A program made the translations under genes and the position numbers. The notes below the pieces were generated by a model. It was not told the origin of the DNA. It made no database searches and saw nothing but the letters and a program-made list of their open reading frames with translations. A stretch of DNA of 64,000 bases from Bacteroidetes Order II. bacterium (GTDB lineage Bacteria; Bacteroidota; Rhodothermia; Rhodothermales; UBA2364). The stretch's first letter is position 1; every line of letters begins with the position of its first letter. Below, piece by piece: positions 1 through 64,000 of the stretch. The stretch spans positions 1-64,000 of the forward strand of contig JAEUSQ010000051.1 in NCBI GenBank assembly GCA_016788705.1, written 5' to 3'.

Positions 1-93
1 CATCCGCACTGCTTCTTGTTTGAACGCCCTGTCATACTTGCGCCGCAACCGGTTCGCACTTGCAGGACTTACTGCTTGTTCTTGTTTCTTCAT
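1..93 (-). CDS. IS3-family transposase OrfA, N-terminal part only
   Basis: The minus-strand frame from the ATG at 93-91 reads 31 codons into the window edge and contains RRKYDRAFKQEAVRM. This matches the helix-turn-helix start of IS3-family OrfA proteins, whose usual pattern is RKY-x-x-x-FK-x-EAVR-hydrophobic. OrfA binds the IS ends and is normally fused to the DDE transposase by programmed frameshift, which cannot be seen here. Only the N-terminus is visible, so whether the gene is intact is unknown. Confidence 0.7.
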   Translation of the reverse strand, partial: MKKQEQAVSPASANRLRRKYDRAFKQEAVRM

Positions 94-141
94 GACACAA
101 TATTAAGTTAGATTTGTGTCCGCCTAAATTAGACCACCTCA
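1..141 (-). mobile_element. End of an IS3-like insertion sequence (truncated by window edge)
   Basis: The minus strand from about 141 starts with TGAGGTGGTCTAATTTAGGC, which has the look of an IS3-family terminal repeat (starts TG, followed by a GGACA block). The OrfA-type reading frame begins about 48 bases further in. The rest of the element, including the DDE transposase part and the other terminal repeat, lies outside the window. The outer boundary at 141 is inferred from where the repeat-like sequence stops and HsdR-like coding sequence begins; a target duplication cannot be tested without the other end. Confidence 0.6.
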
Positions 142-424
142 GATGGTTTCACGGTTGGGATGCCACACCCGAAGACCAGCGGGTGAAATTCATCTCTATA
201 AGCAAACACATTCAAGCCCACCCCGACTTCCAAACCAAAGTCGCCGACAACCAAGATGCACAAAACCGAAACTTGGCATTTAAGAGAATCTTAGATGAGG
301 TCATGGCGCAACAAAGAAAAAATAATTGGAATTGTATAAGCTTTACGCAAAAGATGAATCTTTTTACCAAGCATTATTCGACACCATGAAAAGCATGATT
401 GATCATCTAAGGCTAAGACCATAA
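142..424 (+). pseudogene. Remnant of type I restriction enzyme HsdR C-terminus, frameshifted
   Basis: The frame reads HGWDATPEDQRVKFISIS and then VADNQDAQNRNLAFKRILDE, characteristic of the C-terminal helical tail of type I restriction subunit R. The frame then leaves the family pattern after position 323. Restoring one G between 323 and 324 gives KNELELYKLYAKDESFYQAL and continues to TMKSMIDHLRLRP and a stop at 422-424, which is how HsdR proteins end. So a single-base deletion explains the break. The 5' side runs straight into the IS3-like end, so the gene was also interrupted by the element. Product is non-functional as seen; the remainder of the R-M locus, if any, would lie left of the window. 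Confidence 0.75.
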
Positions 425-465
425 ACAAATCTGGCTACGTGGCCAAGTATCATAATATTGGTGTT

Positions 466-523
466 TTATTACCCTAAATTTGTAAAATAATTATAAAATT
501 AATTTATGAAAATAGGGTAATAA
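466..523. repeat. 11-bp inverted repeat with 36-nt AT-rich loop
   Basis: TTATTACCCTA (466-476) and its exact complement TAGGGTAATAA (513-523) flank an AT-only-like loop. It sits between the HsdR remnant and the stop of the convergent lipoprotein gene. It could be a bidirectional transcription stop or a leftover terminal repeat; there is no strong T-run, so neither is proven. Confidence 0.5.
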
Positions 524-528
524 TTAAA

Positions 529-1710
529 TCATTCTAATTCAAAATAAGCGTTTTTTGATGCATCTAAGCGATTAGAAATTTGTTCAAAATGCGCTTCGGT
601 AGGTTTTAGGTTTATGTATTTGTCAAAGATATTCCGTCGTTTGAACAAGATGAACGTACTTTCAACTTCCGGATTGATTTTATTGTGAACAACGTCCGAT
701 TCTTCATCCTGAAACGAAGGGACATAGGTTAGGGCGACATGTCGGATATTTAATTCTGCGCCCAATGCTGCCAAAGTGGCGTTTGGTTTGGTTGGTTCTT
801 GGGGATCTGCTTTGCCATATATAAAATAGACCTTCAGATATTTTCCTCGTCGGATGCTTTCGGCCTCAAAAAACGTGAGCCATTTTCTGATTTCAGGCCA
901 ATTAGGATGGTTGCCAACAAAGTACAGAATGCCGTGAAACTGGCCATATTTACACACCGGGCAAGCTTTACTGCCTTTGTCGGGACCCCAAGCATGAGTA
1001 GGTGTAAAAGAAAAAACGTCTTCGCCAATATTTCGGCCAGAGGTGATGCCCTGCTCCGATGGGGCCATATATCCAGGTATATGCAAACCGAGTATAATAT
1101 TGCGTTCACCGATGAATAGATCCCCTTTTTTAACGAGCCGTACCACACCTGTTCCGCCCCTGTTTTCCATTTTTAGCCGCTTCGAGGTGGTAAGTAACGG
1201 ATCGTCATCAAAGACCACATCGTCTATATAATACTCATTACGGTTCGGTTCTTGTACGGTGAGGTGGATATGGGCAGGGTCTTCAAAGTGGGGATATTTG
1301 CCCGGACGCACGGTGTAAATTTCGTAGATACCATTTGCACCTGTCTTTACCCAGCCCCGAATATGGCCGTGGGTCTGTCCTTGTGCATTGGGGGGCATAC
1401 TTCGCGGCTCTTCGGACAGGTGAGTGTATCGGCCTTCGGTATTGGTATGATAATAATAAATCACTACATGAGGTGCGGGTGTTCGCCCATCGGATTGATA
1501 AACGATACCCGTAATCAGCAATTTGGGACCACTTAGCTTCCATCCTGGGCTTTTGTCTGTCCATGAAATATCGGTGGGTGGTTCTCCGGAGGATGGGCCA
1601 TCCGGAAGATTATTGATCATGGAATTTGCCGACTGACCTTTACAGCCCAAGATGCTTAGACCCGTAAGACAAACCACAAATAGAAAACTGGATAAACGAG
1701 GAGTATTCAT
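529..1710 (-). CDS. Lipoprotein fusing an intradiol dioxygenase-like domain to a thioredoxin-like CxxC domain
   Basis: The start at 1710 gives a lipoprotein signal peptide (MNTPRLSSFLFVVCLTGLSI, then LGC with lipid-attachment Cys23); the longer upstream frame looks non-coding. Residues about 65-220 match intradiol ring-cleavage dioxygenase-like proteins of Bacteroidota: YYYHTN, GHIRGWVKT, PAHIHLTV, EYYIDDVVFDDDP, with His and Tyr residues that are iron ligands in the family. After about residue 235 comes a second domain with CPVC at 250-253 followed by YGQFHGILYFVG, resembling a redox thioredoxin fold. Most homologues I know of stop after the first domain, so the fusion is unusual. Substrate is unknown; acting on aromatic rings is only a family possibility. 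Expected location is the periplasmic face of a membrane. Confidence 0.7.
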   Translation of the reverse strand: MNTPRLSSFLFVVCLTGLSILGCKGQSANSMINNLPDGPSSGEPPTDISWTDKSPGWKLSGPKLLITGIVYQSDGRTPAPHVVIYYYHTNTEGRYTHLSEEPRSMPPNAQGQTHGHIRGWVKTGANGIYEIYTVRPGKYPHFEDPAHIHLTVQEPNRNEYYIDDVVFDDDPLLTTSKRLKMENRGGTGVVRLVKKGDLFIGERNIILGLHIPGYMAPSEQGITSGRNIGEDVFSFTPTHAWGPDKGSKACPVCKYGQFHGILYFVGNHPNWPEIRKWLTFFEAESIRRGKYLKVYFIYGKADPQEPTKPNATLAALGAELNIRHVALTYVPSFQDEESDVVHNKINPEVESTFILFKRRNIFDKYINLKPTEAHFEQISNRLDASKNAYFELE

Positions 1711-1968
1711 GATGGTAATGGCTTTGTGACAGGAAACCGTATCATGTCGGCAAATTACCCGCTTAAGGATCGCTTTGCCAAGCCCCAATAGAGCAACCGG
1801 ATGTGTCAATGGTGTAACCGGAGGAGTTTCTATCTGAAAGATGGGAGCCTTGGTATGCGCTGGAAGGGGTAGAAGGCGATATCTGCACAACAACAAGCGC
1901 AAAGGATGAAAAGTTCTTCGCTACAAAACCGTTATGGAAGCGAGTGCAAATGGTTCAATTCAGGAGCA

Positions 1969-2151
1969 TTAGGTTTTATCGGGTTTTCTCCCATATAAAA
2001 ACAAGAGCAATAAGCCTGCGACAATCTGTACTACGACCAAGAGGTTTCTCAGGGTGGTGTTTCCAAGCTGATCGCCTGAAATAAAATAATATATACCCGG
2101 TGTAATAATACAAATGACAATAAGGAAGTTGAATAAATTTCTGTTTTTCAT
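1969..2151 (-). CDS. Small two-helix membrane protein
   Basis: A 60-residue frame with two hydrophobic segments (about 8-25 and 37-53) separated by a short polar loop and ending in RKPDKT. Composition and the positive C-terminal tail fit a small inner-membrane protein. No family recognised. It lies alone between the lipoprotein gene and the methyltransferase, 46 bp downstream of the latter, on the same strand, so could be its last cistron. Short length makes coding status uncertain. Confidence 0.5.
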   Translation of the reverse strand: MKNRNLFNFLIVICIITPGIYYFISGDQLGNTTLRNLLVVVQIVAGLLLLFLYGRKPDKT

Positions 2152-2197
2152 ATTTGTTTTGTTTGAGGTTAAAGAAAATAAAATAAGTGGAATAAAT

Positions 2198-2944
2198 TCA
2201 TTTTTTCACCAAATAAAACCCATATCCAAAATATTCTTTATACCGTTCGTATTGGATTATTTCTTCTTTTTCTGATTGGATAAAATCCACTACAAATGGT
2301 GCATGGTCGTATTGCTCTAAAAACATATTGAACCGTGAGATCATAGGTTGATAATAGTGTTCTATCCAACAGTGTTCCGGTAAAATAAAATGGCCTATGG
2401 GCGTGTATCCATTTTCTTCTAAAACCCTGATTTTGTTAGACACGGTATCTATTTGCGGATAAGCATTGGTCCAATATTGGGTTAATGCTTCAGGTCGGTT
2501 ATGGGTGAGCCACGAGATTTCGGAGAGGGCCATAAATCCACCTTTTTTTAGGAAATGCTTCCAATAGCGAATGGCCTGTTGGAATCCCATGTTGTATGCA
2601 GCGCCTTCCGACCAAATGAGGTCAAATTGCTCTTCTTGAAACGGCAAATCATCCATGGCACAAACGAGGGTTTGAATTTTGTGTGCCACCCCGTTTTTGT
2701 GTGCTCTTTGGTTGAGTTCGTCTAAGAATATCGGAGAAAGATCTACCGCTGTAATCTGGCCTTGCAACTGTGTGGCCAAGATCATGGTTTGTGCGCCTGT
2801 ACCACAACCAATATCGGCAATAGACAGGTCTGTTTGGTTGTCTATGCCCAGGAGATAAATCGCCTTTCGGGTTTCTTCTGGGCTTCCAGGGCCTTGGCGA
2901 TAAGCCCCTTTGTGGAAGTCAATGAGTAGGTCAAAGAGTTTCAT
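2198..2944 (-). CDS. Class I SAM-dependent methyltransferase
   Basis: A 248-residue Rossmann methyltransferase. Motif I is IADIGCGTGAQTMILA (about 42-57), followed by the acidic residue closing strand 2 (ITAVDLSP), a CAMDDLPF motif with acidic residues near the adenine, and FDLIWSEGAAY at motif IV. The C-terminal part is mostly helical and aromatic (WIEHYYQPM). The general pattern is that of small-molecule methyltransferases such as the UbiE/Methyltransf_11 group; the acceptor substrate cannot be told from sequence. A clear terminator-like hairpin upstream separates it from the next minus-strand gene. Confidence 0.85.
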   Translation of the reverse strand: MKLFDLLIDFHKGAYRQGPGSPEETRKAIYLLGIDNQTDLSIADIGCGTGAQTMILATQLQGQITAVDLSPIFLDELNQRAHKNGVAHKIQTLVCAMDDLPFQEEQFDLIWSEGAAYNMGFQQAIRYWKHFLKKGGFMALSEISWLTHNRPEALTQYWTNAYPQIDTVSNKIRVLEENGYTPIGHFILPEHCWIEHYYQPMISRFNMFLEQYDHAPFVVDFIQSEKEEIIQYERYKEYFGYGFYLVKK

Positions 2945-2962
2945 CTATGGTCGTGTCGCAAG

Positions 2963-2989
2963 AAAAAAGGCGAACCAAAGTCCGCCTTT
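2963..2989 (-). terminator. Rho-independent terminator of the 3001-3531 gene
   Basis: On the minus strand AAAGGCG (2989-2983) pairs with CGCCTTT (2972-2966) around a 10-nt loop and runs into a T tract given by the A-run at 2963-2968. It lies 12 bp past the stop of the secreted protein at 3001-3531 and before the methyltransferase start. Confidence 0.75.
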
Positions 2990-3000
2990 CATAATATTGC

Positions 3001-3531
3001 TTATTGCTCTTGTTCGGTCAGGCACGGCTGGTTGGCGGCATTATCGGCAAATGTTCTGGCCTTAACGTTTTGGTTGGCCTGTGGTTTTACGATGTCGGTA
3101 ACACAGGAATTACTTCCGGCAATTTTACCGACCATTAGATAAGACGTTATTTTAGAAGAATCTTCTGGGTCGTCGCTCACCTTGTAGCGGATAATAAAGG
3201 CTATCGGGGTGCTTTTGCCATTTACTTTTTTCATGCGCCATTCCATCTTGTCACCGATGGAAGAAAAGCCACTTCTGATGCTCCAAAGGCTGAGATCCGC
3301 TTGCTGTTTATTGGGGAAAATCAGGGTAGCGTTTTGCCGAATATCACCTTCTGCAAATTCGACTTTAATGCCACCTGCACCTGGACACACCCAGACCGCG
3401 CTTTGTTCATCTTCTTGTGGTATTGCTTTACAGGTTTTGCCAGAGGTGAGCGTATAGGTAGAAGTAATGGGTTGGGCCAGTGTCACCATAGGGAGCAACA
3501 AAAGCACAAAAGGGAGGATTGTTTTTTTCAT
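3001..3531 (-). CDS. Secreted protein of unknown function
   Basis: Start chosen at 3531, giving MKKTILPFVLLLLPMVTLAQ, a standard Sec signal peptide with cleavage after AQ; the open frame upstream of it lacks this. The mature part is about 156 residues, with four or more cysteines (CKAI, WVCPG, NSCVT, PCLT) that could form two disulfides and an alternating polar/hydrophobic pattern typical of a beta-sandwich. No family recognised. It has its own terminator and lies 94 bp downstream of the HEPN-like/FHA gene on the same strand. Confidence 0.65.
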   Translation of the reverse strand: MKKTILPFVLLLLPMVTLAQPITSTYTLTSGKTCKAIPQEDEQSAVWVCPGAGGIKVEFAEGDIRQNATLIFPNKQQADLSLWSIRSGFSSIGDKMEWRMKKVNGKSTPIAFIIRYKVSDDPEDSSKITSYLMVGKIAGSNSCVTDIVKPQANQNVKARTFADNAANQPCLTEQEQ

Positions 3532-3625
3532 GGGTTTTAGGATTGTGATGAATGGAGAATCCATATTACGGGTTTTGGCAAATAAAAACAAGCCTGAAAG
3601 CGGGGTGTTTATCGAATAAGTGGGC

Positions 3626-4930
3626 TTATAAGAGGGCTTCAAAGACCACAACCGCTTCACCGCCAAGCGCTATTCGTGCATTTCGGGGGAGCAAATCCCA
3701 ATTTTCATCGTCGGGGCTGGCATTGGGCAATGGGCGGCCTTGGAGGGTTGTACCATACTTCCCCATGTTTCGGATGTAAAAATATCCATCCTGATAACGG
3801 ATTTGACAATGGGATCGTGAGACCGAAGATCCCGTTTTTAAACGAATGTCCACATTAGATGCCGCAGGCGCTTCTTCGTCAAGTCGCCCGATTGTGATTT
3901 CCGTCTTTCGCATGTCATAGGCGGTCCCATTATGGAAGAGACGGGCGAGCGGCAAGTCGGATGATTTTTTTCGAATCGTTGTTGGAAGCGCATCGGGACG
4001 GCTGAAAACCTTGGCGGAAGTTACGCCATCCGGTAACCGTACCGTAAAACGACGGGTAAGGTGGGTCGTGGTACCGCGCTGGGTAGGCTTGAGGGTGCTA
4101 AAACGTGCTTCGATGGATAGATAATCTTGCGAGACCGCATCTTCGGCGTCCTCAAACTCAATTTGCCAAGTGGTGCTTTTCTCTACAATAGGGGTTTCGG
4201 ACCGCCAAATGAACTCCAGAATCCGAGCGGTAATTCGAGTAGGTTTGGTTAATCGCGTAACGGCTTCGTCTAACCGAATACAGGCTTCGTTACGGATACG
4301 CGTAAAGAGGGGTGTCAGTGCGCGAAAGGCTTCTGGATGGAGTTCAATGACAAAATGATCTGGAACAACAATGACTTGGGGCGATATTTTTTCCGCATGT
4401 TGTTCTAAGGCTGTTAGGAGTGTATCCAAAATGGTTTCAACATTGGGGCGGTTGGACGTTTCCACCGGAATTGGTGCAGAAACCGCCAAATCGCGTCTTA
4501 GTTGTATTAAGGTATCGTAGCAAGAGAGGTGTAGTAGGTGCGCAATTCGGATCATACACCGGAAGGCATGATCCGCGTCGTCGGGCGTAATGGGGCGGTG
4601 ATGTGCCCAAAGAGTGCGGACGTCATTAATCTCCTCGAACCAAACCGGAAAATTGGCCGCTTTAGGACCCGCATCTTCTCGTAATAGAGGACGGTGTTGT
4701 TGGCTAATGCTTTTTAAGTGCCCGAAGTCTATCAATTCTTCTGGGGTTTCCGACTTTTCGACTTCTGCGTCAAAAAGTGAGCGTTGTGGCTCCGGAAGGG
4801 CGGAGCGGTACTGGCGGAGCCAAGTGGAGTTGGGGATGGAGGATAATTTTTCGACGAGGTATGGCCGTAGTGAAGCGATGAAGTGGTGCATGGCTTCGGA
4901 GAGGATGGCACGTTTTTCGGGCGATAACAT
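3626..4930 (-). CDS. HEPN-like (Swt1-type) / FhaA-like middle / FHA domain protein
   Basis: A 434-residue cytoplasmic protein with no signal peptide. Residues about 10-130 resemble the Swt1-type HEPN domain: FEEINDVRTLWAHHRPITPD carries R105-x4-H110, the HEPN RNase signature, followed by the usual helix rich in small hydrophobics. Residues about 165-290 (VPDHFVIELHPEAFRAL onward) resemble the DUF3662 domain that precedes FHA in actinobacterial FhaA. Residues about 340-434 form an FHA phosphothreonine-binding domain: TIGRLDEE, SVSRSHCQI, FYIRNMGKYGTTLQG. The FHA assignment is strong; the HEPN and DUF3662 calls are by pattern and weaker. It ends 6 bp after the long fibronectin III gene upstream, so the two are co-transcribed. 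Possible role: a phospho-signal-dependent effector, inferred only. Confidence 0.75.
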   Translation of the reverse strand: MLSPEKRAILSEAMHHFIASLRPYLVEKLSSIPNSTWLRQYRSALPEPQRSLFDAEVEKSETPEELIDFGHLKSISQQHRPLLREDAGPKAANFPVWFEEINDVRTLWAHHRPITPDDADHAFRCMIRIAHLLHLSCYDTLIQLRRDLAVSAPIPVETSNRPNVETILDTLLTALEQHAEKISPQVIVVPDHFVIELHPEAFRALTPLFTRIRNEACIRLDEAVTRLTKPTRITARILEFIWRSETPIVEKSTTWQIEFEDAEDAVSQDYLSIEARFSTLKPTQRGTTTHLTRRFTVRLPDGVTSAKVFSRPDALPTTIRKKSSDLPLARLFHNGTAYDMRKTEITIGRLDEEAPAASNVDIRLKTGSSVSRSHCQIRYQDGYFYIRNMGKYGTTLQGRPLPNASPDDENWDLLPRNARIALGGEAVVVFEALL

Positions 4931-4936
4931 TTCGGC

Positions 4937-7900
4937 TCAGAATTTGGTCAGTTGGATGGTTTGGCGAAATGCCCCAGCTTTAATGGTCGCAAAATACAAT
5001 CCACCGGAAACCTTTTTTCCTACACGGTCTCGGCCATCCCATACGACCTCGTGCCAGCCAGCAGGAAAAGTGCCGTCGGCCAAAATCTGTATGGTCTGGC
5101 CCAATACATTGGTGATGGCCAATTGGGTTTGGGAGGAGATGGGGAGCGTGAACCGGATTCGGGTCTCTGGCCCAAACGGGTTGGGGAAATTGGGGAAAAT
5201 CCTGTACTGATTGGGCTGCCCGGTGGGAATTGAATTGGACAAGACGGCCCTTTCTCCATGCCAAAGCTCGAAGCGGCGTATCTTGTCGGGCATTCTGAAC
5301 CGTATTGGACTTTCGGTGTTCAGGTGCCAGCGTTCATCGGTTTCTGGATCTCGCAAGATGGCCATTGGATTACGTGATTGCATCTGAAGGGTAATGATTG
5401 TTCCGGTTTCCGTGCGAAGTTCTATCGGATATGGCCCGATGTCGGATGCTGGCCGTGCTTCCGCCCATAGTTTGGGTTGATGAGGATGGACAACAGCCAC
5501 CTCAAGTTCGGTAAATGGGCTTTCGGGGAGGGGTTGGTCCCATGCATCGGTGCCAGATGTTGCACTTTCATGGGTTTCTAAACGCACGATTGCACGCGCT
5601 CCGGTTTCGGACGAGAAAGTAAAGACGGTTTGATTTGATGAGGGTGCAACGACGGTTTCTGTGGCAGGGGGATAGGGGATACGGAGCGAATTCAGGTTAC
5701 GGTCATTCAGGAAATAATACCCTTCGTATGGGTGTAGCGTATCCTCAGGTAAAAAGCTGCCATTTTCAAACCGCAACAGTTCTTTGGTAATATTATTGGC
5801 CATTTTGACGCTTCCCCATGCAACTGGAATGTCGAATGGGTTGGTAATCAGGTTCCATCCTGGCGTAAGGGATAAAAGATAAGTGCGGTCTGGGGATAAC
5901 AATACACTTGCCGTCTGGCCTTCCGCGAGTTGCCAATTTTCCCGCCCAATGGCCCAATATCCTTTTCCTGTCTCTAAAAGATCGGTTGGTTTTAGGGGTT
6001 GATAGGCAAAATTACTTCCTAGATCCCGAAATAACTTCCAATCACGGGTCGGTTTTAGCACCCCAAATCCACTTTGAGCAGAAACGGCCCCTACTCCGGG
6101 TAAGCCTATCAAGCGATATCCTTTTGCCCGCCGTATTTCAGGAAAATCTTTGCTTACCGAAAGGGTGATGTTTTTTGGATAAGCAAAAAACCGCACAATG
6201 GGGCTCCAAGGGCTGTCTGTTTGTTCATTTTTTGCCTTAATGCGTCCATAATAAACGGTATGTGGTTTCAGGTCTGTAATCTTGATTTTAGGGAGTGACG
6301 TTGTTCCCTCTGCTGAAAAGGTGGAAAAAGCGACGTCCTCGGAGACCTGATACATATAGGTAGTCGCATTGGGTATGACATTCCAACTTAGGTCGGCTTC
6401 TGATCCGCGAATCACTTCTAAGGGTGTAGGGGTGAGTAGAGTAGGTCCAGCAAGTCTGGTAGAGAAGATCCACGTATCCGACCATTCGCTTTCACCCCCA
6501 GTATTTTCAGCTTTTACCCGCCAAAAATAGGTTCGTCCTGCCTCAAGTCCCGTAAGGGTCAGCATAAGCAGTGTAGTTGCTGGCAACTGAACCGCATCCG
6601 AAAAGTCGGGGGAAAGGGCAAAGACGACCTTGTATTGTGTGGCGCGGAGCGCGGCTTTCCAGCGAAGGGTTGGGGTCGAGGATTCCTGCGTATGCCCAGA
6701 TACGGGCGCCAGCAATTCCGGTTTTGGGGGACGTTCGGGTATGGTGGTAAAACTCCGGATCACCCAAGGGCTTTGGCCAAAGGCATTGAGGGCCCGAACC
6801 CGCCAGAAAAAAGTGGTGCTATATGGCAATGACGAAAGGGGGAAGGAGGTATTGGTTAAGGGTGTAATGGGCAGAAGCGGGTTGGCAAAATCAGTATCTA
6901 CACCCAACTGGAATTCAAAACTGACCCCACTTCCCTGGGTTTGCCATGCCAATACCACGTTAAGGCCCGTGAGTGCGTTGGGTTCAGGGGTAAGAAGTTC
7001 TGGAAGCGTGGGTGCCGAGCCTGTGCTAAACGTTCGACTTTCTGAATAGGTGAAGCCAGCCCGGTTAAATGCCTTAATGCGCCAAGTAAAGGTTTGGTCT
7101 AAAGGCAGCGTCTGTCCGCGTGGCGAGCCAGAAACCTCTGTGAACGTATCTTTAATGCCTTGTCCTAAAGAAGGTCCTTCAATCTCAAGAACATAGCCCT
7201 CGGCATAGGGTACAGGCATCCACGAAAAGACCACGTTTGCTGGTTGATCTGTCGCGTTTGCGGCGGGGAGCAGTAATTGGGCTTGTTGTGTAGGTGGTGG
7301 CAATACGCTTCCGGTGGTAAATGTGCGGGTCTGGGAGGTATGGCTGTCTCCGCTCTGGTTACTCGCCCAAATCCGCCAATGGTAGAGGGTGTTTTTTTCT
7401 AAACCGGAAAGATGGGTATAAACAGTGCCTGTTGTGTTAATGCGGATGGCTATACTGGTATCGGGGAAGGAAGGGTACTTCGAAACCTGAAGATGGTATT
7501 GTTCTGCACCCGTCGAGACAAACCAGCGGAAAGTGGGTGTAAGGATGACATCCTGTTCATCGTTCTCCGGAGAAAGCATCAGCGGTGTATCTGGTTTATC
7601 AGGACCTGTTGTGAAGGTCCATACTTCCGACCACGGGCCGGCAAATTGATCACTAAAAGCCATGATGCGCCACTTATAGGTTCGGTTGCCTTTAATATTG
7701 GGCAAATCTCCGAGGCGTATTTGATCGCGATCCCCTGCATCAAAAACCCATCTGAGCGTGGCAACATTGGTTTCGCCATATTGGATGAGATAATGGGTTG
7801 CTCCAACGGCCTTGTTCCACACCAATGCATCATCTGTGGGACGAATATGGGCGGCATTGTTCAGTGGTTTCATTTGTTGAAGGGCAATCAATTGGGCAAA

Positions 7901-8284
7901 GGTGGTCGTAAACGTGCGAACTTCAGACCAAATACTGGGGACGTTGTTGGTAGCTATGCTCCGCACCCGCCAATAGTAAGGGGTGTTGATTTTTAGGAAG
8001 AGGTCTTTAGGGGCCAAGTGAATCGGGCCAAGCCACGAGATGGTGTCTTGGGTGGTGAAGGGAATCACTTCCGCGAAAAAGTCTTCACGGGTGCTAATCT
8101 GAACCTCATAACGCACCGCATCAGGTACATCCGACCAATCCAAGACGGGCAAAGTGGACTGGTTTTGTGCGTTTGGTGACGGGAAAATTAACTGGGGTGC
8201 AGGAAACGTCTGGCCTAGGGATTGTCCCGAAAGGCCAATCCCCCACAATAGGAATACATAATAAATCAATTTCCGAAAGCGCAT
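4937..8284 (-). CDS. Large secreted fibronectin type III repeat protein with T9SS sorting domain
   Basis: Start at 8284 (MRFRKLIYYVFLLWGIGLSG...) gives a signal peptide cleaved near SLGQ; 1115 residues. The N-terminal two thirds hold seven fibronectin III-like repeats, each with a P-x-LL-x-P entry, a W near the middle, YxLQVS-like strand and an exit such as YYWRVRA...WTFTT. Then follows a region with RLIGLPGVG and GKGYWAI, seen in Bacteroidota surface proteins. The last about 85 residues (FPNPFGPETRIRFTLP, LGQTI, WDGRD, GLYFATIKAG) are a FlgD-like/T9SS type A C-terminal sorting domain. Function is probably surface attachment or matrix building; no catalytic domain seen. It is the first gene of a two-gene unit with the FHA protein. 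Confidence 0.85.
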   Translation of the reverse strand: MRFRKLIYYVFLLWGIGLSGQSLGQTFPAPQLIFPSPNAQNQSTLPVLDWSDVPDAVRYEVQISTREDFFAEVIPFTTQDTISWLGPIHLAPKDLFLKINTPYYWRVRSIATNNVPSIWSEVRTFTTTFAQLIALQQMKPLNNAAHIRPTDDALVWNKAVGATHYLIQYGETNVATLRWVFDAGDRDQIRLGDLPNIKGNRTYKWRIMAFSDQFAGPWSEVWTFTTGPDKPDTPLMLSPENDEQDVILTPTFRWFVSTGAEQYHLQVSKYPSFPDTSIAIRINTTGTVYTHLSGLEKNTLYHWRIWASNQSGDSHTSQTRTFTTGSVLPPPTQQAQLLLPAANATDQPANVVFSWMPVPYAEGYVLEIEGPSLGQGIKDTFTEVSGSPRGQTLPLDQTFTWRIKAFNRAGFTYSESRTFSTGSAPTLPELLTPEPNALTGLNVVLAWQTQGSGVSFEFQLGVDTDFANPLLPITPLTNTSFPLSSLPYSTTFFWRVRALNAFGQSPWVIRSFTTIPERPPKPELLAPVSGHTQESSTPTLRWKAALRATQYKVVFALSPDFSDAVQLPATTLLMLTLTGLEAGRTYFWRVKAENTGGESEWSDTWIFSTRLAGPTLLTPTPLEVIRGSEADLSWNVIPNATTYMYQVSEDVAFSTFSAEGTTSLPKIKITDLKPHTVYYGRIKAKNEQTDSPWSPIVRFFAYPKNITLSVSKDFPEIRRAKGYRLIGLPGVGAVSAQSGFGVLKPTRDWKLFRDLGSNFAYQPLKPTDLLETGKGYWAIGRENWQLAEGQTASVLLSPDRTYLLSLTPGWNLITNPFDIPVAWGSVKMANNITKELLRFENGSFLPEDTLHPYEGYYFLNDRNLNSLRIPYPPATETVVAPSSNQTVFTFSSETGARAIVRLETHESATSGTDAWDQPLPESPFTELEVAVVHPHQPKLWAEARPASDIGPYPIELRTETGTIITLQMQSRNPMAILRDPETDERWHLNTESPIRFRMPDKIRRFELWHGERAVLSNSIPTGQPNQYRIFPNFPNPFGPETRIRFTLPISSQTQLAITNVLGQTIQILADGTFPAGWHEVVWDGRDRVGKKVSGGLYFATIKAGAFRQTIQLTKF

Positions 8285-8632
8285 AAGCGGCTGTGGTCGG
8301 TGGAGGCTATGGTTAAAGAAAGGATACAAATAACAACGGTTAGAAGATGCCCATAGGATATTTCATGCCGGATAGTTCTGCAAAATAAGCAGAATTCATA
8401 GGGGATAACACGTCTTTGATGAACTCTTTTGAATCCCATTGGTTTATAACCCGAATGTCAGGTCTATCCTGAAACCCAATCCATTCGTTTTTAGTACCCG
8501 GATGTGGTATATTTTAATCAATCATCACAAGAGAAAAATACTTTTGGCGGTTTCGGCCAGAAGTTAATGATGCATTTTTGGAACAGGCTAAAGAATGTGT
8601 AGCCGTCTTCCCTGCTTTAGAAACAGAACGTC
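8285..8632. other. Divergent intergenic region, 348 bp
   Basis: Separates the minus-strand fibronectin III gene from the plus-strand LPP20/DUF4384 gene, so it should hold promoters for both. An AT-rich stretch GGTATATTTTAATC lies at about 8506-8519, roughly 115 bp before the plus-strand start. No clear hairpin, operator repeat or small gene was seen. Confidence 0.5.
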
Positions 8633-10141
8633 ATGTACAAAATATTCATTATAAGTTGCTTACTCGGTTTGCCATGGATAGGGTTTGCGCAAGAAAAGCC
8701 AGACTGGGTTCAGGCTTATGGCGAAGGGGCCTGTCATCCCACCGAGCAATACCGGGGGTTTGGCGTGGGGCAAGTGTCTATCCGGATGCCCCACGACCGT
8801 GCGTTACAACAAGCCCGGACACAAGCCCAAGCCCATTTGGCCCAGTCTGTTCGGACACAGGTGACCAATCGCGAAATTGAGCAAGTAGTGGAACGCGATG
8901 CTGGTTTTTATACCTCTTTTCAATCGGTTACAGAACGTACCACCGAAATTGAGTTACCCGGCATGTCAGAAAAAACGTGGTTCGATGCCACCCAAAATAC
9001 ATGGTATGTACTGGGCTGCCTCTCGAAAACAGACCTGCACAGCCGCTACCGACTTAAAACCGAGTCGCTCAAAGCGGAACTCCGCACCCAGTATAACCGT
9101 TCGCGTACTTTTTTGCGAAGTGGTAAAACGGAGCAGGCACTCTCTGCGTATTTTGTTGGGCAAACCTTGTTGCGACGGTATCAGGAAGCGGCACTCATTA
9201 CGGCCTTAGCGGCACCTGCTGGCAAACAAACCCGATTAGACCCTCTGCCAAGCGATCAGTTTCGCCGATTATGGCCCGAATTAGCCCCCAAAGGTCTCCG
9301 GGTAGCAGGGATTGATGCCGCTGCAGCGCAACTACTGAGCCTTCTCAAAGAACAAACCAATAGATTGAACCAGCCCTCTGTATTACGTGTGCAGTTTTTG
9401 CCGCTCCGAACCGGAAAAACGCAACAAATTTCTTCCTTCGCCGCCCATTTTGCTGATGTTTTACGACACAAAGCGGTTTCTTTGGTGCAATGGCGCCCCA
9501 TAGAATCGGAGGAGATGAACGACACGCTGGAAGTCTCTGCACGCTTTTTCTTGTCCGGAAACTTGGTCATTGAAGGTAAAGAAGTGCGGTTAATGGCCTA
9601 TTTGCAACAACCCGATCGGAAATGGGTGGCCGCTGCCGAAGTACTTATGCCGCTTTCCGTAATTTTGCAAGCTGGATTTTCGGTAGAAAGCCCACAAACG
9701 AATCTGATCGAACCTGATGATAAGAACACCCATCAGGGGATTTTCTTAGACGCATGGACGACAAAGGGCAAACAAGCAATTGCGTTGCGGGCGGGTGAAG
9801 CCATTCGCGTTGTGGCGAATGTGAACCGACCCGCCTTTCTGCGCTTGGTGTATCACTTGGCGGACGGACAAAAACTCCTGTTGTTGGACAACCACTACGT
9901 CCGAATGAACCAAGTGAATGTACCCTATGAAGTGCCTAAAGACCTGATTGCACGCGCACCGTTTGGGGCAGAGTATCTTCAGGTAATGGCTGCAACAGAA
10001 CCCTTTTTACCCGCCGAAACCGCCATCGTAGATGGGCTAACCTTTATCAAAGCCCCCGTGTCCTCGTACTTGCAGCCCGCAAACCGACGTCTCGTACCCA
10101 CTGCGGAAGTGCTTATTCCAGTTACGACGCTGGCCCAATAA
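8633..10141 (+). CDS. Secreted LPP20-like / DUF4384 protein
   Basis: Signal peptide MYKIFIISCLLGLPWIGFAQ, 502 residues. The N-terminal third (PDWVQAYGEG, YRGFGVGQ, then helix rich in Ala and Gln with AQAHLAQSVRTQV) matches the LPP20/FlgT-like fold found in outer-membrane lipoproteins; there is no lipidation Cys, so it is likely soluble periplasmic. The middle is helical and binds nothing recognisable. Residues about 370-455 match DUF4384: LRAGEAIRVVANVNRPAFLR, YHLADGQKLLLL, the strand pair being typical. In other bacteria DUF4384 proteins accompany caspase-like or kinase modules, but none is next door here. Role unknown; probably envelope. Confidence 0.7.
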   Translation: MYKIFIISCLLGLPWIGFAQEKPDWVQAYGEGACHPTEQYRGFGVGQVSIRMPHDRALQQARTQAQAHLAQSVRTQVTNREIEQVVERDAGFYTSFQSVTERTTEIELPGMSEKTWFDATQNTWYVLGCLSKTDLHSRYRLKTESLKAELRTQYNRSRTFLRSGKTEQALSAYFVGQTLLRRYQEAALITALAAPAGKQTRLDPLPSDQFRRLWPELAPKGLRVAGIDAAAAQLLSLLKEQTNRLNQPSVLRVQFLPLRTGKTQQISSFAAHFADVLRHKAVSLVQWRPIESEEMNDTLEVSARFFLSGNLVIEGKEVRLMAYLQQPDRKWVAAAEVLMPLSVILQAGFSVESPQTNLIEPDDKNTHQGIFLDAWTTKGKQAIALRAGEAIRVVANVNRPAFLRLVYHLADGQKLLLLDNHYVRMNQVNVPYEVPKDLIARAPFGAEYLQVMAATEPFLPAETAIVDGLTFIKAPVSSYLQPANRRLVPTAEVLIPVTTLAQ

Positions 10142-10299
10142 ATGCTCTCGACTTTTGGTGTTTGGTGTGGTGGATGATACGAAATGTGCTGAGAAACGTT
10201 GTAGTGATACCGTTCTGCAACCTTGTCTATACCCCACTTGCCAATCAGGTAAAGGGGGGGCGGTCTTAAACGAAAATATAAATCCATCTAACCCTCTGT

Positions 10300-10698
10300 A
10301 TGATGAAACAAACCGCCATTGGAACCTTTGAGGTCAACATGACCCCCATTGAGCAAGAGAAAGAAGAAGACGGCAGGACCTTGGGCTTATTGCGCCTCGA
10401 AAAAACGTTTTATGGAGATTTGGAAGCGACAGGAATTGGGAAAATGCTAACCGCGATTTCCGCTGTTAAAGGCTCTGCGGTTTATACGGCTATCGAGAAG
10501 GTAGAAGGCACGCTTCACGGAAAAAAGGGCACCTTGGTTTTTCACCATCGGGGCATTATGGAGCGAGGCGCGCAAAGCCTGTTCATTTCAGTTGTCCCCG
10601 ACTCCGGCACAGGGGATTGGACGGGTATTCGTGGTGATTTCTTCCTCGAAATCATCGAAAAAGTACACCACTACCGATTTGAATACGAATGGTTGTAA
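10300..10698 (+). CDS. DUF3224 family protein
   Basis: 132 residues, no signal peptide. The pattern GTFEVNMTP, LGLLRLEKTFYGDLEATGIG and a C-terminal GTGDWTGIRGDFFLEI is that of DUF3224, a small beta-barrel family (lipocalin/allene-oxide-cyclase-like fold). Length is normal. Biochemical role not known. Two adjacent ATG codons can start it. The gene converges on a methyltransferase with only 5 bp between stops. Confidence 0.8.
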   Translation: MMKQTAIGTFEVNMTPIEQEKEEDGRTLGLLRLEKTFYGDLEATGIGKMLTAISAVKGSAVYTAIEKVEGTLHGKKGTLVFHHRGIMERGAQSLFISVVPDSGTGDWTGIRGDFFLEIIEKVHHYRFEYEWL

Positions 10699-10703
10699 AA
10701 GAG

Positions 10704-11294
10704 TTAGGCGTTTTTTCTCAGCACGAGTTGGTTCACCATGGCAAGTCCGGTATGTCGAATCCCTTCAGTTACGTCGCGTTCAAGGGTTTGGGCGTGTAGG
10801 ACGTTCAGACCAGAGAAGTCGTGTAATAGCTCGGAAAGGGTGGGCAACATCTCGATGGATTTTGGGCCACCTGTTCCGTACCGAAGTTGCTCTGGGGCAT
10901 AAGCTTCCAATAAAAAGACGCCATTGGGACGTAGGGCCTGGACGACGCCTGCGTGAACTTTTTTCCTAAGTTCCGGAGGTAAGTGGCAAAAAATGGAGAG
11001 GATGCCATCCCAACGTTCCTTTCCCAGAAAGTAGTCCCTGAGGTCGGCGTGTTGCCAATTCACCGAAACCTGATTTTCCTCGGCGAGTCTCTGCCCTTTT
11101 AAGAATCCGGAGGCGGCGGCATCAATGGCCATTACGCGGTGGCCGTGGGTCGCCAGAAAAACGGCATTCCGGCCCTCTCCCTCTCCAAGCGAGAGCAAGT
11201 CGCCTTTTGGAAAGTAGTCATACGCTGCGGCTAAAAAATCGTTTGGCGCAGTTCCAAAAATGTATGCTTCCTCTTGGTATGCGGCATCCCACAT
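10704..11294 (-). CDS. TehB-like SAM-dependent methyltransferase
   Basis: 196 residues. MWDAAYQEEAYIFGTAPNDF at the N-terminus and LLSLGEGEGRNAVFLATHGH at motif I are characteristic of the TehB/thiopurine methyltransferase-like group, where LGEGEGRN replaces the more common LDLGCGxG. AIDAAASGF gives the ribose-binding acidic residue, and HLPPELRKKV is the family helix. Members methylate small soft nucleophiles such as tellurite, sulfur or selenium compounds; which one here is unknown. It diverges from argS and converges on the DUF3224 gene. Confidence 0.85.
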   Translation of the reverse strand: MWDAAYQEEAYIFGTAPNDFLAAAYDYFPKGDLLSLGEGEGRNAVFLATHGHRVMAIDAAASGFLKGQRLAEENQVSVNWQHADLRDYFLGKERWDGILSIFCHLPPELRKKVHAGVVQALRPNGVFLLEAYAPEQLRYGTGGPKSIEMLPTLSELLHDFSGLNVLHAQTLERDVTEGIRHTGLAMVNQLVLRKNA

Positions 11295-11427
11295 GATTCT
11301 TTGGGTTTGGTTTCAGTTTTCACAAGATAATCGGTAGCCACGTGTACGGCCATTGCTAATTTACTACATTCAACAACCCAGACCATTCTTTCATCCCTTT
11401 TTAAGCGGATTTGATCTTTAAGTGAAC

Positions 11428-13140
11428 ATGAAAGCATATTTAGCCAACCAAATTCAAGCGGTACTCGCCACCATAGAAGGGGTTCCATCCTATTTTGAGG
11501 TGCAGTTTCAGATCCCTGCTCGGGCTGATCAGGGCGATTTGGCCTCCAATTTTGCCATGCAACTGGCCAAAAAGGTAGGAAGTAACCCACGTACTTTTGC
11601 GGAGCGGGTTTTGTCGGCGATTGAATTTGATCCGGACCGCATTGCGGCTGTAGAGGTTGCCGGGCCGGGGTTCATCAATTTTCGATTTTCAAAGCGCTAT
11701 CTTTGGAAAGGTGTTGTCGAGATATTGATGCAAGGGGCTGCTTATGGCCGTTCCACACAAGGAGCCGGAAAAAAAGCAATGGTAGAGTATGTAAGTGCAA
11801 ATCCTACGGGGCCGCTTACGGTGGGGCATGGTCGGAATGCAGTCTTGGGTGATACGATGGCCAATGTGCTCGATTGGGTGGGGTATGACGTAACGCGAGA
11901 ATATTATTTTAATGATGCCGGACGCCAAATGCGCGTCTTGGCACAATCCGTTCGGGCACGATATTTGGAACTAATCTGGCCGGATTGTCCGATGAAAAAA
12001 ATCGGAGAGGGTGAAGCAGCAATTTGGGTTCCCGAAGTTTTTCCAGAGGGTGGCTATCAAGGTGCTTATATCACAGATATTGCGTCCGCACTTCTAACCG
12101 AAAAAGGGGATCTCCTGATTGAAAATCGGGACTGGCACGCCGAGGAGGTTGCGGAAGCTGAACTTGCACCGTTTAAGGAAAAAGCCGTAGCCCTAATTTT
12201 TAAAGACATAGACCAGACCATGCGCCGTATGGGCGTCAAGATGGACACGTTCTTTAATGAACATACCCTTTATACCGATGGAAAAGTGGAGGCCACTTTG
12301 GCTGCCTTGCGTGAAACGGGCTTGGTGTTCGATGCCGATGGGGCGGTTTGGTTCAAAACAAGTACGTTTGGAAAAGACAAAGAGACCGTTCTCGTGAAGT
12401 CCTCTGGCGAGCCAACCTATCGCTTGCCAGATATTGCGTATCATGTAGAAAAGCTGAATCGGGGCTACGATGTGTGTATAGACCTGTTTGGCGCCGATCA
12501 CATAGACACCTACCCCGATGTGCTGAACGCACTCAGGGTCTTGGGCTACGATGCACAGAAAATACAGGTGGTGATTTATCAGTTTGTGACTCTGATGCAA
12601 GGGGGCGAGGCCGTGAAAATGTCCACCCGAAAAGCGAATTTTGTAACCTTAGACGACCTGATGGATGAGGTGGGCGAGGATGTAACGCGCTATTTCTTCT
12701 TGGCGGTTTCACCCAATACCCACATCAATTTTGATCTGGATTTGGCGAAGGCCGAAGCCGAAAAAAACCCCGCGTTTTATTTGCAATATGCCCATGCAAG
12801 GATCCATCAGATTGTCACAAAGGCCGCAGAAGTAGGGTTATCGCTTAAAGTGGAAGGGGATCTTTCTGCACTCACACACGATCGAGAAGTAACGCTCATT
12901 AAGGTTTTGTTGCAATTTCCGGACGAAATCATAGGAGCGGCTAAGAGCCTACAACCCCAGCGCTTGATCAATTATTTACGGGAGGTGGCAGAGGCCTTTC
13001 ATGCTTTTTACCACGATTGTCGGATCATTGGCGAGGCCGAAAACGTGGCTCAAGCCCGATACAATCTTGCTTGTGCTGCTCAGTATGTGGTTCGGAATGG
13101 CCTCGGTATTTTGGGCCTTTCTACCCCCGAAAAAATGTAG
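11428..13140 (+). CDS. argS: Arginine-tRNA ligase
   Basis: Charges tRNA-Arg in the cytoplasm. ATG at 11428 is preferred; a GTG two codons earlier is possible. N-terminal Add-1 domain (about 1-100), then the class I catalytic signature ANPTGPLTVGHGRNAVLGD near 130, in which HxGH has become TVGH. EYYFNDAGRQMRVLAQS follows, and AVKMSTRKANFVTLDDL carries the KMSK-like motif of the Bacteroidota form. The anticodon-binding helical domain (QYAHARIHQI, LINYLREVAEAFHAFYHDC) is complete. 570 residues is normal. The first catalytic histidine of HIGH is replaced by Thr, which is tolerated in many ArgS proteins because the second His and GR are kept. It stands alone, with an AT-rich spacer before pheA. 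Confidence 0.97.
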   Translation: MKAYLANQIQAVLATIEGVPSYFEVQFQIPARADQGDLASNFAMQLAKKVGSNPRTFAERVLSAIEFDPDRIAAVEVAGPGFINFRFSKRYLWKGVVEILMQGAAYGRSTQGAGKKAMVEYVSANPTGPLTVGHGRNAVLGDTMANVLDWVGYDVTREYYFNDAGRQMRVLAQSVRARYLELIWPDCPMKKIGEGEAAIWVPEVFPEGGYQGAYITDIASALLTEKGDLLIENRDWHAEEVAEAELAPFKEKAVALIFKDIDQTMRRMGVKMDTFFNEHTLYTDGKVEATLAALRETGLVFDADGAVWFKTSTFGKDKETVLVKSSGEPTYRLPDIAYHVEKLNRGYDVCIDLFGADHIDTYPDVLNALRVLGYDAQKIQVVIYQFVTLMQGGEAVKMSTRKANFVTLDDLMDEVGEDVTRYFFLAVSPNTHINFDLDLAKAEAEKNPAFYLQYAHARIHQIVTKAAEVGLSLKVEGDLSALTHDREVTLIKVLLQFPDEIIGAAKSLQPQRLINYLREVAEAFHAFYHDCRIIGEAENVAQARYNLACAAQYVVRNGLGILGLSTPEKM

Positions 13141-13286
13141 GCTTGTGGCAAGATGCAGAGACATGTCTGCAATATGGCTTTGGTTGATATAGACAGAGAC
13201 AAGTGTTTTAATTGAATAAGTGTAGTTAAATTAACTAGTATTAAGTTAGTTTTATTTGTAATAGTATTTATATAGGAAACGGACAT

Positions 13287-14141
13287 ATGCGGGTAGCCTA
13301 TCAGGGAGAGCCAGGAGCATTTAGTGAATATGCCGCACTAAAACTATTGGGCGATAACCTCATCGCTGTCCCCAAGCCTTCTTTCGAGCAGGTGTATGAC
13401 GCATTAGAAAGCGGCGAAGTGGATAAAGCGGTAGTGCCTATCGAGAACTCATTGTTCGGTAGTGTGCATGTCAATTACGACTTGTTGCGAAAACACCCTT
13501 TCCGGATTGTAGGCGAACTTAAACTGCGCGTGGTACATAATTTAATGGTCTTACCAGGCGTAAAACCAGACCAGATTCGGTATGTGTATTCGCATTGGCA
13601 GGCATTGGGGCAGTGTCAGGACTTCCTACGGTTCATGCTTCCTCAGGCGCAGTGCATTGATGCCTATGATACCGCAGGCGCTGCAAAAGTATTGGCCGAA
13701 CACGGATATCCACATGCTCACCGTAGCGCGGCCATTGCTTCGGTCCGGGCTGCCCAATACTATGGACTCGAAATCCTTGCAACACGCATCGAAAGTGACC
13801 ACCAGAACTATACCCGCTTCTTGGTACTTCAGCCAGAGTCCGCACCAATCCCGCACTGGGATATGGCAGCACCGATGAAGACCTCAGTGGTATTTGCGCA
13901 CAAGGAAGACTTGGCTGGGGCATTGTTCAAAAGCCTTGCTGTTTTTGCCCTCCGAGACATAGACCTTTTGAAAATTGAAAGCCGCCCGCTTGTAGGAAGT
14001 CCTTGGGTTTACGTATTTTATTTGGATATCCAAGGCCAAGAATCCGATGAAGCGGTGCAAAAAGCATTAGACCATCTATCGGAGTTGACAGCCTACCTTA
14101 ACGTTTTGGGGTCGTATCCGGTAGGTGCGACCATTGAATAA
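13287..14141 (+). CDS. pheA: Prephenate dehydratase
   Basis: Converts prephenate to phenylpyruvate in phenylalanine synthesis. 284 residues: catalytic type-2 periplasmic-binding-like fold (1-180) starting AYQGEPGAFSEYAA, with VVPIENSLFGSV and the substrate-contacting TRF in HQNYTRFLVL. Then an ACT regulatory domain (about 195-275) with the phenylalanine-binding ESRP motif in KIESRPLVGSPW and the GAL-like GALFKSLAVF. No chorismate mutase domain is fused, so this is the monofunctional form. It begins after a 146-bp AT-rich spacer and precedes ftsX by 91 bp. Confidence 0.97.
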   Translation: MRVAYQGEPGAFSEYAALKLLGDNLIAVPKPSFEQVYDALESGEVDKAVVPIENSLFGSVHVNYDLLRKHPFRIVGELKLRVVHNLMVLPGVKPDQIRYVYSHWQALGQCQDFLRFMLPQAQCIDAYDTAGAAKVLAEHGYPHAHRSAAIASVRAAQYYGLEILATRIESDHQNYTRFLVLQPESAPIPHWDMAAPMKTSVVFAHKEDLAGALFKSLAVFALRDIDLLKIESRPLVGSPWVYVFYLDIQGQESDEAVQKALDHLSELTAYLNVLGSYPVGATIE

Positions 14142-14232
14142 CGCCCACCACCAGGATGTACAGGCATTGTGCGAAACATGTGTTATACAATGCCATTCAA
14201 CCTTTGATCATCAGTTTAATCCAATATAAACG

Positions 14233-15123
14233 ATGTCATTCGCCTACGTCGTGCGGGAAGGGCTTTCGGGCTTTGCTCGCGCTAAACTTGCTTTTTTTGC
14301 TTCTATCAGTGCCATGACCGTTGCATTGGCCCTAATTGGCATGTTGATTTTAATTGGATTCCAAGCAAGGCAGCTATCGGAATGGCTCACCAAGCGGGTT
14401 GGGCAAATAGATGTCTTTCTTCAACATGTAGATGAGCCAACCGGAAGAACCGTCCGAGACCGTATTGTGAATTTACCTGGCATAGAAAGTGCAGCCTATG
14501 TCTCAAAAAGAGAGGCCATTCGGGTGTTTCGACGTGAGTTCGGAGAAGGGGCGGAAACTTTTTTAAGCGAGGGTGGAGACTTTCTGCCGGCTTCGGTCAA
14601 GGTACAGATACAGCCAGAGCGAACCAATCCGGAAAGTCTGAGCCGAATGATTAAAACCTTGCGCGGTCAACCGCATGTGGATGATGTGGTCTATAATAGC
14701 CGTGCGCTTACGGCGGTGCAGCAAAACCTGAGTACCCTTACGTGGGTTGGGGTTTCGTTGGGCTTGGTAATCTTGCTGGCAGCCGTTTTTTTGGTAGCCA
14801 ATACAATACGGCTAACCATTTATGCGCGTCGGCTGCTCATTAAAACCATGAAATTGGTAGGTGCTACGGATTCTTTTATCCGAAAGCCCTTTTTGGTGGA
14901 AGGTTTGGTACAAGGATTGCTGGGGGGTATAGTGGGCGCTGCTTTTATGGGCGGGATGAATGCCCTTTTGGTCTGGTTTGTTCCTCAGTTACAAAACCAA
15001 CCTTGGCCCGGAGGCCATCCTTTGGTGATGGTGCTGGCTTTAGTGGGCTTCGGGCTGGTACTCGGCTGGCTTGGCTCCTTGTTTGCGATTAGAAAATTTG
15101 TAAAAAGTGTAACCCTGAATTAA
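14233..15123 (+). CDS. ftsX: Cell division permease FtsX
   Basis: Membrane partner of FtsE; it regulates peptidoglycan hydrolases at the division site and has no transport function. 296 residues: first helix at about 23-47 (FFASISAMTVALALIGMLIL), a large extracytoplasmic loop (50-165) with QIDVFLQHVDEP and a SRALTAVQQN ending, then three helices with LTWVGVSLGLVILLAAVFLV, a central FLVEGLVQGLLGGIVGA motif and a last helix near 262-290. That architecture is FtsX. No ftsE is adjacent. It is 7 bp upstream of the next lipoprotein, so the two form one unit. Confidence 0.93.
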   Translation: MSFAYVVREGLSGFARAKLAFFASISAMTVALALIGMLILIGFQARQLSEWLTKRVGQIDVFLQHVDEPTGRTVRDRIVNLPGIESAAYVSKREAIRVFRREFGEGAETFLSEGGDFLPASVKVQIQPERTNPESLSRMIKTLRGQPHVDDVVYNSRALTAVQQNLSTLTWVGVSLGLVILLAAVFLVANTIRLTIYARRLLIKTMKLVGATDSFIRKPFLVEGLVQGLLGGIVGAAFMGGMNALLVWFVPQLQNQPWPGGHPLVMVLALVGFGLVLGWLGSLFAIRKFVKSVTLN

Positions 15124-15130
15124 TAACGCC

Positions 15131-15997
15131 ATGAAAAACTTCTTTCTTTCCGGCAAAATCACACTAACGGCTTGTTTCATTTTGATATGGACCTTGGCCG
15201 GATGTGATACCACGCCCACTGAAATCCCGGTGGAGGATGCCGCAGTGGCCAAAAGTACCGAAACCAAGATTGTGACTTTGGGAGACAAGGCGCTGGTTTT
15301 GGCCAATACCTTGGCCGCAGACCAATCTAATGTGGACATTCGCGGGTATGCGGAGTTGGATGCCGCCGAGGTTGCCTTCGAGAAAGTGGCAACGGGTAAA
15401 GATGATGCCCAAGCAAAAGCCCGCCTTGCAGACCTCCTTATTCGCGACGAAGATTCTGCATTGACCCGTCTGTTTCGGGTGGATCCCGTGAATCCTATTG
15501 GTAAATACGTAAATGCTGCCATTAAAATGCCCCGTTACAATGGTATTAATATTGATCAAATGGCAGGAAAGTTCGGGATTTACGACGTGGACGCACCTGT
15601 TTCGGTTAAAACTTGGCGTGGTTGGGTGACCATCCGTTCGGCTGCCCACAGTGTATATGCCAAAGTGGATGAAGGTGATCTGAACTATTTTCAAACTTCT
15701 TGTACAAACGATAACAATGCCGAGTTTATCTTAGACAAAGGTGCTGCCCTTTTGGTCCCGGCTCGGACTACCGATCCCACCAAAAACCTCAACGGTCGGT
15801 TGGAACTAACCGTAGAAGACGGGAGCATCAAAATTCAAGGGCTTGATATTCTTTCCGGACAAATTGTAAAACGGGGCAGTGGGGAAGTATTTGTAGGCAC
15901 GATTGACCGAATGGGTGGGGTGATGCGAATGACGATGAAGAAAGGGAATGTCGTTGTGCAAAGCTGGGATGAATACATCAAAAATGGCGGCAAGTAG
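15131..15997 (+). CDS. Lipoprotein of unknown function in an operon with ftsX
   Basis: Signal peptide ending in the lipobox LAGC (Cys25), 288 residues. The mature part has an acidic helical stretch (AAEVAFEKVATGKDDAQAKA) followed by a beta-rich half with repeated VKTWRGWVTIR, KRGSGEVFVG and VQSWDEYIKNG. No family recognised. Starting 7 bp after ftsX and followed by a strong terminator, it is the last gene of that operon; that suggests an envelope role, but nothing more can be said. Confidence 0.7.
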   Translation: MKNFFLSGKITLTACFILIWTLAGCDTTPTEIPVEDAAVAKSTETKIVTLGDKALVLANTLAADQSNVDIRGYAELDAAEVAFEKVATGKDDAQAKARLADLLIRDEDSALTRLFRVDPVNPIGKYVNAAIKMPRYNGINIDQMAGKFGIYDVDAPVSVKTWRGWVTIRSAAHSVYAKVDEGDLNYFQTSCTNDNNAEFILDKGAALLVPARTTDPTKNLNGRLELTVEDGSIKIQGLDILSGQIVKRGSGEVFVGTIDRMGGVMRMTMKKGNVVVQSWDEYIKNGGK

Positions 15998-16020
15998 GTG
16001 GGCATGACTTCTTTTTGAGA

Positions 16021-16049
16021 GGGGCTCTTTACATGAAGCCCCTTTTTTT
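16021..16049 (+). terminator. Rho-independent terminator after the ftsX operon
   Basis: GGGGCT (16021-16026) pairs with AGCCCC (16037-16042) around a 10-nt loop, directly followed by seven T. It lies 24 bp after the lipoprotein stop. Confidence 0.85.
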
Positions 16050-16143
16050 ATGGGGGACCACACGATAACGGGTCAAATGTTGTACTTTTCTCTTTCCGCG
16101 AAATACACGATTCTGTTTAGGTTACATCATAAATCGTAAAACT

Positions 16144-17265
16144 ATGTCGGTAGCATTTAAAGAACGTCTGGTGGCATTGGATGCCTTGCGTGGCCTTACC
16201 ATTGCCGGAATGATCTTGGTCAACAATCCCGGAAGTTGGGAATTTGTCTATCCACCTTTAGAACATGCTGTTTGGCATGGCCTGACTCCTACGGACTTGG
16301 TATTTCCGTTTTTTCTGTTCATTGGTGGGGTTTCCATGTGGTTTTCGTTTGGTCGGTATGGGCAAAAACCTTCTTGGGAGTTGATCCGAAAAATTTTCTG
16401 GCGTACCGTCAGTATTTATGTATTGTATGTGATCATGCACACATGGCCACTGATTAAGCAAAATTGGGATTATTCACATTTTCGCATATTGGGCGTTTTA
16501 CCGAGGATTGCCTTGTGCTATTTCTTCGGGTCGCTTGCTGTGTTGTATCTGGATCAGAAAAAAATATGGGGGCTTTCGGGGGCGATCTTGATTGGTTACT
16601 GGCTGGTTATGGCTTTGGGAGGAACCGGAAACGATGTCTTTGGCCTACAAACCAACTTTCAGCGGCAAGTGGATCTGTGGGTCTTGGGTGAGAACCATAT
16701 GTACAAAGGGGAGGGTTTGCCTTTCGATCCGGAGGGCCTCTTAAGCACATTTCCCGCTTTGGTGACGTTGCTGATTGGCTACGAAGTGGGGCGTATGATC
16801 GGTAAACGGGAATCGTGGGGGGTCTTACTGTCTCGTTTTTGGGCATATGGTGCGGTCTTGGCGGGGGTAGGGTTGATCTGGCATTGGGGCTTTCCGATCA
16901 ATAAAAAAATCTGGACCAGTTCGTATGTGCTTGTGACGGGGGGACTGGGGATTTGGTTTTTGGCGCTTTTGCTCTGGATTACCGAGGTAAAAGGGTGGAA
17001 GAAAATGGCTTTTCCCTTCGTGGTGTATGGAACCAATGCCATTTTTGCGTTTTTTATCTCCGGTATTTGGGTGGTAACCATTCTAAAAGTGAAGTTTGAT
17101 TTGTACGGCAAAAGTGTTAGTGGCTATGAATACCTATTCGAGACCATTTTCCGACCTTTAGCAGGTGACTACAATGGCTCATTGTTGTTTGCATTGGCAC
17201 ATGTGTTAGGGTTTTGGTTGGTCTTGCTCTGGATGTATCGCAAGAAGCTCTTTGTAAAGTTGTGA
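16144..17265 (+). CDS. DUF5009 / HGSNAT-like membrane acyltransferase
   Basis: An inner-membrane protein of 373 residues with about ten hydrophobic helices. The N-terminus ERLVALDALRGLTIAGMILV, then NNPGSWEFVYPPLEHAVWHG and LTPTDLVFPFFLFIGG, are diagnostic of the heparan-alpha-glucosaminide N-acetyltransferase-like family; the His in AVWHG aligns with the acetyl-carrying histidine of the human enzyme. The family uses cytosolic acetyl-CoA to acetylate a sugar on the far side. Bacterial targets are probably amino sugars of glycans, not determined here. Stands alone between a terminator and the parC promoter region. Confidence 0.88.
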   Translation: MSVAFKERLVALDALRGLTIAGMILVNNPGSWEFVYPPLEHAVWHGLTPTDLVFPFFLFIGGVSMWFSFGRYGQKPSWELIRKIFWRTVSIYVLYVIMHTWPLIKQNWDYSHFRILGVLPRIALCYFFGSLAVLYLDQKKIWGLSGAILIGYWLVMALGGTGNDVFGLQTNFQRQVDLWVLGENHMYKGEGLPFDPEGLLSTFPALVTLLIGYEVGRMIGKRESWGVLLSRFWAYGAVLAGVGLIWHWGFPINKKIWTSSYVLVTGGLGIWFLALLLWITEVKGWKKMAFPFVVYGTNAIFAFFISGIWVVTILKVKFDLYGKSVSGYEYLFETIFRPLAGDYNGSLLFALAHVLGFWLVLLWMYRKKLFVKL

Positions 17266-17352
17266 TTGGCGCGTGAAAAGCCGTAGTAAACACATGATTC
17301 GTTTGTTGCGGGATTATAGGCCCATTATTTTATGCGTCCGCGTTGCACATCA

Positions 17353-17381
17353 TTGCGTAATGAAAAATTTTTACATATATT
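17353..17381 (+). promoter_or_regulatory. Candidate sigma-70-like promoter for the topoisomerase operon
   Basis: TTGCGT at 17353-17358 and TATATT at 17376-17381 are separated by 17 bp, and the -10 box lies about 79 bp before the chosen parC start. Bacteroidota use variant promoter motifs, so this is a guess by match to the general consensus. Confidence 0.3.
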
Positions 17382-17459
17382 ACACACATTCTTTTGAACA
17401 AAGCATGGCGAATACTGCGCAAGCCCAAAAATCGTAGAACAGACCCGAACGAATATAAA

Positions 17460-19799
17460 ATGCCCATAGTAGATGTAATTTCATTGCAGGATACTGCCCG
17501 ACAAAAGTACCTGAATTATGCCCTTTCTGTCATTACAAGTCGTGCCTTGCCCGATGTTCGGGATGGCCTAAAGCCCGTCCATCGTCGGATTTTGTATGCG
17601 ATGTACAACAATTTGCGGTTGTTGCCAGAAGGGCGCCACCGGAAAAGCGCACAGGTGGTGGGGGAGGTTATTGGTAAGTTCCATCCACATGGCGATACGG
17701 CAGTATATGATGCAATGGTGCGGATGGCCCAAGACTTCTCGATGCGCTATATGCTGGTGGATGGACAAGGGAACTTTGGTTCGATTGATGGCGATAGCCC
17801 GGCGGCGATGCGCTATACCGAAGCCAAGTTACGTCCGATGGCTGTTGCCTTGATCGAAGAAATTCGGCAGCAAACCGTTCCTTTTCGCCCCAATTACGAC
17901 GGAACACTGTCTGAACCGATTGTGTTGCCCGCGCAAGTTCCCAATTTATTGGTGAATGGAACCACCGGCATTGCGGTTGGAATGGCCACCAATATTCCGC
18001 CGCACAACCTTGCTGAAACCTTAGACGCTGCGATCTTATTGGCCAAAAAACCGGAATTAACGGTTAAAGATCTTATGGAAGTGTTTTGGGGACCGGATTT
18101 TCCGACTTTTGGGCGGATTCTTAATACGCGAGATGAACTGATCAAGGTCTATGAGTCTGGCGAAGGGGCCATCGAACTTCGTGGTGAATACACGACCGAA
18201 AAAATGGAAGGGAACAAGCAGGCGATTATCCTAACCTCTGTTCCGTTTGGCCACTCTAAGGCCGATCTTGTGGAGAAAATTGCGGATATTGTGCGTGGCG
18301 GAAAACTACCTCAAGTTGTAGATGTTTGGGATGAATCCACGACTGAAATTCGGGTGGTGCTGGAACTCAAAAAAGGGGCCGATGCGGATGCCGCGATGGC
18401 GTATCTCTTTAAACACACCCCCCTCCAAACGCGCTTCCATGTCAATATGACGTGCTTGATTCCGACAGAAAACCCTGAAATTTCAACCCCCAAAAAGGTA
18501 AACCTGAAAGAAGCCCTTCGGTATTTCCTCGATTTTCGGTACGATGTGGTGGTGAAAAGACTCCGGCACGAGTTAGAAATGTTGGAGAAGCGTATCCACA
18601 TCCTGAAAGGCTTTGCCATTATTTTTGATGCCTTAGACGAGGCCATACGCATCATCCGTTCCTCCCGCGATAAAGCAGATGCCGCCAAAGGACTGATCAA
18701 TCGCTTCGGCATTGATGACATCCAGGCCGATGCCGTGTTGGAAACCAAGCTATATCGGCTTGCCCAGTTGGAAATTGAGGACATCCTACAGGAGTTGGCC
18801 GAGAAAGAAGCCCGTGCTGCCGAGATCCGGGCTATTTTGGGTGATGAACAAGCCCTCTGGAAAATGGTGCGGGGCGAATTGCGCACCATCCGAAAAAAAT
18901 TTGCCGATGAGCGCCGATCGGTAATAGCAGGCCCCGACGCAAAATTGGCCTATACCGAAGAAGCGTATATCATAAAGGAAGATGTGTATGTGATCGTGAC
19001 CCGCGACGGTTGGGTAAAACGGCAACGCTCATATGCGAATTTGGAATCCATCCGCACCCGCGAGGGCGATCAAGTGGGCTGGGCATTACCCGGCTCCACC
19101 CGCGACTCGGTTTGCTTTTTCACGAGTTTGGGCAAAGCCTACACCATCCGCATAGACGAACTGAATCAAACCACAGGATATGGCGATCCGATTCAAAAAT
19201 ACTTCACTTTTTCTGATAGAGAACGGGTGATTGGCGTGGTGTCCTTTGATCCACGGGTCATGCCAGAGGCCCTTCACGAGAAAAAATCCTCTACCGAGCT
19301 GTTTGGCGAAGTAGAAGAGGAAATCACAGGGCCTTTTTTGGTAGGACTCACTGCTGCGGCCATGGCTGTCCGACTGACGAGTGAAGCCTTTGTAGAACCT
19401 TCTACAAAAGCAGGACGCACGTTCATGAAAGTCCCGCCCGGCGATGAAGCCTTGGCGGTATATGTGGCGCGTGGTGATGAAAATGTGTGTATAGCTTCGC
19501 AACAAGGGCGTGGTCTGATCTTTCCACTTAATCAGATTTCGGTGGTGAAGGGGGCAGCACGCGGCGTAATTGCGATGCGGTTGGAGCCAAAAGACCGCTT
19601 AATGGGCTTTGCGCTCTCTGGCGCGCAACGACAAGGACTGACCGTGGAGACCAATCGGGGGCGGCAAGAAATTGTACGTCCCACCAAGTTCGAGGTGTCC
19701 AAAAGAGCGAATAAAGGCAAGAGCATCATTGAACGCGGAACCTTGGTAAAGGCCCTTTATGAACCCGTAGAAATACGGTTAAATGGTACGAGTGAATAA
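17460..19799 (+). CDS. parC: Type IIA topoisomerase subunit A (ParC/GyrA-like)
   Basis: DNA cleavage subunit of a type IIA topoisomerase. ATG 17460 ([14 protein letters not shown]) is preferred to the in-frame TTG at 17394, whose extra 22 residues are unlike the family. Winged-helix domain: [40 protein letters not shown] (quinolone region with Thr at the Ser83 position and Asp at Asp87), active-site Tyr119 in [12 protein letters not shown]. Coiled-coil and gate domain follow, and the C-terminal beta-pinwheel begins near 500. The GyrA box (QRRGGKG-like) was not seen, which favours ParC over GyrA. 779 residues. First gene of a unit with the membrane protein and parE. Confidence 0.9.
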
Positions 19800-19826
19800 A
19801 GGTGAATTATTGTACAAAAAGGCTTT

Positions 19827-20588
19827 ATGAAAAAAGTTAGCCGTTTTTTTTGGTACGACCTCGAAGATGAATTCGGTATTCTGATGACGCCAGAAGAGCA
19901 ACAGCGTACCCGAACCTATGGGGACTTGTTACACTTGATTGGTTCCAAAATGGGCCGTATTCCATCGGAGGCTACTCTCCAAAGAGTTTTTGAGGAACGG
20001 GCAAAGTGGGCAATTGCTACTGTATTCGAGATTCCTTCGGAGAAAGTTCGTTTATCGGATTCATTGACACATGTCTTAGACAAAATACCGTCTGAAAACG
20101 ACATGGCGTTGTTGTCTATTCAAGCAAATGTGGATTTTCATCCTGTCTCGGATCGCTTTATCCATACCTCCGTCCGGTTGGAGCAAGGTGGAATGGCCTT
20201 TTTGGTTTTGCTTGGAACTGTTTTGGGGATATTGTTTACGGATAATCGTTCTCTACAGATTATGGGGATGGCCGCATTAGCTTTAGTGGCAATTTGGGTG
20301 TATGGCTTTCGGAAAATGGAACAGCAGAAAAAAGCGGCCTATAGTAAAATTTTGGTGAGCGATATGGTTTCGGTGATGACCAAGCAGTTTTTGGAAGGAG
20401 CGCCTTCATATCCGCAAAGCCTTTCAAGTGAAGACCTTGAGCAGCAATTTAGAAGGTTGTTTATAGAAGGATACGAGATTCCAGAAGCCACCTTGCAACC
20501 ACATGCTGACTTGATCCGAGACTTGCACTTAGACGAAAACGAAGACGACAATAATCTTCCAATAGTCATTCCATCTATACACCGATAA
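19827..20588 (+). CDS. Two-helix membrane protein with acyl-carrier-like segments, between parC and parE
   Basis: 253 residues. Central hairpin of two membrane helices at about 115-160 (MAFLVLLGTVLGILFTDN and MGMAALALVAIWVYGFRK). The N-terminus (LEDEFGILMTPEEQQRTRTY then GDLLHLI) reads like helices III-IV of an acyl carrier protein or DUF1493 fold. FEIPSEKVRLSDSLTHVL and, near the C-terminus, YEIPEATLQPHADLIRDLHL resemble the loop and DSL helix of ACPs. In the first the serine of DSL is present, in the second replaced. These calls are by eye; no functional claim. It lies 27 bp after parC and 38 bp before parE, on the same strand, so is co-transcribed. Confidence 0.65.
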   Translation: MKKVSRFFWYDLEDEFGILMTPEEQQRTRTYGDLLHLIGSKMGRIPSEATLQRVFEERAKWAIATVFEIPSEKVRLSDSLTHVLDKIPSENDMALLSIQANVDFHPVSDRFIHTSVRLEQGGMAFLVLLGTVLGILFTDNRSLQIMGMAALALVAIWVYGFRKMEQQKKAAYSKILVSDMVSVMTKQFLEGAPSYPQSLSSEDLEQQFRRLFIEGYEIPEATLQPHADLIRDLHLDENEDDNNLPIVIPSIHR

Positions 20589-20626
20589 AATATGAAATAG
20601 TAAAATAAAGTTAGAAAAACAAATAC

Positions 20627-22555
20627 ATGGGTAATTATACAGGCGAGAATATACAAGTCCTTGAAGGACTTGAACCGGTGCGTAAACGTCCGGGGATGTA
20701 CATCGGAGGAACGGGTAAGGCAGGGCTTCATCATTTGCTTTGGGAAATTGTGGACAATGCGGTGGACGAGGCTACGAACGGCTATGCCACGCTCATTGAA
20801 GTGACCCTTCATAAAGATGGGAAAACTTGCTCGGTGAGTGACAATGGGCGCGGCATTCCAGTGGACATCCACCCCGTCAAAAAAGTCCCGACTTTAGAGC
20901 TTATCCTCACCACGCTCCACGCCGGAGGGAAATTTGATGGTTCCAGTTATATCACTTCCGGCGGTTTGCATGGCGTAGGTTCTTCGGTGGTGAATGCCCT
21001 CTCGGAAGAACTCGTTGCCACCATCAAACGAGAAGGGAAAACGTATCAGCAAATCTTTACGAAAGGCGTTCCAATTACCAAACTCAAGGTACTCAATCCC
21101 AATTCGCGTGGTTCTGGGACAACCATCCAATTTCGGCCCGATGAAGACATCTTCGAGACCACTCTGTTTGATGCGGCCCTCATTGCCGAGAATTTAGAGA
21201 CCAAAACCTATCTAAACAAAACTTTAAAGATTGTTTTTAAGGATGAAGTAAACGGAAAACGCTACGAGTTTCATCACGAAGGTGGCATTCGGGAATACCT
21301 GACCCACATGGTTGGGAAGGACAAAGCACGCCCCGTCCACTCCGAGCAATTTGCGTTGTCGCAACCGGACTTGGTGGCGGGTTTACGTGCAGAATTGGTA
21401 CTACAATGGACGGAATCGCCGCGTGAGTCTATAAAATCGTATGTAAATGGTATTCCAACCTCCGATGGCGGTACACACGAGGCGGGCTTAAAAGATGGGG
21501 TGGTAAAAGCTGTTCGGGCATATATGGAAACGCACAACCTGACCGATAAAAAGTTGGAAATCTCGGCGGATGATATTCGGGAGGGGCTTTTTGCCATTCT
21601 GAATGTCTATATGACCGAGCCACAATTTCAGGGACAAACCAAAGACAAACTCAATAATCCAGAAGCCCGATCTTTGGTAAATAATGCGTTTCGATTGGAT
21701 TTGGAACAATGGCTCAATGCCCACCCCTCGTTTGGGGATGCGATCGCGGCACGGGTGGTTCAGGCCGCCAAGGCCCGATTGGCCAGCCGGACAGCCGTTC
21801 AAGCCGTGCGTGCCAAATCGGTGGGTAGTTCTCGATTGGCCTTGCCGGGTAAATTGGCGGATTGTTCCTCCAAGAAGCCAGACGAATGTGAGTTGTTTAT
21901 CGTGGAAGGAGACTCGGCGGGTGGCTCGGCCAAGCAAGGGCGCGACCGAAAGTTCCAGGCGATCTTACCACTACGCGGAAAAGTGTTGAATACAGAGCAG
22001 GCAAATGCCAAAAAACTAACCGATAACAAGGAGTTAAGCAACATCCTTTTGGCATTGGGCTGTGGCATTGGCGATAAAATGGACTTAGGCAATCTTCGAT
22101 ACCATAAAATAATCTTGCTTATGGATGCCGACTCCGATGGCCACCACATTGCAACGCTCTTGCTCACCTTTTTTTATCGTCATATGCGTCCGTTGATTGA
22201 CGGTGGCTATGTTTATATTGCCCAGCCGCCTCTTTATCGGGTGGATGTAGGCAAAGAAACCTTCTGGGCTTTGGATGATACCGACCGAGAACGCATTATC
22301 CGTGAACAAAAAAAATCCAAACCCCGCGCCATAGCCGAAATCCAACGCTTCAAAGGCTTGGGCGAGATGATGCCGCAAACCTTGAAAGAAACCACCCTCG
22401 ATCCGGATAAGCGCCGTTTACTACGGGTCGCCATACCGGATACCGAACGCCTCAGAACCGAACAGATGATTACCGACTTAATGGGCAAGGATGCCTCTGC
22501 GCGATATCGGTTTATCATGGAAAACGCCGAAGAAGCGGAGGAACTTGACGTTTAA
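20627..22555 (+). CDS. parE: Type IIA topoisomerase subunit B (ParE/GyrB-like)
   Basis: ATPase subunit partnering the A subunit encoded upstream. GHKL ATPase: EIVDNAVDEA, VSDNGRGIPVDIHP, GLHGVGSSVVNALS; transducer domain with QTKDKLNNPEAR carrying the catalytic-loop Lys. TOPRIM: LFIVEGDSAGGSAKQGRDR, PLRGKVLN and LLMDADSDGHHIATLL. The C-terminal tail QRFKGLGEMMP followed by TTLDP is complete. 642 residues without the gamma-proteobacterial insertion. ParE and GyrB cannot be separated with certainty; the missing GyrA box in the partner supports topoisomerase IV, i.e. decatenation. Confidence 0.92.
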   Translation: MGNYTGENIQVLEGLEPVRKRPGMYIGGTGKAGLHHLLWEIVDNAVDEATNGYATLIEVTLHKDGKTCSVSDNGRGIPVDIHPVKKVPTLELILTTLHAGGKFDGSSYITSGGLHGVGSSVVNALSEELVATIKREGKTYQQIFTKGVPITKLKVLNPNSRGSGTTIQFRPDEDIFETTLFDAALIAENLETKTYLNKTLKIVFKDEVNGKRYEFHHEGGIREYLTHMVGKDKARPVHSEQFALSQPDLVAGLRAELVLQWTESPRESIKSYVNGIPTSDGGTHEAGLKDGVVKAVRAYMETHNLTDKKLEISADDIREGLFAILNVYMTEPQFQGQTKDKLNNPEARSLVNNAFRLDLEQWLNAHPSFGDAIAARVVQAAKARLASRTAVQAVRAKSVGSSRLALPGKLADCSSKKPDECELFIVEGDSAGGSAKQGRDRKFQAILPLRGKVLNTEQANAKKLTDNKELSNILLALGCGIGDKMDLGNLRYHKIILLMDADSDGHHIATLLLTFFYRHMRPLIDGGYVYIAQPPLYRVDVGKETFWALDDTDRERIIREQKKSKPRAIAEIQRFKGLGEMMPQTLKETTLDPDKRRLLRVAIPDTERLRTEQMITDLMGKDASARYRFIMENAEEAEELDV

Positions 22556-22569
22556 AGCAATTTAGGGCG

Positions 22570-22598
22570 TTTTGATGGGCGACTGGCTGGCGTATATT
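22570..22598 (+). promoter_or_regulatory. Candidate promoter upstream of the UvrD-type helicase
   Basis: TTTTGA (22570-22575), 17 bp, TATATT (22593-22598), 22 bp before the ATG of the helicase. It starts 15 bp after the parE stop, implying separate expression of the helicase/GNAT pair. Match by consensus only. Confidence 0.35.
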
Positions 22599-22620
22599 AT
22601 AGGAAACTCCGTCCAAACGC

Positions 22621-24654
22621 ATGACACGCTCTTTTGTCCTAAAACCGGAATCTGCACCTATCCCATCGGTGCATTATCAAATTCCATATGCCGAACACCT
22701 CAATCCACAACAATTGGCGGTGGTCGAGGCGCTAAATGGCCCCGCTTTAGTGATTGCAGGAGCTGGGACAGGAAAAACGCGCACCTTGATATACCGCTTG
22801 GCCCGATTGGTGGAAAGCGGCATTCCTCCCGAAGAAATTGTATTACTTACCTTTACCCGGCGTGCGGCGCGAGAAATGCTAAACCGTGCCACAACTTTAT
22901 TGGATGGACGATGCGAAGGCATCAAAGGGGGTACTTTTCATGGTTTTTGTCTGAGTATATTACAACGATTTGCTCCACAAATAGGTTTTCCAGCTCGGTT
23001 TAGCGTTTTAGATGCTGCTGATGCCGCCGATGTCGTGGACTTGCTTCGTACCCAGCGAGGACTCCATCGATCAAAAACCCGTTTCCCCAAAAAGGACACC
23101 CTATACCATCTCTTTTCTGCAAGCGTAAACCGTCAAAAAGAACTCCCCCAACTCCTCGCCCAAGAATTCCCACAACACGTCAGACACGAGGCCGAAATTT
23201 TGGCATTATACAAAGCCTATGACCAGTATAAACAGCAGCATGGGCTAATGGACTACGACGATTTGTTGGTACGCACGTTACAACTCTTCGAAGCACATCC
23301 CACCATTCGATACGAAGTGTGTGCCCGAATTCGGCACGTCTTGGTGGACGAATTTCAAGACACCAACAAACTCCAAGGCGATCTGGTGGCGGCTTTTGCG
23401 TCGGTTCATAGGAATGTAATGGCTGTAGGCGATGACGCCCAAAGTATTTATGCCTTCCGAGGGGCCAATTTTCAAAATATCATGGGGTTTCCCACACGTT
23501 TTTCTGGAACAACCCTGTATAAACTAGAAGAAAACTACCGATCTACCCCGCCCATTTTGCACTTGGCCAATTACATCTTGTCCCAAGCCCATGAACGCTA
23601 CGAAAAGGAACTATTCTCTCGAAGAGAAGGTGGTGAACTTCCGGCAATTGTTCAAGCCCCAGACGACCGCTTCCAGAGCCGATTTGTATGCCAAATGGTC
23701 TTGCAATTGCGCGAAGAAGGCGTTCCTTTACACGAGATGGCAGTCCTCTTTCGCAACGGACGCGACTCCTACGACCTCGAACTGGAACTGGCACAACGCA
23801 ACATCCCTTTTGTGAAGTTTGGTGGGTTAAAATTGAACGATGCCGCCCACATCAAGGATGTTTTGGCCCATCTTAAAATCGCCGAGAATCCATTAGATGT
23901 GGTGGCATGGCAAAGGGTGTTGTTGTTGCTTAAAGGAATTGGGCCGAAAACCGCACAAGAACTTATTGCATGGGTTTTAAACACGGATAGGCCCTATGAT
24001 TTTGACAGCCTACAATCATTTGAAAAATATGCCCAACAACTAAGGCCACTCGCTTTGCTATTGCAGGAGTTACGAAAAGGGGAACACCTTGCTTCGTCTC
24101 AGGTGTCTGATGTCATTCATTATTATGGCTCAATTTTGGAACGGGTTCATCCTGATGATACCGAAAAACGTCGTCAGGATCTGGAGCATTTTATAGGGAT
24201 TGCTGCCAATTTCGCAACGCGAAGAGACTTGCTCAGTGCGCTGGCACTTGATCCTATCGAACGAAGCACGGTGGAGGTGGAAGCCACCCAAAAGGATGAA
24301 GCTCCGTTGGTTTTGTCCACTATTCACTCAGCGAAGGGACTGGAATACCAGGCTGTTTTTATTACCCAAGCACTGGAGGGCGTTTTGCCTTCCGGTTATG
24401 CACTTAATAATCAATCGGCAATAGACGAGGAAAGACGTTTGTTGTATGTGGCCCTCACCCGTGCAAAGGATTATCTGTTTGTTTCACATCCGGTGCTCGG
24501 ATATCAAAGGAGTTTTGGTGGTGAATATTTTACCAAGCCTTCACGCTTTATTCAGGATATCCCTGAACACCTCGCAGAGCCTTGGCAACTGGTAGAGTCG
24601 GCTGTTTCCAACAACGAGCTACCCACGAGTGATCCTCATTTATCACTTCCTTAA
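22621..24654 (+). CDS. UvrD/PcrA-type superfamily 1 DNA helicase
   Basis: 677 residues, SF1A helicase: Q-motif LNPQQLAVVEA, Walker A GAGTGKTRTL (Lys52), motif Ia TFTRRAAREML, Walker B VLVDEFQDTN, motif III VGDDAQSIYAFRGA, motif IV YRSTPPIL, motif V STIHSAKGLEYQAVF, motif VI ALTRAKDYLF. All motors residues are intact, so active ATP-driven 3'-5' unwinding is expected. Shorter than PcrA/UvrD, and lacking their C-terminal RNA-polymerase-binding tail. A second, longer paralogue is at 40546-42921. The GNAT gene starts 2 bp after the stop. Confidence 0.9.
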   Translation: MTRSFVLKPESAPIPSVHYQIPYAEHLNPQQLAVVEALNGPALVIAGAGTGKTRTLIYRLARLVESGIPPEEIVLLTFTRRAAREMLNRATTLLDGRCEGIKGGTFHGFCLSILQRFAPQIGFPARFSVLDAADAADVVDLLRTQRGLHRSKTRFPKKDTLYHLFSASVNRQKELPQLLAQEFPQHVRHEAEILALYKAYDQYKQQHGLMDYDDLLVRTLQLFEAHPTIRYEVCARIRHVLVDEFQDTNKLQGDLVAAFASVHRNVMAVGDDAQSIYAFRGANFQNIMGFPTRFSGTTLYKLEENYRSTPPILHLANYILSQAHERYEKELFSRREGGELPAIVQAPDDRFQSRFVCQMVLQLREEGVPLHEMAVLFRNGRDSYDLELELAQRNIPFVKFGGLKLNDAAHIKDVLAHLKIAENPLDVVAWQRVLLLLKGIGPKTAQELIAWVLNTDRPYDFDSLQSFEKYAQQLRPLALLLQELRKGEHLASSQVSDVIHYYGSILERVHPDDTEKRRQDLEHFIGIAANFATRRDLLSALALDPIERSTVEVEATQKDEAPLVLSTIHSAKGLEYQAVFITQALEGVLPSGYALNNQSAIDEERRLLYVALTRAKDYLFVSHPVLGYQRSFGGEYFTKPSRFIQDIPEHLAEPWQLVESAVSNNELPTSDPHLSLP

Positions 24655-24656
24655 TC

Positions 24657-25106
24657 ATGGTTACGCCAATGATTGCCCCACCCTTTTCGATTCATTTATC
24701 TGACATGGAGTCGCTCTCGGTCATTGAGCGACTCAACGAAGCCATTTTTGGTGATCGGCATATCATTGCTCGTATGGATCGCGAAGACCTAACGATTTTG
24801 TTGGCGTATTTTGAAGGATTACCTATTGGATTTAAAATCGGATATATGGGAAATGAAAAGGTTTTTTATAGTGCAAAAGGAGGGGTTCTGCCAGCTTATC
24901 GCAGGAATGGCTTGGCACGTGCCATGTTATATCATATGATGGAAATTGCCCAAGCACGGGGTTATCGTGCTTTTGTCTTTGATACGTTTCCCAATAAACA
25001 CCCTGGAATGACGATTCTTGCGCTCTCGGAAGGATTTTCCGTAATCAATGCCCAGCATAACCGAACTTTTAATGATTATAACCTGCGGTTTCAAAAGGTG
25101 TTGTGA
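24657..25106 (+). CDS. GNAT-family N-acetyltransferase
   Basis: 149 residues. Acetyl-CoA-binding motif A region VLPAYRRNGLARAMLYHMME (consensus Q/RxxGxG/A) with preceding strand, then ARGYRAFVFDTFPNKHPGM, where the ordinary motif B Asn is in FPNK. Substrate unknown. Its start sits 2 bp after the helicase stop, so it is translated from the same mRNA, and may simply share expression. The following 834 bp are non-coding. Confidence 0.82.
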   Translation: MVTPMIAPPFSIHLSDMESLSVIERLNEAIFGDRHIIARMDREDLTILLAYFEGLPIGFKIGYMGNEKVFYSAKGGVLPAYRRNGLARAMLYHMMEIAQARGYRAFVFDTFPNKHPGMTILALSEGFSVINAQHNRTFNDYNLRFQKVL

Positions 25107-25940
25107 AGGCAAACATCATTGTAAGGTCTTTCTTGATAAAGTCGTTATTGTGGCTACGTAGGGAAGATATTGTGGCCTTATTTTATTCAATCCCTATATG
25201 TGTTAGACTGTGTAATAATAGGTTCGATAATGGCTAAATTATTTTATTATTTGGTAAAATACTATGAATAAAGTGGATTGCCCAACGCGTTGCGTAAATC
25301 CCAATGTCAGTGTAAAAAAGCGGATCCGCAAAGCCCAAACTAAAAGGGCTTGAAATAAGCGAAGCGATTCACGAATACCGGAAAAATCAAAAAGTGCCGT
25401 GAGTCATTTTGCCAACGCACAACAAAGGCGAACAGAAACAGGATAGAATATAAAGCGAACGTGAATATGTTGGCCATTTTTTAGAATAAAGCCCAGAATT
25501 TACCTTTCTTCCTCAAATACATTGTAAAAATGGGCATTTATTTTGTGTGTCGGTTCGCTCGGCCTTTACTTCATGTGTCGCTTTGCTCGGCTGCGCTCAA
25601 TGACCGCCCGGAAAGTTGACTATTTTGAGTTCTCCTTAATTTTTGGCCAAAATATAGATCAAGGTCTTAAATGTAAAAAAATAAGGTCCAACCTTGAAAT
25701 TTATAAAACCTTTTGCCTATATTGAATAGGCCACCGCTACTGAAAAGTTCTGAATAAGTTAGGTAAAATCAATTCTTGCACCTGAGCAAAAGTCATATGC
25801 AGGCGTTCGTGCGGCGATGGTAACAGAAGTTGATCGGAGAAAAACTGACCTGAAGTTCGGCAAGTTAGAAGGTGTCAGCATGTTTCGGAGAGGCCAAAAT
25901 TAAAAATTAATATTATTGGTCATCCTAAGCCTAATCTGTA
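25107..25940. other. Non-coding stretch, 834 bp, separating housekeeping genes from the signalling block
   Basis: No convincing gene: the longest frame (25543-25725) contains a duplicated 17-mer. Visible structure: palindrome GCGGATCCGC (25320-25329) followed at once by AAGCCC/GGGCTT (25331-25351, 9-nt loop), and two 17-mers at 25547 and 25575. A 28-codon frame ending at about 25903 (MVTEVDRRKTDLKFG and on) could be a gene scrap. The composition becomes AT-rich from about 25600. The stretch looks like the scar of past insertions or deletions. Confidence 0.5.
25547..25591. repeat. Two 17-bp direct repeats of a Bacteroidota-type dispersed motif
   Basis: GTGTCGGTTCGCTCGGC (25547-25563) and GTGTCGCTTTGCTCGGC (25575-25591) agree at 15 of 17 positions. 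The second is followed by TGCGCTCAATGACCG, a string I have seen in dispersed intergenic repeats of many bacterial genomes; genome-wide copy number is unknown. Confidence 0.45.
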
Positions 25941-27758
25941 GTGAAATTAAAAATTTCTTCTAATTCAAAATATTTTCCATTGAAACCTGCATTCAATACC
26001 CAATACGGCGAGTATTTATCCAATGTTTTTGGATATTTAGGCGAAGAAGAAATTGCTCAGATTTTTGCCAATACACAAATCTTAAATTTTGAAACAGGTG
26101 AGTTTCTGTTTAATCAAGGACAAATCCAACATGCGCTTTACATCGTTCTGTCGGGGCGCTTTCGTGTTTTATTTGAAAGTGAACAAGCAACCCAAATTCT
26201 GGGCGATGTATCGGCAGGTGAGCCAGTAGGTGAACTCGGACTGTTTACAAAAGAGCCGCGTAGTGCATCTGTTGTAGCACTAAGAAAGTCCGTGGTTATG
26301 CAACTAAATGAGGAAGACTACCTGAAATTGGTTGAAAAATATCCCTCATTGGCACACACTATCACCCAATTTGTGATTAATCGCTTGCGAAAAAATGCGT
26401 TACAACATGGTACAAGTGCGCCACCGAAGAATATTGCCATTGTAAACTTACAACCTGATACCAACAACATAAGTGACTGGGCAGACAGCATCAAGCAAAC
26501 CCTTGGTACGATGGCGGTAGATACTCACATTTATTACCATGATGACCTTCGATCAAATGACCATATACACGATCTTTTTAATACCATAGAAAACCATAAA
26601 GGTCTTAATTTATTGGTCTGTGATTCAAAGAACATATCATGGGCTAATCAGTGCATAACATATTGTGATTTGGTATTGGTCGTTACGGAATTTAATGCAC
26701 CTTCTGAAAGTTATCCAATTGAAGAAGATTTAAAACTATACACTTCAAACATCTTAAATAAAAAAGTTTATTTAATACTCTTACATCCCGAAAATACGAC
26801 TTCGCCTACAAATACACGACGTTGGTTTCCGGGGAGGAAATTTGATCTACATTTACATATTCGTACAAAAAATATCAGGGATACCCGTCGGCTTTGTCGT
26901 GTGCTCACACATCAATCCATAGGCTTAGTTCTTGGAGGCGGTGGGGCAAAAGGGTTTTCACATATTGGTGCGACAAAGGCTTTAATTGAATCGGGAATTG
27001 AAATTGATTTTATAGGCGGGACAAGTGCTGGGGCATTATTTGGCATTGGCTTAAGTTTTAATGAATTTGACATACCCAAAACAATCGCTATTTCCAAAGC
27101 AGGAGCGGCAAGCAAACCCACCTCAAACGATTATCATTTTCCATTTTTATCCCTCATGACGGGTCGTAAAATGCGAAAATTATTGCATCAAACCTTCGGG
27201 GACATGCACCTCGAAGATATTTGGATACCCAGTTTTTGTGTCTCGGCCAACTATTCTACAGCCACCCTAACAGTCCATGAAACGGGTTTAATAAGGCAAC
27301 GAATAGAAGCAAGTATAGCAATCCCTGGTGTATTCCCACCTGTAATTATTGACCAGCATTTGCATGTTGACGGTGGCGTTATGGATAATTTACCCATTGA
27401 GCCTATGTATAAAAAACCCGTTAAACATATAATTGCCATTTCTCTTTCTCTGCAATCACCTCATCTTGTTGACATAGAAACAGTACCTTCAGCTTGGACA
27501 CTTTTAGTGAATAAACTAACGAAGAGACGGCGATTTAAATTACCTCAGATGGCTTCCATCTTGATTAATTCGCTAACGCTCAATAGCGTACAAAAACAGG
27601 CGAGAACCAAATCCATGGTCTCAATCTACCTTGAAATGGATTTCAAAAAAATTGGGCTCCTCGACTGGTCAAAATGGGAAGAATTACTAGAACAGGGTTA
27701 TATAAAAATGAATCAATATTTAAAGGATATCCCTGAAGGCCAACAATTCTGGAAATGA
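25941..27758 (+). CDS. cNMP-binding patatin-like phospholipase (NTE type)
   Basis: 605 residues; GTG start at 25941 is the only upstream candidate in frame. Domain 1 (about 25-150) is a CRP-type cyclic-nucleotide-binding fold with a complete phosphate-binding cassette: VGELGLFTKEPRSASV, including Glu98, Arg107, Ser108. Domain 2 (about 160-320) is a Rossmann-like linker, as in NTE proteins. Domain 3 (about 320-590) is the patatin lipase: oxyanion loop GLVLGGGGAKGFSHIG, nucleophile Ser362 in GGTSAGALFG, and catalytic Asp477 in VDGGVMDNLP. All catalytic and ligand-binding residues are present. It should hydrolyse phospholipids or lysophospholipids under control of cAMP or cGMP. Stop overlaps the start of the next gene by 4 bp (ATGA), so it is translationally coupled to the kinase. 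Confidence 0.92.
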   Translation: MKLKISSNSKYFPLKPAFNTQYGEYLSNVFGYLGEEEIAQIFANTQILNFETGEFLFNQGQIQHALYIVLSGRFRVLFESEQATQILGDVSAGEPVGELGLFTKEPRSASVVALRKSVVMQLNEEDYLKLVEKYPSLAHTITQFVINRLRKNALQHGTSAPPKNIAIVNLQPDTNNISDWADSIKQTLGTMAVDTHIYYHDDLRSNDHIHDLFNTIENHKGLNLLVCDSKNISWANQCITYCDLVLVVTEFNAPSESYPIEEDLKLYTSNILNKKVYLILLHPENTTSPTNTRRWFPGRKFDLHLHIRTKNIRDTRRLCRVLTHQSIGLVLGGGGAKGFSHIGATKALIESGIEIDFIGGTSAGALFGIGLSFNEFDIPKTIAISKAGAASKPTSNDYHFPFLSLMTGRKMRKLLHQTFGDMHLEDIWIPSFCVSANYSTATLTVHETGLIRQRIEASIAIPGVFPPVIIDQHLHVDGGVMDNLPIEPMYKKPVKHIIAISLSLQSPHLVDIETVPSAWTLLVNKLTKRRRFKLPQMASILINSLTLNSVQKQARTKSMVSIYLEMDFKKIGLLDWSKWEELLEQGYIKMNQYLKDIPEGQQFWK

Positions 27759-29962
27759 GCTATTTCTTTTCAAAAACACTAGTACCAATCTTTATTTCTT
27801 TTCTTTTACCCATTCTTGTTATTGCTCAAAAAGATGAAATACTCCGTATTGATCGCGTAACAGAAAGAGGTGTTTTACTTAAAAAAGGGTGGAAATATAA
27901 CATTGGCGATGACCTAGCATGGGCTAAGCCTGAGTATGATGATAAGGGATGGAAAAACATTGACCCGACGCAAGAAATTGCTCATTTACCACAAATCTTC
28001 AACGAAGAGATAAAATGGTTGCGGCTTAGTTTTGAGATAACAAATCATTTACCCTTGCCACTTGGGATTGCAATTAACCAAGCAGGGGCTTCAGAAATCT
28101 ATTTAAATGGACGGCTCATTCATCGGATTGGGCATTTTGATACCAATATAAAAAATGTCGTTGCTTATGACCCAAATGAGGCGGCCATCCATTTTCCAGC
28201 ACCTACACCCGGACGATATGTGCTGGCTATTCGCTATGTGTTACAACCAAATATTCGATATACAAATGTATTTACTGCCTCATACAATAGCTTCTTTAAA
28301 GCCACTATTGTAGATTTAATACCTACGCTCTATAAACAAAAATCGGACAGTCTTTTTTATTCAGGAGTAGATATTTTTACGGTCGGTGTTGTCTTTTTGC
28401 TTTTCGTACTTCATACAGCTTTATATTTTTATCATAGAGATAATCAATTACAACTTGGTTTATGCATTTATCTATTGCTTGCATGGCTTACGCGTGTCTT
28501 AAAAGTTATCGGTCAAAACCAAAATTTTGTTGAGGATCGTTTTTGGGTTTTAAATGGATCAAACTTATTATTAAGCATTTCTATACTATGTATGACTTAT
28601 ATCATCTATCGTATGGCAAATATGCGTCTTGATAGATATTATTATATTATAATTATTTATCATATCGTCTATATCATGATCTCAATCACTGTCTATGGCT
28701 CTCCTGTGCAAAGGATTTTATTATTGATAGCATCATTTTATAGTTTCTTTGTTCTAATTAGGGTTGTAAAAGTGGGATATTATAATCGTATTAAAGGCTT
28801 CTTGGTATTGGGTATAGCGATATCATTATCCTTATTAGGATTGATTTTAATTTCATCTGCAACTCAATTTTTAGGGTATAAACTCACTTATTTTGGATTT
28901 ACAGATCTAAAATATGGTTTTTCACCTTATGTCATCACCTTGGTGTTTAATGCTGGTTTTATTGCTATCCCAGTCGGTCTTTCCCTTTTTATGGGGATCC
29001 AAGGTCGTGAAACGAATAAAGCCTTGAAAAAACAATTGGATGAGAACGACGAACTAAAAAACAAAGCCCTTGAATACGAGCATGAAAAACAATACCTGCT
29101 TGCTTCCCAAAACGAAATCCTTGAGAAGTTGGTGACGGAACGAACGGCTGAACTGAATCACTCGTTAGAAAAGCTCCAAAACACCCAAAATCAGCTTGTA
29201 CAATCTGAGAAATTAGCCAGTTTAGGCGAACTAACCGCAGGCATCGCCCATGAAATACAAAACCCGTTAAACTTTGTCAATAATTTTGCTGAACTTAGTG
29301 TGGACTTAGCCAAAGACCTGAATGAGGAGATACAAAAATCGGACATGGATCGGGGATATGTGGAAGAGTTATTAAATGATCTGACCCTCAACCAATCAAA
29401 AATACAGCACCACGGAAAACGGGCCAGTAATATCGTTAAAGGAATGTTGGCGCACTCACGGGCGAATACAGGCGGACGAGAATGGACGGATATTAACAAA
29501 TTGGCTGATGAATATTTGCGGTTATCCTATCATGGTCTTCGTGCCAAAGACAAGAGCTTTAATGCCAATTTCCAAACGGACTTCGACAAAAATCTGCCGT
29601 TGGTGGAGGTGGCTCCACAAGAAATCGGGCGCGTCCTGCTTAATTTATATAATAATGCTTTTTATGCGGTAAACGATAAGAAAACCAAAGATACCGAAAA
29701 CACCTCCTATCAGCCCACGGTTATCGTTTCCACCCAAAAAGTTAACCAGCAAGTCATTATTAAGGTTAGAGACAACGGTATTGGTATGCCCGAAGCTGTA
29801 AGAGCCAAGGTCTTTCAACCTTTCTTCACGACCAAACCCGCAGGTCATGGCACGGGGCTGGGCTTGTCCATCAGCTACGACATCATCACCAAAGGGCATG
29901 GAGGTAGTTTTGAGATAGAGACTAAAGAGGGCGAGTTTACAGAATTTATTATTAGGCTATGA
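27755..29962 (+). CDS. Membrane sensor histidine kinase 1 (jelly-roll sensor, multi-helix)
   Basis: 735 residues. Signal-like N-terminus, then an extracytoplasmic domain (about 30-200) resembling the galactose-binding jelly roll: GDDLAWAKPEYDDKGWKNID and SEIYLNGRLIHRIGHFD. About seven membrane helices between 215 and 425, a coiled coil (430-480), DHp domain with phospho-acceptor His499 in AGIAHEIQNPLNFVNNFAEL, and a HATPase domain (NLYNNAFYAVND, RDNGIGMPE, GTGLGLSISYDI). The overall plan is like 7TMR-DISM kinases, with a sugar-binding-like sensor. The start overlaps the phospholipase stop by 4 bp, tying them together. A paralogue follows at once. Confidence 0.9.
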   Translation: MSYFFSKTLVPIFISFLLPILVIAQKDEILRIDRVTERGVLLKKGWKYNIGDDLAWAKPEYDDKGWKNIDPTQEIAHLPQIFNEEIKWLRLSFEITNHLPLPLGIAINQAGASEIYLNGRLIHRIGHFDTNIKNVVAYDPNEAAIHFPAPTPGRYVLAIRYVLQPNIRYTNVFTASYNSFFKATIVDLIPTLYKQKSDSLFYSGVDIFTVGVVFLLFVLHTALYFYHRDNQLQLGLCIYLLLAWLTRVLKVIGQNQNFVEDRFWVLNGSNLLLSISILCMTYIIYRMANMRLDRYYYIIIIYHIVYIMISITVYGSPVQRILLLIASFYSFFVLIRVVKVGYYNRIKGFLVLGIAISLSLLGLILISSATQFLGYKLTYFGFTDLKYGFSPYVITLVFNAGFIAIPVGLSLFMGIQGRETNKALKKQLDENDELKNKALEYEHEKQYLLASQNEILEKLVTERTAELNHSLEKLQNTQNQLVQSEKLASLGELTAGIAHEIQNPLNFVNNFAELSVDLAKDLNEEIQKSDMDRGYVEELLNDLTLNQSKIQHHGKRASNIVKGMLAHSRANTGGREWTDINKLADEYLRLSYHGLRAKDKSFNANFQTDFDKNLPLVEVAPQEIGRVLLNLYNNAFYAVNDKKTKDTENTSYQPTVIVSTQKVNQQVIIKVRDNGIGMPEAVRAKVFQPFFTTKPAGHGTGLGLSISYDIITKGHGGSFEIETKEGEFTEFIIRL

Positions 29963-30089
29963 CAAGAAAAATGACCTTAAAATTTATAAAAAATCTTAAT
30001 CTTCGTTGTTATATAGAATAGAAATGAACAAACAATCATTTTTTATTTTACATTTCGAATAAATGCAAATAAATTTGAAAATATGCACC

Positions 30090-32285
30090 ATGAAATATTT
30101 ACTTTTATTTTTATTTTCTTTCGTAAATATTGCCATTGCTCAAGAGCGTGACATGATCTACATAGGCGACCTTCCTACCGAGGGGCTTGCTTTGGATAAG
30201 GGATGGAAGTACCGAGAGGGGGATGACCGCAACTGGGCGAAGCCGGGCTTAGATGAAACCGGGTGGATTCCTATTGACCCGACCAAGGAATTGAGGGAGT
30301 TGCCCCATGTTTTTAATAGTCGTGCGAAGTGGCTTCGCTTAGATTTTGAGATAAAAACAAAGCGTTCTAAAGCTACTGGAATCACCATTACACATGCTGG
30401 GGCTTCCGAAGTTTATTTGAATGGGCGTTTGTTGTACCAATTTGGTCATTTTGATACAGACTCCACCAAGGTGAGGGCGTATGACCCATTGGAGTACCCG
30501 ATTCATTTTCCTGCCGATTCTCTCGGCCGCTATACTTTAGCAGTACGCTACGCCTTGCAACCCGGAATCCGTTATTCTGAAATCTATACATTGACCAAAA
30601 ACCGCCTGTTTAGTGCAACGCTTTTTGATCTTAATGCTGCTATCGAGCAACATAGATACTTTAAAGTCTTTTATACCAGTACAGATGTTTTTAAAGTTGG
30701 CTTTTTTTTGATATTATTTATACTTCACCTTGCCTACTATTTATTCCAAAGGCAAAATAAAACGCATTTAATTTTGGCTATTTATTTATTGGCCAATGTG
30801 CTTGCTTATGCTTTTAAACTAACGGGGCAAAACCTAGCTGATATAGCATGGCGATATTATGCCCTTAATCTTTCAATTTGGATGTACATCGTGGGTCTGG
30901 TTACGACCTTCTTGGTTTTTTACCGTATTGCCAAAATACGAATAGATATATACTTTTATGTCCTATTGGGTTATTCCATTATACATATGCTGGTGACGAG
31001 CCTTTCGTATAGTGACATCCCGTGGCATATTTTATTGGTATTGATCAGTTCCATTCTTAGTTCTATACTCTTTATCCGGCTTACGCGCATTGGTTTGAAA
31101 AAGAAAATTAAAGGTTTTTCGACGTTGGGCATTGCGGTTCTTGTAGCGCTACTCTGTTTATGGTGTACTTCAACCGCCTTAGCGTTTTGGGACTTTGGCT
31201 TTTCAACGCTTGGCTATAAAGAAATGAATAACGGGATGTCGCCCTACTTTATCGAGGCTGTGTTTGCCTTTGGCGGCATTGCAATACCCATAGGCTTATC
31301 CCTATTTATGGGCATTGAAGGCAATGAAGTCAATAAAGCACTCAGCCAACAATTGGCGGAGAATGAGCAACTTAAGAATAAAGCCATTGAACAGGAGCAG
31401 GAAAAACAACACATCTTGGCTACCCAAAACGAAACACTTGAAAAGCAAGTGGCGGAACGGACTGCTGCCTTGAACGATTCCCTCGAAACACTCAAGGCTA
31501 CCCAAGACCAGCTTGTGCTTTCCGAGAAGCTAGCAAGTTTAGGCGAACTTACGGCAGGTATCGCCCACGAAATTCAAAACCCTTTGAACTTTGTGAATAA
31601 CTTCTCGGAACTTAGTGTGGACTTGGCTAAAGAAATTAGTGAAGAAATCCATAAACCAGATATGGATAGGGTTTATGTAGAAGAACTCTTAACAGACCTT
31701 AGTGAAAATCAGGAAAAAATACACCACCACGGAAAAAGAGCCAGCAATATTGTTAAAGGGATGCTTGAACATTCGCGTGAGCGTTCAGATGTAAAGACTC
31801 CCACCGATCTCAGTGCATTGGCTGATGAGTACTTGCGGCTCTCCTATCATGGTTTGCGTGCAAAAGACAAGGGGTTTAATGCCAACTTCAAAACTGACTT
31901 TGATACGCAGCTCCCCCAAATTATGGTTGTGCCGCAAGACATGGGGCGTGTATTTCTGAACTTGTTTAATAACGCCTTTTATGCTGTTAACGAAAAAAGG
32001 CAAAAAAATCCTAACAAGGATTACCAACCGATGGTTGAGGTGTCGGCCCGCCTGCTTAATCAACAGGCAGTCATCACGGTAAGAGACAATGGCATAGGAA
32101 TGCCCGAAAGTGTAAGGGCCAAAGTCTTTCAACCATTCTTCACCACCAAACCAACAGGGATGGGTACGGGCCTAGGCTTGTCTATTAGCTATGATATTAT
32201 TACCAAAGGACATAGCGGTACTTTTGAAATAGATACAAAAGAGGGTGAATTCACTGAATTTATTATTCAGATACCAACTTTATAA
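30090..32285 (+). CDS. Membrane sensor histidine kinase 2, paralogue of kinase 1
   Basis: Start at 30090 gives MKYLLLFLFSFVNIAIAQ, a clear signal peptide; the upstream in-frame ATG at 30063 lacks it. Same order as kinase 1: jelly-roll sensor with GDDRNWAKPGLDETGWIPID and SEVYLNGRLLYQFGHFD, seven-helix part, coiled coil, His493 in GIAHEIQNPLNFVNNFSELS, HATPase with LFNNAFYAVNEK, RDNGIGMPES, GMGTGLGLSISYDI. The catalytic halves are near-identical, the sensor and membrane parts diverge, suggesting duplication then change in ligand. Gap to kinase 1 is 127 bp, to the receiver 165 bp. Confidence 0.9.
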   Translation: MKYLLLFLFSFVNIAIAQERDMIYIGDLPTEGLALDKGWKYREGDDRNWAKPGLDETGWIPIDPTKELRELPHVFNSRAKWLRLDFEIKTKRSKATGITITHAGASEVYLNGRLLYQFGHFDTDSTKVRAYDPLEYPIHFPADSLGRYTLAVRYALQPGIRYSEIYTLTKNRLFSATLFDLNAAIEQHRYFKVFYTSTDVFKVGFFLILFILHLAYYLFQRQNKTHLILAIYLLANVLAYAFKLTGQNLADIAWRYYALNLSIWMYIVGLVTTFLVFYRIAKIRIDIYFYVLLGYSIIHMLVTSLSYSDIPWHILLVLISSILSSILFIRLTRIGLKKKIKGFSTLGIAVLVALLCLWCTSTALAFWDFGFSTLGYKEMNNGMSPYFIEAVFAFGGIAIPIGLSLFMGIEGNEVNKALSQQLAENEQLKNKAIEQEQEKQHILATQNETLEKQVAERTAALNDSLETLKATQDQLVLSEKLASLGELTAGIAHEIQNPLNFVNNFSELSVDLAKEISEEIHKPDMDRVYVEELLTDLSENQEKIHHHGKRASNIVKGMLEHSRERSDVKTPTDLSALADEYLRLSYHGLRAKDKGFNANFKTDFDTQLPQIMVVPQDMGRVFLNLFNNAFYAVNEKRQKNPNKDYQPMVEVSARLLNQQAVITVRDNGIGMPESVRAKVFQPFFTTKPTGMGTGLGLSISYDIITKGHSGTFEIDTKEGEFTEFIIQIPTL

Positions 32286-32450
32286 AAAACAAACTGACAA
32301 TAAAAAATTTAATCTTTCCGGGAAAAAAAGCATCTAAATTCTCTTATTAAGCATTTGTCAAACTGGCATTTCCGAGATCAGTACAGCAACGACTGTATTC
32401 ACCCAAACCGTATCTACGTATTCATACAACTTGTTTAAGAACTTCACAAT

Positions 32451-32825
32451 ATGAACTTGCTAATTGTAGATGATGAAGCTGATGTCAAAACACTCTTCTT
32501 GCAGCGTTTTCGACGTGAAATCCGTAATGGATTATTTACCTTGTCTTTCGCATATTCTGGCGAAGAAGCCCTTACATTCTTATCCCAACATGCGCAAGAG
32601 GCTGTCTTGATCCTTTCCGACATTAATATGCCGGGTATGAGTGGGTTAGAACTCCTGCGCCAAATTCGCTCCAAAAATAGCGAGCCGCCCCCCATCGTCA
32701 TGATGATCACCGCTTATGGCGACAAGGAAAGCTACGAGCAAGCGATGCGTCTGGGAGCAAATGATTTCCTGAACAAACCTTTGGATTTTAATTCTCTTAA
32801 ACAAAAACTGGTAGCCCTGGTATGA
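32451..32825 (+). CDS. Single-domain response regulator
   Basis: 124 residues, only a receiver. Acidic pocket VDDE (Asp7, Asp8), phospho-acceptor Asp57 in LILSDINMPGMSG, Thr/Ser in MITAYGD and Lys in LNKPLDF. No output domain, so it should act as a phosphate shuttle or by protein contact, as CheY does. It lies between the kinases and the receiver-cyclase and overlaps the latter by 4 bp (ATGA). Confidence 0.95.
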   Translation: MNLLIVDDEADVKTLFLQRFRREIRNGLFTLSFAYSGEEALTFLSQHAQEAVLILSDINMPGMSGLELLRQIRSKNSEPPPIVMMITAYGDKESYEQAMRLGANDFLNKPLDFNSLKQKLVALV

Positions 32826-33868
32826 GTTACAAAATCATGGTTGTGGATGACGAAAATGATTTTGAACAGCTTATTCGTCAAAAATTTCGTCGTCAGATTC
32901 GGGAGAAATTGTATCAGTTTGTCTTTGCCCAAAACGGTAAAGATGCGTTAGAAAAATTAGAAGCAAACCCCGATATTGATGCCGTTTTTAGTGACATCAA
33001 TATGCCCATTATGGATGGGCTAACCTTGCTTCTAAAACTTAGCGATAAAAACCCTTTACTCAAAACCGTTATTGTTTCTGCTTATGGCGATATGGACAAT
33101 ATCCGCTGTGCCATGAATAGAGGTGCATTCGACTTTATCTGCAAGCCAATCCAGTTTGAAGATTTGGAGTTGACGCTGACGAAAACCCTGAAGCACGTTG
33201 AGCAAATCAAAGAAACGCTTCAGGCCATTAAAGAGAACAACATCCTAAAAATGTATGTGGACGACAGCGTGCTTCAATTTATGACCCGGCCAGAATATGA
33301 AGCAACCCTTTTGGCTAATGAGACCATAGAAGCAACTGTTGTTTTTATGGATATCTGTGGCTTTACAGCTATATCCGAAAAAGAATCTCCCAATTTTGTT
33401 GTTAATCTAATTAATCATTATTTTGATCTGATGACCAAAGAAATCATCTCGCATGGCGGGCTGATAGACAAGTTTTTGGGCGATGCTGTGATGGCCATTT
33501 TTAGAGGCGACCATCATCTGGATAAAGCCATCGAGGCATCCTTAGCCGTTCTGAATGCGATTGAAGACCAAGAAGCGTTTCTTCCCGACCAAGCGACTTA
33601 CTTCCCAAAAGTCTCCATTGGCATCAATTCAGGGGAGATGATTTCAGGAAATATCGGTTCAGTTACCCTTAAAAGATTGGATTTTACCGTAATTGGGGAC
33701 GTGGTCAATACTGCTCAACGTTTACAAACGGCTGCACAAGCGGGCCAAATTGTGATCAGTAAGTCTATTTATGAAACCGTTAAAGACTCTTTTAATTGCA
33801 AAATTATTGGTGATATTAGCGTTAAAAATAAAACAATTCCGATTACCATTTATGAAGTTATTGACTAA
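32822..33868 (+). CDS. Receiver-class III adenylyl cyclase fusion
   Basis: 348 residues. Receiver domain 1-125 with Asp58 in VFSDINMPIMDG and Lys in CKPIQF. Short helical linker, then a class III cyclase (about 165-345). Metal-binding Asp177 (VVFMDICGFTAIS) and Asp221 (DKFLGDAVMAIF); adenine-selecting pair Lys217 and Thr289; transition-state pair Asn296 and Arg300 in GDVVNTAQRL. This is the class IIIb residue set, so the predicted product is cAMP made as a homodimer. It should be switched on or off by phosphorylation of Asp58. Given the cNMP-binding phospholipase 5 kb upstream in the same block, cAMP may be the link between sensor kinases and lipase. Confidence 0.93.
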   Translation: MSYKIMVVDDENDFEQLIRQKFRRQIREKLYQFVFAQNGKDALEKLEANPDIDAVFSDINMPIMDGLTLLLKLSDKNPLLKTVIVSAYGDMDNIRCAMNRGAFDFICKPIQFEDLELTLTKTLKHVEQIKETLQAIKENNILKMYVDDSVLQFMTRPEYEATLLANETIEATVVFMDICGFTAISEKESPNFVVNLINHYFDLMTKEIISHGGLIDKFLGDAVMAIFRGDHHLDKAIEASLAVLNAIEDQEAFLPDQATYFPKVSIGINSGEMISGNIGSVTLKRLDFTVIGDVVNTAQRLQTAAQAGQIVISKSIYETVKDSFNCKIIGDISVKNKTIPITIYEVID

Positions 33869-33914
33869 GGCATTGTAGGTTGGCCATTGCTTTTAGAGAT
33901 CATCGGGCATTACT

Positions 33915-35186
33915 TTAGTGTACAACCATCATCATCGTTCGAAATACGAATTTTTGCCCGGAAACTTCCACTATATACCTACCATTCGGCCATTGTCGCA
34001 CATCCAGTACAGGTAGCAGCGATCCTTCGCCCATTAAAACATTCGCTTGGTAGATATTGTGTCCCATGAGGTCATAAACCCGTATTTGCCCTTCTGATAC
34101 CTGATTCGTTTGTAGATGGAGAAAGACCTTGTTTTGTACGGGGTTTGGAGCAAGGTTGAAGCCAGTGTTGGGTTTGGGGAGCGTTTCTTTTTCGAGGGGT
34201 ACAACCAGTTTTTGTAGGGCTTCTCCTATGCGGTTGGTCAATGGTGCCGATTGCCGGACACGTAAACTTTGCTCGATATGGATGAAGCGGCCATTACTTT
34301 TGGTGGCGGCTTTTGTGCAGGGGTTCGGGCTTTCATTGGTAAATCGTCCTTGAACATTGGTGGTGCCCGTAAGGGAGCAGGTTGTTATTCCATCGCCAGC
34401 AAACCCAACTGTCCAGTCGGGGTGTATTAGCGCTGTGTGCAAGGCCCTGATCAAGCCGTCGGCAACATTTGAAACCGTACTACTCAAAAAAACATCTTCA
34501 CATGCCTCACTTGAGTGACCATGAAGGTTGATAAATCCCATATTATGGGGCACTAAAAGGGGATCATGCAAGGCCTCGTGTGTCCAGTGAAAGGGGGACT
34601 CTACTGTATGCGCGACATCACTTACGGGATAAGGAGCAGACGTACCTAAGCAAGCCGTTGTGGTTCCGCTACAACCCGAATAAGCTGCGTTTGCGCACCG
34701 ATTAGCCCCAGCCATCATCAAAAAATAGCCGTTTATCTGCATAAACAAAGAGGCCCCTTGTGTTTCGGTCAATGTATCAAATTTGGGATGGGGTATCTCA
34801 ATCGTCCAAGGCATAGCGCTGTAAGAGAGATTCCGAACATACACGCCCCAGCCACGCCGTATTGGGCTTTGTTCCAACAAAATCATAAACACCCGGTCTG
34901 GCCTCCCTGTTTCCAAGAATAAAATCCGTTCTAAAAATGGAAAATGCGTGATCCGTTGGTTGTCCGCTTCTTCCCAATTCATACCAAGAAAGGCCTTCAT
35001 CATCCGTTGCCATGCAGATTTTTCGGATGGTGTGGGGAGGAGAAAGCCCTCACTTCCTTTCCGGGGTTGGGCATCGGCATAAGCAGTGATAAATTCCACC
35101 AATTGTCCTTCCAATGTCCGTACTTGCGCAAAGGATATAGATACCAACGACCATGCGGCGAAGAAGAATTGGAGTAGGTTTTTCAT
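33915..35186 (-). CDS. Secreted protein with hydrolase-like His/Asp pattern and T9SS-like C-terminus
   Basis: Signal peptide MKNLLQFFFAAWSLVSISFA, 423 residues. The mid part has a string of conserved-looking polar motifs: IEIPHPKFDTLTETQG, GYFLMMAGANRCANAA, PVSDVAHTVESPFHW and NLHGHSSEACED. The spacing of His and Asp resembles a metal hydrolase, but I cannot place it in a family. The last 90 residues (NLAPNPVQNKVFLHLQTN, VYDLMGHNIYQ, WPNGRYIVEVSG) are a type IX secretion sorting domain. It starts inside the stop codon of the small secreted protein upstream (4-bp overlap), so the two are made together. Confidence 0.7.
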   Translation of the reverse strand: MKNLLQFFFAAWSLVSISFAQVRTLEGQLVEFITAYADAQPRKGSEGFLLPTPSEKSAWQRMMKAFLGMNWEEADNQRITHFPFLERILFLETGRPDRVFMILLEQSPIRRGWGVYVRNLSYSAMPWTIEIPHPKFDTLTETQGASLFMQINGYFLMMAGANRCANAAYSGCSGTTTACLGTSAPYPVSDVAHTVESPFHWTHEALHDPLLVPHNMGFINLHGHSSEACEDVFLSSTVSNVADGLIRALHTALIHPDWTVGFAGDGITTCSLTGTTNVQGRFTNESPNPCTKAATKSNGRFIHIEQSLRVRQSAPLTNRIGEALQKLVVPLEKETLPKPNTGFNLAPNPVQNKVFLHLQTNQVSEGQIRVYDLMGHNIYQANVLMGEGSLLPVLDVRQWPNGRYIVEVSGQKFVFRTMMMVVH

Positions 35187-35584
35187 TTGGAGGCCATTAA
35201 GCGGATGGTGGTCACCTGAAAAATCTTACAGGTCGTTTCGTTGTTGTTGCGGTCATCTGGAAAAGTTGGGGTTACGGGATACTGGCTTTGCGGATTCGGG
35301 GAGATGGTGCGACTCATCCATTCGCCTTGAACCTGCACTTTTCGGTTGATCCAGCCATCAAATTTGTCAGCGTCTGCTTCTGTATCTAAAGACAGAACAA
35401 CACTTTTTTTCCTTGGGCGTGTCAAAACATAATAGTCGCTACCTTGTGCACAATAACTTTCTAGGGTCTTGGCCCAAGCTCTTTTCTGGAGTTTACCGGT
35501 CAGCGTGACGGATTGCGGTTGGGCATTCAACGCCATTGTCGAGAGCATCATGCCGAACAAGAAGCAGTAAAAAGTGTATTTCAT
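35183..35584 (-). CDS. Small secreted protein of unknown function
   Basis: 133 residues with a signal peptide cleaved near ALNAQ. The mature part begins SVTLTGKLQKRAWAKTLESY and has YYVLTRPR, VVLSLD, VQVQGEWMSRT, a strand pattern that could be an OB-fold-like barrel. Two cysteines (SYCAQG, TTCKIF). No family recognised. ATGA overlap with the downstream secreted protein suggests a functional pair. Confidence 0.6.
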   Translation of the reverse strand: MKYTFYCFLFGMMLSTMALNAQPQSVTLTGKLQKRAWAKTLESYCAQGSDYYVLTRPRKKSVVLSLDTEADADKFDGWINRKVQVQGEWMSRTISPNPQSQYPVTPTFPDDRNNNETTCKIFQVTTIRLMASK

Positions 35585-35631
35585 TGTAATGAAGGTTGTG
35601 TGATGAGTAAGAATATGATTTGGTTTTTAGG

Positions 35632-38505
35632 CTAACTCTTCCGTAATAAATGGGTTAGAACTTGTGCCGTATGACGTGCTGTTTTGCCCATCGTTCGATG
35701 GATTTGGTGTTGGCAGGAGCTGCCACAAGCCACCCACTGTGCTTCGAGGTTATTGCGTATGGCAGGAAGGAGCGAGTCCTCGGCCATTTTTAGGGAGTAT
35801 TCCGTGTGTTCGGCCTCGTAGCCGAAGGATCCGGCCATGCCACAACAGCCCGTTTCGGGAAGGTTGCCCGTAAGATTGGGGATGGCATTCAGCACCTGTT
35901 TGATGGCCGAAGTACCTTCTATGGCTTTTTGGTGGCAATGGCTATGAATGGAAATAGCAGGCATTTTAGTTGGCCATTTAAGGCTTTTAAGTTTATTCAA
36001 AATATGGGGTTGTGCCAAGAAAAAATCAAAGGTCATGGTGTATCGGGCAATAGATTTTATTGCGGGGTGCGTCGGGAAAAATGCAGGATATTCGTCCTTT
36101 AGGGTGAGTATGCAACTGGGTTCTAAGCCTACGAGCGGAATGTTTTTTTCCGCATACGGGGCCAATTGGTCTAATAGTCGTTTGCCAGATTTTAGCACAG
36201 GCTGTATTAATCCCTTTGATATATACGTCCGCCCACAGCATTGACGGGTAACAACCAAAGGGCGAACGTCCATCTGTTCAAGTAGCCAAAGTGCATCCCG
36301 CGTCACATCTGGAGTCAAGTATGTGTTAAACGTATCCACAAAAAGCACCAAATCCGGCGAGTCGGGTAATGGTGGGAGGTTTCTTGCACCAAAAGGCTGT
36401 TTAGAAAACGTGGGGAGTGGCAGGCTGTTATCAATCTTGGCTAAGGCCCGTAATCCTTTCCGAAAAAACGCTATCTGGCTTACGCCATTGGCAATTGGTG
36501 CCATTTTGCCACTTAGAAGCGGTAAAATACGCGGCAATGCAGCCATCATCCGATCCCGAAGCGGGGCTTTATGGGCACGAAAATAAACCGTTTGCCACGC
36601 CAATTTGAGCTTGGCCATGTCCACCGAAGAAGGGCACTCGGCTTTGCATGCCTTACAAGAGATGCACAACGCCATAGCTGCCTTCATTTCGGGTCCATCC
36701 AAGGCCAGCGAACCCGCAAGGGCAGCCCGTAACACATTGGCCCGTCCTCGTGTGCTATGCATCTCGTCGTGGGTGGCGCGAAAGGGCGGACACATGGTTC
36801 CTGCTTGTAATTTTCGACAGACGCCAGCACCATTACACAGTTCGGTAGCGGCCTCCAAGCCCCGGACTTCCGAAAAATCTAAGGATTCATAGGTGTTTTT
36901 TTTGACGGGAATCGCTCTTAAATTTTCCGTAAAAGGAGGGGAGTCGGTTTTTTTACCCGGATTGAACAAGTTCTGGGGGTCAAATGCCTGTTTAATTTCC
37001 CGATAAACCCCATATAAATCGGGGCCAAAAAACGACTCTGCAAGCCAGCCACGCACCAATCCGTCACCATGCTCGGAGGAAATTACACCGCCATATTTCT
37101 TGGCGAGTTCCGCAGAGGCCATCGCAAGGTGTTTCATACGCGCCAAGCCCAATTCGGTCTGCGGATTCACGTACGGCCGGATGTGCAAACATCCTGCTGA
37201 AGCATGTCCGTAAATGGTGGCTTGGGTTTGGGTCTCTGCTAAAGCCGCTTCGAGTTCCGTTACGTAATCGGCCAAATATTCCACAGGAACCGCTGCATCT
37301 TCGATAAAAGGCAACGGCTTTAAATCGCCTCTTGTGCCCATTACCAAGCCCAATCCTGCTTTGCGTACTTCGCGGACATTCGATAATTCAGCCGCACTTT
37401 GGGCAACTGTGACCGCTATACATCCTGTTTGTCTTTGACAGATATTAACTGCTTCGGTTAATCTTTTAATACAGATTTCAAGTGTTTCACCGATCACTTC
37501 CGTCATGAGCAAAGCAACGGGATTTCCTTCCACAAACGTAAGGCGCGGGGCATAATCGGGCACTTCGCGGCAGCGGTCTAAGGCGTGATGATCCAGCAGT
37601 TCAATGGCATAAGGATCGGTTGTGAGCAAGGCGGGCGTAGCTCGGAGGGCTGCCATCCGGTCGTCAAAGTGGGCAATGGCCATAGCCGTGAAGTGTGGCT
37701 TTTCTACCAAGGAAAGGGTGATGTTGGTGAGAATACCCAAGGTTCCTTCTGAACCACATAGTAATTTCGCCAGATTGAAAGGCTCTTCCAAGAGGCGTTC
37801 TATCCGATAACCACCTTGTCGCCGCCAATGTCTTGGGGTATCGCGTCGGATAATGGCCTCCTTCTCCTGCAAAATCTGGTGTATTTTCTGGTATAGTTTA
37901 CCCGTTGCATCTTCTTGTTTTTGTTTTACTTGAAGCTGTTCAGATGAACAGGTTTGAAGGGAAGCAAGGCTACCATCGTGTAAAATCAACGTTGCCGCTA
38001 CGATATGATCCACCATCGAACCATATGCAATAGAGTGCGTACCTGTGGCATTCGTTGCCGTCATCCCACCCAATGTAGCCCGACTGGCAGAAGCCGGATC
38101 TGGCCCGAATAACAGGCCATGTGGTGCCAAAAAACGATTTAAGTCGTCCAAGATCAAGCCCGGTTCCACGGTAATCTGGCGTTTTTCGGCATTAAAATGC
38201 AGGATACGGTTTAGGTGTTTGGTGAAATCTATGACCAGCCCTCGTCCTATGGCTTGGCCAGCCAGCGAAGTTCCACTCCCCCGACCAATGATTGGTATGC
38301 CTGTCTGAATTGCGGCTCGAACGGCTAACTGAACTTGTTCTGATGTTTGTGGAACCAAAACCGCCAATGGCTGAATTTGGTACATGCTTGCATCCGAGGC
38401 ATAGAGTGTGCAGGTGAGTGCATCCGCAAACAAAATGCCCTTTGGCAATGTGGCACAAGCCATTATAAAGGCCGCCAAGCGCTCTTGCTCATTGTTTCGC
38501 ATCAT
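35632..38505 (-). CDS. FAD-linked oxidase / 4Fe-4S / CCG-domain oxidoreductase fusion
   Basis: 957 residues. N-terminal FAD-binding PCMH domain (about 20-240) with IGRGSGTSLAGQAIGRG and GPDPASASRATLGGM; FAD-linked oxidase C-terminal domain (about 240-520) ending in SSEHGDGLVRGW. A middle ferredoxin domain with CISCKACKAECP. Two C-terminal CCG heterodisulfide-reductase-like motifs: VTRQCCGRTYISKG and TGCCGMAGSFGYE. Same layout as the one-chain D-lactate/glycolate dehydrogenases (GlcD plus GlcF in one chain). Probable role: oxidation of D-lactate or a similar 2-hydroxy acid at the membrane into the electron chain; the substrate is inferred. Its start overlaps the stop of the lipoprotein gene by 4 bp. 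Confidence 0.88.
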   Translation of the reverse strand: MMRNNEQERLAAFIMACATLPKGILFADALTCTLYASDASMYQIQPLAVLVPQTSEQVQLAVRAAIQTGIPIIGRGSGTSLAGQAIGRGLVIDFTKHLNRILHFNAEKRQITVEPGLILDDLNRFLAPHGLLFGPDPASASRATLGGMTATNATGTHSIAYGSMVDHIVAATLILHDGSLASLQTCSSEQLQVKQKQEDATGKLYQKIHQILQEKEAIIRRDTPRHWRRQGGYRIERLLEEPFNLAKLLCGSEGTLGILTNITLSLVEKPHFTAMAIAHFDDRMAALRATPALLTTDPYAIELLDHHALDRCREVPDYAPRLTFVEGNPVALLMTEVIGETLEICIKRLTEAVNICQRQTGCIAVTVAQSAAELSNVREVRKAGLGLVMGTRGDLKPLPFIEDAAVPVEYLADYVTELEAALAETQTQATIYGHASAGCLHIRPYVNPQTELGLARMKHLAMASAELAKKYGGVISSEHGDGLVRGWLAESFFGPDLYGVYREIKQAFDPQNLFNPGKKTDSPPFTENLRAIPVKKNTYESLDFSEVRGLEAATELCNGAGVCRKLQAGTMCPPFRATHDEMHSTRGRANVLRAALAGSLALDGPEMKAAMALCISCKACKAECPSSVDMAKLKLAWQTVYFRAHKAPLRDRMMAALPRILPLLSGKMAPIANGVSQIAFFRKGLRALAKIDNSLPLPTFSKQPFGARNLPPLPDSPDLVLFVDTFNTYLTPDVTRDALWLLEQMDVRPLVVTRQCCGRTYISKGLIQPVLKSGKRLLDQLAPYAEKNIPLVGLEPSCILTLKDEYPAFFPTHPAIKSIARYTMTFDFFLAQPHILNKLKSLKWPTKMPAISIHSHCHQKAIEGTSAIKQVLNAIPNLTGNLPETGCCGMAGSFGYEAEHTEYSLKMAEDSLLPAIRNNLEAQWVACGSSCQHQIHRTMGKTARHTAQVLTHLLRKS

Positions 38506-40481
38506 TCTAAAGTCAAGTTGCAGGATTGGATGCGTTCTTGTCCGTTGGCACGCACCCGAACGGTCAGAAGATACGGTCCGTTTGGTAGTTTTTGGGTCTC
38601 TATACCCAAGCCAATGGCCTCGCTGGAATGAGAAGCCACCCCAGAAAACTGTACAGAACTGCCCGATTGCTGTTTGGAGAAAGCTGTTTGGAGAAGGCCC
38701 AAAAGGTCTTCCTTGGTATCCATCCGTTTTTTAGGAATCAATAGGGCTTCAACGGTGTAAGGACGTTCACCCGTTTCGTTTTGGGGTAAATCATATGCTT
38801 CAAGATAGAAATAAACGGGCAAGGCTTTTCGGAAAATAGGAAGGGGCGCGGGTTGAAATGCATACCCACCCCGATGTACCAATAAACGACCCACCTCAAC
38901 TTCCTGAAGTTGATAAGCCAAAAGGATATCGCTCAGGCCAAATTTATTCGGTTTAAAATGAGGTACTTCGGTTTTGTCGGAAGACTGCCCAAATACACCC
39001 TGTTGTAGGACCTCGGCTTGCACCGTAAAACGGCCTTTAGGTGGCTGAAAGGTGTCTGCAACCACAAAAATGGTTTGCTGATTAAGACGAATCAATGGGT
39101 TGAAGGTGGTGTCTGCTGGAATGGGCAAGCTAGTGGAAAAGACCACTTGGTTGTTTTGTCGCCAGAAAAGGCCCGACTTTAAGGAGGGAGAAGGTTTCCC
39201 TGCCTGTATGATGGGCAGGCCCAAACTGAAGATGGCTTCTGTTTCTCCGGATGGAGTTCGGAAATACCGGAGGTCGCTTGGCATCATAAACTGACCACCA
39301 GCCTGCGTTTGCTCGCGTAGCACTTCCTGTTCTCCTTTTGATGGGCGATGGTCTTCGGAAAGGGTTGTGAGGTTTTGCATCTGCCGGACGAGTGCCAAAA
39401 AGCCAAACGAAAACGCCTCATATTGCCACCTTTCAAAGCCAGCTGTTCGGCCAATGTCCCAACCTTCTTTATCCGGCTCTTCCATCCGACGTGTGGTGAG
39501 CGGAAAGCCGTACCGAATTAGCACATCGCCTTTTTCCGTACCGAGCCATCCAAAGAGGTCGGCATAAGCCACCCGCATCGTGTGTTCGATCTTCCTCTCA
39601 GAGAATTCCGTCAGGTTTCGTGGGTCTCTTTCCTGCCAAAACCGTTGGGTAAAGCCTGTGCGATCTGCCTGAAAGGCGGCTTTTTCTTCCGCATTCAATA
39701 AGGGGTCTAATTCATGTAGTGCGGTGTAAACAACTGGCGGGGCAATGGCTTCAAACTGCTGCATCAATGTATCGGCCTGCTCAAATTGGCCTTGTCGTAC
39801 GGCCACAATCAGCCGGACGGCATATGCGGTTTGGGCTTGTTTTTGGTCCATTAATACAGCAAACAATTGGTGTAAGAACGGGGTTTTTTGCGCACGTTGG
39901 GCGTAAAAATGGGCCAAAGCAAGCGTTAGTTCTTGCTGTCGGGATCCAGCCTGAAAAGCCTTTTCGAGGGCCATACGGGTTAGATGGGCCTGTTCTTCTA
40001 CCTGTTGTGTCGGGAACAGCGTGTGTCCGACATCGCGAAATTGTCGCCAAAGTCCAATGGCGCGGCTTTCGAGGGCAAAAAGTTCCGCTGGTGCCAGCCG
40101 TAAAACCACATCGGCGGCCTCGGTGAGCGCAAAATTATTGGAAAAACCAGCTCCAAAAAATGGATCGCCGGATCGTAGCTGCTGCAACCGTTCCCTTCGT
40201 AAACCCAAGTGATGCGGCGCTTTTTCCAAGCCTTGCAAGACCGCACGACTTGCCCGAAACCAGTCCGGCTTGGGTGGTTTGGTGCGTTCATAAATTGCCC
40301 GTGCCAACCAAATGTCCGGCGAAGTATTTTCTCCACGCTCGACCCGTTTCAATAGTTGATGTGCCGTCTGCCAATCTTCTTGTTCTATGGCCGAGTAAAT
40401 GGCTTCTGTTTGCTGAGCGATGTGTATTGTTTGGCAACCACTTGCCATCCATAACCAAACAAGCCCATAAAAAAATCCCAT
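38502..40481 (-). CDS. GWxTD-like lipoprotein with helical repeats
   Basis: Start at 40481 gives MGFFYGLVWLWMASGC with the lipid-attachment Cys16. 659 residues. N-terminal half is TPR-like (WQTAHQLLKRVERG, EQADTLMQQFEAI). Then a domain with FWQERDPRNLTEFSERKIEH and FGWLGTEKGDVLIRYGFP, which matches the GWxTD family, though the key GWxTD tetrad reads GWLGTEKG instead of the usual GWKTDRG. C-terminal part is beta-rich (VQAEVLQQG, FYLEAYDLPQNETG). Location: inner face of the outer membrane. Function unknown; family members are common in this phylum. Translationally coupled to the FAD/Fe-S gene (4-bp overlap). Confidence 0.75.
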   Translation of the reverse strand: MGFFYGLVWLWMASGCQTIHIAQQTEAIYSAIEQEDWQTAHQLLKRVERGENTSPDIWLARAIYERTKPPKPDWFRASRAVLQGLEKAPHHLGLRRERLQQLRSGDPFFGAGFSNNFALTEAADVVLRLAPAELFALESRAIGLWRQFRDVGHTLFPTQQVEEQAHLTRMALEKAFQAGSRQQELTLALAHFYAQRAQKTPFLHQLFAVLMDQKQAQTAYAVRLIVAVRQGQFEQADTLMQQFEAIAPPVVYTALHELDPLLNAEEKAAFQADRTGFTQRFWQERDPRNLTEFSERKIEHTMRVAYADLFGWLGTEKGDVLIRYGFPLTTRRMEEPDKEGWDIGRTAGFERWQYEAFSFGFLALVRQMQNLTTLSEDHRPSKGEQEVLREQTQAGGQFMMPSDLRYFRTPSGETEAIFSLGLPIIQAGKPSPSLKSGLFWRQNNQVVFSTSLPIPADTTFNPLIRLNQQTIFVVADTFQPPKGRFTVQAEVLQQGVFGQSSDKTEVPHFKPNKFGLSDILLAYQLQEVEVGRLLVHRGGYAFQPAPLPIFRKALPVYFYLEAYDLPQNETGERPYTVEALLIPKKRMDTKEDLLGLLQTAFSKQQSGSSVQFSGVASHSSEAIGLGIETQKLPNGPYLLTVRVRANGQERIQSCNLTLE

Positions 40482-40545
40482 CCTACGGCCAAATAGTTGC
40501 GATATGACCAATAAGACGGGATTCATACATCATTTGGGTTTGGGA

Positions 40546-42921
40546 TTATTCTACCACTTGCAATTTAGCAAATCGAAGAACCAATTTTTTCTGCCCGACC
40601 TCCCGAAAAAAGACGGTTGCTTTTGCTTGGTCGCCCACGCCTTCTATGGCGATTACTTTTCCCGTTCCAAACGACTCGTGATAAACCTTTTGCCCAGGTA
40701 CGATGGGGCGTGAGGCGGCGGTATATTCTTCATCGTAAACCACACGGCGCCCTTCGGGAGGTTTGGGCGTTGCTTTAGGGGGGGGAGCGGTCTTTGAAGG
40801 CGGTGGATGTGTGGCCGGAGCACGGTAGCTATTTCCTTGTGTGGGGCCACTCCGCCACCGTCCGGCTTCGGTTGCGGTTGCACGAACGCCCGTAGCTTTT
40901 TGTGTACTCCAGCGGCCTCCGCCTTCCGTCTTGAGGACAGACGCATCCAATTCGTCCAAAAAGCGGCTCCGAAGACTGTCTTCCCATTTGCCATATTTAA
41001 ACCGTGTTCGGGCAAAAGCCAGAAATAATTTTTCTTGGGCCCGTGTAATGCCTACATAAAATAACCGCCGTTCTTCTTCTAACTGTTTGGGATCGGCGGC
41101 GGCCTGTGGTAAAGGAAAGAGGTTTTCTTCCAGTCCGGTTAAGAAAACAATTGGGAACTCCAATCCTTTGGAGGCATGGAGCGTCATGAGCGTCACTTTG
41201 TTGTCGTTGCCCTCGTCATTGTCTGCATCGGTCAAGAGGGAAACTTCTTGCAAGAAACGGCTCAGCACAATGGTTCCATTGCCGTCATCGGTGAATTCCT
41301 GCTCATATTCTGCAATCGCATTCAAGAGTTCTTGCACGTTCTCCCACCGTGCCAAGGCTTCTACGGTGTTTTCCTGCCGTAATTCTTGCATCAATCCGGC
41401 TTCAGCCAATAACTCCCTTGCAAGTTCGGCAGCGGGAGTGCTGTTAAGCTTGGCCGCATATTTACCAATCATAAACCGGAATTTATCTAATGCCTGGTGG
41501 GCTGCTGGCGGGAACCCTAACAGACTTAGTTTCTCAAGCACTTGCCAATACGCCAACCCCTCTTTATGTGCCACCTCCGCGACCCGTTCGATGGACTTGG
41601 CGCCAATACCACGAGTGGGGTAATTAATCACCCGCTTTAAACTCTCGTTATCCGTCGGATTGATCACCAGACGTAGGTAGGCAACCGCATCCTTGATTTC
41701 CTTGCGCTGGTAGAAATTGATTCCGCCATAAATTTTGTAAGGAAGCCCACCCCGCCGCAAGGCATCTTCCAGTGACCGAGACTGTGCATTGGTTCGATAT
41801 AAAATCGCAAATGAACGATATGGTAGGCCGTAGTTGAGGTGGATATGACGAATGTTTTGTTCTACTTTCGTCGCTTCATCTTTCTCCGAAAGGGCTTCTA
41901 ATAGCGTAATGTCATCGCCCGAATTGTTGTCTGTCCAAAGGGTTTTGTCTATTTGGTCTTTGTTTTTCTTGATGATGGAATCCGCCAATTGTAGAATTTT
42001 TTTGGTGGAACGGTAATTTTGTTCCAAACGGACAATGACGGCTTGTGGGTAATCTTTTTGAAAGTCGAGGATATTGGTAATGTCGGCCCCCCTAAAGGCA
42101 TAGATGGATTGCGCATCGTCTCCTACCACACAGATATTTTTATGGGTTGCGGCTAACATGCGGGTAATCACATATTGCGCATGGTTGGTGTCTTGGTATT
42201 CATCAATGTGTAAATATTTCCACCGTTCCTGATAGCGTGCCAAAATGTCTGGATGCTTCTGAAACAACTCAATTGGCTTAATCAGTAAATCGTCGAAGTC
42301 CATCGCATTGTTACGGCGCAACTGATCTTGATAGGGCTGATACAGACGGGCAGCGGCTTCATCCACCACACCATTTACGTATCGGCCATAATCTGCTGGA
42401 CGGATAAGTTGGTTTTTTGCGGACGATATTTTGTGCAAAACTGCCCGTGGCGAAACGGTTTTGGCATCAATGGCCATTGTCGTCATTAACCCTTTGATCA
42501 CACCTTGGGCGTCGTCGGTGTCATAAATCGAGAAGTCTTGGCTATGTCCAATTTTATCGGCTTCGCGGCGCAAAATTCTGGAGAAAACCGAGTGAAAAGT
42601 ACCCATCCACAGTTCCTTCGCTTGGTCCTCACCCACCAATTTGCCAATCCGTTCGCACATTTCACGGGCTGCTTTGTTGGTAAACGTAAGCGCCAAAATC
42701 TGGCTCGGCCATGCTTTTCGAAGGGCCAACAGATAGGCAATGCGGTGCATCAGGGTTCTGGTTTTGCCAGATCCCGCTCCGGCAATAATCATCACGGGGC
42801 CATCGGAGGCTTCGACCGCTTGTCTTTGACTGGCATTTAAGCTGTCCAGAATAACTTGGGCCGCCTCATGGCTTGGTTCCTGAACAGAGGGTGTATCGGA
42901 GAAAAGGGTATAGGGCTTCAC
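40546..42921 (-). CDS. pcrA: PcrA/UvrD superfamily 1 helicase
   Basis: 791 residues. Walker A IAGAGSGKTRTL (Lys53), TFTNKAAREM, HIDEYQDTNHAQY, VVGDDAQSIYAFRGAD, EQNYRSTKKI, LMTLHASKGLEFPIVF and VGITRAQEKLFL. The C-terminus has a long linker rich in Pro, Ala and Thr and a terminal Tudor-like fold (YHESFGTGKVIAIEGVGD), as in PcrA/UvrD proteins that bind RNA polymerase. Replaces UvrD in mismatch and excision repair in this phylum. Ends 66 bp past the start of the lipoprotein gene downstream. Confidence 0.95.
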   Translation of the reverse strand: MKPYTLFSDTPSVQEPSHEAAQVILDSLNASQRQAVEASDGPVMIIAGAGSGKTRTLMHRIAYLLALRKAWPSQILALTFTNKAAREMCERIGKLVGEDQAKELWMGTFHSVFSRILRREADKIGHSQDFSIYDTDDAQGVIKGLMTTMAIDAKTVSPRAVLHKISSAKNQLIRPADYGRYVNGVVDEAAARLYQPYQDQLRRNNAMDFDDLLIKPIELFQKHPDILARYQERWKYLHIDEYQDTNHAQYVITRMLAATHKNICVVGDDAQSIYAFRGADITNILDFQKDYPQAVIVRLEQNYRSTKKILQLADSIIKKNKDQIDKTLWTDNNSGDDITLLEALSEKDEATKVEQNIRHIHLNYGLPYRSFAILYRTNAQSRSLEDALRRGGLPYKIYGGINFYQRKEIKDAVAYLRLVINPTDNESLKRVINYPTRGIGAKSIERVAEVAHKEGLAYWQVLEKLSLLGFPPAAHQALDKFRFMIGKYAAKLNSTPAAELARELLAEAGLMQELRQENTVEALARWENVQELLNAIAEYEQEFTDDGNGTIVLSRFLQEVSLLTDADNDEGNDNKVTLMTLHASKGLEFPIVFLTGLEENLFPLPQAAADPKQLEEERRLFYVGITRAQEKLFLAFARTRFKYGKWEDSLRSRFLDELDASVLKTEGGGRWSTQKATGVRATATEAGRWRSGPTQGNSYRAPATHPPPSKTAPPPKATPKPPEGRRVVYDEEYTAASRPIVPGQKVYHESFGTGKVIAIEGVGDQAKATVFFREVGQKKLVLRFAKLQVVE

Positions 42922-43023
42922 AGAAATCGGCTGCTAAAGGTCATAGATAAACCTACAAGATAGGCATTAACCCTGTCTAGTGGGATATGTGTGCTTGTAT
43001 TTCGTTCGAAAAAGAGGATCAAT

Positions 43024-43050
43024 AAAAAAAGCCGGAAACCTACACCGGCC
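43024..43050 (-). terminator. Rho-independent terminator after the ABC-F gene
   Basis: On the minus strand GCCGG (43049-43045) pairs with CCGGC (43035-43031) around a 9-nt loop and runs into seven T (A-run 43024-43030). Starts 26 bp past the ABC-F stop at 43076. Confidence 0.8.
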
Positions 43051-43075
43051 TTTTCTTTCACAAAGTATAGGCGGA

Positions 43076-44707
43076 TTAGACCGTTGCCGTTGCATACATT
43101 TCGTCGCGGAGGGCTTTTATGGCCGGATCAGCGATATATTCATCGAATGGCATCCATTTATCAATCACGCCGCTTGGCGTAAGTTCAATAATTCTATTGG
43201 CCACCGTTTGTACCAGCGTGTGGTCTTTCGAGGTCAGGAGGATGGTACTGGGAAATTCTTGGAGGGCATTGTTTAAGGAGGTAATGGACTCCAAATCCAA
43301 GTGGTTTGTTGGTTCATCGAACAGCAAGACATTGCCACGCTGTAGCTGCATACGCGAGAACATACACCGCATTTTTTCACCTCCGGAGAGGACTTTGGCT
43401 TGTTTTAGGGCTTCGTCACCAGAAAACAACATCCGCCCCAAAAAACCACGTACAAATGTTTCGTCTTTGTCCTCGGAGTACTGCCGAAGCCAATCCACCA
43501 AACTCAGGTTTACGCCTTCAAAGTAGGGGGCATTGTCTATTGGTACATAAGACGTGGTAACTGTGACACCAAACTGAAATTCTCCGGTAAAGTCGGTATT
43601 GCGGCCCGTTAGAATTTCGTAGAAGGCGGTTGTGGCCAAACTGTTACGTGACAAGAGGGCAATTTTATCACCCTTTTGTACCTCGATTGTCACCTCATTA
43701 AACAATACTTCGCCATTTTGAATCGCGCCCAAGTGCTCGGTTTTGAGCACACGGTCTCCCAGTTCGCGAACCATGTTGTTGAGCAGAATGGCGGGGTATT
43801 TGCGTGAAGACGGACGAATGTCTTCCACCTTGATCTTGTCCAGCAATTTCTTGCGGCTGGTAGCCTGTTTGGATTTGGAGGCATTGGCCGAAAAACGTCG
43901 GATAAACTCTTGTAATTCCTTGACTTTTTCTTCTGCACGTTTGTTCTGTTCCGTCCGGAGTTTTGAAGCCAATTGCGAAGACTCATACCAAAAGGTATAG
44001 TTTCCGGTATATGGCGTCATTTTGCCATAATCAATGTCCACCACGTGGGTACAAACCGAGTCTAAGAAGTGTCGGTCGTGGCTCACCACCAGCACCACAT
44101 TTGGGTAATCGGCAAGGAAATCTTCTAACCACATGGTGGCCTCAAGGTCAATTTCGTTGGTTGGCTCGTCTAAAAGCAGAATATCCGGATTCCCAAAAAT
44201 CGCTTGTGCCAGAAGAACCCGTACTTTTTGGTTGCCATCCAGTTCTTCCATGCGGCGGTCATGATTTTCTACGGGCACACCCAAGTTCGAGAGGAGAGTG
44301 GCCGCATCGCTTTCGGCATTCCAACCATCCATTTCGGCAAAGAGGGCTTCCAATTCCCCCGCCCGCATCCCATCCTCGTCGTTGAAGTCTGGCTTGGCAT
44401 AAAGCGCGTCCTTTTCCTTCATGATGTCGTAGAGCGGCTTATGCCCCATAATCACCGTTTCCAATACTTGGAACTCATTAAATTCGAAGTGATTTTGCTT
44501 CAAAACGGCCATCCTCTGCCCTTTCGTAATGTCCACCGATCCTGTCGTGGGGGTAATCTCGCCAGACAAAATCTTTAAGAAAGTGGATTTACCAGAGCCG
44601 TTTGCGCCGATGATGCCGTAGCAATTGCCTTCGACAAATTTGAGGTTGACATCCTCGAACAAAATGCGCTTGCCAAAACGCAATGAAAGATTATTGGTGC
44701 TGATCAT
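43076..44707 (-). CDS. ABC-F ATPase, YbiT-like, with atypical second Walker A
   Basis: Start at 44707 (MISTNNLSLRFG); 543 residues, no membrane domain. NBD1: YGIIGANGSGKSTFLKIL, LDGNQKVRVLLAQ signature region, and LLLDEPTNEIDLEA. Linker with FSANASKSKQATSRKKLL and IRPSSRKYP typical of the YbiT/EttA group. NBD2: signature KVLSGGEKMRCMFSRM and LLFDEPTNHLDLES are canonical, but the Walker A region reads IALLSRNSLATTAFYEILTG and lacks the GKS/T lysine. ABC-F proteins act on the ribosome E site, in translation control or antibiotic protection. Related Bacteroidota and Firmicutes proteins with a similar second site exist as far as I recall, so this may be a subfamily trait. Confidence 0.9.
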   Translation of the reverse strand: MISTNNLSLRFGKRILFEDVNLKFVEGNCYGIIGANGSGKSTFLKILSGEITPTTGSVDITKGQRMAVLKQNHFEFNEFQVLETVIMGHKPLYDIMKEKDALYAKPDFNDEDGMRAGELEALFAEMDGWNAESDAATLLSNLGVPVENHDRRMEELDGNQKVRVLLAQAIFGNPDILLLDEPTNEIDLEATMWLEDFLADYPNVVLVVSHDRHFLDSVCTHVVDIDYGKMTPYTGNYTFWYESSQLASKLRTEQNKRAEEKVKELQEFIRRFSANASKSKQATSRKKLLDKIKVEDIRPSSRKYPAILLNNMVRELGDRVLKTEHLGAIQNGEVLFNEVTIEVQKGDKIALLSRNSLATTAFYEILTGRNTDFTGEFQFGVTVTTSYVPIDNAPYFEGVNLSLVDWLRQYSEDKDETFVRGFLGRMLFSGDEALKQAKVLSGGEKMRCMFSRMQLQRGNVLLFDEPTNHLDLESITSLNNALQEFPSTILLTSKDHTLVQTVANRIIELTPSGVIDKWMPFDEYIADPAIKALRDEMYATATV

Positions 44708-44906
44708 AACGATAAAAAACATCGGAGCATTCATCTAAGAATCCCTCCGATTGTTAAAACTGGAGATTAATTGGAACCGTAACGAGGAAAAATAAGGTTT
44801 TCCCACCCCTCTTCCCGCCAAGTTCCGGTTAAATCATGGGGGGCCTTATAGTATCTGGATCCCTACGCTTTGGTAGCTTATTCGTCACCCCTCTGGCTAA
44901 TTAAGC

Positions 44907-45356
44907 CTAATATCGGGTTTTGTCGTCCCCAGAGAGGCGTTTTTCTAGTTCCATCCCTTGATTTTTCAGCGCGGCCTCTAATGGGCGAAGGACTTCGCGG
45001 ATGACGTGCCGTTCCATATATGGGATTTTTCCTTTGTGACCGGAAATCAAATACTTACGATAGGCATGTACATACACCCGCACAAAACGGGATTGGAACG
45101 TTGTGGCTTCGAGTTGTACCAGAATTTTGTAGGCTTTAAAATCTCGGATTTGCCGCTCCTGCGTTGCAATGACACCCGTTGTGGCACCGTTTTTCACCTC
45201 CCAGCCGGCTTGCCTAAAGGCTGTTTTGGTCTTCTCCAACACCGATTCTCTGGGCGTAGCACGATAATCGCGGTAGGCGGGAGTGAGGCTTGGCGTACAA
45301 GCGCTGAACAACAAAATGGGTAAAAGGAAGACAAGAAGTTGGGCGAGTGGTTTCAT
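44907..45356 (-). CDS. Small lipoprotein of unknown function
   Basis: Start at 45356: MKPLAQLLVFLLPILLFSAC, lipobox FSAC with Cys20; 149 residues. The mature domain (VLEKTKTAFRQAGWEVKNG, GVIATQERQIRDFKAYKILV) looks like a single alpha/beta fold with a polar strand pair RFVRVYVHAYRKYL. No family recognised. Upstream of it on the minus strand is a strong terminator, so it should have its own promoter. Confidence 0.65.
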   Translation of the reverse strand: MKPLAQLLVFLLPILLFSACTPSLTPAYRDYRATPRESVLEKTKTAFRQAGWEVKNGATTGVIATQERQIRDFKAYKILVQLEATTFQSRFVRVYVHAYRKYLISGHKGKIPYMERHVIREVLRPLEAALKNQGMELEKRLSGDDKTRY

Positions 45357-45406
45357 TTTATGTATCGCTTTTTGGTAAAAGCCGCAAGATACGGGTGGTC
45401 CGTTAC

Positions 45407-45450
45407 AAAAAAAAAACGGGTGGTCCACTCACCCATTGGAACCACCCGTT
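45407..45450 (-). terminator. Rho-independent terminator of the hydrolase transcript
   Basis: On the minus strand AACGGGTGGT (45450-45441) pairs perfectly with ACCACCCGTT (45424-45415) and runs directly into a ten-base T tract (A-run 45407-45416). It lies about 195 bp past the stop of the hydrolase and 51 bp before the lipoprotein start. The 11-mer ACGGGTGGTCC occurs again at 45391-45401. Confidence 0.9.
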
Positions 45451-45644
45451 CGGCGCTCGGTTGTCTTTGCGCCTGCATTGCACCCTCTTTTGAGCGTTTG
45501 ACAGGAGGTTTAGTCATCCGCTCGAATAAAAGAAGTGTCAAAATCATGCCAAACACTCAAACCGCTATTTTGACGTGTTTTTTTGGGTTTAGACGGCACG
45601 GGTTGTCTGTTTTATTAGACGTTGGTGTACGAAAAGGCACACGT

Positions 45645-46439
45645 TCAGGCGGTAATAGGGCAAACGCGCTTTAGCCAATCCATCAGCAAGGCATTAAATG
45701 CTTCTGGGTGTTCCATCATCGGGGCATGGCCACATTCTTGCAAGAAGTGTAACTCGGCGTTTGGTAACCCATTTTTGAATTCTTGGGCCACATCGGGCGG
45801 TGTAAGTTGGTCGTTTGCGCCCCAAATAATGAGGTTGGGCATATCCAACTCGTGCAGAAAATCCCCGACCACATCATGCGCCGAGGATCGGGCCATAGCG
45901 ATGAGTTTTAGGGCGTATTCGCGGTTGTTCACAATCTTGCTCACTTCTTCTAAAAAGTGGTTGTTGAAGTGCTTGTCGGCATCGTGGAAGGTGAGTCTGG
46001 CGCGGGAGCGGATAAATTCCAAGTCTTTCCGGCGGAAAAACTCGCCCCGCATGGCCAGTTCGCGGATACCGGAAGAACCTGCCAATACTTGCGCAAAAAC
46101 GTCCTCTTGGTGATCACGGATGTAATGAAGCCCCACTTGGCCACCGAGAGAATTGCCAATGACAATCATTTTTTCGGGTTTGCCGATCGCAGCTACGAAT
46201 TGTGCCACATATTTTGCCAAACCGGGTACGTGGGTCTCGCGCAAGGGCATTTTGTAGCATGGCAAAAGCGGCACAATTACCCGATAACCTACTTCGGTAA
46301 ACGGCGTAATATTGTTTTTCCAGTTTTCCACATCGCCCAAGATGCCATGCAAATACAACAGGGCAGGGCCATTGGCTGCTCCTTCGTCCCAGTAGGTAAA
46401 GGTGTCTTTTTGCTTAAAAGGGAAAGAATAGGTGGACAT
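45645..46439 (-). CDS. Alpha/beta hydrolase
   Basis: 264 residues, alpha/beta hydrolase fold. Oxyanion loop YLHGILGDVENW, nucleophile elbow VIGNSLGGQVGL (Ser97), acid in IIWGANDQLTPP and catalytic His in HFLQECGHAPMMEHP. All triad members are present. This fold covers esterases, meta-cleavage hydrolases and haloperoxidases; the absence of a cap domain insertion of large size fits a small-substrate esterase. Cytoplasmic. Stop is 195 bp before its terminator and its start is 15 bp after the ATP-grasp stop, so the two are probably one operon. Confidence 0.88.
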   Translation of the reverse strand: MSTYSFPFKQKDTFTYWDEGAANGPALLYLHGILGDVENWKNNITPFTEVGYRVIVPLLPCYKMPLRETHVPGLAKYVAQFVAAIGKPEKMIVIGNSLGGQVGLHYIRDHQEDVFAQVLAGSSGIRELAMRGEFFRRKDLEFIRSRARLTFHDADKHFNNHFLEEVSKIVNNREYALKLIAMARSSAHDVVGDFLHELDMPNLIIWGANDQLTPPDVAQEFKNGLPNAELHFLQECGHAPMMEHPEAFNALLMDWLKRVCPITA

Positions 46440-46454
46440 AATAAGGTTGGTTTG

Positions 46455-47342
46455 TTACAATCGGGTTTGGGTAAGATGCCGTTCTAGTGCTGTCTTAAAG
46501 TTGACAACGGCGTGTGGGGCAAACCGAAAATATAAGGAAGGCTCTATCAGTTCCAATTCCATGACCATAAATTGATTTTTCTCAGGGCTTTGCCGCACCC
46601 AATCCACCCGTGCTTGAAACGGAATATCGGGCAATTGAGACACAAGGCAGATGCTTTCTTGTAGCAATTCCGGAGGTGGGTCGCACGCCGAAATATGACC
46701 GCCGTGTTCTTCCTGCACCCTAAAGTCTCCCGATCGTGGTCTTTTTAACATGGAATGGCTGTATTCACCCCCAAAGAAAAAGAGGGAGAATTCCCCTTCC
46801 GTTATGATTTGTGAGATAAATGGCTGGATCATAAACGGACGGCTTCGGTAGGCTTCTGCCAATACCGGCCACAAAGAGTTTACGTCTTCCGGAACCAATC
46901 GGTAGGTATGATCGGCATTGGCCGAGACAATGGGTTTTAGGATTAATTCTGCCGTGCTAAACGTGCTAAAGGCTTGTAATAGTTGTGCTTTTTGCAAGGG
47001 AGATTTGCTCCAAAGGGTGGGAACGATGTCAAAACCAGCCTTTTCGATATCCCGCAAATAGGTTTTTTCAAGATTCCACGCCACGAGGGCAAGGCTGTTT
47101 AGCAAAGGGACACCTGTTTTTTTGATCTGTTGCAGGGCCTCAAAAAATGCCTTGGGGGCAGACTGATAATCCCATGTTGAGCGCACGACAACCAAATCGA
47201 ACGCCAGCCAATCCACCTCCTTTTTTCTCCAAGGAATGGTCTCGATGTCCCACCCATTTTCTTGTAGGTACTTGATTACCAACTCGTCGTCACATACATA
47301 CTTCGAGAGGTCTTCAATGGAGAGAAAAGCACATCGGGGCAT
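46455..47342 (-). CDS. ATP-grasp enzyme (glutathione synthetase/RimK-like)
   Basis: 295 residues. N-terminal Rossmann half: DDELVIKYLQENGWDIETIP, LVVVRSTWDYQ; ATP-grasp core with LILKPIVSANADHTYRLVPE and FMIQPFISQIITEGEFSLFF, and ending with a metal-site VMELELIEPSLYF. The pattern is that of the RimK/DcsG-like family, which joins a carboxylate to an amine through an acyl phosphate. Substrates are not predictable. The neighbouring alpha/beta hydrolase 15 bp downstream may act on the same product. Cytoplasmic. Confidence 0.85.
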   Translation of the reverse strand: MPRCAFLSIEDLSKYVCDDELVIKYLQENGWDIETIPWRKKEVDWLAFDLVVVRSTWDYQSAPKAFFEALQQIKKTGVPLLNSLALVAWNLEKTYLRDIEKAGFDIVPTLWSKSPLQKAQLLQAFSTFSTAELILKPIVSANADHTYRLVPEDVNSLWPVLAEAYRSRPFMIQPFISQIITEGEFSLFFFGGEYSHSMLKRPRSGDFRVQEEHGGHISACDPPPELLQESICLVSQLPDIPFQARVDWVRQSPEKNQFMVMELELIEPSLYFRFAPHAVVNFKTALERHLTQTRL

Positions 47343-47588
47343 GGTTAAGGTTCTTTGTGTTTTGGAAAATGTTGGTCGGTTAAAATAATGCGTAGGCGTT
47401 TGTTATGGCATTCAAATAAGTTGGTTGAAAAAAATCTTATTGAAAGTCCTTCACTGATACAACGAGCAGGTGGGATAAACCCCACTTCATCGTCGAATGG
47501 GCTTCTCCGCCAAATGGTTTTCAGCCGTAAAAAATATAGCCTGTCCAGCAATGGAAAGAGGAAAAAGACTGTTTTCTGTCCTTCTTCC

Positions 47589-48977
47589 TTAGGGAGTACT
47601 TTCAACGGCAGCCAGTTCATCCATAAAACGCTGTGCAAGGGCTTGGGCCTGATCGGGGGTGCGGGCCTCGGCATAAATCCGGATAATTGGTTCGGTATTG
47701 GACTTGCGTAGGTGGACCCATTCGTTCGGAAAGTCAATTTTTACACCATCAATGGTTGAGATACGCTCCTTTTGATAGCGTTGTGCTATTTGGCGCAAGA
47801 CCGTATCGGCATCCACTTTGTCTAAGGTAATTTTGTTTTTGGAGATGCTATACGCAGGGTATCCGGCTTTAAGCTGGGAGAGGGACTTTCCGGTATTCAC
47901 CATATGTTGTAATACGATGGCCGTGCCCACCAGTGCATCCCGTCCGTGGTGAAGGTCGGGTAGGATTACCCCGCCATTCCCTTCACCACCCACTACAGCC
48001 CCCACTTCCTTCATCAACATCACTACATTGATTTCACCAACGGCAGCACGGTAAGACGTTTGGCCATAGGCCGCCACTACGTCATCTGCGGCTCGGCTCG
48101 AAGATAAATTGGTTGCAAAGGGACCTGGTTTATGGCCAAGCATAAAATCTGCTGCGGTTACTTGTGTAAGTTCTTCTCCATAAAAATGGCCATCTTCTGC
48201 CACAAATGCAAGCCGATCGGCGTCTGGATCCACCACAATGCCTAAATCCGCGTTGGTAGCGGTGACCATATCCATGATTTCGGAAAGATGCTCTGGCAAG
48301 GGTTCTGGGTTGTGCGCAAAGAGGCCCGTAGGGTTGCAGTGAAGACGGATGATGTTTTCTTCACGAATGCCCAATGCCTTCAACAAAGCAGGAATGGCCA
48401 CGCCGCCCACCGAATTCACCCCATCCACCACCACCTTAAAATCTTGAGCGGCAATTTGCTTAGGATAGATATAAGGGAGTTCCAAAATTTTTTGTATGTG
48501 ATAGGGTAAGTAGTCTTGTGCCGAATAACCACCGATTTGGGTATAAGGCACAGCCGTAACCGTACCCGACGCTGCAAGGTCTATGACTGCTTTTCCTTGT
48601 TCGGGGGTAAGGAATTCTCCGTTTTCGTTCAGCAGTTTAAGCGCATTCCATTCGGCAGGATTGTGTGAGGCAGATAAAATAATGCCACCCGTTGCTTGTG
48701 CGCCAAGCACGGCCATTTCTACCGTGGGCGTGGTGGCTAAACCTACATCCAATACATTGCAGCCCACCGAGCGCAGGGTTTCCATGACCAAGGTTTGACA
48801 GAGTTCTCCGGTAACACGGGCATCGCGTCCTACGGCCACCAAAGGCTTGCCACCGGTTTCGCTTGCGCGGTTGCGCACCCAAACACCAAATGCAGCAGCG
48901 TATTTAACCAAAACCATTGCATCCAAGCCGTCCCCAAAGACGCCTCGAATTCCGGAGATTGAGACCATTAAAGGCAT
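47589..48977 (-). CDS. glmM: Phosphoglucosamine mutase
   Basis: Interconverts glucosamine 6- and 1-phosphate for UDP-GlcNAc synthesis. Start at 48977 (MPLMVSISGIRGVFG); the longer frame is unsupported. Active-site Ser104 in ILSASHNPAEWNA, metal-binding VVDPDADRLAFV, substrate-specificity loop GGEGNGGVILPD, and phosphate-binding C-terminal RKSNTEPIIRIYAEA. 462 residues, four alpha-D-phosphohexomutase domains, complete. Bacteroidota enzymes of this group are commonly called glmM, though phosphomannomutase activity cannot be excluded. It stands 246 bp from the ATP-grasp gene, so is likely expressed alone. Confidence 0.9.
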   Translation of the reverse strand: MPLMVSISGIRGVFGDGLDAMVLVKYAAAFGVWVRNRASETGGKPLVAVGRDARVTGELCQTLVMETLRSVGCNVLDVGLATTPTVEMAVLGAQATGGIILSASHNPAEWNALKLLNENGEFLTPEQGKAVIDLAASGTVTAVPYTQIGGYSAQDYLPYHIQKILELPYIYPKQIAAQDFKVVVDGVNSVGGVAIPALLKALGIREENIIRLHCNPTGLFAHNPEPLPEHLSEIMDMVTATNADLGIVVDPDADRLAFVAEDGHFYGEELTQVTAADFMLGHKPGPFATNLSSSRAADDVVAAYGQTSYRAAVGEINVVMLMKEVGAVVGGEGNGGVILPDLHHGRDALVGTAIVLQHMVNTGKSLSQLKAGYPAYSISKNKITLDKVDADTVLRQIAQRYQKERISTIDGVKIDFPNEWVHLRKSNTEPIIRIYAEARTPDQAQALAQRFMDELAAVESTP

Positions 48978-49228
48978 GATAAATGTTAATTTAAGGTGAT
49001 TAGCAAAAAGAAATTTATGTGCCGAGAGATGCCGATCGGCCACGGGCGTTTACCTGTTTTGTTTGAAAATAGGACGAACAAAGACGAAAGTTATAGGTGT
49101 TTAGTTGGATTCTTAGACCATTCTACAAGAATTAACCTTGCGCTCAAATCTTCAAACCTGCTTCGTGGCGTATCTTCAAGTTCTCCATTTTAATTACCTT
49201 TTAAACCCTCTTGGAGTTGGTACGCCGG

Positions 49229-50209
49229 ATGAGCACGCTGGAAGTCCCCCAAAAAGTTTATCAACGTTTGGCGTTCATCGGAACCATTACCTTGGCGCTC
49301 GTTTATTTGGTGATTCTGGCGGGATCTGTGGTGCGTGCCAGTGGAGCCGGGATGGGATGTCCCGATTGGCCAAAGTGTTTTGGAAAACTCATTCCGCCTA
49401 CCGATGTCTCGGAGTTACCAGCGAATTACCGAGAGGTCTATGCCGAAGAACACAACGCCGTTGAAGAATTTAATGCCACCAAAACTTGGACCGAGTACAT
49501 TAATCGTCTGATTGGCGCTGCGTTGGGCCTGTCCATTTTATTACAGTTATTGTTTGCCTTGCCGCTATACAAAACCGATAAATGGTTTCTTGTACTTTCG
49601 TTTTTGAACCTGATTGGGATTGGATTCCAGGCATGGCTGGGGGCTGTGGTCGTGAGTTCGGCGCTTTCGCCCGTCAAAATTACCATCCATATGGTGATGG
49701 CTTTGGTGATCTTAGCGATTGGGGCGGCCTTGCTTTTCCGGATACAAAACCGACATTTAAGCGTCTTTCCAGGCTACCCAACGGCCGTCCGAACAACCGT
49801 AGGGATCGCATTATTGCTCACCATAATCCAAGTTTTGATAGGTACACAGGTACGTGAAGAAGTAGATGTGTTGTTGGATCAGGTGGCGCGTACTGAAATT
49901 ATAGCAGGGCTGGGCATTTCTTTTGGGATTCATCGTGTCTTGGCTTTGGTTACATTCTTTGTAAATGGCTGGTTGATGCACCTGATTTTCACGGAGAAAG
50001 CTTCTCCGAGCCTCATGAAACGATGGATGTTGGTGGTGATGGGGAGTATTCTTGCTTCGGTGGCTTCTGGCTTGGTATTGGCTGGCAATGACCTGCCTGC
50101 ATTTGCACAACCAATACATTTATTATTGGCTTGTATCATGTTTGGAGGACAGTTTACCCTTTTACTTTATGCGTTCAAACTTACCCCTCGAAAAGACGGT
50201 GCGCGTTAA
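49229..50209 (+). CDS. ctaA: Heme A synthase (CtaA/COX15)
   Basis: Oxidises heme O to heme A for cytochrome oxidase. ATG at 49229 is favoured over a TTG at 49211. 326 residues, eight membrane helices in two pseudo-repeats. Key pieces: GAGMGCPDWPKCFGKLIPP, where COX15 carries the loop cysteine pair; heme-axial histidines in KITIHMVMALV, ISFGIHRVLAL, QPIHLLLACIMFG; and EEFNATKTWTEYINRLIGA with a conserved Glu. Followed 4 bp later by ctaB. No oxidase subunit genes are in the window. Confidence 0.94.
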   Translation: MSTLEVPQKVYQRLAFIGTITLALVYLVILAGSVVRASGAGMGCPDWPKCFGKLIPPTDVSELPANYREVYAEEHNAVEEFNATKTWTEYINRLIGAALGLSILLQLLFALPLYKTDKWFLVLSFLNLIGIGFQAWLGAVVVSSALSPVKITIHMVMALVILAIGAALLFRIQNRHLSVFPGYPTAVRTTVGIALLLTIIQVLIGTQVREEVDVLLDQVARTEIIAGLGISFGIHRVLALVTFFVNGWLMHLIFTEKASPSLMKRWMLVVMGSILASVASGLVLAGNDLPAFAQPIHLLLACIMFGGQFTLLLYAFKLTPRKDGAR

Positions 50210-50213
50210 GACC

Positions 50214-51173
50214 ATGCCGTATCCTGAAAACCCTAAACGATCCCAACCCCATCTAGCAGGCCGCCCCGATGAGGAAGAAAGTCGTGTCATGATCCGGCGG
50301 GATAAGCAAAAAGAACCAACGCTTTGGACCGACCTCTGGGAATTAACCAAGCCAGAGATTTCATTTTTGGTTGCCATCTCGGCGGTGGCCGGTTTCTTAT
50401 TGGGGAGCACAAATGGGTTAGACTGGCTCAAACTTCTTCATACGGTTTTGGGTGTTTGCCTCACATCGGCGGGTGGGGCAATCCTGAACCATTATATAGA
50501 ACGGGATTATGACGCACTTATGCACCGGACTGCCCGTCGGCCATTGCCTGCCGGAAGGCTATCCCCCCTGCCTATTTTGGTATTAGGATGTACTTTGGCC
50601 CTTGTGGGGATAGGTTATACCTTTGTATGGGTGAATCTGGTCACAACGCTATTGGCCGCCATTACCGTTGTTTTGTATGTGGCGGTTTATACCCCACTTA
50701 AACGCATTACCCATTACAATACCCTCGTTGGAACCATTCCAGGAGCTTTACCTGCATTGGGTGGTTGGACGGCGGCTACGGGGAGTTTTGATTTAGGGGG
50801 ATGGTTGATGTTTGGAATACTGCTAACATGGCAAATGCCACATTTTTTAGCGGTTTCATGGATGTACCGTAAAGACTACGAACGGGGTGGATTTAAAATG
50901 TTGAGCGTAACAGAGCCTACTGGCCGCGCGACAATCGTTCAAACTGTCTTGTTTACCGCACTTACGGTTGGATTAAGCCTCTCATTACTTCAAACCGGAC
51001 TCGTTGGCGGGCTGTACATCTCTGGTGCGGTTTTGTTGGGGAGTTATTTTCTGGTAACATCTATCCGGTTCTATATGGAAATGACCCATCAACATGCCCG
51101 AAAGGTACTCTTGGCGTCGGTCTTATATATTCCGGCCTTGTTGCTTTGTCTCGTGTTGGATCGCCTTCTTTGA
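50214..51173 (+). CDS. ctaB: Protoheme IX farnesyltransferase (heme O synthase)
   Basis: Adds farnesyl to heme b. ATG 50214 chosen, 4 bp after the ctaA stop; the 54 residues upstream in the same frame overlap ctaA in another frame. 319 residues of UbiA-family prenyltransferase with about nine helices. Diagnostic NHYIERDYDALMHRTARRPL (N-x-x-x-D-x-x-x-D) binds the prenyl diphosphate; the second motif YTPLKRITHYNTLVG is typical of CtaB. The N-terminus has a charged 40-residue cytoplasmic tail. Product passes to CtaA. Confidence 0.95.
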   Translation: MPYPENPKRSQPHLAGRPDEEESRVMIRRDKQKEPTLWTDLWELTKPEISFLVAISAVAGFLLGSTNGLDWLKLLHTVLGVCLTSAGGAILNHYIERDYDALMHRTARRPLPAGRLSPLPILVLGCTLALVGIGYTFVWVNLVTTLLAAITVVLYVAVYTPLKRITHYNTLVGTIPGALPALGGWTAATGSFDLGGWLMFGILLTWQMPHFLAVSWMYRKDYERGGFKMLSVTEPTGRATIVQTVLFTALTVGLSLSLLQTGLVGGLYISGAVLLGSYFLVTSIRFYMEMTHQHARKVLLASVLYIPALLLCLVLDRLL

Positions 51174-51182
51174 TTTGTGCCT

Positions 51183-52121
51183 ATGTTGGATATTCTGGTT
51201 GCGAAAGGCCTTAATTTTCGTTATGGAAGCCAAATGGCATTGGATGGGTTAGAGGTTAAAGTCCCCGATCGCTCTTTGTTTGGCCTCTTGGGCCCCAATG
51301 GTTCTGGAAAGACCACATTTTTTAACATAATATCTACGCTCCTACGGCCAAGTTCAGGGATGTGTCGCGTTGCAGGTACAGAGGTTTCGGAAAATCCGGC
51401 GCGGGTACGGCAACAATTGGGCGTGGTTTTTCAACAACCGGCTTTAGATCTGGCCCTTTCGGTACGCGAGAACTTACGGCTTCATGGTGCCCTCTATGGG
51501 CTAAAAGGCCATCTCATAGACGACCGGATCGCTCAGAGCCTTCAGCAATTTGGTATTCGGGAACGTGCAGCTGATCGGTGCAAAAGCCTGAGTGGTGGCT
51601 TGCTACGGCGTGTAGATTTAGCAAGAAGCATCTTGCACCGACCCAAGTTATTGCTATTGGATGAGCCAACGAATGGATTAGACCCCGTTGCACGCCACGC
51701 CTTCTGGGGGTTTATTCACGAAATGCGGCAACAATACCCAATGACCGTTTTGGTGGCCACCCATTTAATGGAAGAAGCCGAGAAATGTGATGAATTGGTG
51801 ATCCTCAACCAAGGAAAAGTGGTGTGTCGGGGTACGCCTGAAGAACTTAAATCCACTCTTGGGAGTGATACGCTTTGGATTTCGACTCCCAACCCGGAAA
51901 TACTCGGTACGTTATTACACGAAAAAATGGGGTGGACGGTGAAGCAATTCGGAAAGGCGTTGTGTGTCTGGCATCATGCCCCCGACACATTGTTAACCCC
52001 TTTGTATCGTGATTTTGGCGGAAGTATTACTGCGGTATCTATCCGTAAACCAACCTTGGAAGATGTCTTTTTGACGCATACCGGGCATCCTTTTGACCCT
52101 AATCCTTCTGTGGGCGTATGA
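51183..52121 (+). CDS. ABC transporter ATP-binding subunit (DrrA/CcmA-like)
   Basis: 312 residues. Walker A LLGPNGSGKTTFFNII, Q-loop VVFQQPALDLALSV, signature SLSGGLLRRVDLARS, Walker B LLLLDEPTNGLDPV, H-loop VLVATHLMEEAE. C-terminal extension of about 100 residues, as in DrrA-type exporters. ATG 51183 preferred to a GTG two codons before. Stops inside the start of the permease (ATGA overlap). Located between ctaB and DUF420, so it likely serves cytochrome oxidase assembly, as the same order is found in other members of the phylum in my memory; substrate unknown. Confidence 0.92.
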   Translation: MLDILVAKGLNFRYGSQMALDGLEVKVPDRSLFGLLGPNGSGKTTFFNIISTLLRPSSGMCRVAGTEVSENPARVRQQLGVVFQQPALDLALSVRENLRLHGALYGLKGHLIDDRIAQSLQQFGIRERAADRCKSLSGGLLRRVDLARSILHRPKLLLLDEPTNGLDPVARHAFWGFIHEMRQQYPMTVLVATHLMEEAEKCDELVILNQGKVVCRGTPEELKSTLGSDTLWISTPNPEILGTLLHEKMGWTVKQFGKALCVWHHAPDTLLTPLYRDFGGSITAVSIRKPTLEDVFLTHTGHPFDPNPSVGV

Positions 52122-52888
52122 CTGCTTTTTGGGCACTTTGGAAACGAGAAGTGGTGAAGTTTCTTTTCGATCGTGGTCGGATGGGTGGTGCTTTGGCGCA
52201 ACCTCTTCTTTTTTGGCTACTCTTGGGGTTGGGTTTTCAAGGAAGTTTCAGGCTGAGAGAAGACGCAGGTGTTTCGTTTCTGACATTCCTTTTTCCTGGA
52301 ATGGTGTTATTGGTGGTGGTATTTACGGCCATCTTTTCGACCGTTTCGATTGTGGAGGAAAAACGTAGTGGTTTTTTTCAGGCGGCCCTGATTGCCCCTG
52401 TTTCGCGTTGGTGGTTGGTTTTTGGGAATGTGGCTGGAGGTACGACGCTTGGAATGCTACAAGCGGCACTTTTTTTACTCCTAACGCCTGTCATGGGCAT
52501 TCCAACAACCCTTTTGGGCATGGTATCTGCATGGCTTATTTGTGGTTTGATGGGCATGACGTTTGGTAGTCTGGGCTTTATTATGGCATGGAAAGTAAAA
52601 TCCACCCGTGGTTTTCTGGCCCTTATGAATTTTTTTCTAATGCCACTTTGGATGCTTTCTGGGGCATTTTTCCCGATTTCTGGCATTCCCAAAAGCGTAC
52701 AATGGATGGCATGGCTCAATCCGGTCACGTATGGTTTGGATGCCTTGCGTATCGCGCTCTATGGCTTTGAAAATCTTCCTGTACACACAACCTTGGGGTT
52801 TTTGCCCTCGGTGGGTATTTTTTTAAGTTTCACGCTGCTCGCCCTATTTTGGGCACAATACGCCATCCATAAACCCTTTACAGATTAA
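52118..52888 (+). CDS. ABC-2 type transporter permease
   Basis: 256 residues, six membrane helices. N-terminal cytoplasmic amphipathic helix (WALWKREVVKFLFDRGRMGG), then LLFWLLLGLGFQG, the conserved LFPGMVLLVVVFTAIFS, EEKRSGFFQAALIAPVSRW and the final WMAWLNPVTYGLDALRIALY are the ABC-2 hallmarks. Pairs with the ATPase subunit that it overlaps by 4 bp. Same ctaA-ctaB-linked operon; the next gene is DUF420, 32 bp downstream. Confidence 0.92.
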   Translation: MTAFWALWKREVVKFLFDRGRMGGALAQPLLFWLLLGLGFQGSFRLREDAGVSFLTFLFPGMVLLVVVFTAIFSTVSIVEEKRSGFFQAALIAPVSRWWLVFGNVAGGTTLGMLQAALFLLLTPVMGIPTTLLGMVSAWLICGLMGMTFGSLGFIMAWKVKSTRGFLALMNFFLMPLWMLSGAFFPISGIPKSVQWMAWLNPVTYGLDALRIALYGFENLPVHTTLGFLPSVGIFLSFTLLALFWAQYAIHKPFTD

Positions 52889-52920
52889 ATTTAACCAATA
52901 GGATACCAAAGGAAAGACCG

Positions 52921-53397
52921 ATGACCTACCAAGACCTACCAGCACTCAACGCCATTCTAAACTTGCTTTCGACGTTGCTATTATTGAGGGGGTTCCTATT
53001 GATCCGCCAAAAAGATATTGCCCGTCACCGTCAGACAATGATTGCGGCGATGGCCTCTTCTGCGGTTTTTTTAACGTCTTATCTAACCTACCACACGTTG
53101 CGGCAAATGGATAGTGGGATCGGGCATACAGTTTTTCCAGAATATGCGCCGGACGTACTGCGGTATATCTACTATGGGATTTTGGTTCCCCATGTGGTTT
53201 TGGCGGCCTTGGTGCTACCTTTGGTGTTGATGACCTTTTATCGGGGACTAAAAACCCAACAAAAAGGTGGAAGCCCCTATGTTGCCCGTCACCGACGAAT
53301 AGCACGTTTTACCTTTCCGGTATGGCTCTTTGTTTCGGTGACCGGTGTGGTGGTGTATCTATTGCTCTATCAAGTTGCGCCTCTTTTTAAGGGCTAA
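52921..53397 (+). CDS. DUF420 membrane protein
   Basis: 158 residues with four helices: LNLLSTLLLLRGFLLIRQKD, AAMASSAVFLTSYLTYHTLR, YYGILVPHVVLAALVLPL and a final VWLFVSVTGVVVYLLLY. The motif LRGFLLIRQKDIARHRQTM and VPHVVLAAL is DUF420, widely found beside cytochrome oxidase and heme A genes. The two histidines (TYH, VPH) could bind copper or heme, by analogy. Fits as the last member of the ctaA cluster. Confidence 0.9.
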   Translation: MTYQDLPALNAILNLLSTLLLLRGFLLIRQKDIARHRQTMIAAMASSAVFLTSYLTYHTLRQMDSGIGHTVFPEYAPDVLRYIYYGILVPHVVLAALVLPLVLMTFYRGLKTQQKGGSPYVARHRRIARFTFPVWLFVSVTGVVVYLLLYQVAPLFKG

Positions 53398-53502
53398 CTT
53401 CTTTCTGGACACGCGGAAAAAGCATACTGATGGGCAACTCCTGTCTCAGCGTTAGAAAAATAAATGACGGAAGCCTTTATGTGATTTAACCCCCGATGCC
53501 TT

Positions 53503-54099
53503 ATGACGTCTCTGACTTTTAAAACCTGTACAGGAAGCGAGATACTACCCTATTTAGACGATTTGGCCGCCTTGCGCATCGCCGTTTTTAGGGAATTTCC
53601 TTATTTGTATGATGGCGACTTGGCATATGAAAAGCGTTATCTGACCACGTTTGCCGAGGCGGACAAGGCTGTGTTGGTATTGGCCTTCGATGGGGTGAAT
53701 GTTGTTGGGGCTTCTACTGGAATGCCATTAGCCAAAGAAACCGAGAACATTCAGAAACCTTTTGTGGACCGCGACATTCCTTTGGAAACGGTGTATTATT
53801 TGAGTGAATCGGTCTTACATGCTTCTTACCGTGGTTTAGGTGCGGGTGTACATTTTATGGCCGAACGGGAAAAGTGGGCCTTGGCGCTGGGTGGTTTCTC
53901 TTGGCTGGCTTTTTGTGGGGTCGTGCGCCCTGGCGACCATCCCCGACGGCCTGCGGACTATTTACCATTAGACCCTTTTTGGCAGAATCGTGGTTTCCAA
54001 AAAGCCATTGGTATGACTTGTACCATCAATTGGCAAGACTTGGATGAAGAAACCGAATCTCCAAAAGTGTTGGAATTCTGGATGAAGCCGTTGTTATAG
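53503..54099 (+). CDS. GNAT-family acetyltransferase
   Basis: 198 residues. Motif A: YLSESVLHASYRGLGAGVHF (with the RGxGxG loop as RGLGAG) and WLAFCGVVRPGDHPRRPADY as the acceptor loop. Followed by FWQNRGFQKA, the family's motif B region. Substrate unknown. It is 105 bp after the DUF420 gene, so is probably separate from the heme A unit. Ends before a short spacer convergent with nadC. Confidence 0.8.
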   Translation: MTSLTFKTCTGSEILPYLDDLAALRIAVFREFPYLYDGDLAYEKRYLTTFAEADKAVLVLAFDGVNVVGASTGMPLAKETENIQKPFVDRDIPLETVYYLSESVLHASYRGLGAGVHFMAEREKWALALGGFSWLAFCGVVRPGDHPRRPADYLPLDPFWQNRGFQKAIGMTCTINWQDLDEETESPKVLEFWMKPLL

Positions 54100-54311
54100 A
54101 CGTTTTGCGAACCGTATAGGAACTGCTTTCTTGCGAAGCTTTATGCCATAAAAAAGAGGGTCGCTCTCACCATGTGTTTTGCCCACCAGTGTACAAAACG
54201 GACTTGGGTGTATCGGGGAGAGATCCCCTCATGCACAAGAATTTGGAAAACTTGTCTAATGTTGAAAGGTACTCGTTTTTTGTTCAATGGTTTGGACGTT
54301 CCGTGAACGAC

Positions 54312-55202
54312 TTAATCCAAGCGGATCTTGAGTGAAATATCCATTGCCGTAACCGAATGGGTTAGGGATCCAGAAGAAATAAAATCTACCCCTGTTGCGG
54401 CAATTTGCGGAATGGTTTCGAGGGTCACATTACCAGAAGCTTCCGTTTTGAACTTCCCCGCAATAAGTTTAACCGCCTCGCTCAATAAAGTCACCTCTAA
54501 TGAACCATCTGGTCTTTTCTGGGTCATGTTATCCAGCATAATGCGGTCTGCACCACCTGCTGCCAGCACCTCGCGGACTTCATCCAGTGTTCTGGTTTCA
54601 ATTTCGATCTCCACAGCAAGCGCTTTACTTCTAAGATACGCCCGTGCGGCATCTAATGCCTTTCGGATCCCTCCGGCAGCAGTAATATGATTGTCCTTAA
54701 TCATCATCATATCATAAAGTCCGATTCGATGATTTTTCCCGCCTCCAATCAATACCGCCCATTTGTCTAATTCCCGAAGACCGGGGACGGTTTTGCGCGT
54801 ATCTAAAATCTGCGCAGGATGAGGCTTGGCGGCGTCAACCATACGCCGGGTGGCGGTTGCAATACCAGACATTCGTTGCATGAAATTGAGTACCAAGCGT
54901 TCTGCTACCAGAACTGAGCGTGCCGGGCCTTCCACTGTTCCAAACCAGACCCCTTTTTCTATCCAGTCGCCCTCGCGTGCTGCCCACGATACATTTATTG
55001 CAGAATCCACCTGCTCAAACACCCGTTCGGCAACCCAAATGCCAGCGAGAACACCATCTGCCTTTGCTAAAAATTGCGCAGTTGCCTGCTTATGGGGATC
55101 AATGGTTGCTAGGGTAGCGATATCGCCCGTGCCCACATCTTCCGAGAGGGCAAGTTGGATGGCTTGGTCTATACGGGCAACCGAGAGATAGGAAGGTAAC
55201 AT
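54312..55202 (-). CDS. nadC: Nicotinate-nucleotide pyrophosphorylase (carboxylating)
   Basis: Quinolinate plus PRPP to nicotinate mononucleotide, in NAD synthesis. 296 residues. Substrate-binding [37 protein letters not shown] with catalytic Lys and the barrel-end [22 protein letters not shown]. The N-terminal open-face sandwich and the TIM-like barrel both look complete. No nadA or nadB is nearby. Cytoplasmic hexamer in other bacteria. Confidence 0.95.
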
Positions 55203-55317
55203 AGGGTAGATACTTATTTCTTGGTGTGAATCTGTTAGGAGAATATAGGCAACCTAAATTGAGATCGTCTTCGGAAAGGGGAAATCCATTTATCGCTCAT
55301 CTTTGTGGAATGAATGA

Positions 55318-55376
55318 GAAGACGGTTCTTATAGTTATGTTGACGCAAAAAGCCAAGAACCACGCAAACCGTCTTC
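55318..55376. repeat. Perfect 10-bp inverted repeat between nadC and the amidohydrolases
   Basis: GAAGACGGTT (55318-55327) and AACCGTCTTC (55367-55376) can pair; an inner GGTTCTT/AAGAACC (55324-55330/55354-55362 region) overlaps the same GGTT, giving a competing hairpin. It lies 26 bp downstream of the amidohydrolase stop at 55403 and 115 bp before nadC's start, with no T-run. Could be an operator, attenuator or weak terminator. Confidence 0.5.
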
Positions 55377-55402
55377 ACCTTAGATGTTTCATTTTGTGCT
55401 AC

Positions 55403-56617
55403 TTAGCGACAAGTTTCGCTAACCACTTTTCCATTCACAAAAACGGTGCAAACATGGGTGGTGTATTCAAATGGGTCTCCATCAAACAAGACCACATCTG
55501 CGTCTTTTCCAACTTCAAGCGATCCGATGCGTTGGTCTAATCCCAAGATTTTGGCTGGATATATCGTGATGGCGGCCAAGGCTTTCTCGAAAGGTAAGCC
55601 ATATGCAGCAGCCACGCCAGCCTCAAAGAGTACCACACGGGTTTTGGGGACATAGCCCTCGAAACCACTTTGGAGTGAAAAGGGAATCCCCGCTTCATTC
55701 AGGATTTTAGCAGTCTCGAACGTTAGGTTTTCGCTTTCTCCGGCGGCACGTTTCATGGTTGGATGAAGGATTACCTCGGCTCCACTGGCCTTGATCTCGT
55801 CTATGACCAGATATGCTTCGGAAACACTGTCTAAGACTAACTTAAGGTTAAATTCCTTCGCTATACGTATGGCTGCCTGAATGTCGTGGGCGCGATCTAC
55901 GGTGATAAGTGCTTTTATTTCCCCACGGAGCAATTGAACCAGGGTCTCCATTTTTAGATCACGCTCTGGACGTTTTGATAGCTCGGCCTGCTCCATTTTA
56001 CGAAGGTATGTTTGTGCCTTAAGCAATTCTTGACGCAATAAAGCCAACGCTTTGGACCGCGTACCTGGGGTCTTGAAGCCACTGTTGATCCCTGCACCCA
56101 ATGTGATGGCAAGCATGGCAGAAGCGTCTATTACCGCTTCTTGGACGTTGTTGCCAACCGTTTTGGCCACCAAGGTTTGACCAGAAATGAGGGCGCCCGG
56201 ACCATGGCCTGTATGGATCGTCGTAACCCCCATCGTCCGAAGGTATTCCACCAGAACTTCTCTTGGGTTGTAGGCATCTAAAGCACTGAGTTCTGGTGCC
56301 AGAGGAGATCCCGAAGTTTCTAATTGGTCTTGGTCATGTGGTTGATTGAGCGCACCAGCCAAACCCACCACCGAATGCCCGTCTATTAAACCGGGGGTAA
56401 TGACCTTGGCACTATATATTTGATACCCTTTGGGGATGGCTTTTTCTTTCGCCGGGCCCACCCACTCGATCTTACCCTCTTTCACCAAGACCAGCCCATT
56501 GGAAATAGAGGGTCCAGCAGCGGTATGCAGCATCTCGGCTTTAAGGGCATAGGTTTGTGCCATAAGGCTTGCTGGAAAAGACAACAAGGCCAGACACAAC
56601 GTAAAAAATTTGTTCAT
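55403..56617 (-). CDS. Amidohydrolase-like protein with degenerate metal site
   Basis: 404 residues, signal peptide MNKFFTLCLALLSFPASLMA. Same TIM-barrel and beta-sandwich frame as the upstream paralogue: TPGLIDGHSVVG, TTIHTGHGPGALISGQT, LGAGINSGFKTPGTR and final LGLDQRIGSLEVGKDADVVL. But the HxH metal pair is H81-S-V83, the later histidines of the paralogue (VHFHTHRAD, LQHVSEG) are ITVDRAHD and LDSVSEA here, so most metal ligands are gone. Probably not a metal hydrolase; perhaps a binding or structural partner. I recall close relatives in other Bacteroidota sharing the GHSVVG form, so the loss seems fixed and the gene not decaying. 41 bp after the active paralogue, likely one operon. Confidence 0.82.
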   Translation of the reverse strand: MNKFFTLCLALLSFPASLMAQTYALKAEMLHTAAGPSISNGLVLVKEGKIEWVGPAKEKAIPKGYQIYSAKVITPGLIDGHSVVGLAGALNQPHDQDQLETSGSPLAPELSALDAYNPREVLVEYLRTMGVTTIHTGHGPGALISGQTLVAKTVGNNVQEAVIDASAMLAITLGAGINSGFKTPGTRSKALALLRQELLKAQTYLRKMEQAELSKRPERDLKMETLVQLLRGEIKALITVDRAHDIQAAIRIAKEFNLKLVLDSVSEAYLVIDEIKASGAEVILHPTMKRAAGESENLTFETAKILNEAGIPFSLQSGFEGYVPKTRVVLFEAGVAAAYGLPFEKALAAITIYPAKILGLDQRIGSLEVGKDADVVLFDGDPFEYTTHVCTVFVNGKVVSETCR

Positions 56618-56658
56618 AAGGGATTGTTTTATAAAGAAGATAGAAATAATAGACGGTC

Positions 56659-57972
56659 TTATCGGTGGCCATCGTCTTCCCCATCATGATGGGTGTGAAC
56701 CACATCTCCGACCAATACGCCATAGGCTCCGTTAGCAAATTTTCGGTCTTCCGGATTGCTTAGGTCAAACACTATTTGACCTTCAATCCAAGTTTGTTCA
56801 ATTCGGGTGTAAACACTCATCGGGTCGCCACTAAGGACAATAAAATCTGCATCTTTACCCACTTCGAGTGTTCCAACCCGATGATCAAGCCCCAACATTT
56901 TGGCGCCAGCGAGGGTCAGGCTCTCAAGGGCTTTCTCCCGATTCAGTCCAGCCCGTATTCCTAAGGCCGCCGAGCGCAAAAAGAGGCGTGAATCGGTGAT
57001 GTAATCATCCGTATGATAGCCCATAAGCACACCTTCTTTAACCAAAGCCGCACCAGTGTCGAAGCGCAATTCCAGGGCCTCTAATTTTCCACCGGGCGAA
57101 TCTATTACAATGACCGATGCCGGAAATCCCGATGCCGCAATTTCTTTGGCCACCTTCCAGCCTTCACTCACGTGTTGTAGAACAGGTTTAAAGCCGAATT
57201 CCTGCCCAATTCGGATGGCGGTGAGGATGTCGTCTGCCCGATGGGTATGGAAGTGGACTGTACGTTTGCCCTCAAGGACTTGTACAAGCGCCTCCATCTG
57301 CAAGTCGCGTTCGGGCATTTTACTGGGGTCGCCAGCCGCTTCTTGCACCTTCCGTTGATAGTGTTGTGCTTTCAGGAACCACTGACGTGCCATTGCAGCA
57401 GACCGAGACCTGGTTCCGGGGAAGGTGCCATTATCGCGCATCGGATTGGTCCCATTGGCCATTTTCATGCCACCGCAAACTTCACTGAGCAAGTCTTTGC
57501 ATAATAAGAGATCCTGAATGGCCTTTCCTTTTCGCAATTTTAGATAAGCCGTTTGGCCAGAGAGCAAATGCCCCGATCCTGGCATCACGTTTACGGTGGT
57601 GATACCGCCCGCTCTGGCACGTCCTAAAGATGGGCTGAGGACGTTTAACGCATCCAGTACTCGTACATCTGGTTGGAGGGCAGCCGATCCATCTCCTCCG
57701 GCTGCTTCACCTACATGCGAGTGGGTGTCTATCAGGCCGGGCATCAGCATCTTTCCTGAAAGATCCACGCGCTGGGCATTAGGTGGAATGCGCACGGCAG
57801 AAGCCTTTCCAATGGCCAGAATCTTTCCCTGCTGAACCACCAAAACGCCTTGTTCGATGGGGGCGCCGGAAATAGGAAGCAAGGTTGCACCCGTGAAGGC
57901 AACCGGTGTTTCTTGTGCTGTCACCTGTCCAAAGCCCACCAACAGGCAAATGAGCATCCATTGTTTGATCAT
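56659..57972 (-). CDS. Amidohydrolase, secreted, with intact metal site
   Basis: 437 residues with signal peptide ending VTAQE. Metal-dependent hydrolase: HxH in MPGLIDTHSHVG (His84, His86), VHFHTHRADD, KPVLQHVSEG and YHTDDYITDSR at the four further ligand places, and the beta-sandwich end LGLDHRVGTLEVGKDADFIV. Family substrates are cyclic amides, dipeptides and nucleobases; not known here. Periplasmic or exported. First gene of a pair with the metal-site-poor paralogue; their shared length and order in both suggest a heterodimer. Confidence 0.9.
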   Translation of the reverse strand: MIKQWMLICLLVGFGQVTAQETPVAFTGATLLPISGAPIEQGVLVVQQGKILAIGKASAVRIPPNAQRVDLSGKMLMPGLIDTHSHVGEAAGGDGSAALQPDVRVLDALNVLSPSLGRARAGGITTVNVMPGSGHLLSGQTAYLKLRKGKAIQDLLLCKDLLSEVCGGMKMANGTNPMRDNGTFPGTRSRSAAMARQWFLKAQHYQRKVQEAAGDPSKMPERDLQMEALVQVLEGKRTVHFHTHRADDILTAIRIGQEFGFKPVLQHVSEGWKVAKEIAASGFPASVIVIDSPGGKLEALELRFDTGAALVKEGVLMGYHTDDYITDSRLFLRSAALGIRAGLNREKALESLTLAGAKMLGLDHRVGTLEVGKDADFIVLSGDPMSVYTRIEQTWIEGQIVFDLSNPEDRKFANGAYGVLVGDVVHTHHDGEDDGHR

Positions 57973-58166
57973 TGTGTTTTGATTTTAGAAGAAGAAGAAA
58001 TAGTAAAGTAGGAAGCGGGGGAATGGATGTCAATATGAGCCAATGATGCGACTGGTTTTTGATATCAATGCCACAAAAAAATAAGCGTGCGTGGCATAAC
58101 CTTCTGTATAAAAGTTGCATCCAATGACACGAGAAAGCATTTAACAACGGATGGAAAATTCATTCT

Positions 58167-58186
58167 CCATGTAAGGGCTTACATGG
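58167..58186. repeat. Perfect 8-bp stem with tetraloop (possible operator)
   Basis: CCATGTAA (58167-58174), loop GGGC, TTACATGG (58179-58186). Located 180 bp before gcvT. As DNA it is a spaced palindrome like a dimeric repressor site; as RNA a stable hairpin on either strand. No T-run, so not a terminator. Confidence 0.45.
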
Positions 58187-58218
58187 CTGATTTGTTGCAA
58201 AATAGGCCATAAGAATGG

Positions 58219-58239
58219 ACAAAAATTCCCAATTTTTGT
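58219..58239. repeat. Perfect 9-bp AT-rich stem with 3-nt loop
   Basis: ACAAAAATT (58219-58227), loop CCC, AATTTTTGT (58231-58239). Lies 32 bp downstream of the previous palindrome, still 131 bp before gcvT. Similar small sites often flank regulators, but no proof of function. Confidence 0.4.
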
Positions 58240-58369
58240 TTGAAACTGGTAGTTCGGGGTCGTAACTTGCAATCCGGACTCAGTTCATCAAGTTCTGACA
58301 GAAAAGCCGCTTTTAACTTCCCTATGCTTTTCGAAATTCCGTAATCCTTATACACCACACCAAAAGGCT

Positions 58370-59488
58370 ATGTCTCAAACCGTGTTGAAGCGTACACCAC
58401 TTTATGACATTCACAAAGCACTTGGGGCGAAGATGGTCTCATTTGCCGGTTTCGAGATGCCTGTTGTCTATAAAGGCATCATAGAAGAACACATGGCTGT
58501 CCGCAAGGCAGCGGGTCTCTTTGATGTAAGCCATATGGGCGAGGTGAGGGTTTCTGGACCACAGGCACTGGCATTTGTTCAAAGCCTGGTTTCCAATGAT
58601 GCTGCAAAACTTTATGATGGCAGGGTGATGTATGCGGTGATGTGTAACCCGGAAGGCGGCATTGTGGATGACTTGTTGGTTTATCGGCTGGGGAGTACCG
58701 AATTTTTACTGGTGATCAATGCTTCCAATATAGAAAAAGATTTTGATTGGATGCAGGCCAATAATGGGATGGGAGCTGTGTTGGAGAATGTCTCTGACCA
58801 GATGGCGCTAATGGCGCTACAAGGGCCCAAAGCAATGGAAATTTTTTCCCATCTTACATCCATATCCATACAAAATTTGCCTTATTATCATGCGATTCGT
58901 CCAGAATCTGGTACATTTTTTGAGTGCAAGCAGGCTTTGATCTCTCACACTGGTTATACTGGCGAATCAGGCATTGAGATTTATTGTGAAAATGATAAGG
59001 CGACCGAGATTTGGGAAGCCTTGATGCAAGCCGGTGCACCATATGGCCTCGAGCCTTGTGGTTTAGGCGCCCGCGACACCCTGCGTATGGAAGCCGGATA
59101 TTGTTTGTATGGCAATGACATAGACCACACCACCAATCCGCTCGAAGCGGGTTTGGGATGGGTGACGAAAATGCAAAAAGACCATTTTATTGGGAAAGGG
59201 GTCTTGGAAGGCATCAAAGAGAAGGGGGTTGAACGAAAACTTGTGGCTTTTGTCTTGGAGGAACGGGGAATCCCAAGGGCTGGTTATCCGTTGTTGGACC
59301 AAAATGGACAAATCATTGGCGAGGTTACCAGTGGAACACAATCTCCGGTACTAAGCCAGGGAATCGGTATGGGATATGTCAGCGTGGCATCGGGCTTAAC
59401 TGTGCCAGAATCGGCGATATGGATTGATGTCCGGGGCAGGAAACTGGCAGCAAGGGTTAAAAAAGCGCCGTTGCATAAAATATCCTAA
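58370..59488 (+). CDS. gcvT: Aminomethyltransferase (glycine cleavage T protein)
   Basis: 372 residues. Moves the methylene group of aminomethyl-lipoyl-H to tetrahydrofolate. N-terminal domain begins KRTPLYDIHKALGAKMVSFA with FDVSHMGEV; the folate site carries Asp in VCDDLL-like VDDLLVYRLG and YTGESGIEIYC; C-terminal LGARDTLRMEAGYCLYG and the barrel PLEAGLGWV. Complete. No gcvP or gcvH nearby, so glycine cleavage components are dispersed. Comes 45 bp before the ComB-like gene. Confidence 0.96.
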   Translation: MSQTVLKRTPLYDIHKALGAKMVSFAGFEMPVVYKGIIEEHMAVRKAAGLFDVSHMGEVRVSGPQALAFVQSLVSNDAAKLYDGRVMYAVMCNPEGGIVDDLLVYRLGSTEFLLVINASNIEKDFDWMQANNGMGAVLENVSDQMALMALQGPKAMEIFSHLTSISIQNLPYYHAIRPESGTFFECKQALISHTGYTGESGIEIYCENDKATEIWEALMQAGAPYGLEPCGLGARDTLRMEAGYCLYGNDIDHTTNPLEAGLGWVTKMQKDHFIGKGVLEGIKEKGVERKLVAFVLEERGIPRAGYPLLDQNGQIIGEVTSGTQSPVLSQGIGMGYVSVASGLTVPESAIWIDVRGRKLAARVKKAPLHKIS

Positions 59489-59532
59489 TCATCACAGACC
59501 AACCACCACTTATTGGCAGACTTATATAAATT

Positions 59533-60261
59533 ATGTATTTAGATGTTTTATTTAATCCGGCAGGATTAACCGAAGCCGATGTACGGGATAAGGCCGTCAT
59601 CGCTCTGGAAGTGCTTAGAACCAGTACCTCTATGGTTACGGCATTGCACAATGGGGCCAAAACCATTGTACCTGCACCAACCTTGGGGGATGCTGCCCGC
59701 ATGGCGGCAAACCTCGATCCAAAGGTATTTGTATTGGGGGGCGAAAAGAATGGCCAGCCTATCAGCGGGTACCAGCTTGGGAATTCTCCTTTGGAGTACA
59801 CCCCGGAAGCTGTTGCAAATCGGACGGTGATCATGCACACCTCTAACCTGACAAATGCCATTTCCATTGCCCGTAGCGCTCCAGTTCTGGTTGTGGGATG
59901 CTTTTTGAACATGACTCGGCTCACCAATTTTGTCTTACAATCCAAACACGATGTTTTGGTGATTTGTGGTGGACACAAAGGATCGGCTGCCTTGGGCGAT
60001 GTTCTTTGCTTGGGACAAATGGTGGATCTTCTGACAGAAGTTCACAAAGCCGAGATTGGCTTATCGGATGCCGCAGTGATCGCCCATAGTACTTATCAGC
60101 ACAATAAAAGCCAGATTGTGGATAAACTGAAGGCGGGTGTTCAGGGTAAAGCACTCGAAGCCGCTGGACTATTGGGAGATGTGCCTTATAGCTGCCAGAT
60201 AGATTTTTCTGGGATTCTTCCCGTATTTAACCCAAGCAATCTTTCCATTAACGCATCTTGA
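59533..60261 (+). CDS. comB: ComB-like 2-phosphosulfolactate phosphatase family protein
   Basis: 242 residues. ComB hallmarks: ALEVLRTSTSMVTALHNGAK, VLGGEKNGQPISGY, GNSPLEYTP, MHTSNLTNAI and HKGSAALGDVL. ComB dephosphorylates 2-phosphosulfolactate in methanogen coenzyme M synthesis; in bacteria it occurs without the other Com genes and its role is open, sulfolactate metabolism being one option. The strand-1 motif has Glu (ALEVLR) where many have Asp (IDVLR). Closes with a good terminator before ftsK. Confidence 0.88.
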   Translation: MYLDVLFNPAGLTEADVRDKAVIALEVLRTSTSMVTALHNGAKTIVPAPTLGDAARMAANLDPKVFVLGGEKNGQPISGYQLGNSPLEYTPEAVANRTVIMHTSNLTNAISIARSAPVLVVGCFLNMTRLTNFVLQSKHDVLVICGGHKGSAALGDVLCLGQMVDLLTEVHKAEIGLSDAAVIAHSTYQHNKSQIVDKLKAGVQGKALEAAGLLGDVPYSCQIDFSGILPVFNPSNLSINAS

Positions 60262-60283
60262 CGGTTCTTTTGGGGTATAAGAG

Positions 60284-60329
60284 CAGCCATCGTAACGGCC
60301 CAATTGACGCCGGAAGCGATGGCTGTTTT
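60284..60329 (+). terminator. Likely terminator between comB and ftsK
   Basis: CAGCCATCG (60284-60292) pairs with CGATGGCTG (60317-60325) around a 24-nt loop that can fold further through GGCC/GGC-like segments, followed by TTTT. Lies 22 bp after the comB stop and 33 bp before ftsK. The short T-run makes it weak to moderate. Confidence 0.6.
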
Positions 60330-60361
60330 CCTTTTCCGGAAATTTTGTGTATTTTCCAAAT

Positions 60362-63300
60362 ATGGCAGCACCAAAAAAAGTCCCTCCCCGTAGCGCATCG
60401 AAAAACAAGAAGCGCACTGCTACTCCGCTGATCCCACCCATTTCCGATGAACGCAAGAAGGAAATTTTGGGTTTGGTCCTCATGGTGGTCGCTTTGTTGT
60501 GCTCACTCGCCGTTTTAACCTTTAGCCTGAAGGATCAGCAATTGATTGAACATGCCTTTGGCGAGCAAGCCATAGAGGCGGGTGAAATCCCTACGTCCGA
60601 AAATGCCTTAGGTCGCATTGGTGCTTTAATAGCCTATCTACTGGTTCCTTCCTTTTTAGGATATTTTACATTGGTATTTCCGCTTGCTTTTTTGATCTTG
60701 TGGGGCTACTACATCTTTCGGAATAAAGCCCATCAGCTCTTGATTCGGACTGGAGTGCGGATGGGGTCTATCGCCTTGATGCTATCCACAATTACTGGCT
60801 GGATGAATATCGTATTTTCAGAGACAGCGGAACCCGTGGTACAGCATCTCTCTGGAGAGATAGGCATTGGGTTGGCAAATATCCTAATAGCCATTTTTGG
60901 TAGTGTAGGATCGGTTCTGATCTTGTTTGTACTGGTGGTGATTGGCTTAATGCTGACCATGGACCGTGATGTACAAACCTCGGTGGACCGTGCGGAGGAC
61001 TTCTTTTTTGAGTTACGTGAACGGTTGTCCCGCTGGATCAATGAGCGGGAAAGTAAAAAAGAGCACGTCCTAACCGAAAAGCCGCTCCCCTTTACAACAC
61101 CGAAAGAAGGTATTTTCTCCCGTTCAACCAGCGAAATTACGCCTGTTCCACAGTCGGAAGCACAACCTTTGGTTCCCCGACCTTTTCCGGTTCCGGTGAT
61201 CCCTACCCCGCAGGCATCCTTTGAGCCACCTGTCACGACGCCCCCATCTTTCGTAAAACCAGAACCTACTTTGGTGGATCAGAAAGGGCAGGTTGAATTA
61301 CCGCTTACCATTCGTCCCACGATAGAAGAACCTGTTTCTGCATTGAGCGGACCACGGGTGTTGCCTCGGATCAGTTTTGCTGCCGACTTTTCGATACCCT
61401 CACTTGAGTTATTAACGGATGGTGAAAATGAGGCGCGTAAAGTAGCCGAGGCAGAAGCGGGTCACATTGAGCAGTTCCTCCGAGAGGTCTTGCAACGTCG
61501 GGCGATTATCTATGATGCCATAGAGTCTCAACGCGAGACCACCCACGCGCATTTTAAAATTCGTATTACCAACACGCCAGATGCCCAAACCCTGAAGGCG
61601 CTGGAAGAAGAATTAATTCATCAGTTTGCACACGCCCGCATAACCATACCCCTCTGGAGTAGTACCACCCTTGCTGTGGAAGTAAGTCAGCGGGCCCGTA
61701 CCCAAAGCGAAGAAGCCTATGATGAATTGATCGAAGCCATTACCAATGCAAATTTGCAAATCTCTGCCTTAAATCAGACCAAAACACAGGCGGGTTTGTT
61801 ATATGAGTTGGTGCCATCGCAAGACGTAGATGTAAACCAATTACATGCCCTTGCTTCTGGACTTGCGCACCTGCCCAATACCCGTTGTACGATCATTCCA
61901 CGAGAGGGCGCCCCGTCACTGACCATCCGTGTCCCAACTAAAACGGGACTGGAGTTGGAGCATAAAAAAGAACTTCTGGTGGAGAAACTCCGGACGTATA
62001 ACATTGAATTGCGGGGGGTGGAAGCGGTCGTTGGTCCAACGGTAACACTTTTTGAGTTGACACCTGCACCTGGTGTTAAAATCAGTAAAATCAAATCATT
62101 AGAAGACGACCTTGCCATGGCCTTGGCAGCAAAAGGCATCCGGATTATCGCCCCCATTCCGGGAAAAGCGGCCATTGGTATAGAGATTCCAAATAAACAT
62201 CGGGAATTTGTCCGGGTTCGGAGCATCTTGGCGGCTGATAAATTCCGACATGCCGACCACGCCCTGCCAGTCGCCATGGGGAAAACCATCGAGGGGGAAG
62301 TATATATCGAAGACCTGACGAAAATGCCCCACTTGCTCATTGCCGGGGCTACTGGTTCCGGTAAGTCGGTGGGTGTTAACTGTCTGATCACAGGATTGCT
62401 CTACCATTGCCATCCAAACGATCTGAAGTTTGTCATGATAGACCCCAAAAAAATCGAATTACTGCAATATGGGGCCATTGCCAATCACTACATTGCGATG
62501 CCAGAATCTGCTGAATCACCCATCATCACCGATTATAGCCAAGCCTTTGGCATTCTCAAAAGTTGTGAAAAGGAAATGGAGATGCGCTACGATTTGCTTT
62601 CGGATCTGACCGTTCGTGGTATTAGAGACTATAATCGTAAACTCCATAAAAACAAGCTCGAAGGCACGACGCTTAAGGAACATGCCCATCTTGTTCATCG
62701 TCATCTTCCCTACATTGTGGTGATTGTGGATGAGTTGGCCGACTTGATGATGACCGCCGGAAAAGAAATTGAAGGCCCGATAGCTCGGCTCGCTCAAATG
62801 GCACGTGCGGTTGGTATCCACTTGGTCCTTGCTACCCAGCGGCCTTCGGTGGATGTTATTACGGGATTGATCAAAGCGAACTTTCCAGCGCGGATGGCCT
62901 ATCAGGTGGCTTCTCGGATTGACTCCCGAACGATTCTGGATCAAATGGGTGCCGAGCAATTGGTGGGAAATGGGGATTTGCTGTATATGAGTGGCAGTCG
63001 GATGATTCGGCTACAAGGGCCGTTTATTTCGGTGGATGAAGTAGAAGAAGTGACGCAATTCATTGCCAATCAGCGTGGCCCTGGCCCTTACTTATTGCCT
63101 TCGGTGGATGAAGGCGGGGAGGTGACAGAAGCCCCTGCTGCCAATGGAGGTGGGAGTGCCGATCGTAAGGATCCTCTTTTTGATGACTGTGCACGGGTGA
63201 TTGTGCGGGCCCAACAAGGCTCTGTTTCTCTCCTACAACGGAAGTTTTCGATTGGCTATACCCGCGCCGCCCGAATTGTTGACCAATTGGAACGTGCGGG

Positions 63301-63394
63301 AGTGGTGGGTGCCTTTGAAGGCTCGAAAGCACGTGCCGTACTCATTCATGATGAGCAGTTTCTGGAGGAGTTCTTAAAAGAGGTGCAATTATAG
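60362..63394 (+). CDS. ftsK: DNA translocase FtsK with extra alpha-domain-like repeats
   Basis: ATG at 60362. 1010 residues. N-terminal membrane domain with four helices (about 35-55, 85-125, 135-155, 170-200), Pro-rich linker (220-350), then three tandem segments of similar form: THAHFKIRITNTPDAQTLKA (from about 393), GLLYELVPSQDVDVNQLHAL (from about 476) and TVTLFELTPAPGVKISKIKS (from about 560). The last is the standard FtsK alpha domain. Motor: Walker A IAGATGSGKSVGVNC (about 660), VIVDELADLMM, LATQRPSVDVITGLIKANFP. C-terminal gamma winged helix ARVIVRAQQGSVSLLQRKFS. Function: chromosome segregation at the septum with XerCD. The two additional repeats are an oddity. Convergent with purE, 3 bp between stops. 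Confidence 0.95.
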   Translation: MAAPKKVPPRSASKNKKRTATPLIPPISDERKKEILGLVLMVVALLCSLAVLTFSLKDQQLIEHAFGEQAIEAGEIPTSENALGRIGALIAYLLVPSFLGYFTLVFPLAFLILWGYYIFRNKAHQLLIRTGVRMGSIALMLSTITGWMNIVFSETAEPVVQHLSGEIGIGLANILIAIFGSVGSVLILFVLVVIGLMLTMDRDVQTSVDRAEDFFFELRERLSRWINERESKKEHVLTEKPLPFTTPKEGIFSRSTSEITPVPQSEAQPLVPRPFPVPVIPTPQASFEPPVTTPPSFVKPEPTLVDQKGQVELPLTIRPTIEEPVSALSGPRVLPRISFAADFSIPSLELLTDGENEARKVAEAEAGHIEQFLREVLQRRAIIYDAIESQRETTHAHFKIRITNTPDAQTLKALEEELIHQFAHARITIPLWSSTTLAVEVSQRARTQSEEAYDELIEAITNANLQISALNQTKTQAGLLYELVPSQDVDVNQLHALASGLAHLPNTRCTIIPREGAPSLTIRVPTKTGLELEHKKELLVEKLRTYNIELRGVEAVVGPTVTLFELTPAPGVKISKIKSLEDDLAMALAAKGIRIIAPIPGKAAIGIEIPNKHREFVRVRSILAADKFRHADHALPVAMGKTIEGEVYIEDLTKMPHLLIAGATGSGKSVGVNCLITGLLYHCHPNDLKFVMIDPKKIELLQYGAIANHYIAMPESAESPIITDYSQAFGILKSCEKEMEMRYDLLSDLTVRGIRDYNRKLHKNKLEGTTLKEHAHLVHRHLPYIVVIVDELADLMMTAGKEIEGPIARLAQMARAVGIHLVLATQRPSVDVITGLIKANFPARMAYQVASRIDSRTILDQMGAEQLVGNGDLLYMSGSRMIRLQGPFISVDEVEEVTQFIANQRGPGPYLLPSVDEGGEVTEAPAANGGGSADRKDPLFDDCARVIVRAQQGSVSLLQRKFSIGYTRAARIVDQLERAGVVGAFEGSKARAVLIHDEQFLEEFLKEVQL

Positions 63395-63397
63395 CCC

Positions 63398-63925
63398 CTA
63401 ACGTATTTCGCTCAGGTAAGCTTCGTAGCCCGTGGCTTCCAAAACTTGATATTTTTGTTCCACACCACGTTCAAGGTTTTTCTTAAATTGAATCACACGG
63501 TCACGGAGCTCTGGAAGTTGTAATGAGAGGATTTGCGCCGCCAGAATGCCCGCATTTTGGGCACCATTGAGGGCAACCGTGGCTACCGGTACACCGGAAG
63601 GCATTTGCAGGATAGACAGAACCGAATCCCAGCCATCTATCGAATTGGAAGACCTAATGGGTACACCAATGACGGGCAAGGGGCTGAGTGCGGCTACCAT
63701 GCCCGGTAGATGGGCTGCTCCACCCGCTCCGGCAATAATCACGGAAATGCCGCGTTCATGTGCTGTTCGGGCAAAATCATATAAACGATCAGGCGTCCGG
63801 TGGGCCGAGACAATGGTCACTTCCACGCCCACATCCAACGTTTTTAGGAAATCTGCGGCAGCACGCATCACCGGAAGGTCCGAGTCGCTGCCCATTATAA
63901 TGCTCACAAGGGGTTTGCCATACAT
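63398..63925 (-). CDS. purE: N5-carboxyaminoimidazole ribonucleotide mutase
   Basis: 175 residues. Purine synthesis step 6: N5-CAIR to CAIR. Diagnostic GSDSDLPVMRAAADFL, VSAHRTPDRLYDFA with catalytic His, AGAGGAAHLPGMVAA, PVIGVPIRSS and MPSGVPVATVALNGAQNAGI. This is the class I, bacterial (PurK-dependent) type; no purK follows within the window. It faces ftsK with 3 bp between stops. Confidence 0.96.
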   Translation of the reverse strand: MYGKPLVSIIMGSDSDLPVMRAAADFLKTLDVGVEVTIVSAHRTPDRLYDFARTAHERGISVIIAGAGGAAHLPGMVAALSPLPVIGVPIRSSNSIDGWDSVLSILQMPSGVPVATVALNGAQNAGILAAQILSLQLPELRDRVIQFKKNLERGVEQKYQVLEATGYEAYLSEIR

Positions 63926-64000
63926 GTGGATTCTCCTAATTCAGTCCATTCCTTTGTATAAGACCATGCGGCCATTAAAGAAAATAATTATGCCATTGAT
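63926..64000. other. Upstream region of purE, incomplete
   Basis: 75 bp to the window edge. AT-rich GAAAATAATTATGCC at about 63980-63995 could be promoter DNA or the start of another gene. Nothing firm. Confidence 0.3.

Follow-up and report, generated by a model that had tools for sequence, protein, structure and literature searches.

A conserved amidohydrolase gene pair, with one member lacking the metal ligands, as a probable two-subunit hydrolase

Introduction

Two adjacent genes in the window (the 64,000-nucleotide stretch of DNA analysed here) raise the question of why an amidohydrolase with a complete metal site should be encoded directly before a homologue that has lost most of that site. 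An earlier note on this DNA had described the two genes as an enzyme and a pseudoenzyme and had remarked that such pairs often form heterodimers. Amidohydrolases are usually assigned and assayed singly, and automatic annotation gives the name 'amidohydrolase' to both partners, so that the pseudo subunit goes unnoticed; if such proteins are obligate heteromers, single-protein assays of the group may fail or mislead. Enzyme/pseudoenzyme partnerships are already a known kind, and the CRMP/dihydropyrimidinase-related proteins of animals are cytosolic, non-enzymatic amidohydrolase homologues that form heterotetramers. No description of an active/pseudo amidohydrolase pair occurring across phyla in separate and fused forms, and recurring in a sister cluster, was found in open-licence PubMed Central. 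The pair is an unusually clean case across many phyla, and its separate, overlapping and fused forms constitute natural experiments. We consider it likely that the two proteins, named here P1act and P1deg, form an obligate extracytoplasmic hetero-oligomeric hydrolase made up of an active and a pseudoenzyme subunit.

The gene pair in the window

P1act is followed by P1deg on the minus strand, with exact coordinates given by ORF calls and translations:

56659..57972, minus strand: P1act, first gene of the pair (437 aa), predicted secreted amidohydrolase with a full metal site and the motif THSHVG
56618..56658, minus strand: intergenic gap of 41 bp between P1act and P1deg
55403..56617, minus strand: P1deg, second gene of the pair (404 aa), predicted secreted amidohydrolase-fold pseudoenzyme with the motif GHSVVG

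In the pairs of relatives the genes overlap in 56 of 78 cases when the longest possible ORF start is taken, and by exactly 4 bp in 22 of the 78. Both proteins of the window begin with a hydrophobic, signal-like segment, in agreement with the earlier reading that the second copy had kept its signal peptide. Such a segment was observed in 125 of 140 P1act and 135 of 140 P1deg homologues, against 5 of 140 for a mid-protein control. The identity between the two members of a pair averages 34.5% (140 pairs). P1act passes the Pfam cut-offs of PF07969 (74.8 bits) and PF01979 (66.9 bits), and P1deg that of PF01979 (57.3 bits). Among the matches listed, neither protein reached the curated cut-off of an NCBIfam functional family, with imidazolonepropionase, guanine deaminase, Xaa-Pro dipeptidase and others covered; the best scores among these matches were 49.0 (cut-off 298) and 78.6 (cut-off 500).

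Metal ligands and conserved residues of the two copies

The closest solved structure for both proteins is PDB 3ooq, an amidohydrolase of Thermotoga maritima related to each of them in sequence and fold over the whole length (sequence E values of 1e-68 for P1act and 7.9e-46 for P1deg). Alignment to this template revealed that P1act retains six of the six metal ligands (H84, H86, K170, H242, H267 and D322), encoded at the following positions:

57715..57723, minus strand: HSH motif of P1act (H84/H86); HSH in 137 of 140 homologues, the other three being truncated
57463..57465, minus strand: K170 of P1act, at the position of the strand-4 lysine ligand; 138 of 140 homologues, with two gaps
57241..57249, minus strand: H242-T-H244 of P1act, H242 aligning with the strand-5 ligand; 140 of 140 homologues
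57172..57174, minus strand: H267 of P1act, strand-6 ligand; 139 of 140 homologues, with one Q
57004..57015, minus strand: HTDD of P1act, D322 aligning with the strand-8 ligand; it opens a conserved loop of low model confidence

All six ligands were present in 135 of the 140 P1act homologues, each from a distinct pair, and the other five comprised four with alignment gaps in at least one ligand column and one with Q for histidine. This last protein (L101:77-1417) carries its substitution at the strand-6 ligand and is the sole such case among the 140. At another locus (L133:2904-4584), P1act is split into two open frames of 379 and 163 aa next to an intact P1deg, owing to a sequencing error or a broken gene.

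At the same six positions P1deg has H81, V83, A, T, S and G. One of the six ligands is thus retained, against six of six upstream, and the earlier statement that the downstream copy has HSV for HSH and has lost most of the later ligands was borne out. Two segments of P1deg are of interest here:

56369..56377, minus strand: HSV (H81-S82-V83) of P1deg, replacing HSH (from translation and alignment)
55637..55654, minus strand: YVPKTR (residues 322-327) of P1deg, a pseudo-specific conserved loop after strand 8, found in 24 of 24 relatives

Among 140 P1deg homologues, no ligand was retained in 54 and a single one in 86, this being always the first histidine of HxH. The first position is occupied by H in 86 proteins and R in 52, with two gaps, and the second by V in 96 and T in 32. 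The HSV motif (GHSVVG), by which the earlier note labelled the ligand-less copies, therefore describes P1deg itself but not the family. Judged from these alignments, P1deg is an amidohydrolase homologue by descent and is predicted not to be a canonical metal hydrolase.

The degenerate copy carries conserved residues of its own. In P1deg, YVPKTR stands where the active copy has HTDDxITDSR, and E320 together with Y322-V-P-K-T-R327 was invariant in 24 relatives obtained by full-length protein search, whose rows were not picked by the YVPKTR motif. Among the 140 homologues, conservation is 96% or higher at each of H138, H285 and R290. For YVPKTR, conservation in this larger set is biased by its being in part motif-scanned, 80 loci having been found in a genome scan with two P1deg peptide patterns, one of which included YVPKT; the adjacency counts given below are unaffected.

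These residues bear on whether P1deg may be alive as a second enzyme of the same pathway, its pocket housing a catalytic or metal site that has moved or is of another kind; a relocated metal site is the other outcome that the earlier note named as contrary to its reading. Eight polar residues of its own are highly conserved (D95, H138, H285, R290, E320, Y322, K325 and R327), and in its structural model most of these residues lie in loops after barrel strands, the substrate-binding face of amidohydrolases (D95 after strand E77-82, H138 after E131-137, H285 after E281-284 and E320 after E313-315). However, at most one of the six canonical positions is retained in any homologue, the residues that substitute the later ligands vary rather little (A, T, G/S and G), and the obligate pairing and the fusions described below point to a subunit and not to a free enzyme. 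A hidden activity of this type is in our opinion improbable.

Structural models and the loop after strand 8

The AF2 model of P1act had a mean pLDDT of 86.8 and a TM score to 3ooq of 0.91 (target-normalised), and that of P1deg a mean pLDDT of 91.9 and a VIA Z of 51.7 to 3ooq, with an rmsd of 1.7 over 375 residues. In both partners, model confidence within the mature domain is lowest in the conserved loop after strand 8: mean pLDDT in the single-chain models fell to 63 for residues 321-330 of P1deg, and to 61 for residues 321-330 and 59 for residues 291-300 of P1act. The low-confidence stretches of both proteins contain residues that 97% or more of the relatives share. An inter-subunit loop would be expected to be both highly conserved and poorly placed when the chain is modelled alone, although this combination is not proof of one.

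The template itself differs from the pair in having complete ligands in a single kind of chain (10 chains of one sequence), so the fold needs no second subunit in general. No paper on the function of 3ooq was found in open-licence PubMed Central under its presumed locus name. The next-best structural matches were prolidases and carboxypeptidases of COG1228 (PDB 3feq, 3n2c and 3mtw; Z of about 26), which belong to the same superfamily but show about 20% identity and bear the ligands; among the matches listed, no pseudo partner is mentioned for them.

Pairing across genomes

When named bacterial genomes were scanned with the alignment of P1deg, 80 loci with this gene were obtained. By their record titles they belong to Bacteroidetes, Rhodothermales, Balneolaceae, Chitinophagaceae, Calditrichaeota, Ignavibacteria, Chlorobi, Acidobacteria, Gemmatimonadetes, Planctomycetota and verrucomicrobial groups (Opitutales, Pedosphaera); Geothrix limicola and a Pontibacter are cultured carriers among them. 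P1act was located directly upstream on the same strand in 78 of the 80 loci, and in the remaining two the start of P1deg lies no more than about 235 bases from where the locus stops at the edge of a contig. Altogether, 155 loci were examined, 154 of them with P1deg; removal of nine duplicates and of five loci without a full P1act (L053, L061, L067, L121 and L143, in which the upstream sequence was short or split by a contig end) left 140 distinct pairs. In 140 of 140, P1deg is directly downstream of P1act, in the same strand and order, which answers in the affirmative the question of the earlier note whether ligand-less copies always sit beside HSH copies.

Whole genome sets of three phyla were then considered. 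In Bacteroidota (394 genomes), 87 places in 86 genomes carry P1deg and 88 places in 87 genomes carry P1act, with 85 pairs adjacent on one strand; the non-adjacent cases were a pair split by a contig end (G007), a P1act cut at a contig end (G166) and a hybrid gene (G231). In Acidobacteriota (199 genomes), P1act was present in 30 genomes and had an adjacent P1deg in 30 of 30: 23 P1deg genes were found by search, all adjacent by coordinates, and seven more on inspection of the loci. These seven P1act genes had been taken as solitary, a reading rejected when P1deg was seen directly downstream in 7 of 7; its seeming absence was due to a fast and limited first look. The Planctomycetota set (199 genomes of the phylum to which G418 belongs) gave 37 P1act matches, or 36 after removal of one better read as another pair type (G665), and these consisted of 30 pairs adjacent by coordinates, five fused and one cut by a contig end. 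Three genomes of this phylum considered as devoid of P1deg were rejected as such, one being fused, one cut by a contig end and one of the other pair type.

Apart from contig edges and the one hybrid, none of the genomes of these three phyla that carry one partner was shown to be without the other. Copies often apart, the outcome named in the earlier note as contrary to a partnership, did not appear: no separated pair was seen at the genome level in the three phyla. The presence of the pair is patchy inside orders, which implies that P1act and P1deg are gained or lost jointly. The two genes have their nearest neighbour in common in 46 of 76 loci across phyla (shuffled mean 1.0, maximum 7), which shows co-inheritance and not contact. 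The mirror-tree correlation between P1act and P1deg (r of 0.868, 21 genomes) gives the pair no support beyond shared descent, since it is not above the values of P1act with the sister-cluster genes described below (0.834-0.890).

Besides the pair, no third gene family recurs in most of the 155 loci. The next neighbour cluster was found in 28 loci and, judged by its first member, seems to consist mainly of overlapping-frame ORFs; the others are few or local. The genomic context therefore gives no substrate.

Fused and hybrid forms

In five Planctomycetota genomes, the pair is a single open frame of 833-928 aa with the active half N-terminal and the pseudo half C-terminal. The ligand set of the N-terminal half is intact, and the C-terminal half matches P1deg and has lost at least five of the six ligands. 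Each of these natural proteins links an active and a pseudo member of the P1act/P1deg family covalently, and the fusions, which go beyond what the earlier note had considered, further support the partnership.

The one real exception to pairing is a Bacteroidota genome (G231, L178:5052-6278) with a single hybrid gene of 408 aa, whose N-terminal half is active-like and whose C-terminal half is pseudo-like. Its ligands are mixed (HSHKHRGE), and the gene looks like a deletion via recombination between tandem copies.

A sister cluster and a third pair type

On contig 53 of the genome from which the window comes (L068:3148-8032), three amidohydrolase genes stand in a row, forming the sister cluster C2: C2A (pseudo), C2B (active) and C2C (pseudo). 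C2A, of 593 aa, was read as pseudo from the alignment, and many of its relatives have an extra C-terminal segment. In 29 relatives from the order, the ligands of C2B are complete in 29 of 29, and C2C has G for the first HxH histidine, also in 29 of 29. Among 168 Bacteroidota genomes, C2B was present in 94 and C2C in 93 by search, to which one genome (G096) was added on inspection of the locus, giving 94 of 94; one genome running into unknown bases (G065) and three with low-score P1 genes (G060, G119 and G132) were excluded from these counts. The occurrence of the sister cluster in 94 of the 168 sampled genomes indicates that this class of proteins is common.

The C2B frame is at least 983 aa long in 52 of the 94 genomes, a length threshold that alone is no proof of fusion. 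Where long frames were examined by domain (14 complete ones and that of G065), 15 of 15 had a C2A-like N-terminal half and C2B as the C-terminal half. A C2A-C2B fusion also occurs in Pontibacter, and in one Planctomycetota genome C2B is fused to C2C instead. In ten genomes both C2B and C2C are present with C2C on another contig or far from C2B, four of them confirmed as loci. At L231/L232, L233/L234, L235/L236 and L237/L238, a fused C2A-C2B and C2C are both present but far apart or on different contigs. Retention of C2B and C2C when apart argues against simple linkage as the cause of their co-retention.

A third type of active/pseudo pair, akin to the sister cluster yet distinct from it, was found in four places (L096:3361-6471, L213:1271-4155, L253 and L254), belonging to Gemmatimonadetes (by record title), to a relative of the window's order and to Planctomycetota.

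Adjacency, and even fusion, can mean co-function without contact. P1deg could then belong to the pathway of P1act and never touch it, for instance as a periplasmic protein that binds, or serves as a decoy for, the substrate or product of P1act, and a conserved pocket devoid of catalytic ligands in proteins that both appear secreted would fit such a role. Against it stand the active/pseudo fusions of P1 in five genomes, those of the sister cluster in both orders, and the finding that neither a transporter nor any other third gene recurs in most loci. We regard this explanation as quite unlikely.

Origin and selection

In a tree of 41 sequences, built after removal of the ligand columns and their neighbouring columns, one branch parts all active copies and 3ooq from all pseudo copies (bootstrap 99, SH-aLRT 97); this tree is unrooted. 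A larger quick tree, also unrooted and with long outgroup branches, gave the same grouping with a support of 81 for the pseudo group. Provided that the root falls within the active copies, the ligands would have been lost once, before P1, C2 and the third type separated.

In comparison with a congener, dN/dS was 0.062 for P1deg and 0.065 for P1act, and 0.099 and 0.093 for the neighbouring genes gcvT and nadC, respectively. The constraint on P1deg is about equal to that on P1act, which is not chance but purifying selection, and the earlier suggestion that the intact frame reflects selection agrees with this value and with the conservation of P1deg across phyla. The opposite explanation is that P1deg is a neutral by-product, a degenerate tandem copy maintained by linkage; tandem paralogues are common, and neutral decay would first give ligand loss. 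This explanation is very hard to reconcile with the low dN/dS, the intact frames, orthologues that are 54-61% identical across phyla and sister-cluster partners co-retained where linkage is broken, and we give it almost no weight.

Proposed function of the pair

In the two-subunit hydrolase that we favour, P1act would hold the metal centre and perform the chemistry. Most likely it would use its metals to hydrolyse an amide bond, either in a small peptide or in an N-acyl amino acid. These substrates are taken as a first guess, since carboxypeptidases and prolidases are the closest structural relatives that have been characterised. P1deg, as an obligate subunit of the same fold, would have arisen once, long ago, by duplication followed by loss of the metal ligands, and would make the subunit interface. 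Its conserved loops probably stabilise, shape or regulate the active site of P1act, at whose rim they may form a conserved edge.

A wider reading, which we hold to be somewhat less likely than not, covers all three pair types. The pseudo and active lines would have split a single time, and an ancestral heteromer would have given rise to P1, to the three-domain C2 (one active and two pseudo domains) and to the third type. The ExYVPKTR loop of the pseudo subunit might then complete or gate the site of its partner in trans, with the heteromer as the catalytic unit.

The nearest parallel comes from dihydroorotases. According to one study (PMC4581275), Pseudomonas needs an inactive dihydroorotase to assemble its aspartate transcarbamoylase, and fungal CAD-like proteins contain an inactive dihydroorotase-like domain. 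The inactive dihydroorotase is, like P1deg, a ligand-poor protein of the amidohydrolase fold; it is retained as a structural partner, as a separate protein in bacteria and in fused form in fungi. P1deg does not form an assembly of this ATCase type, its partner being no transcarbamoylase: the inactive dihydroorotase is joined to a protein of another fold, whereas P1deg is paired with an active paralogue of its own family.
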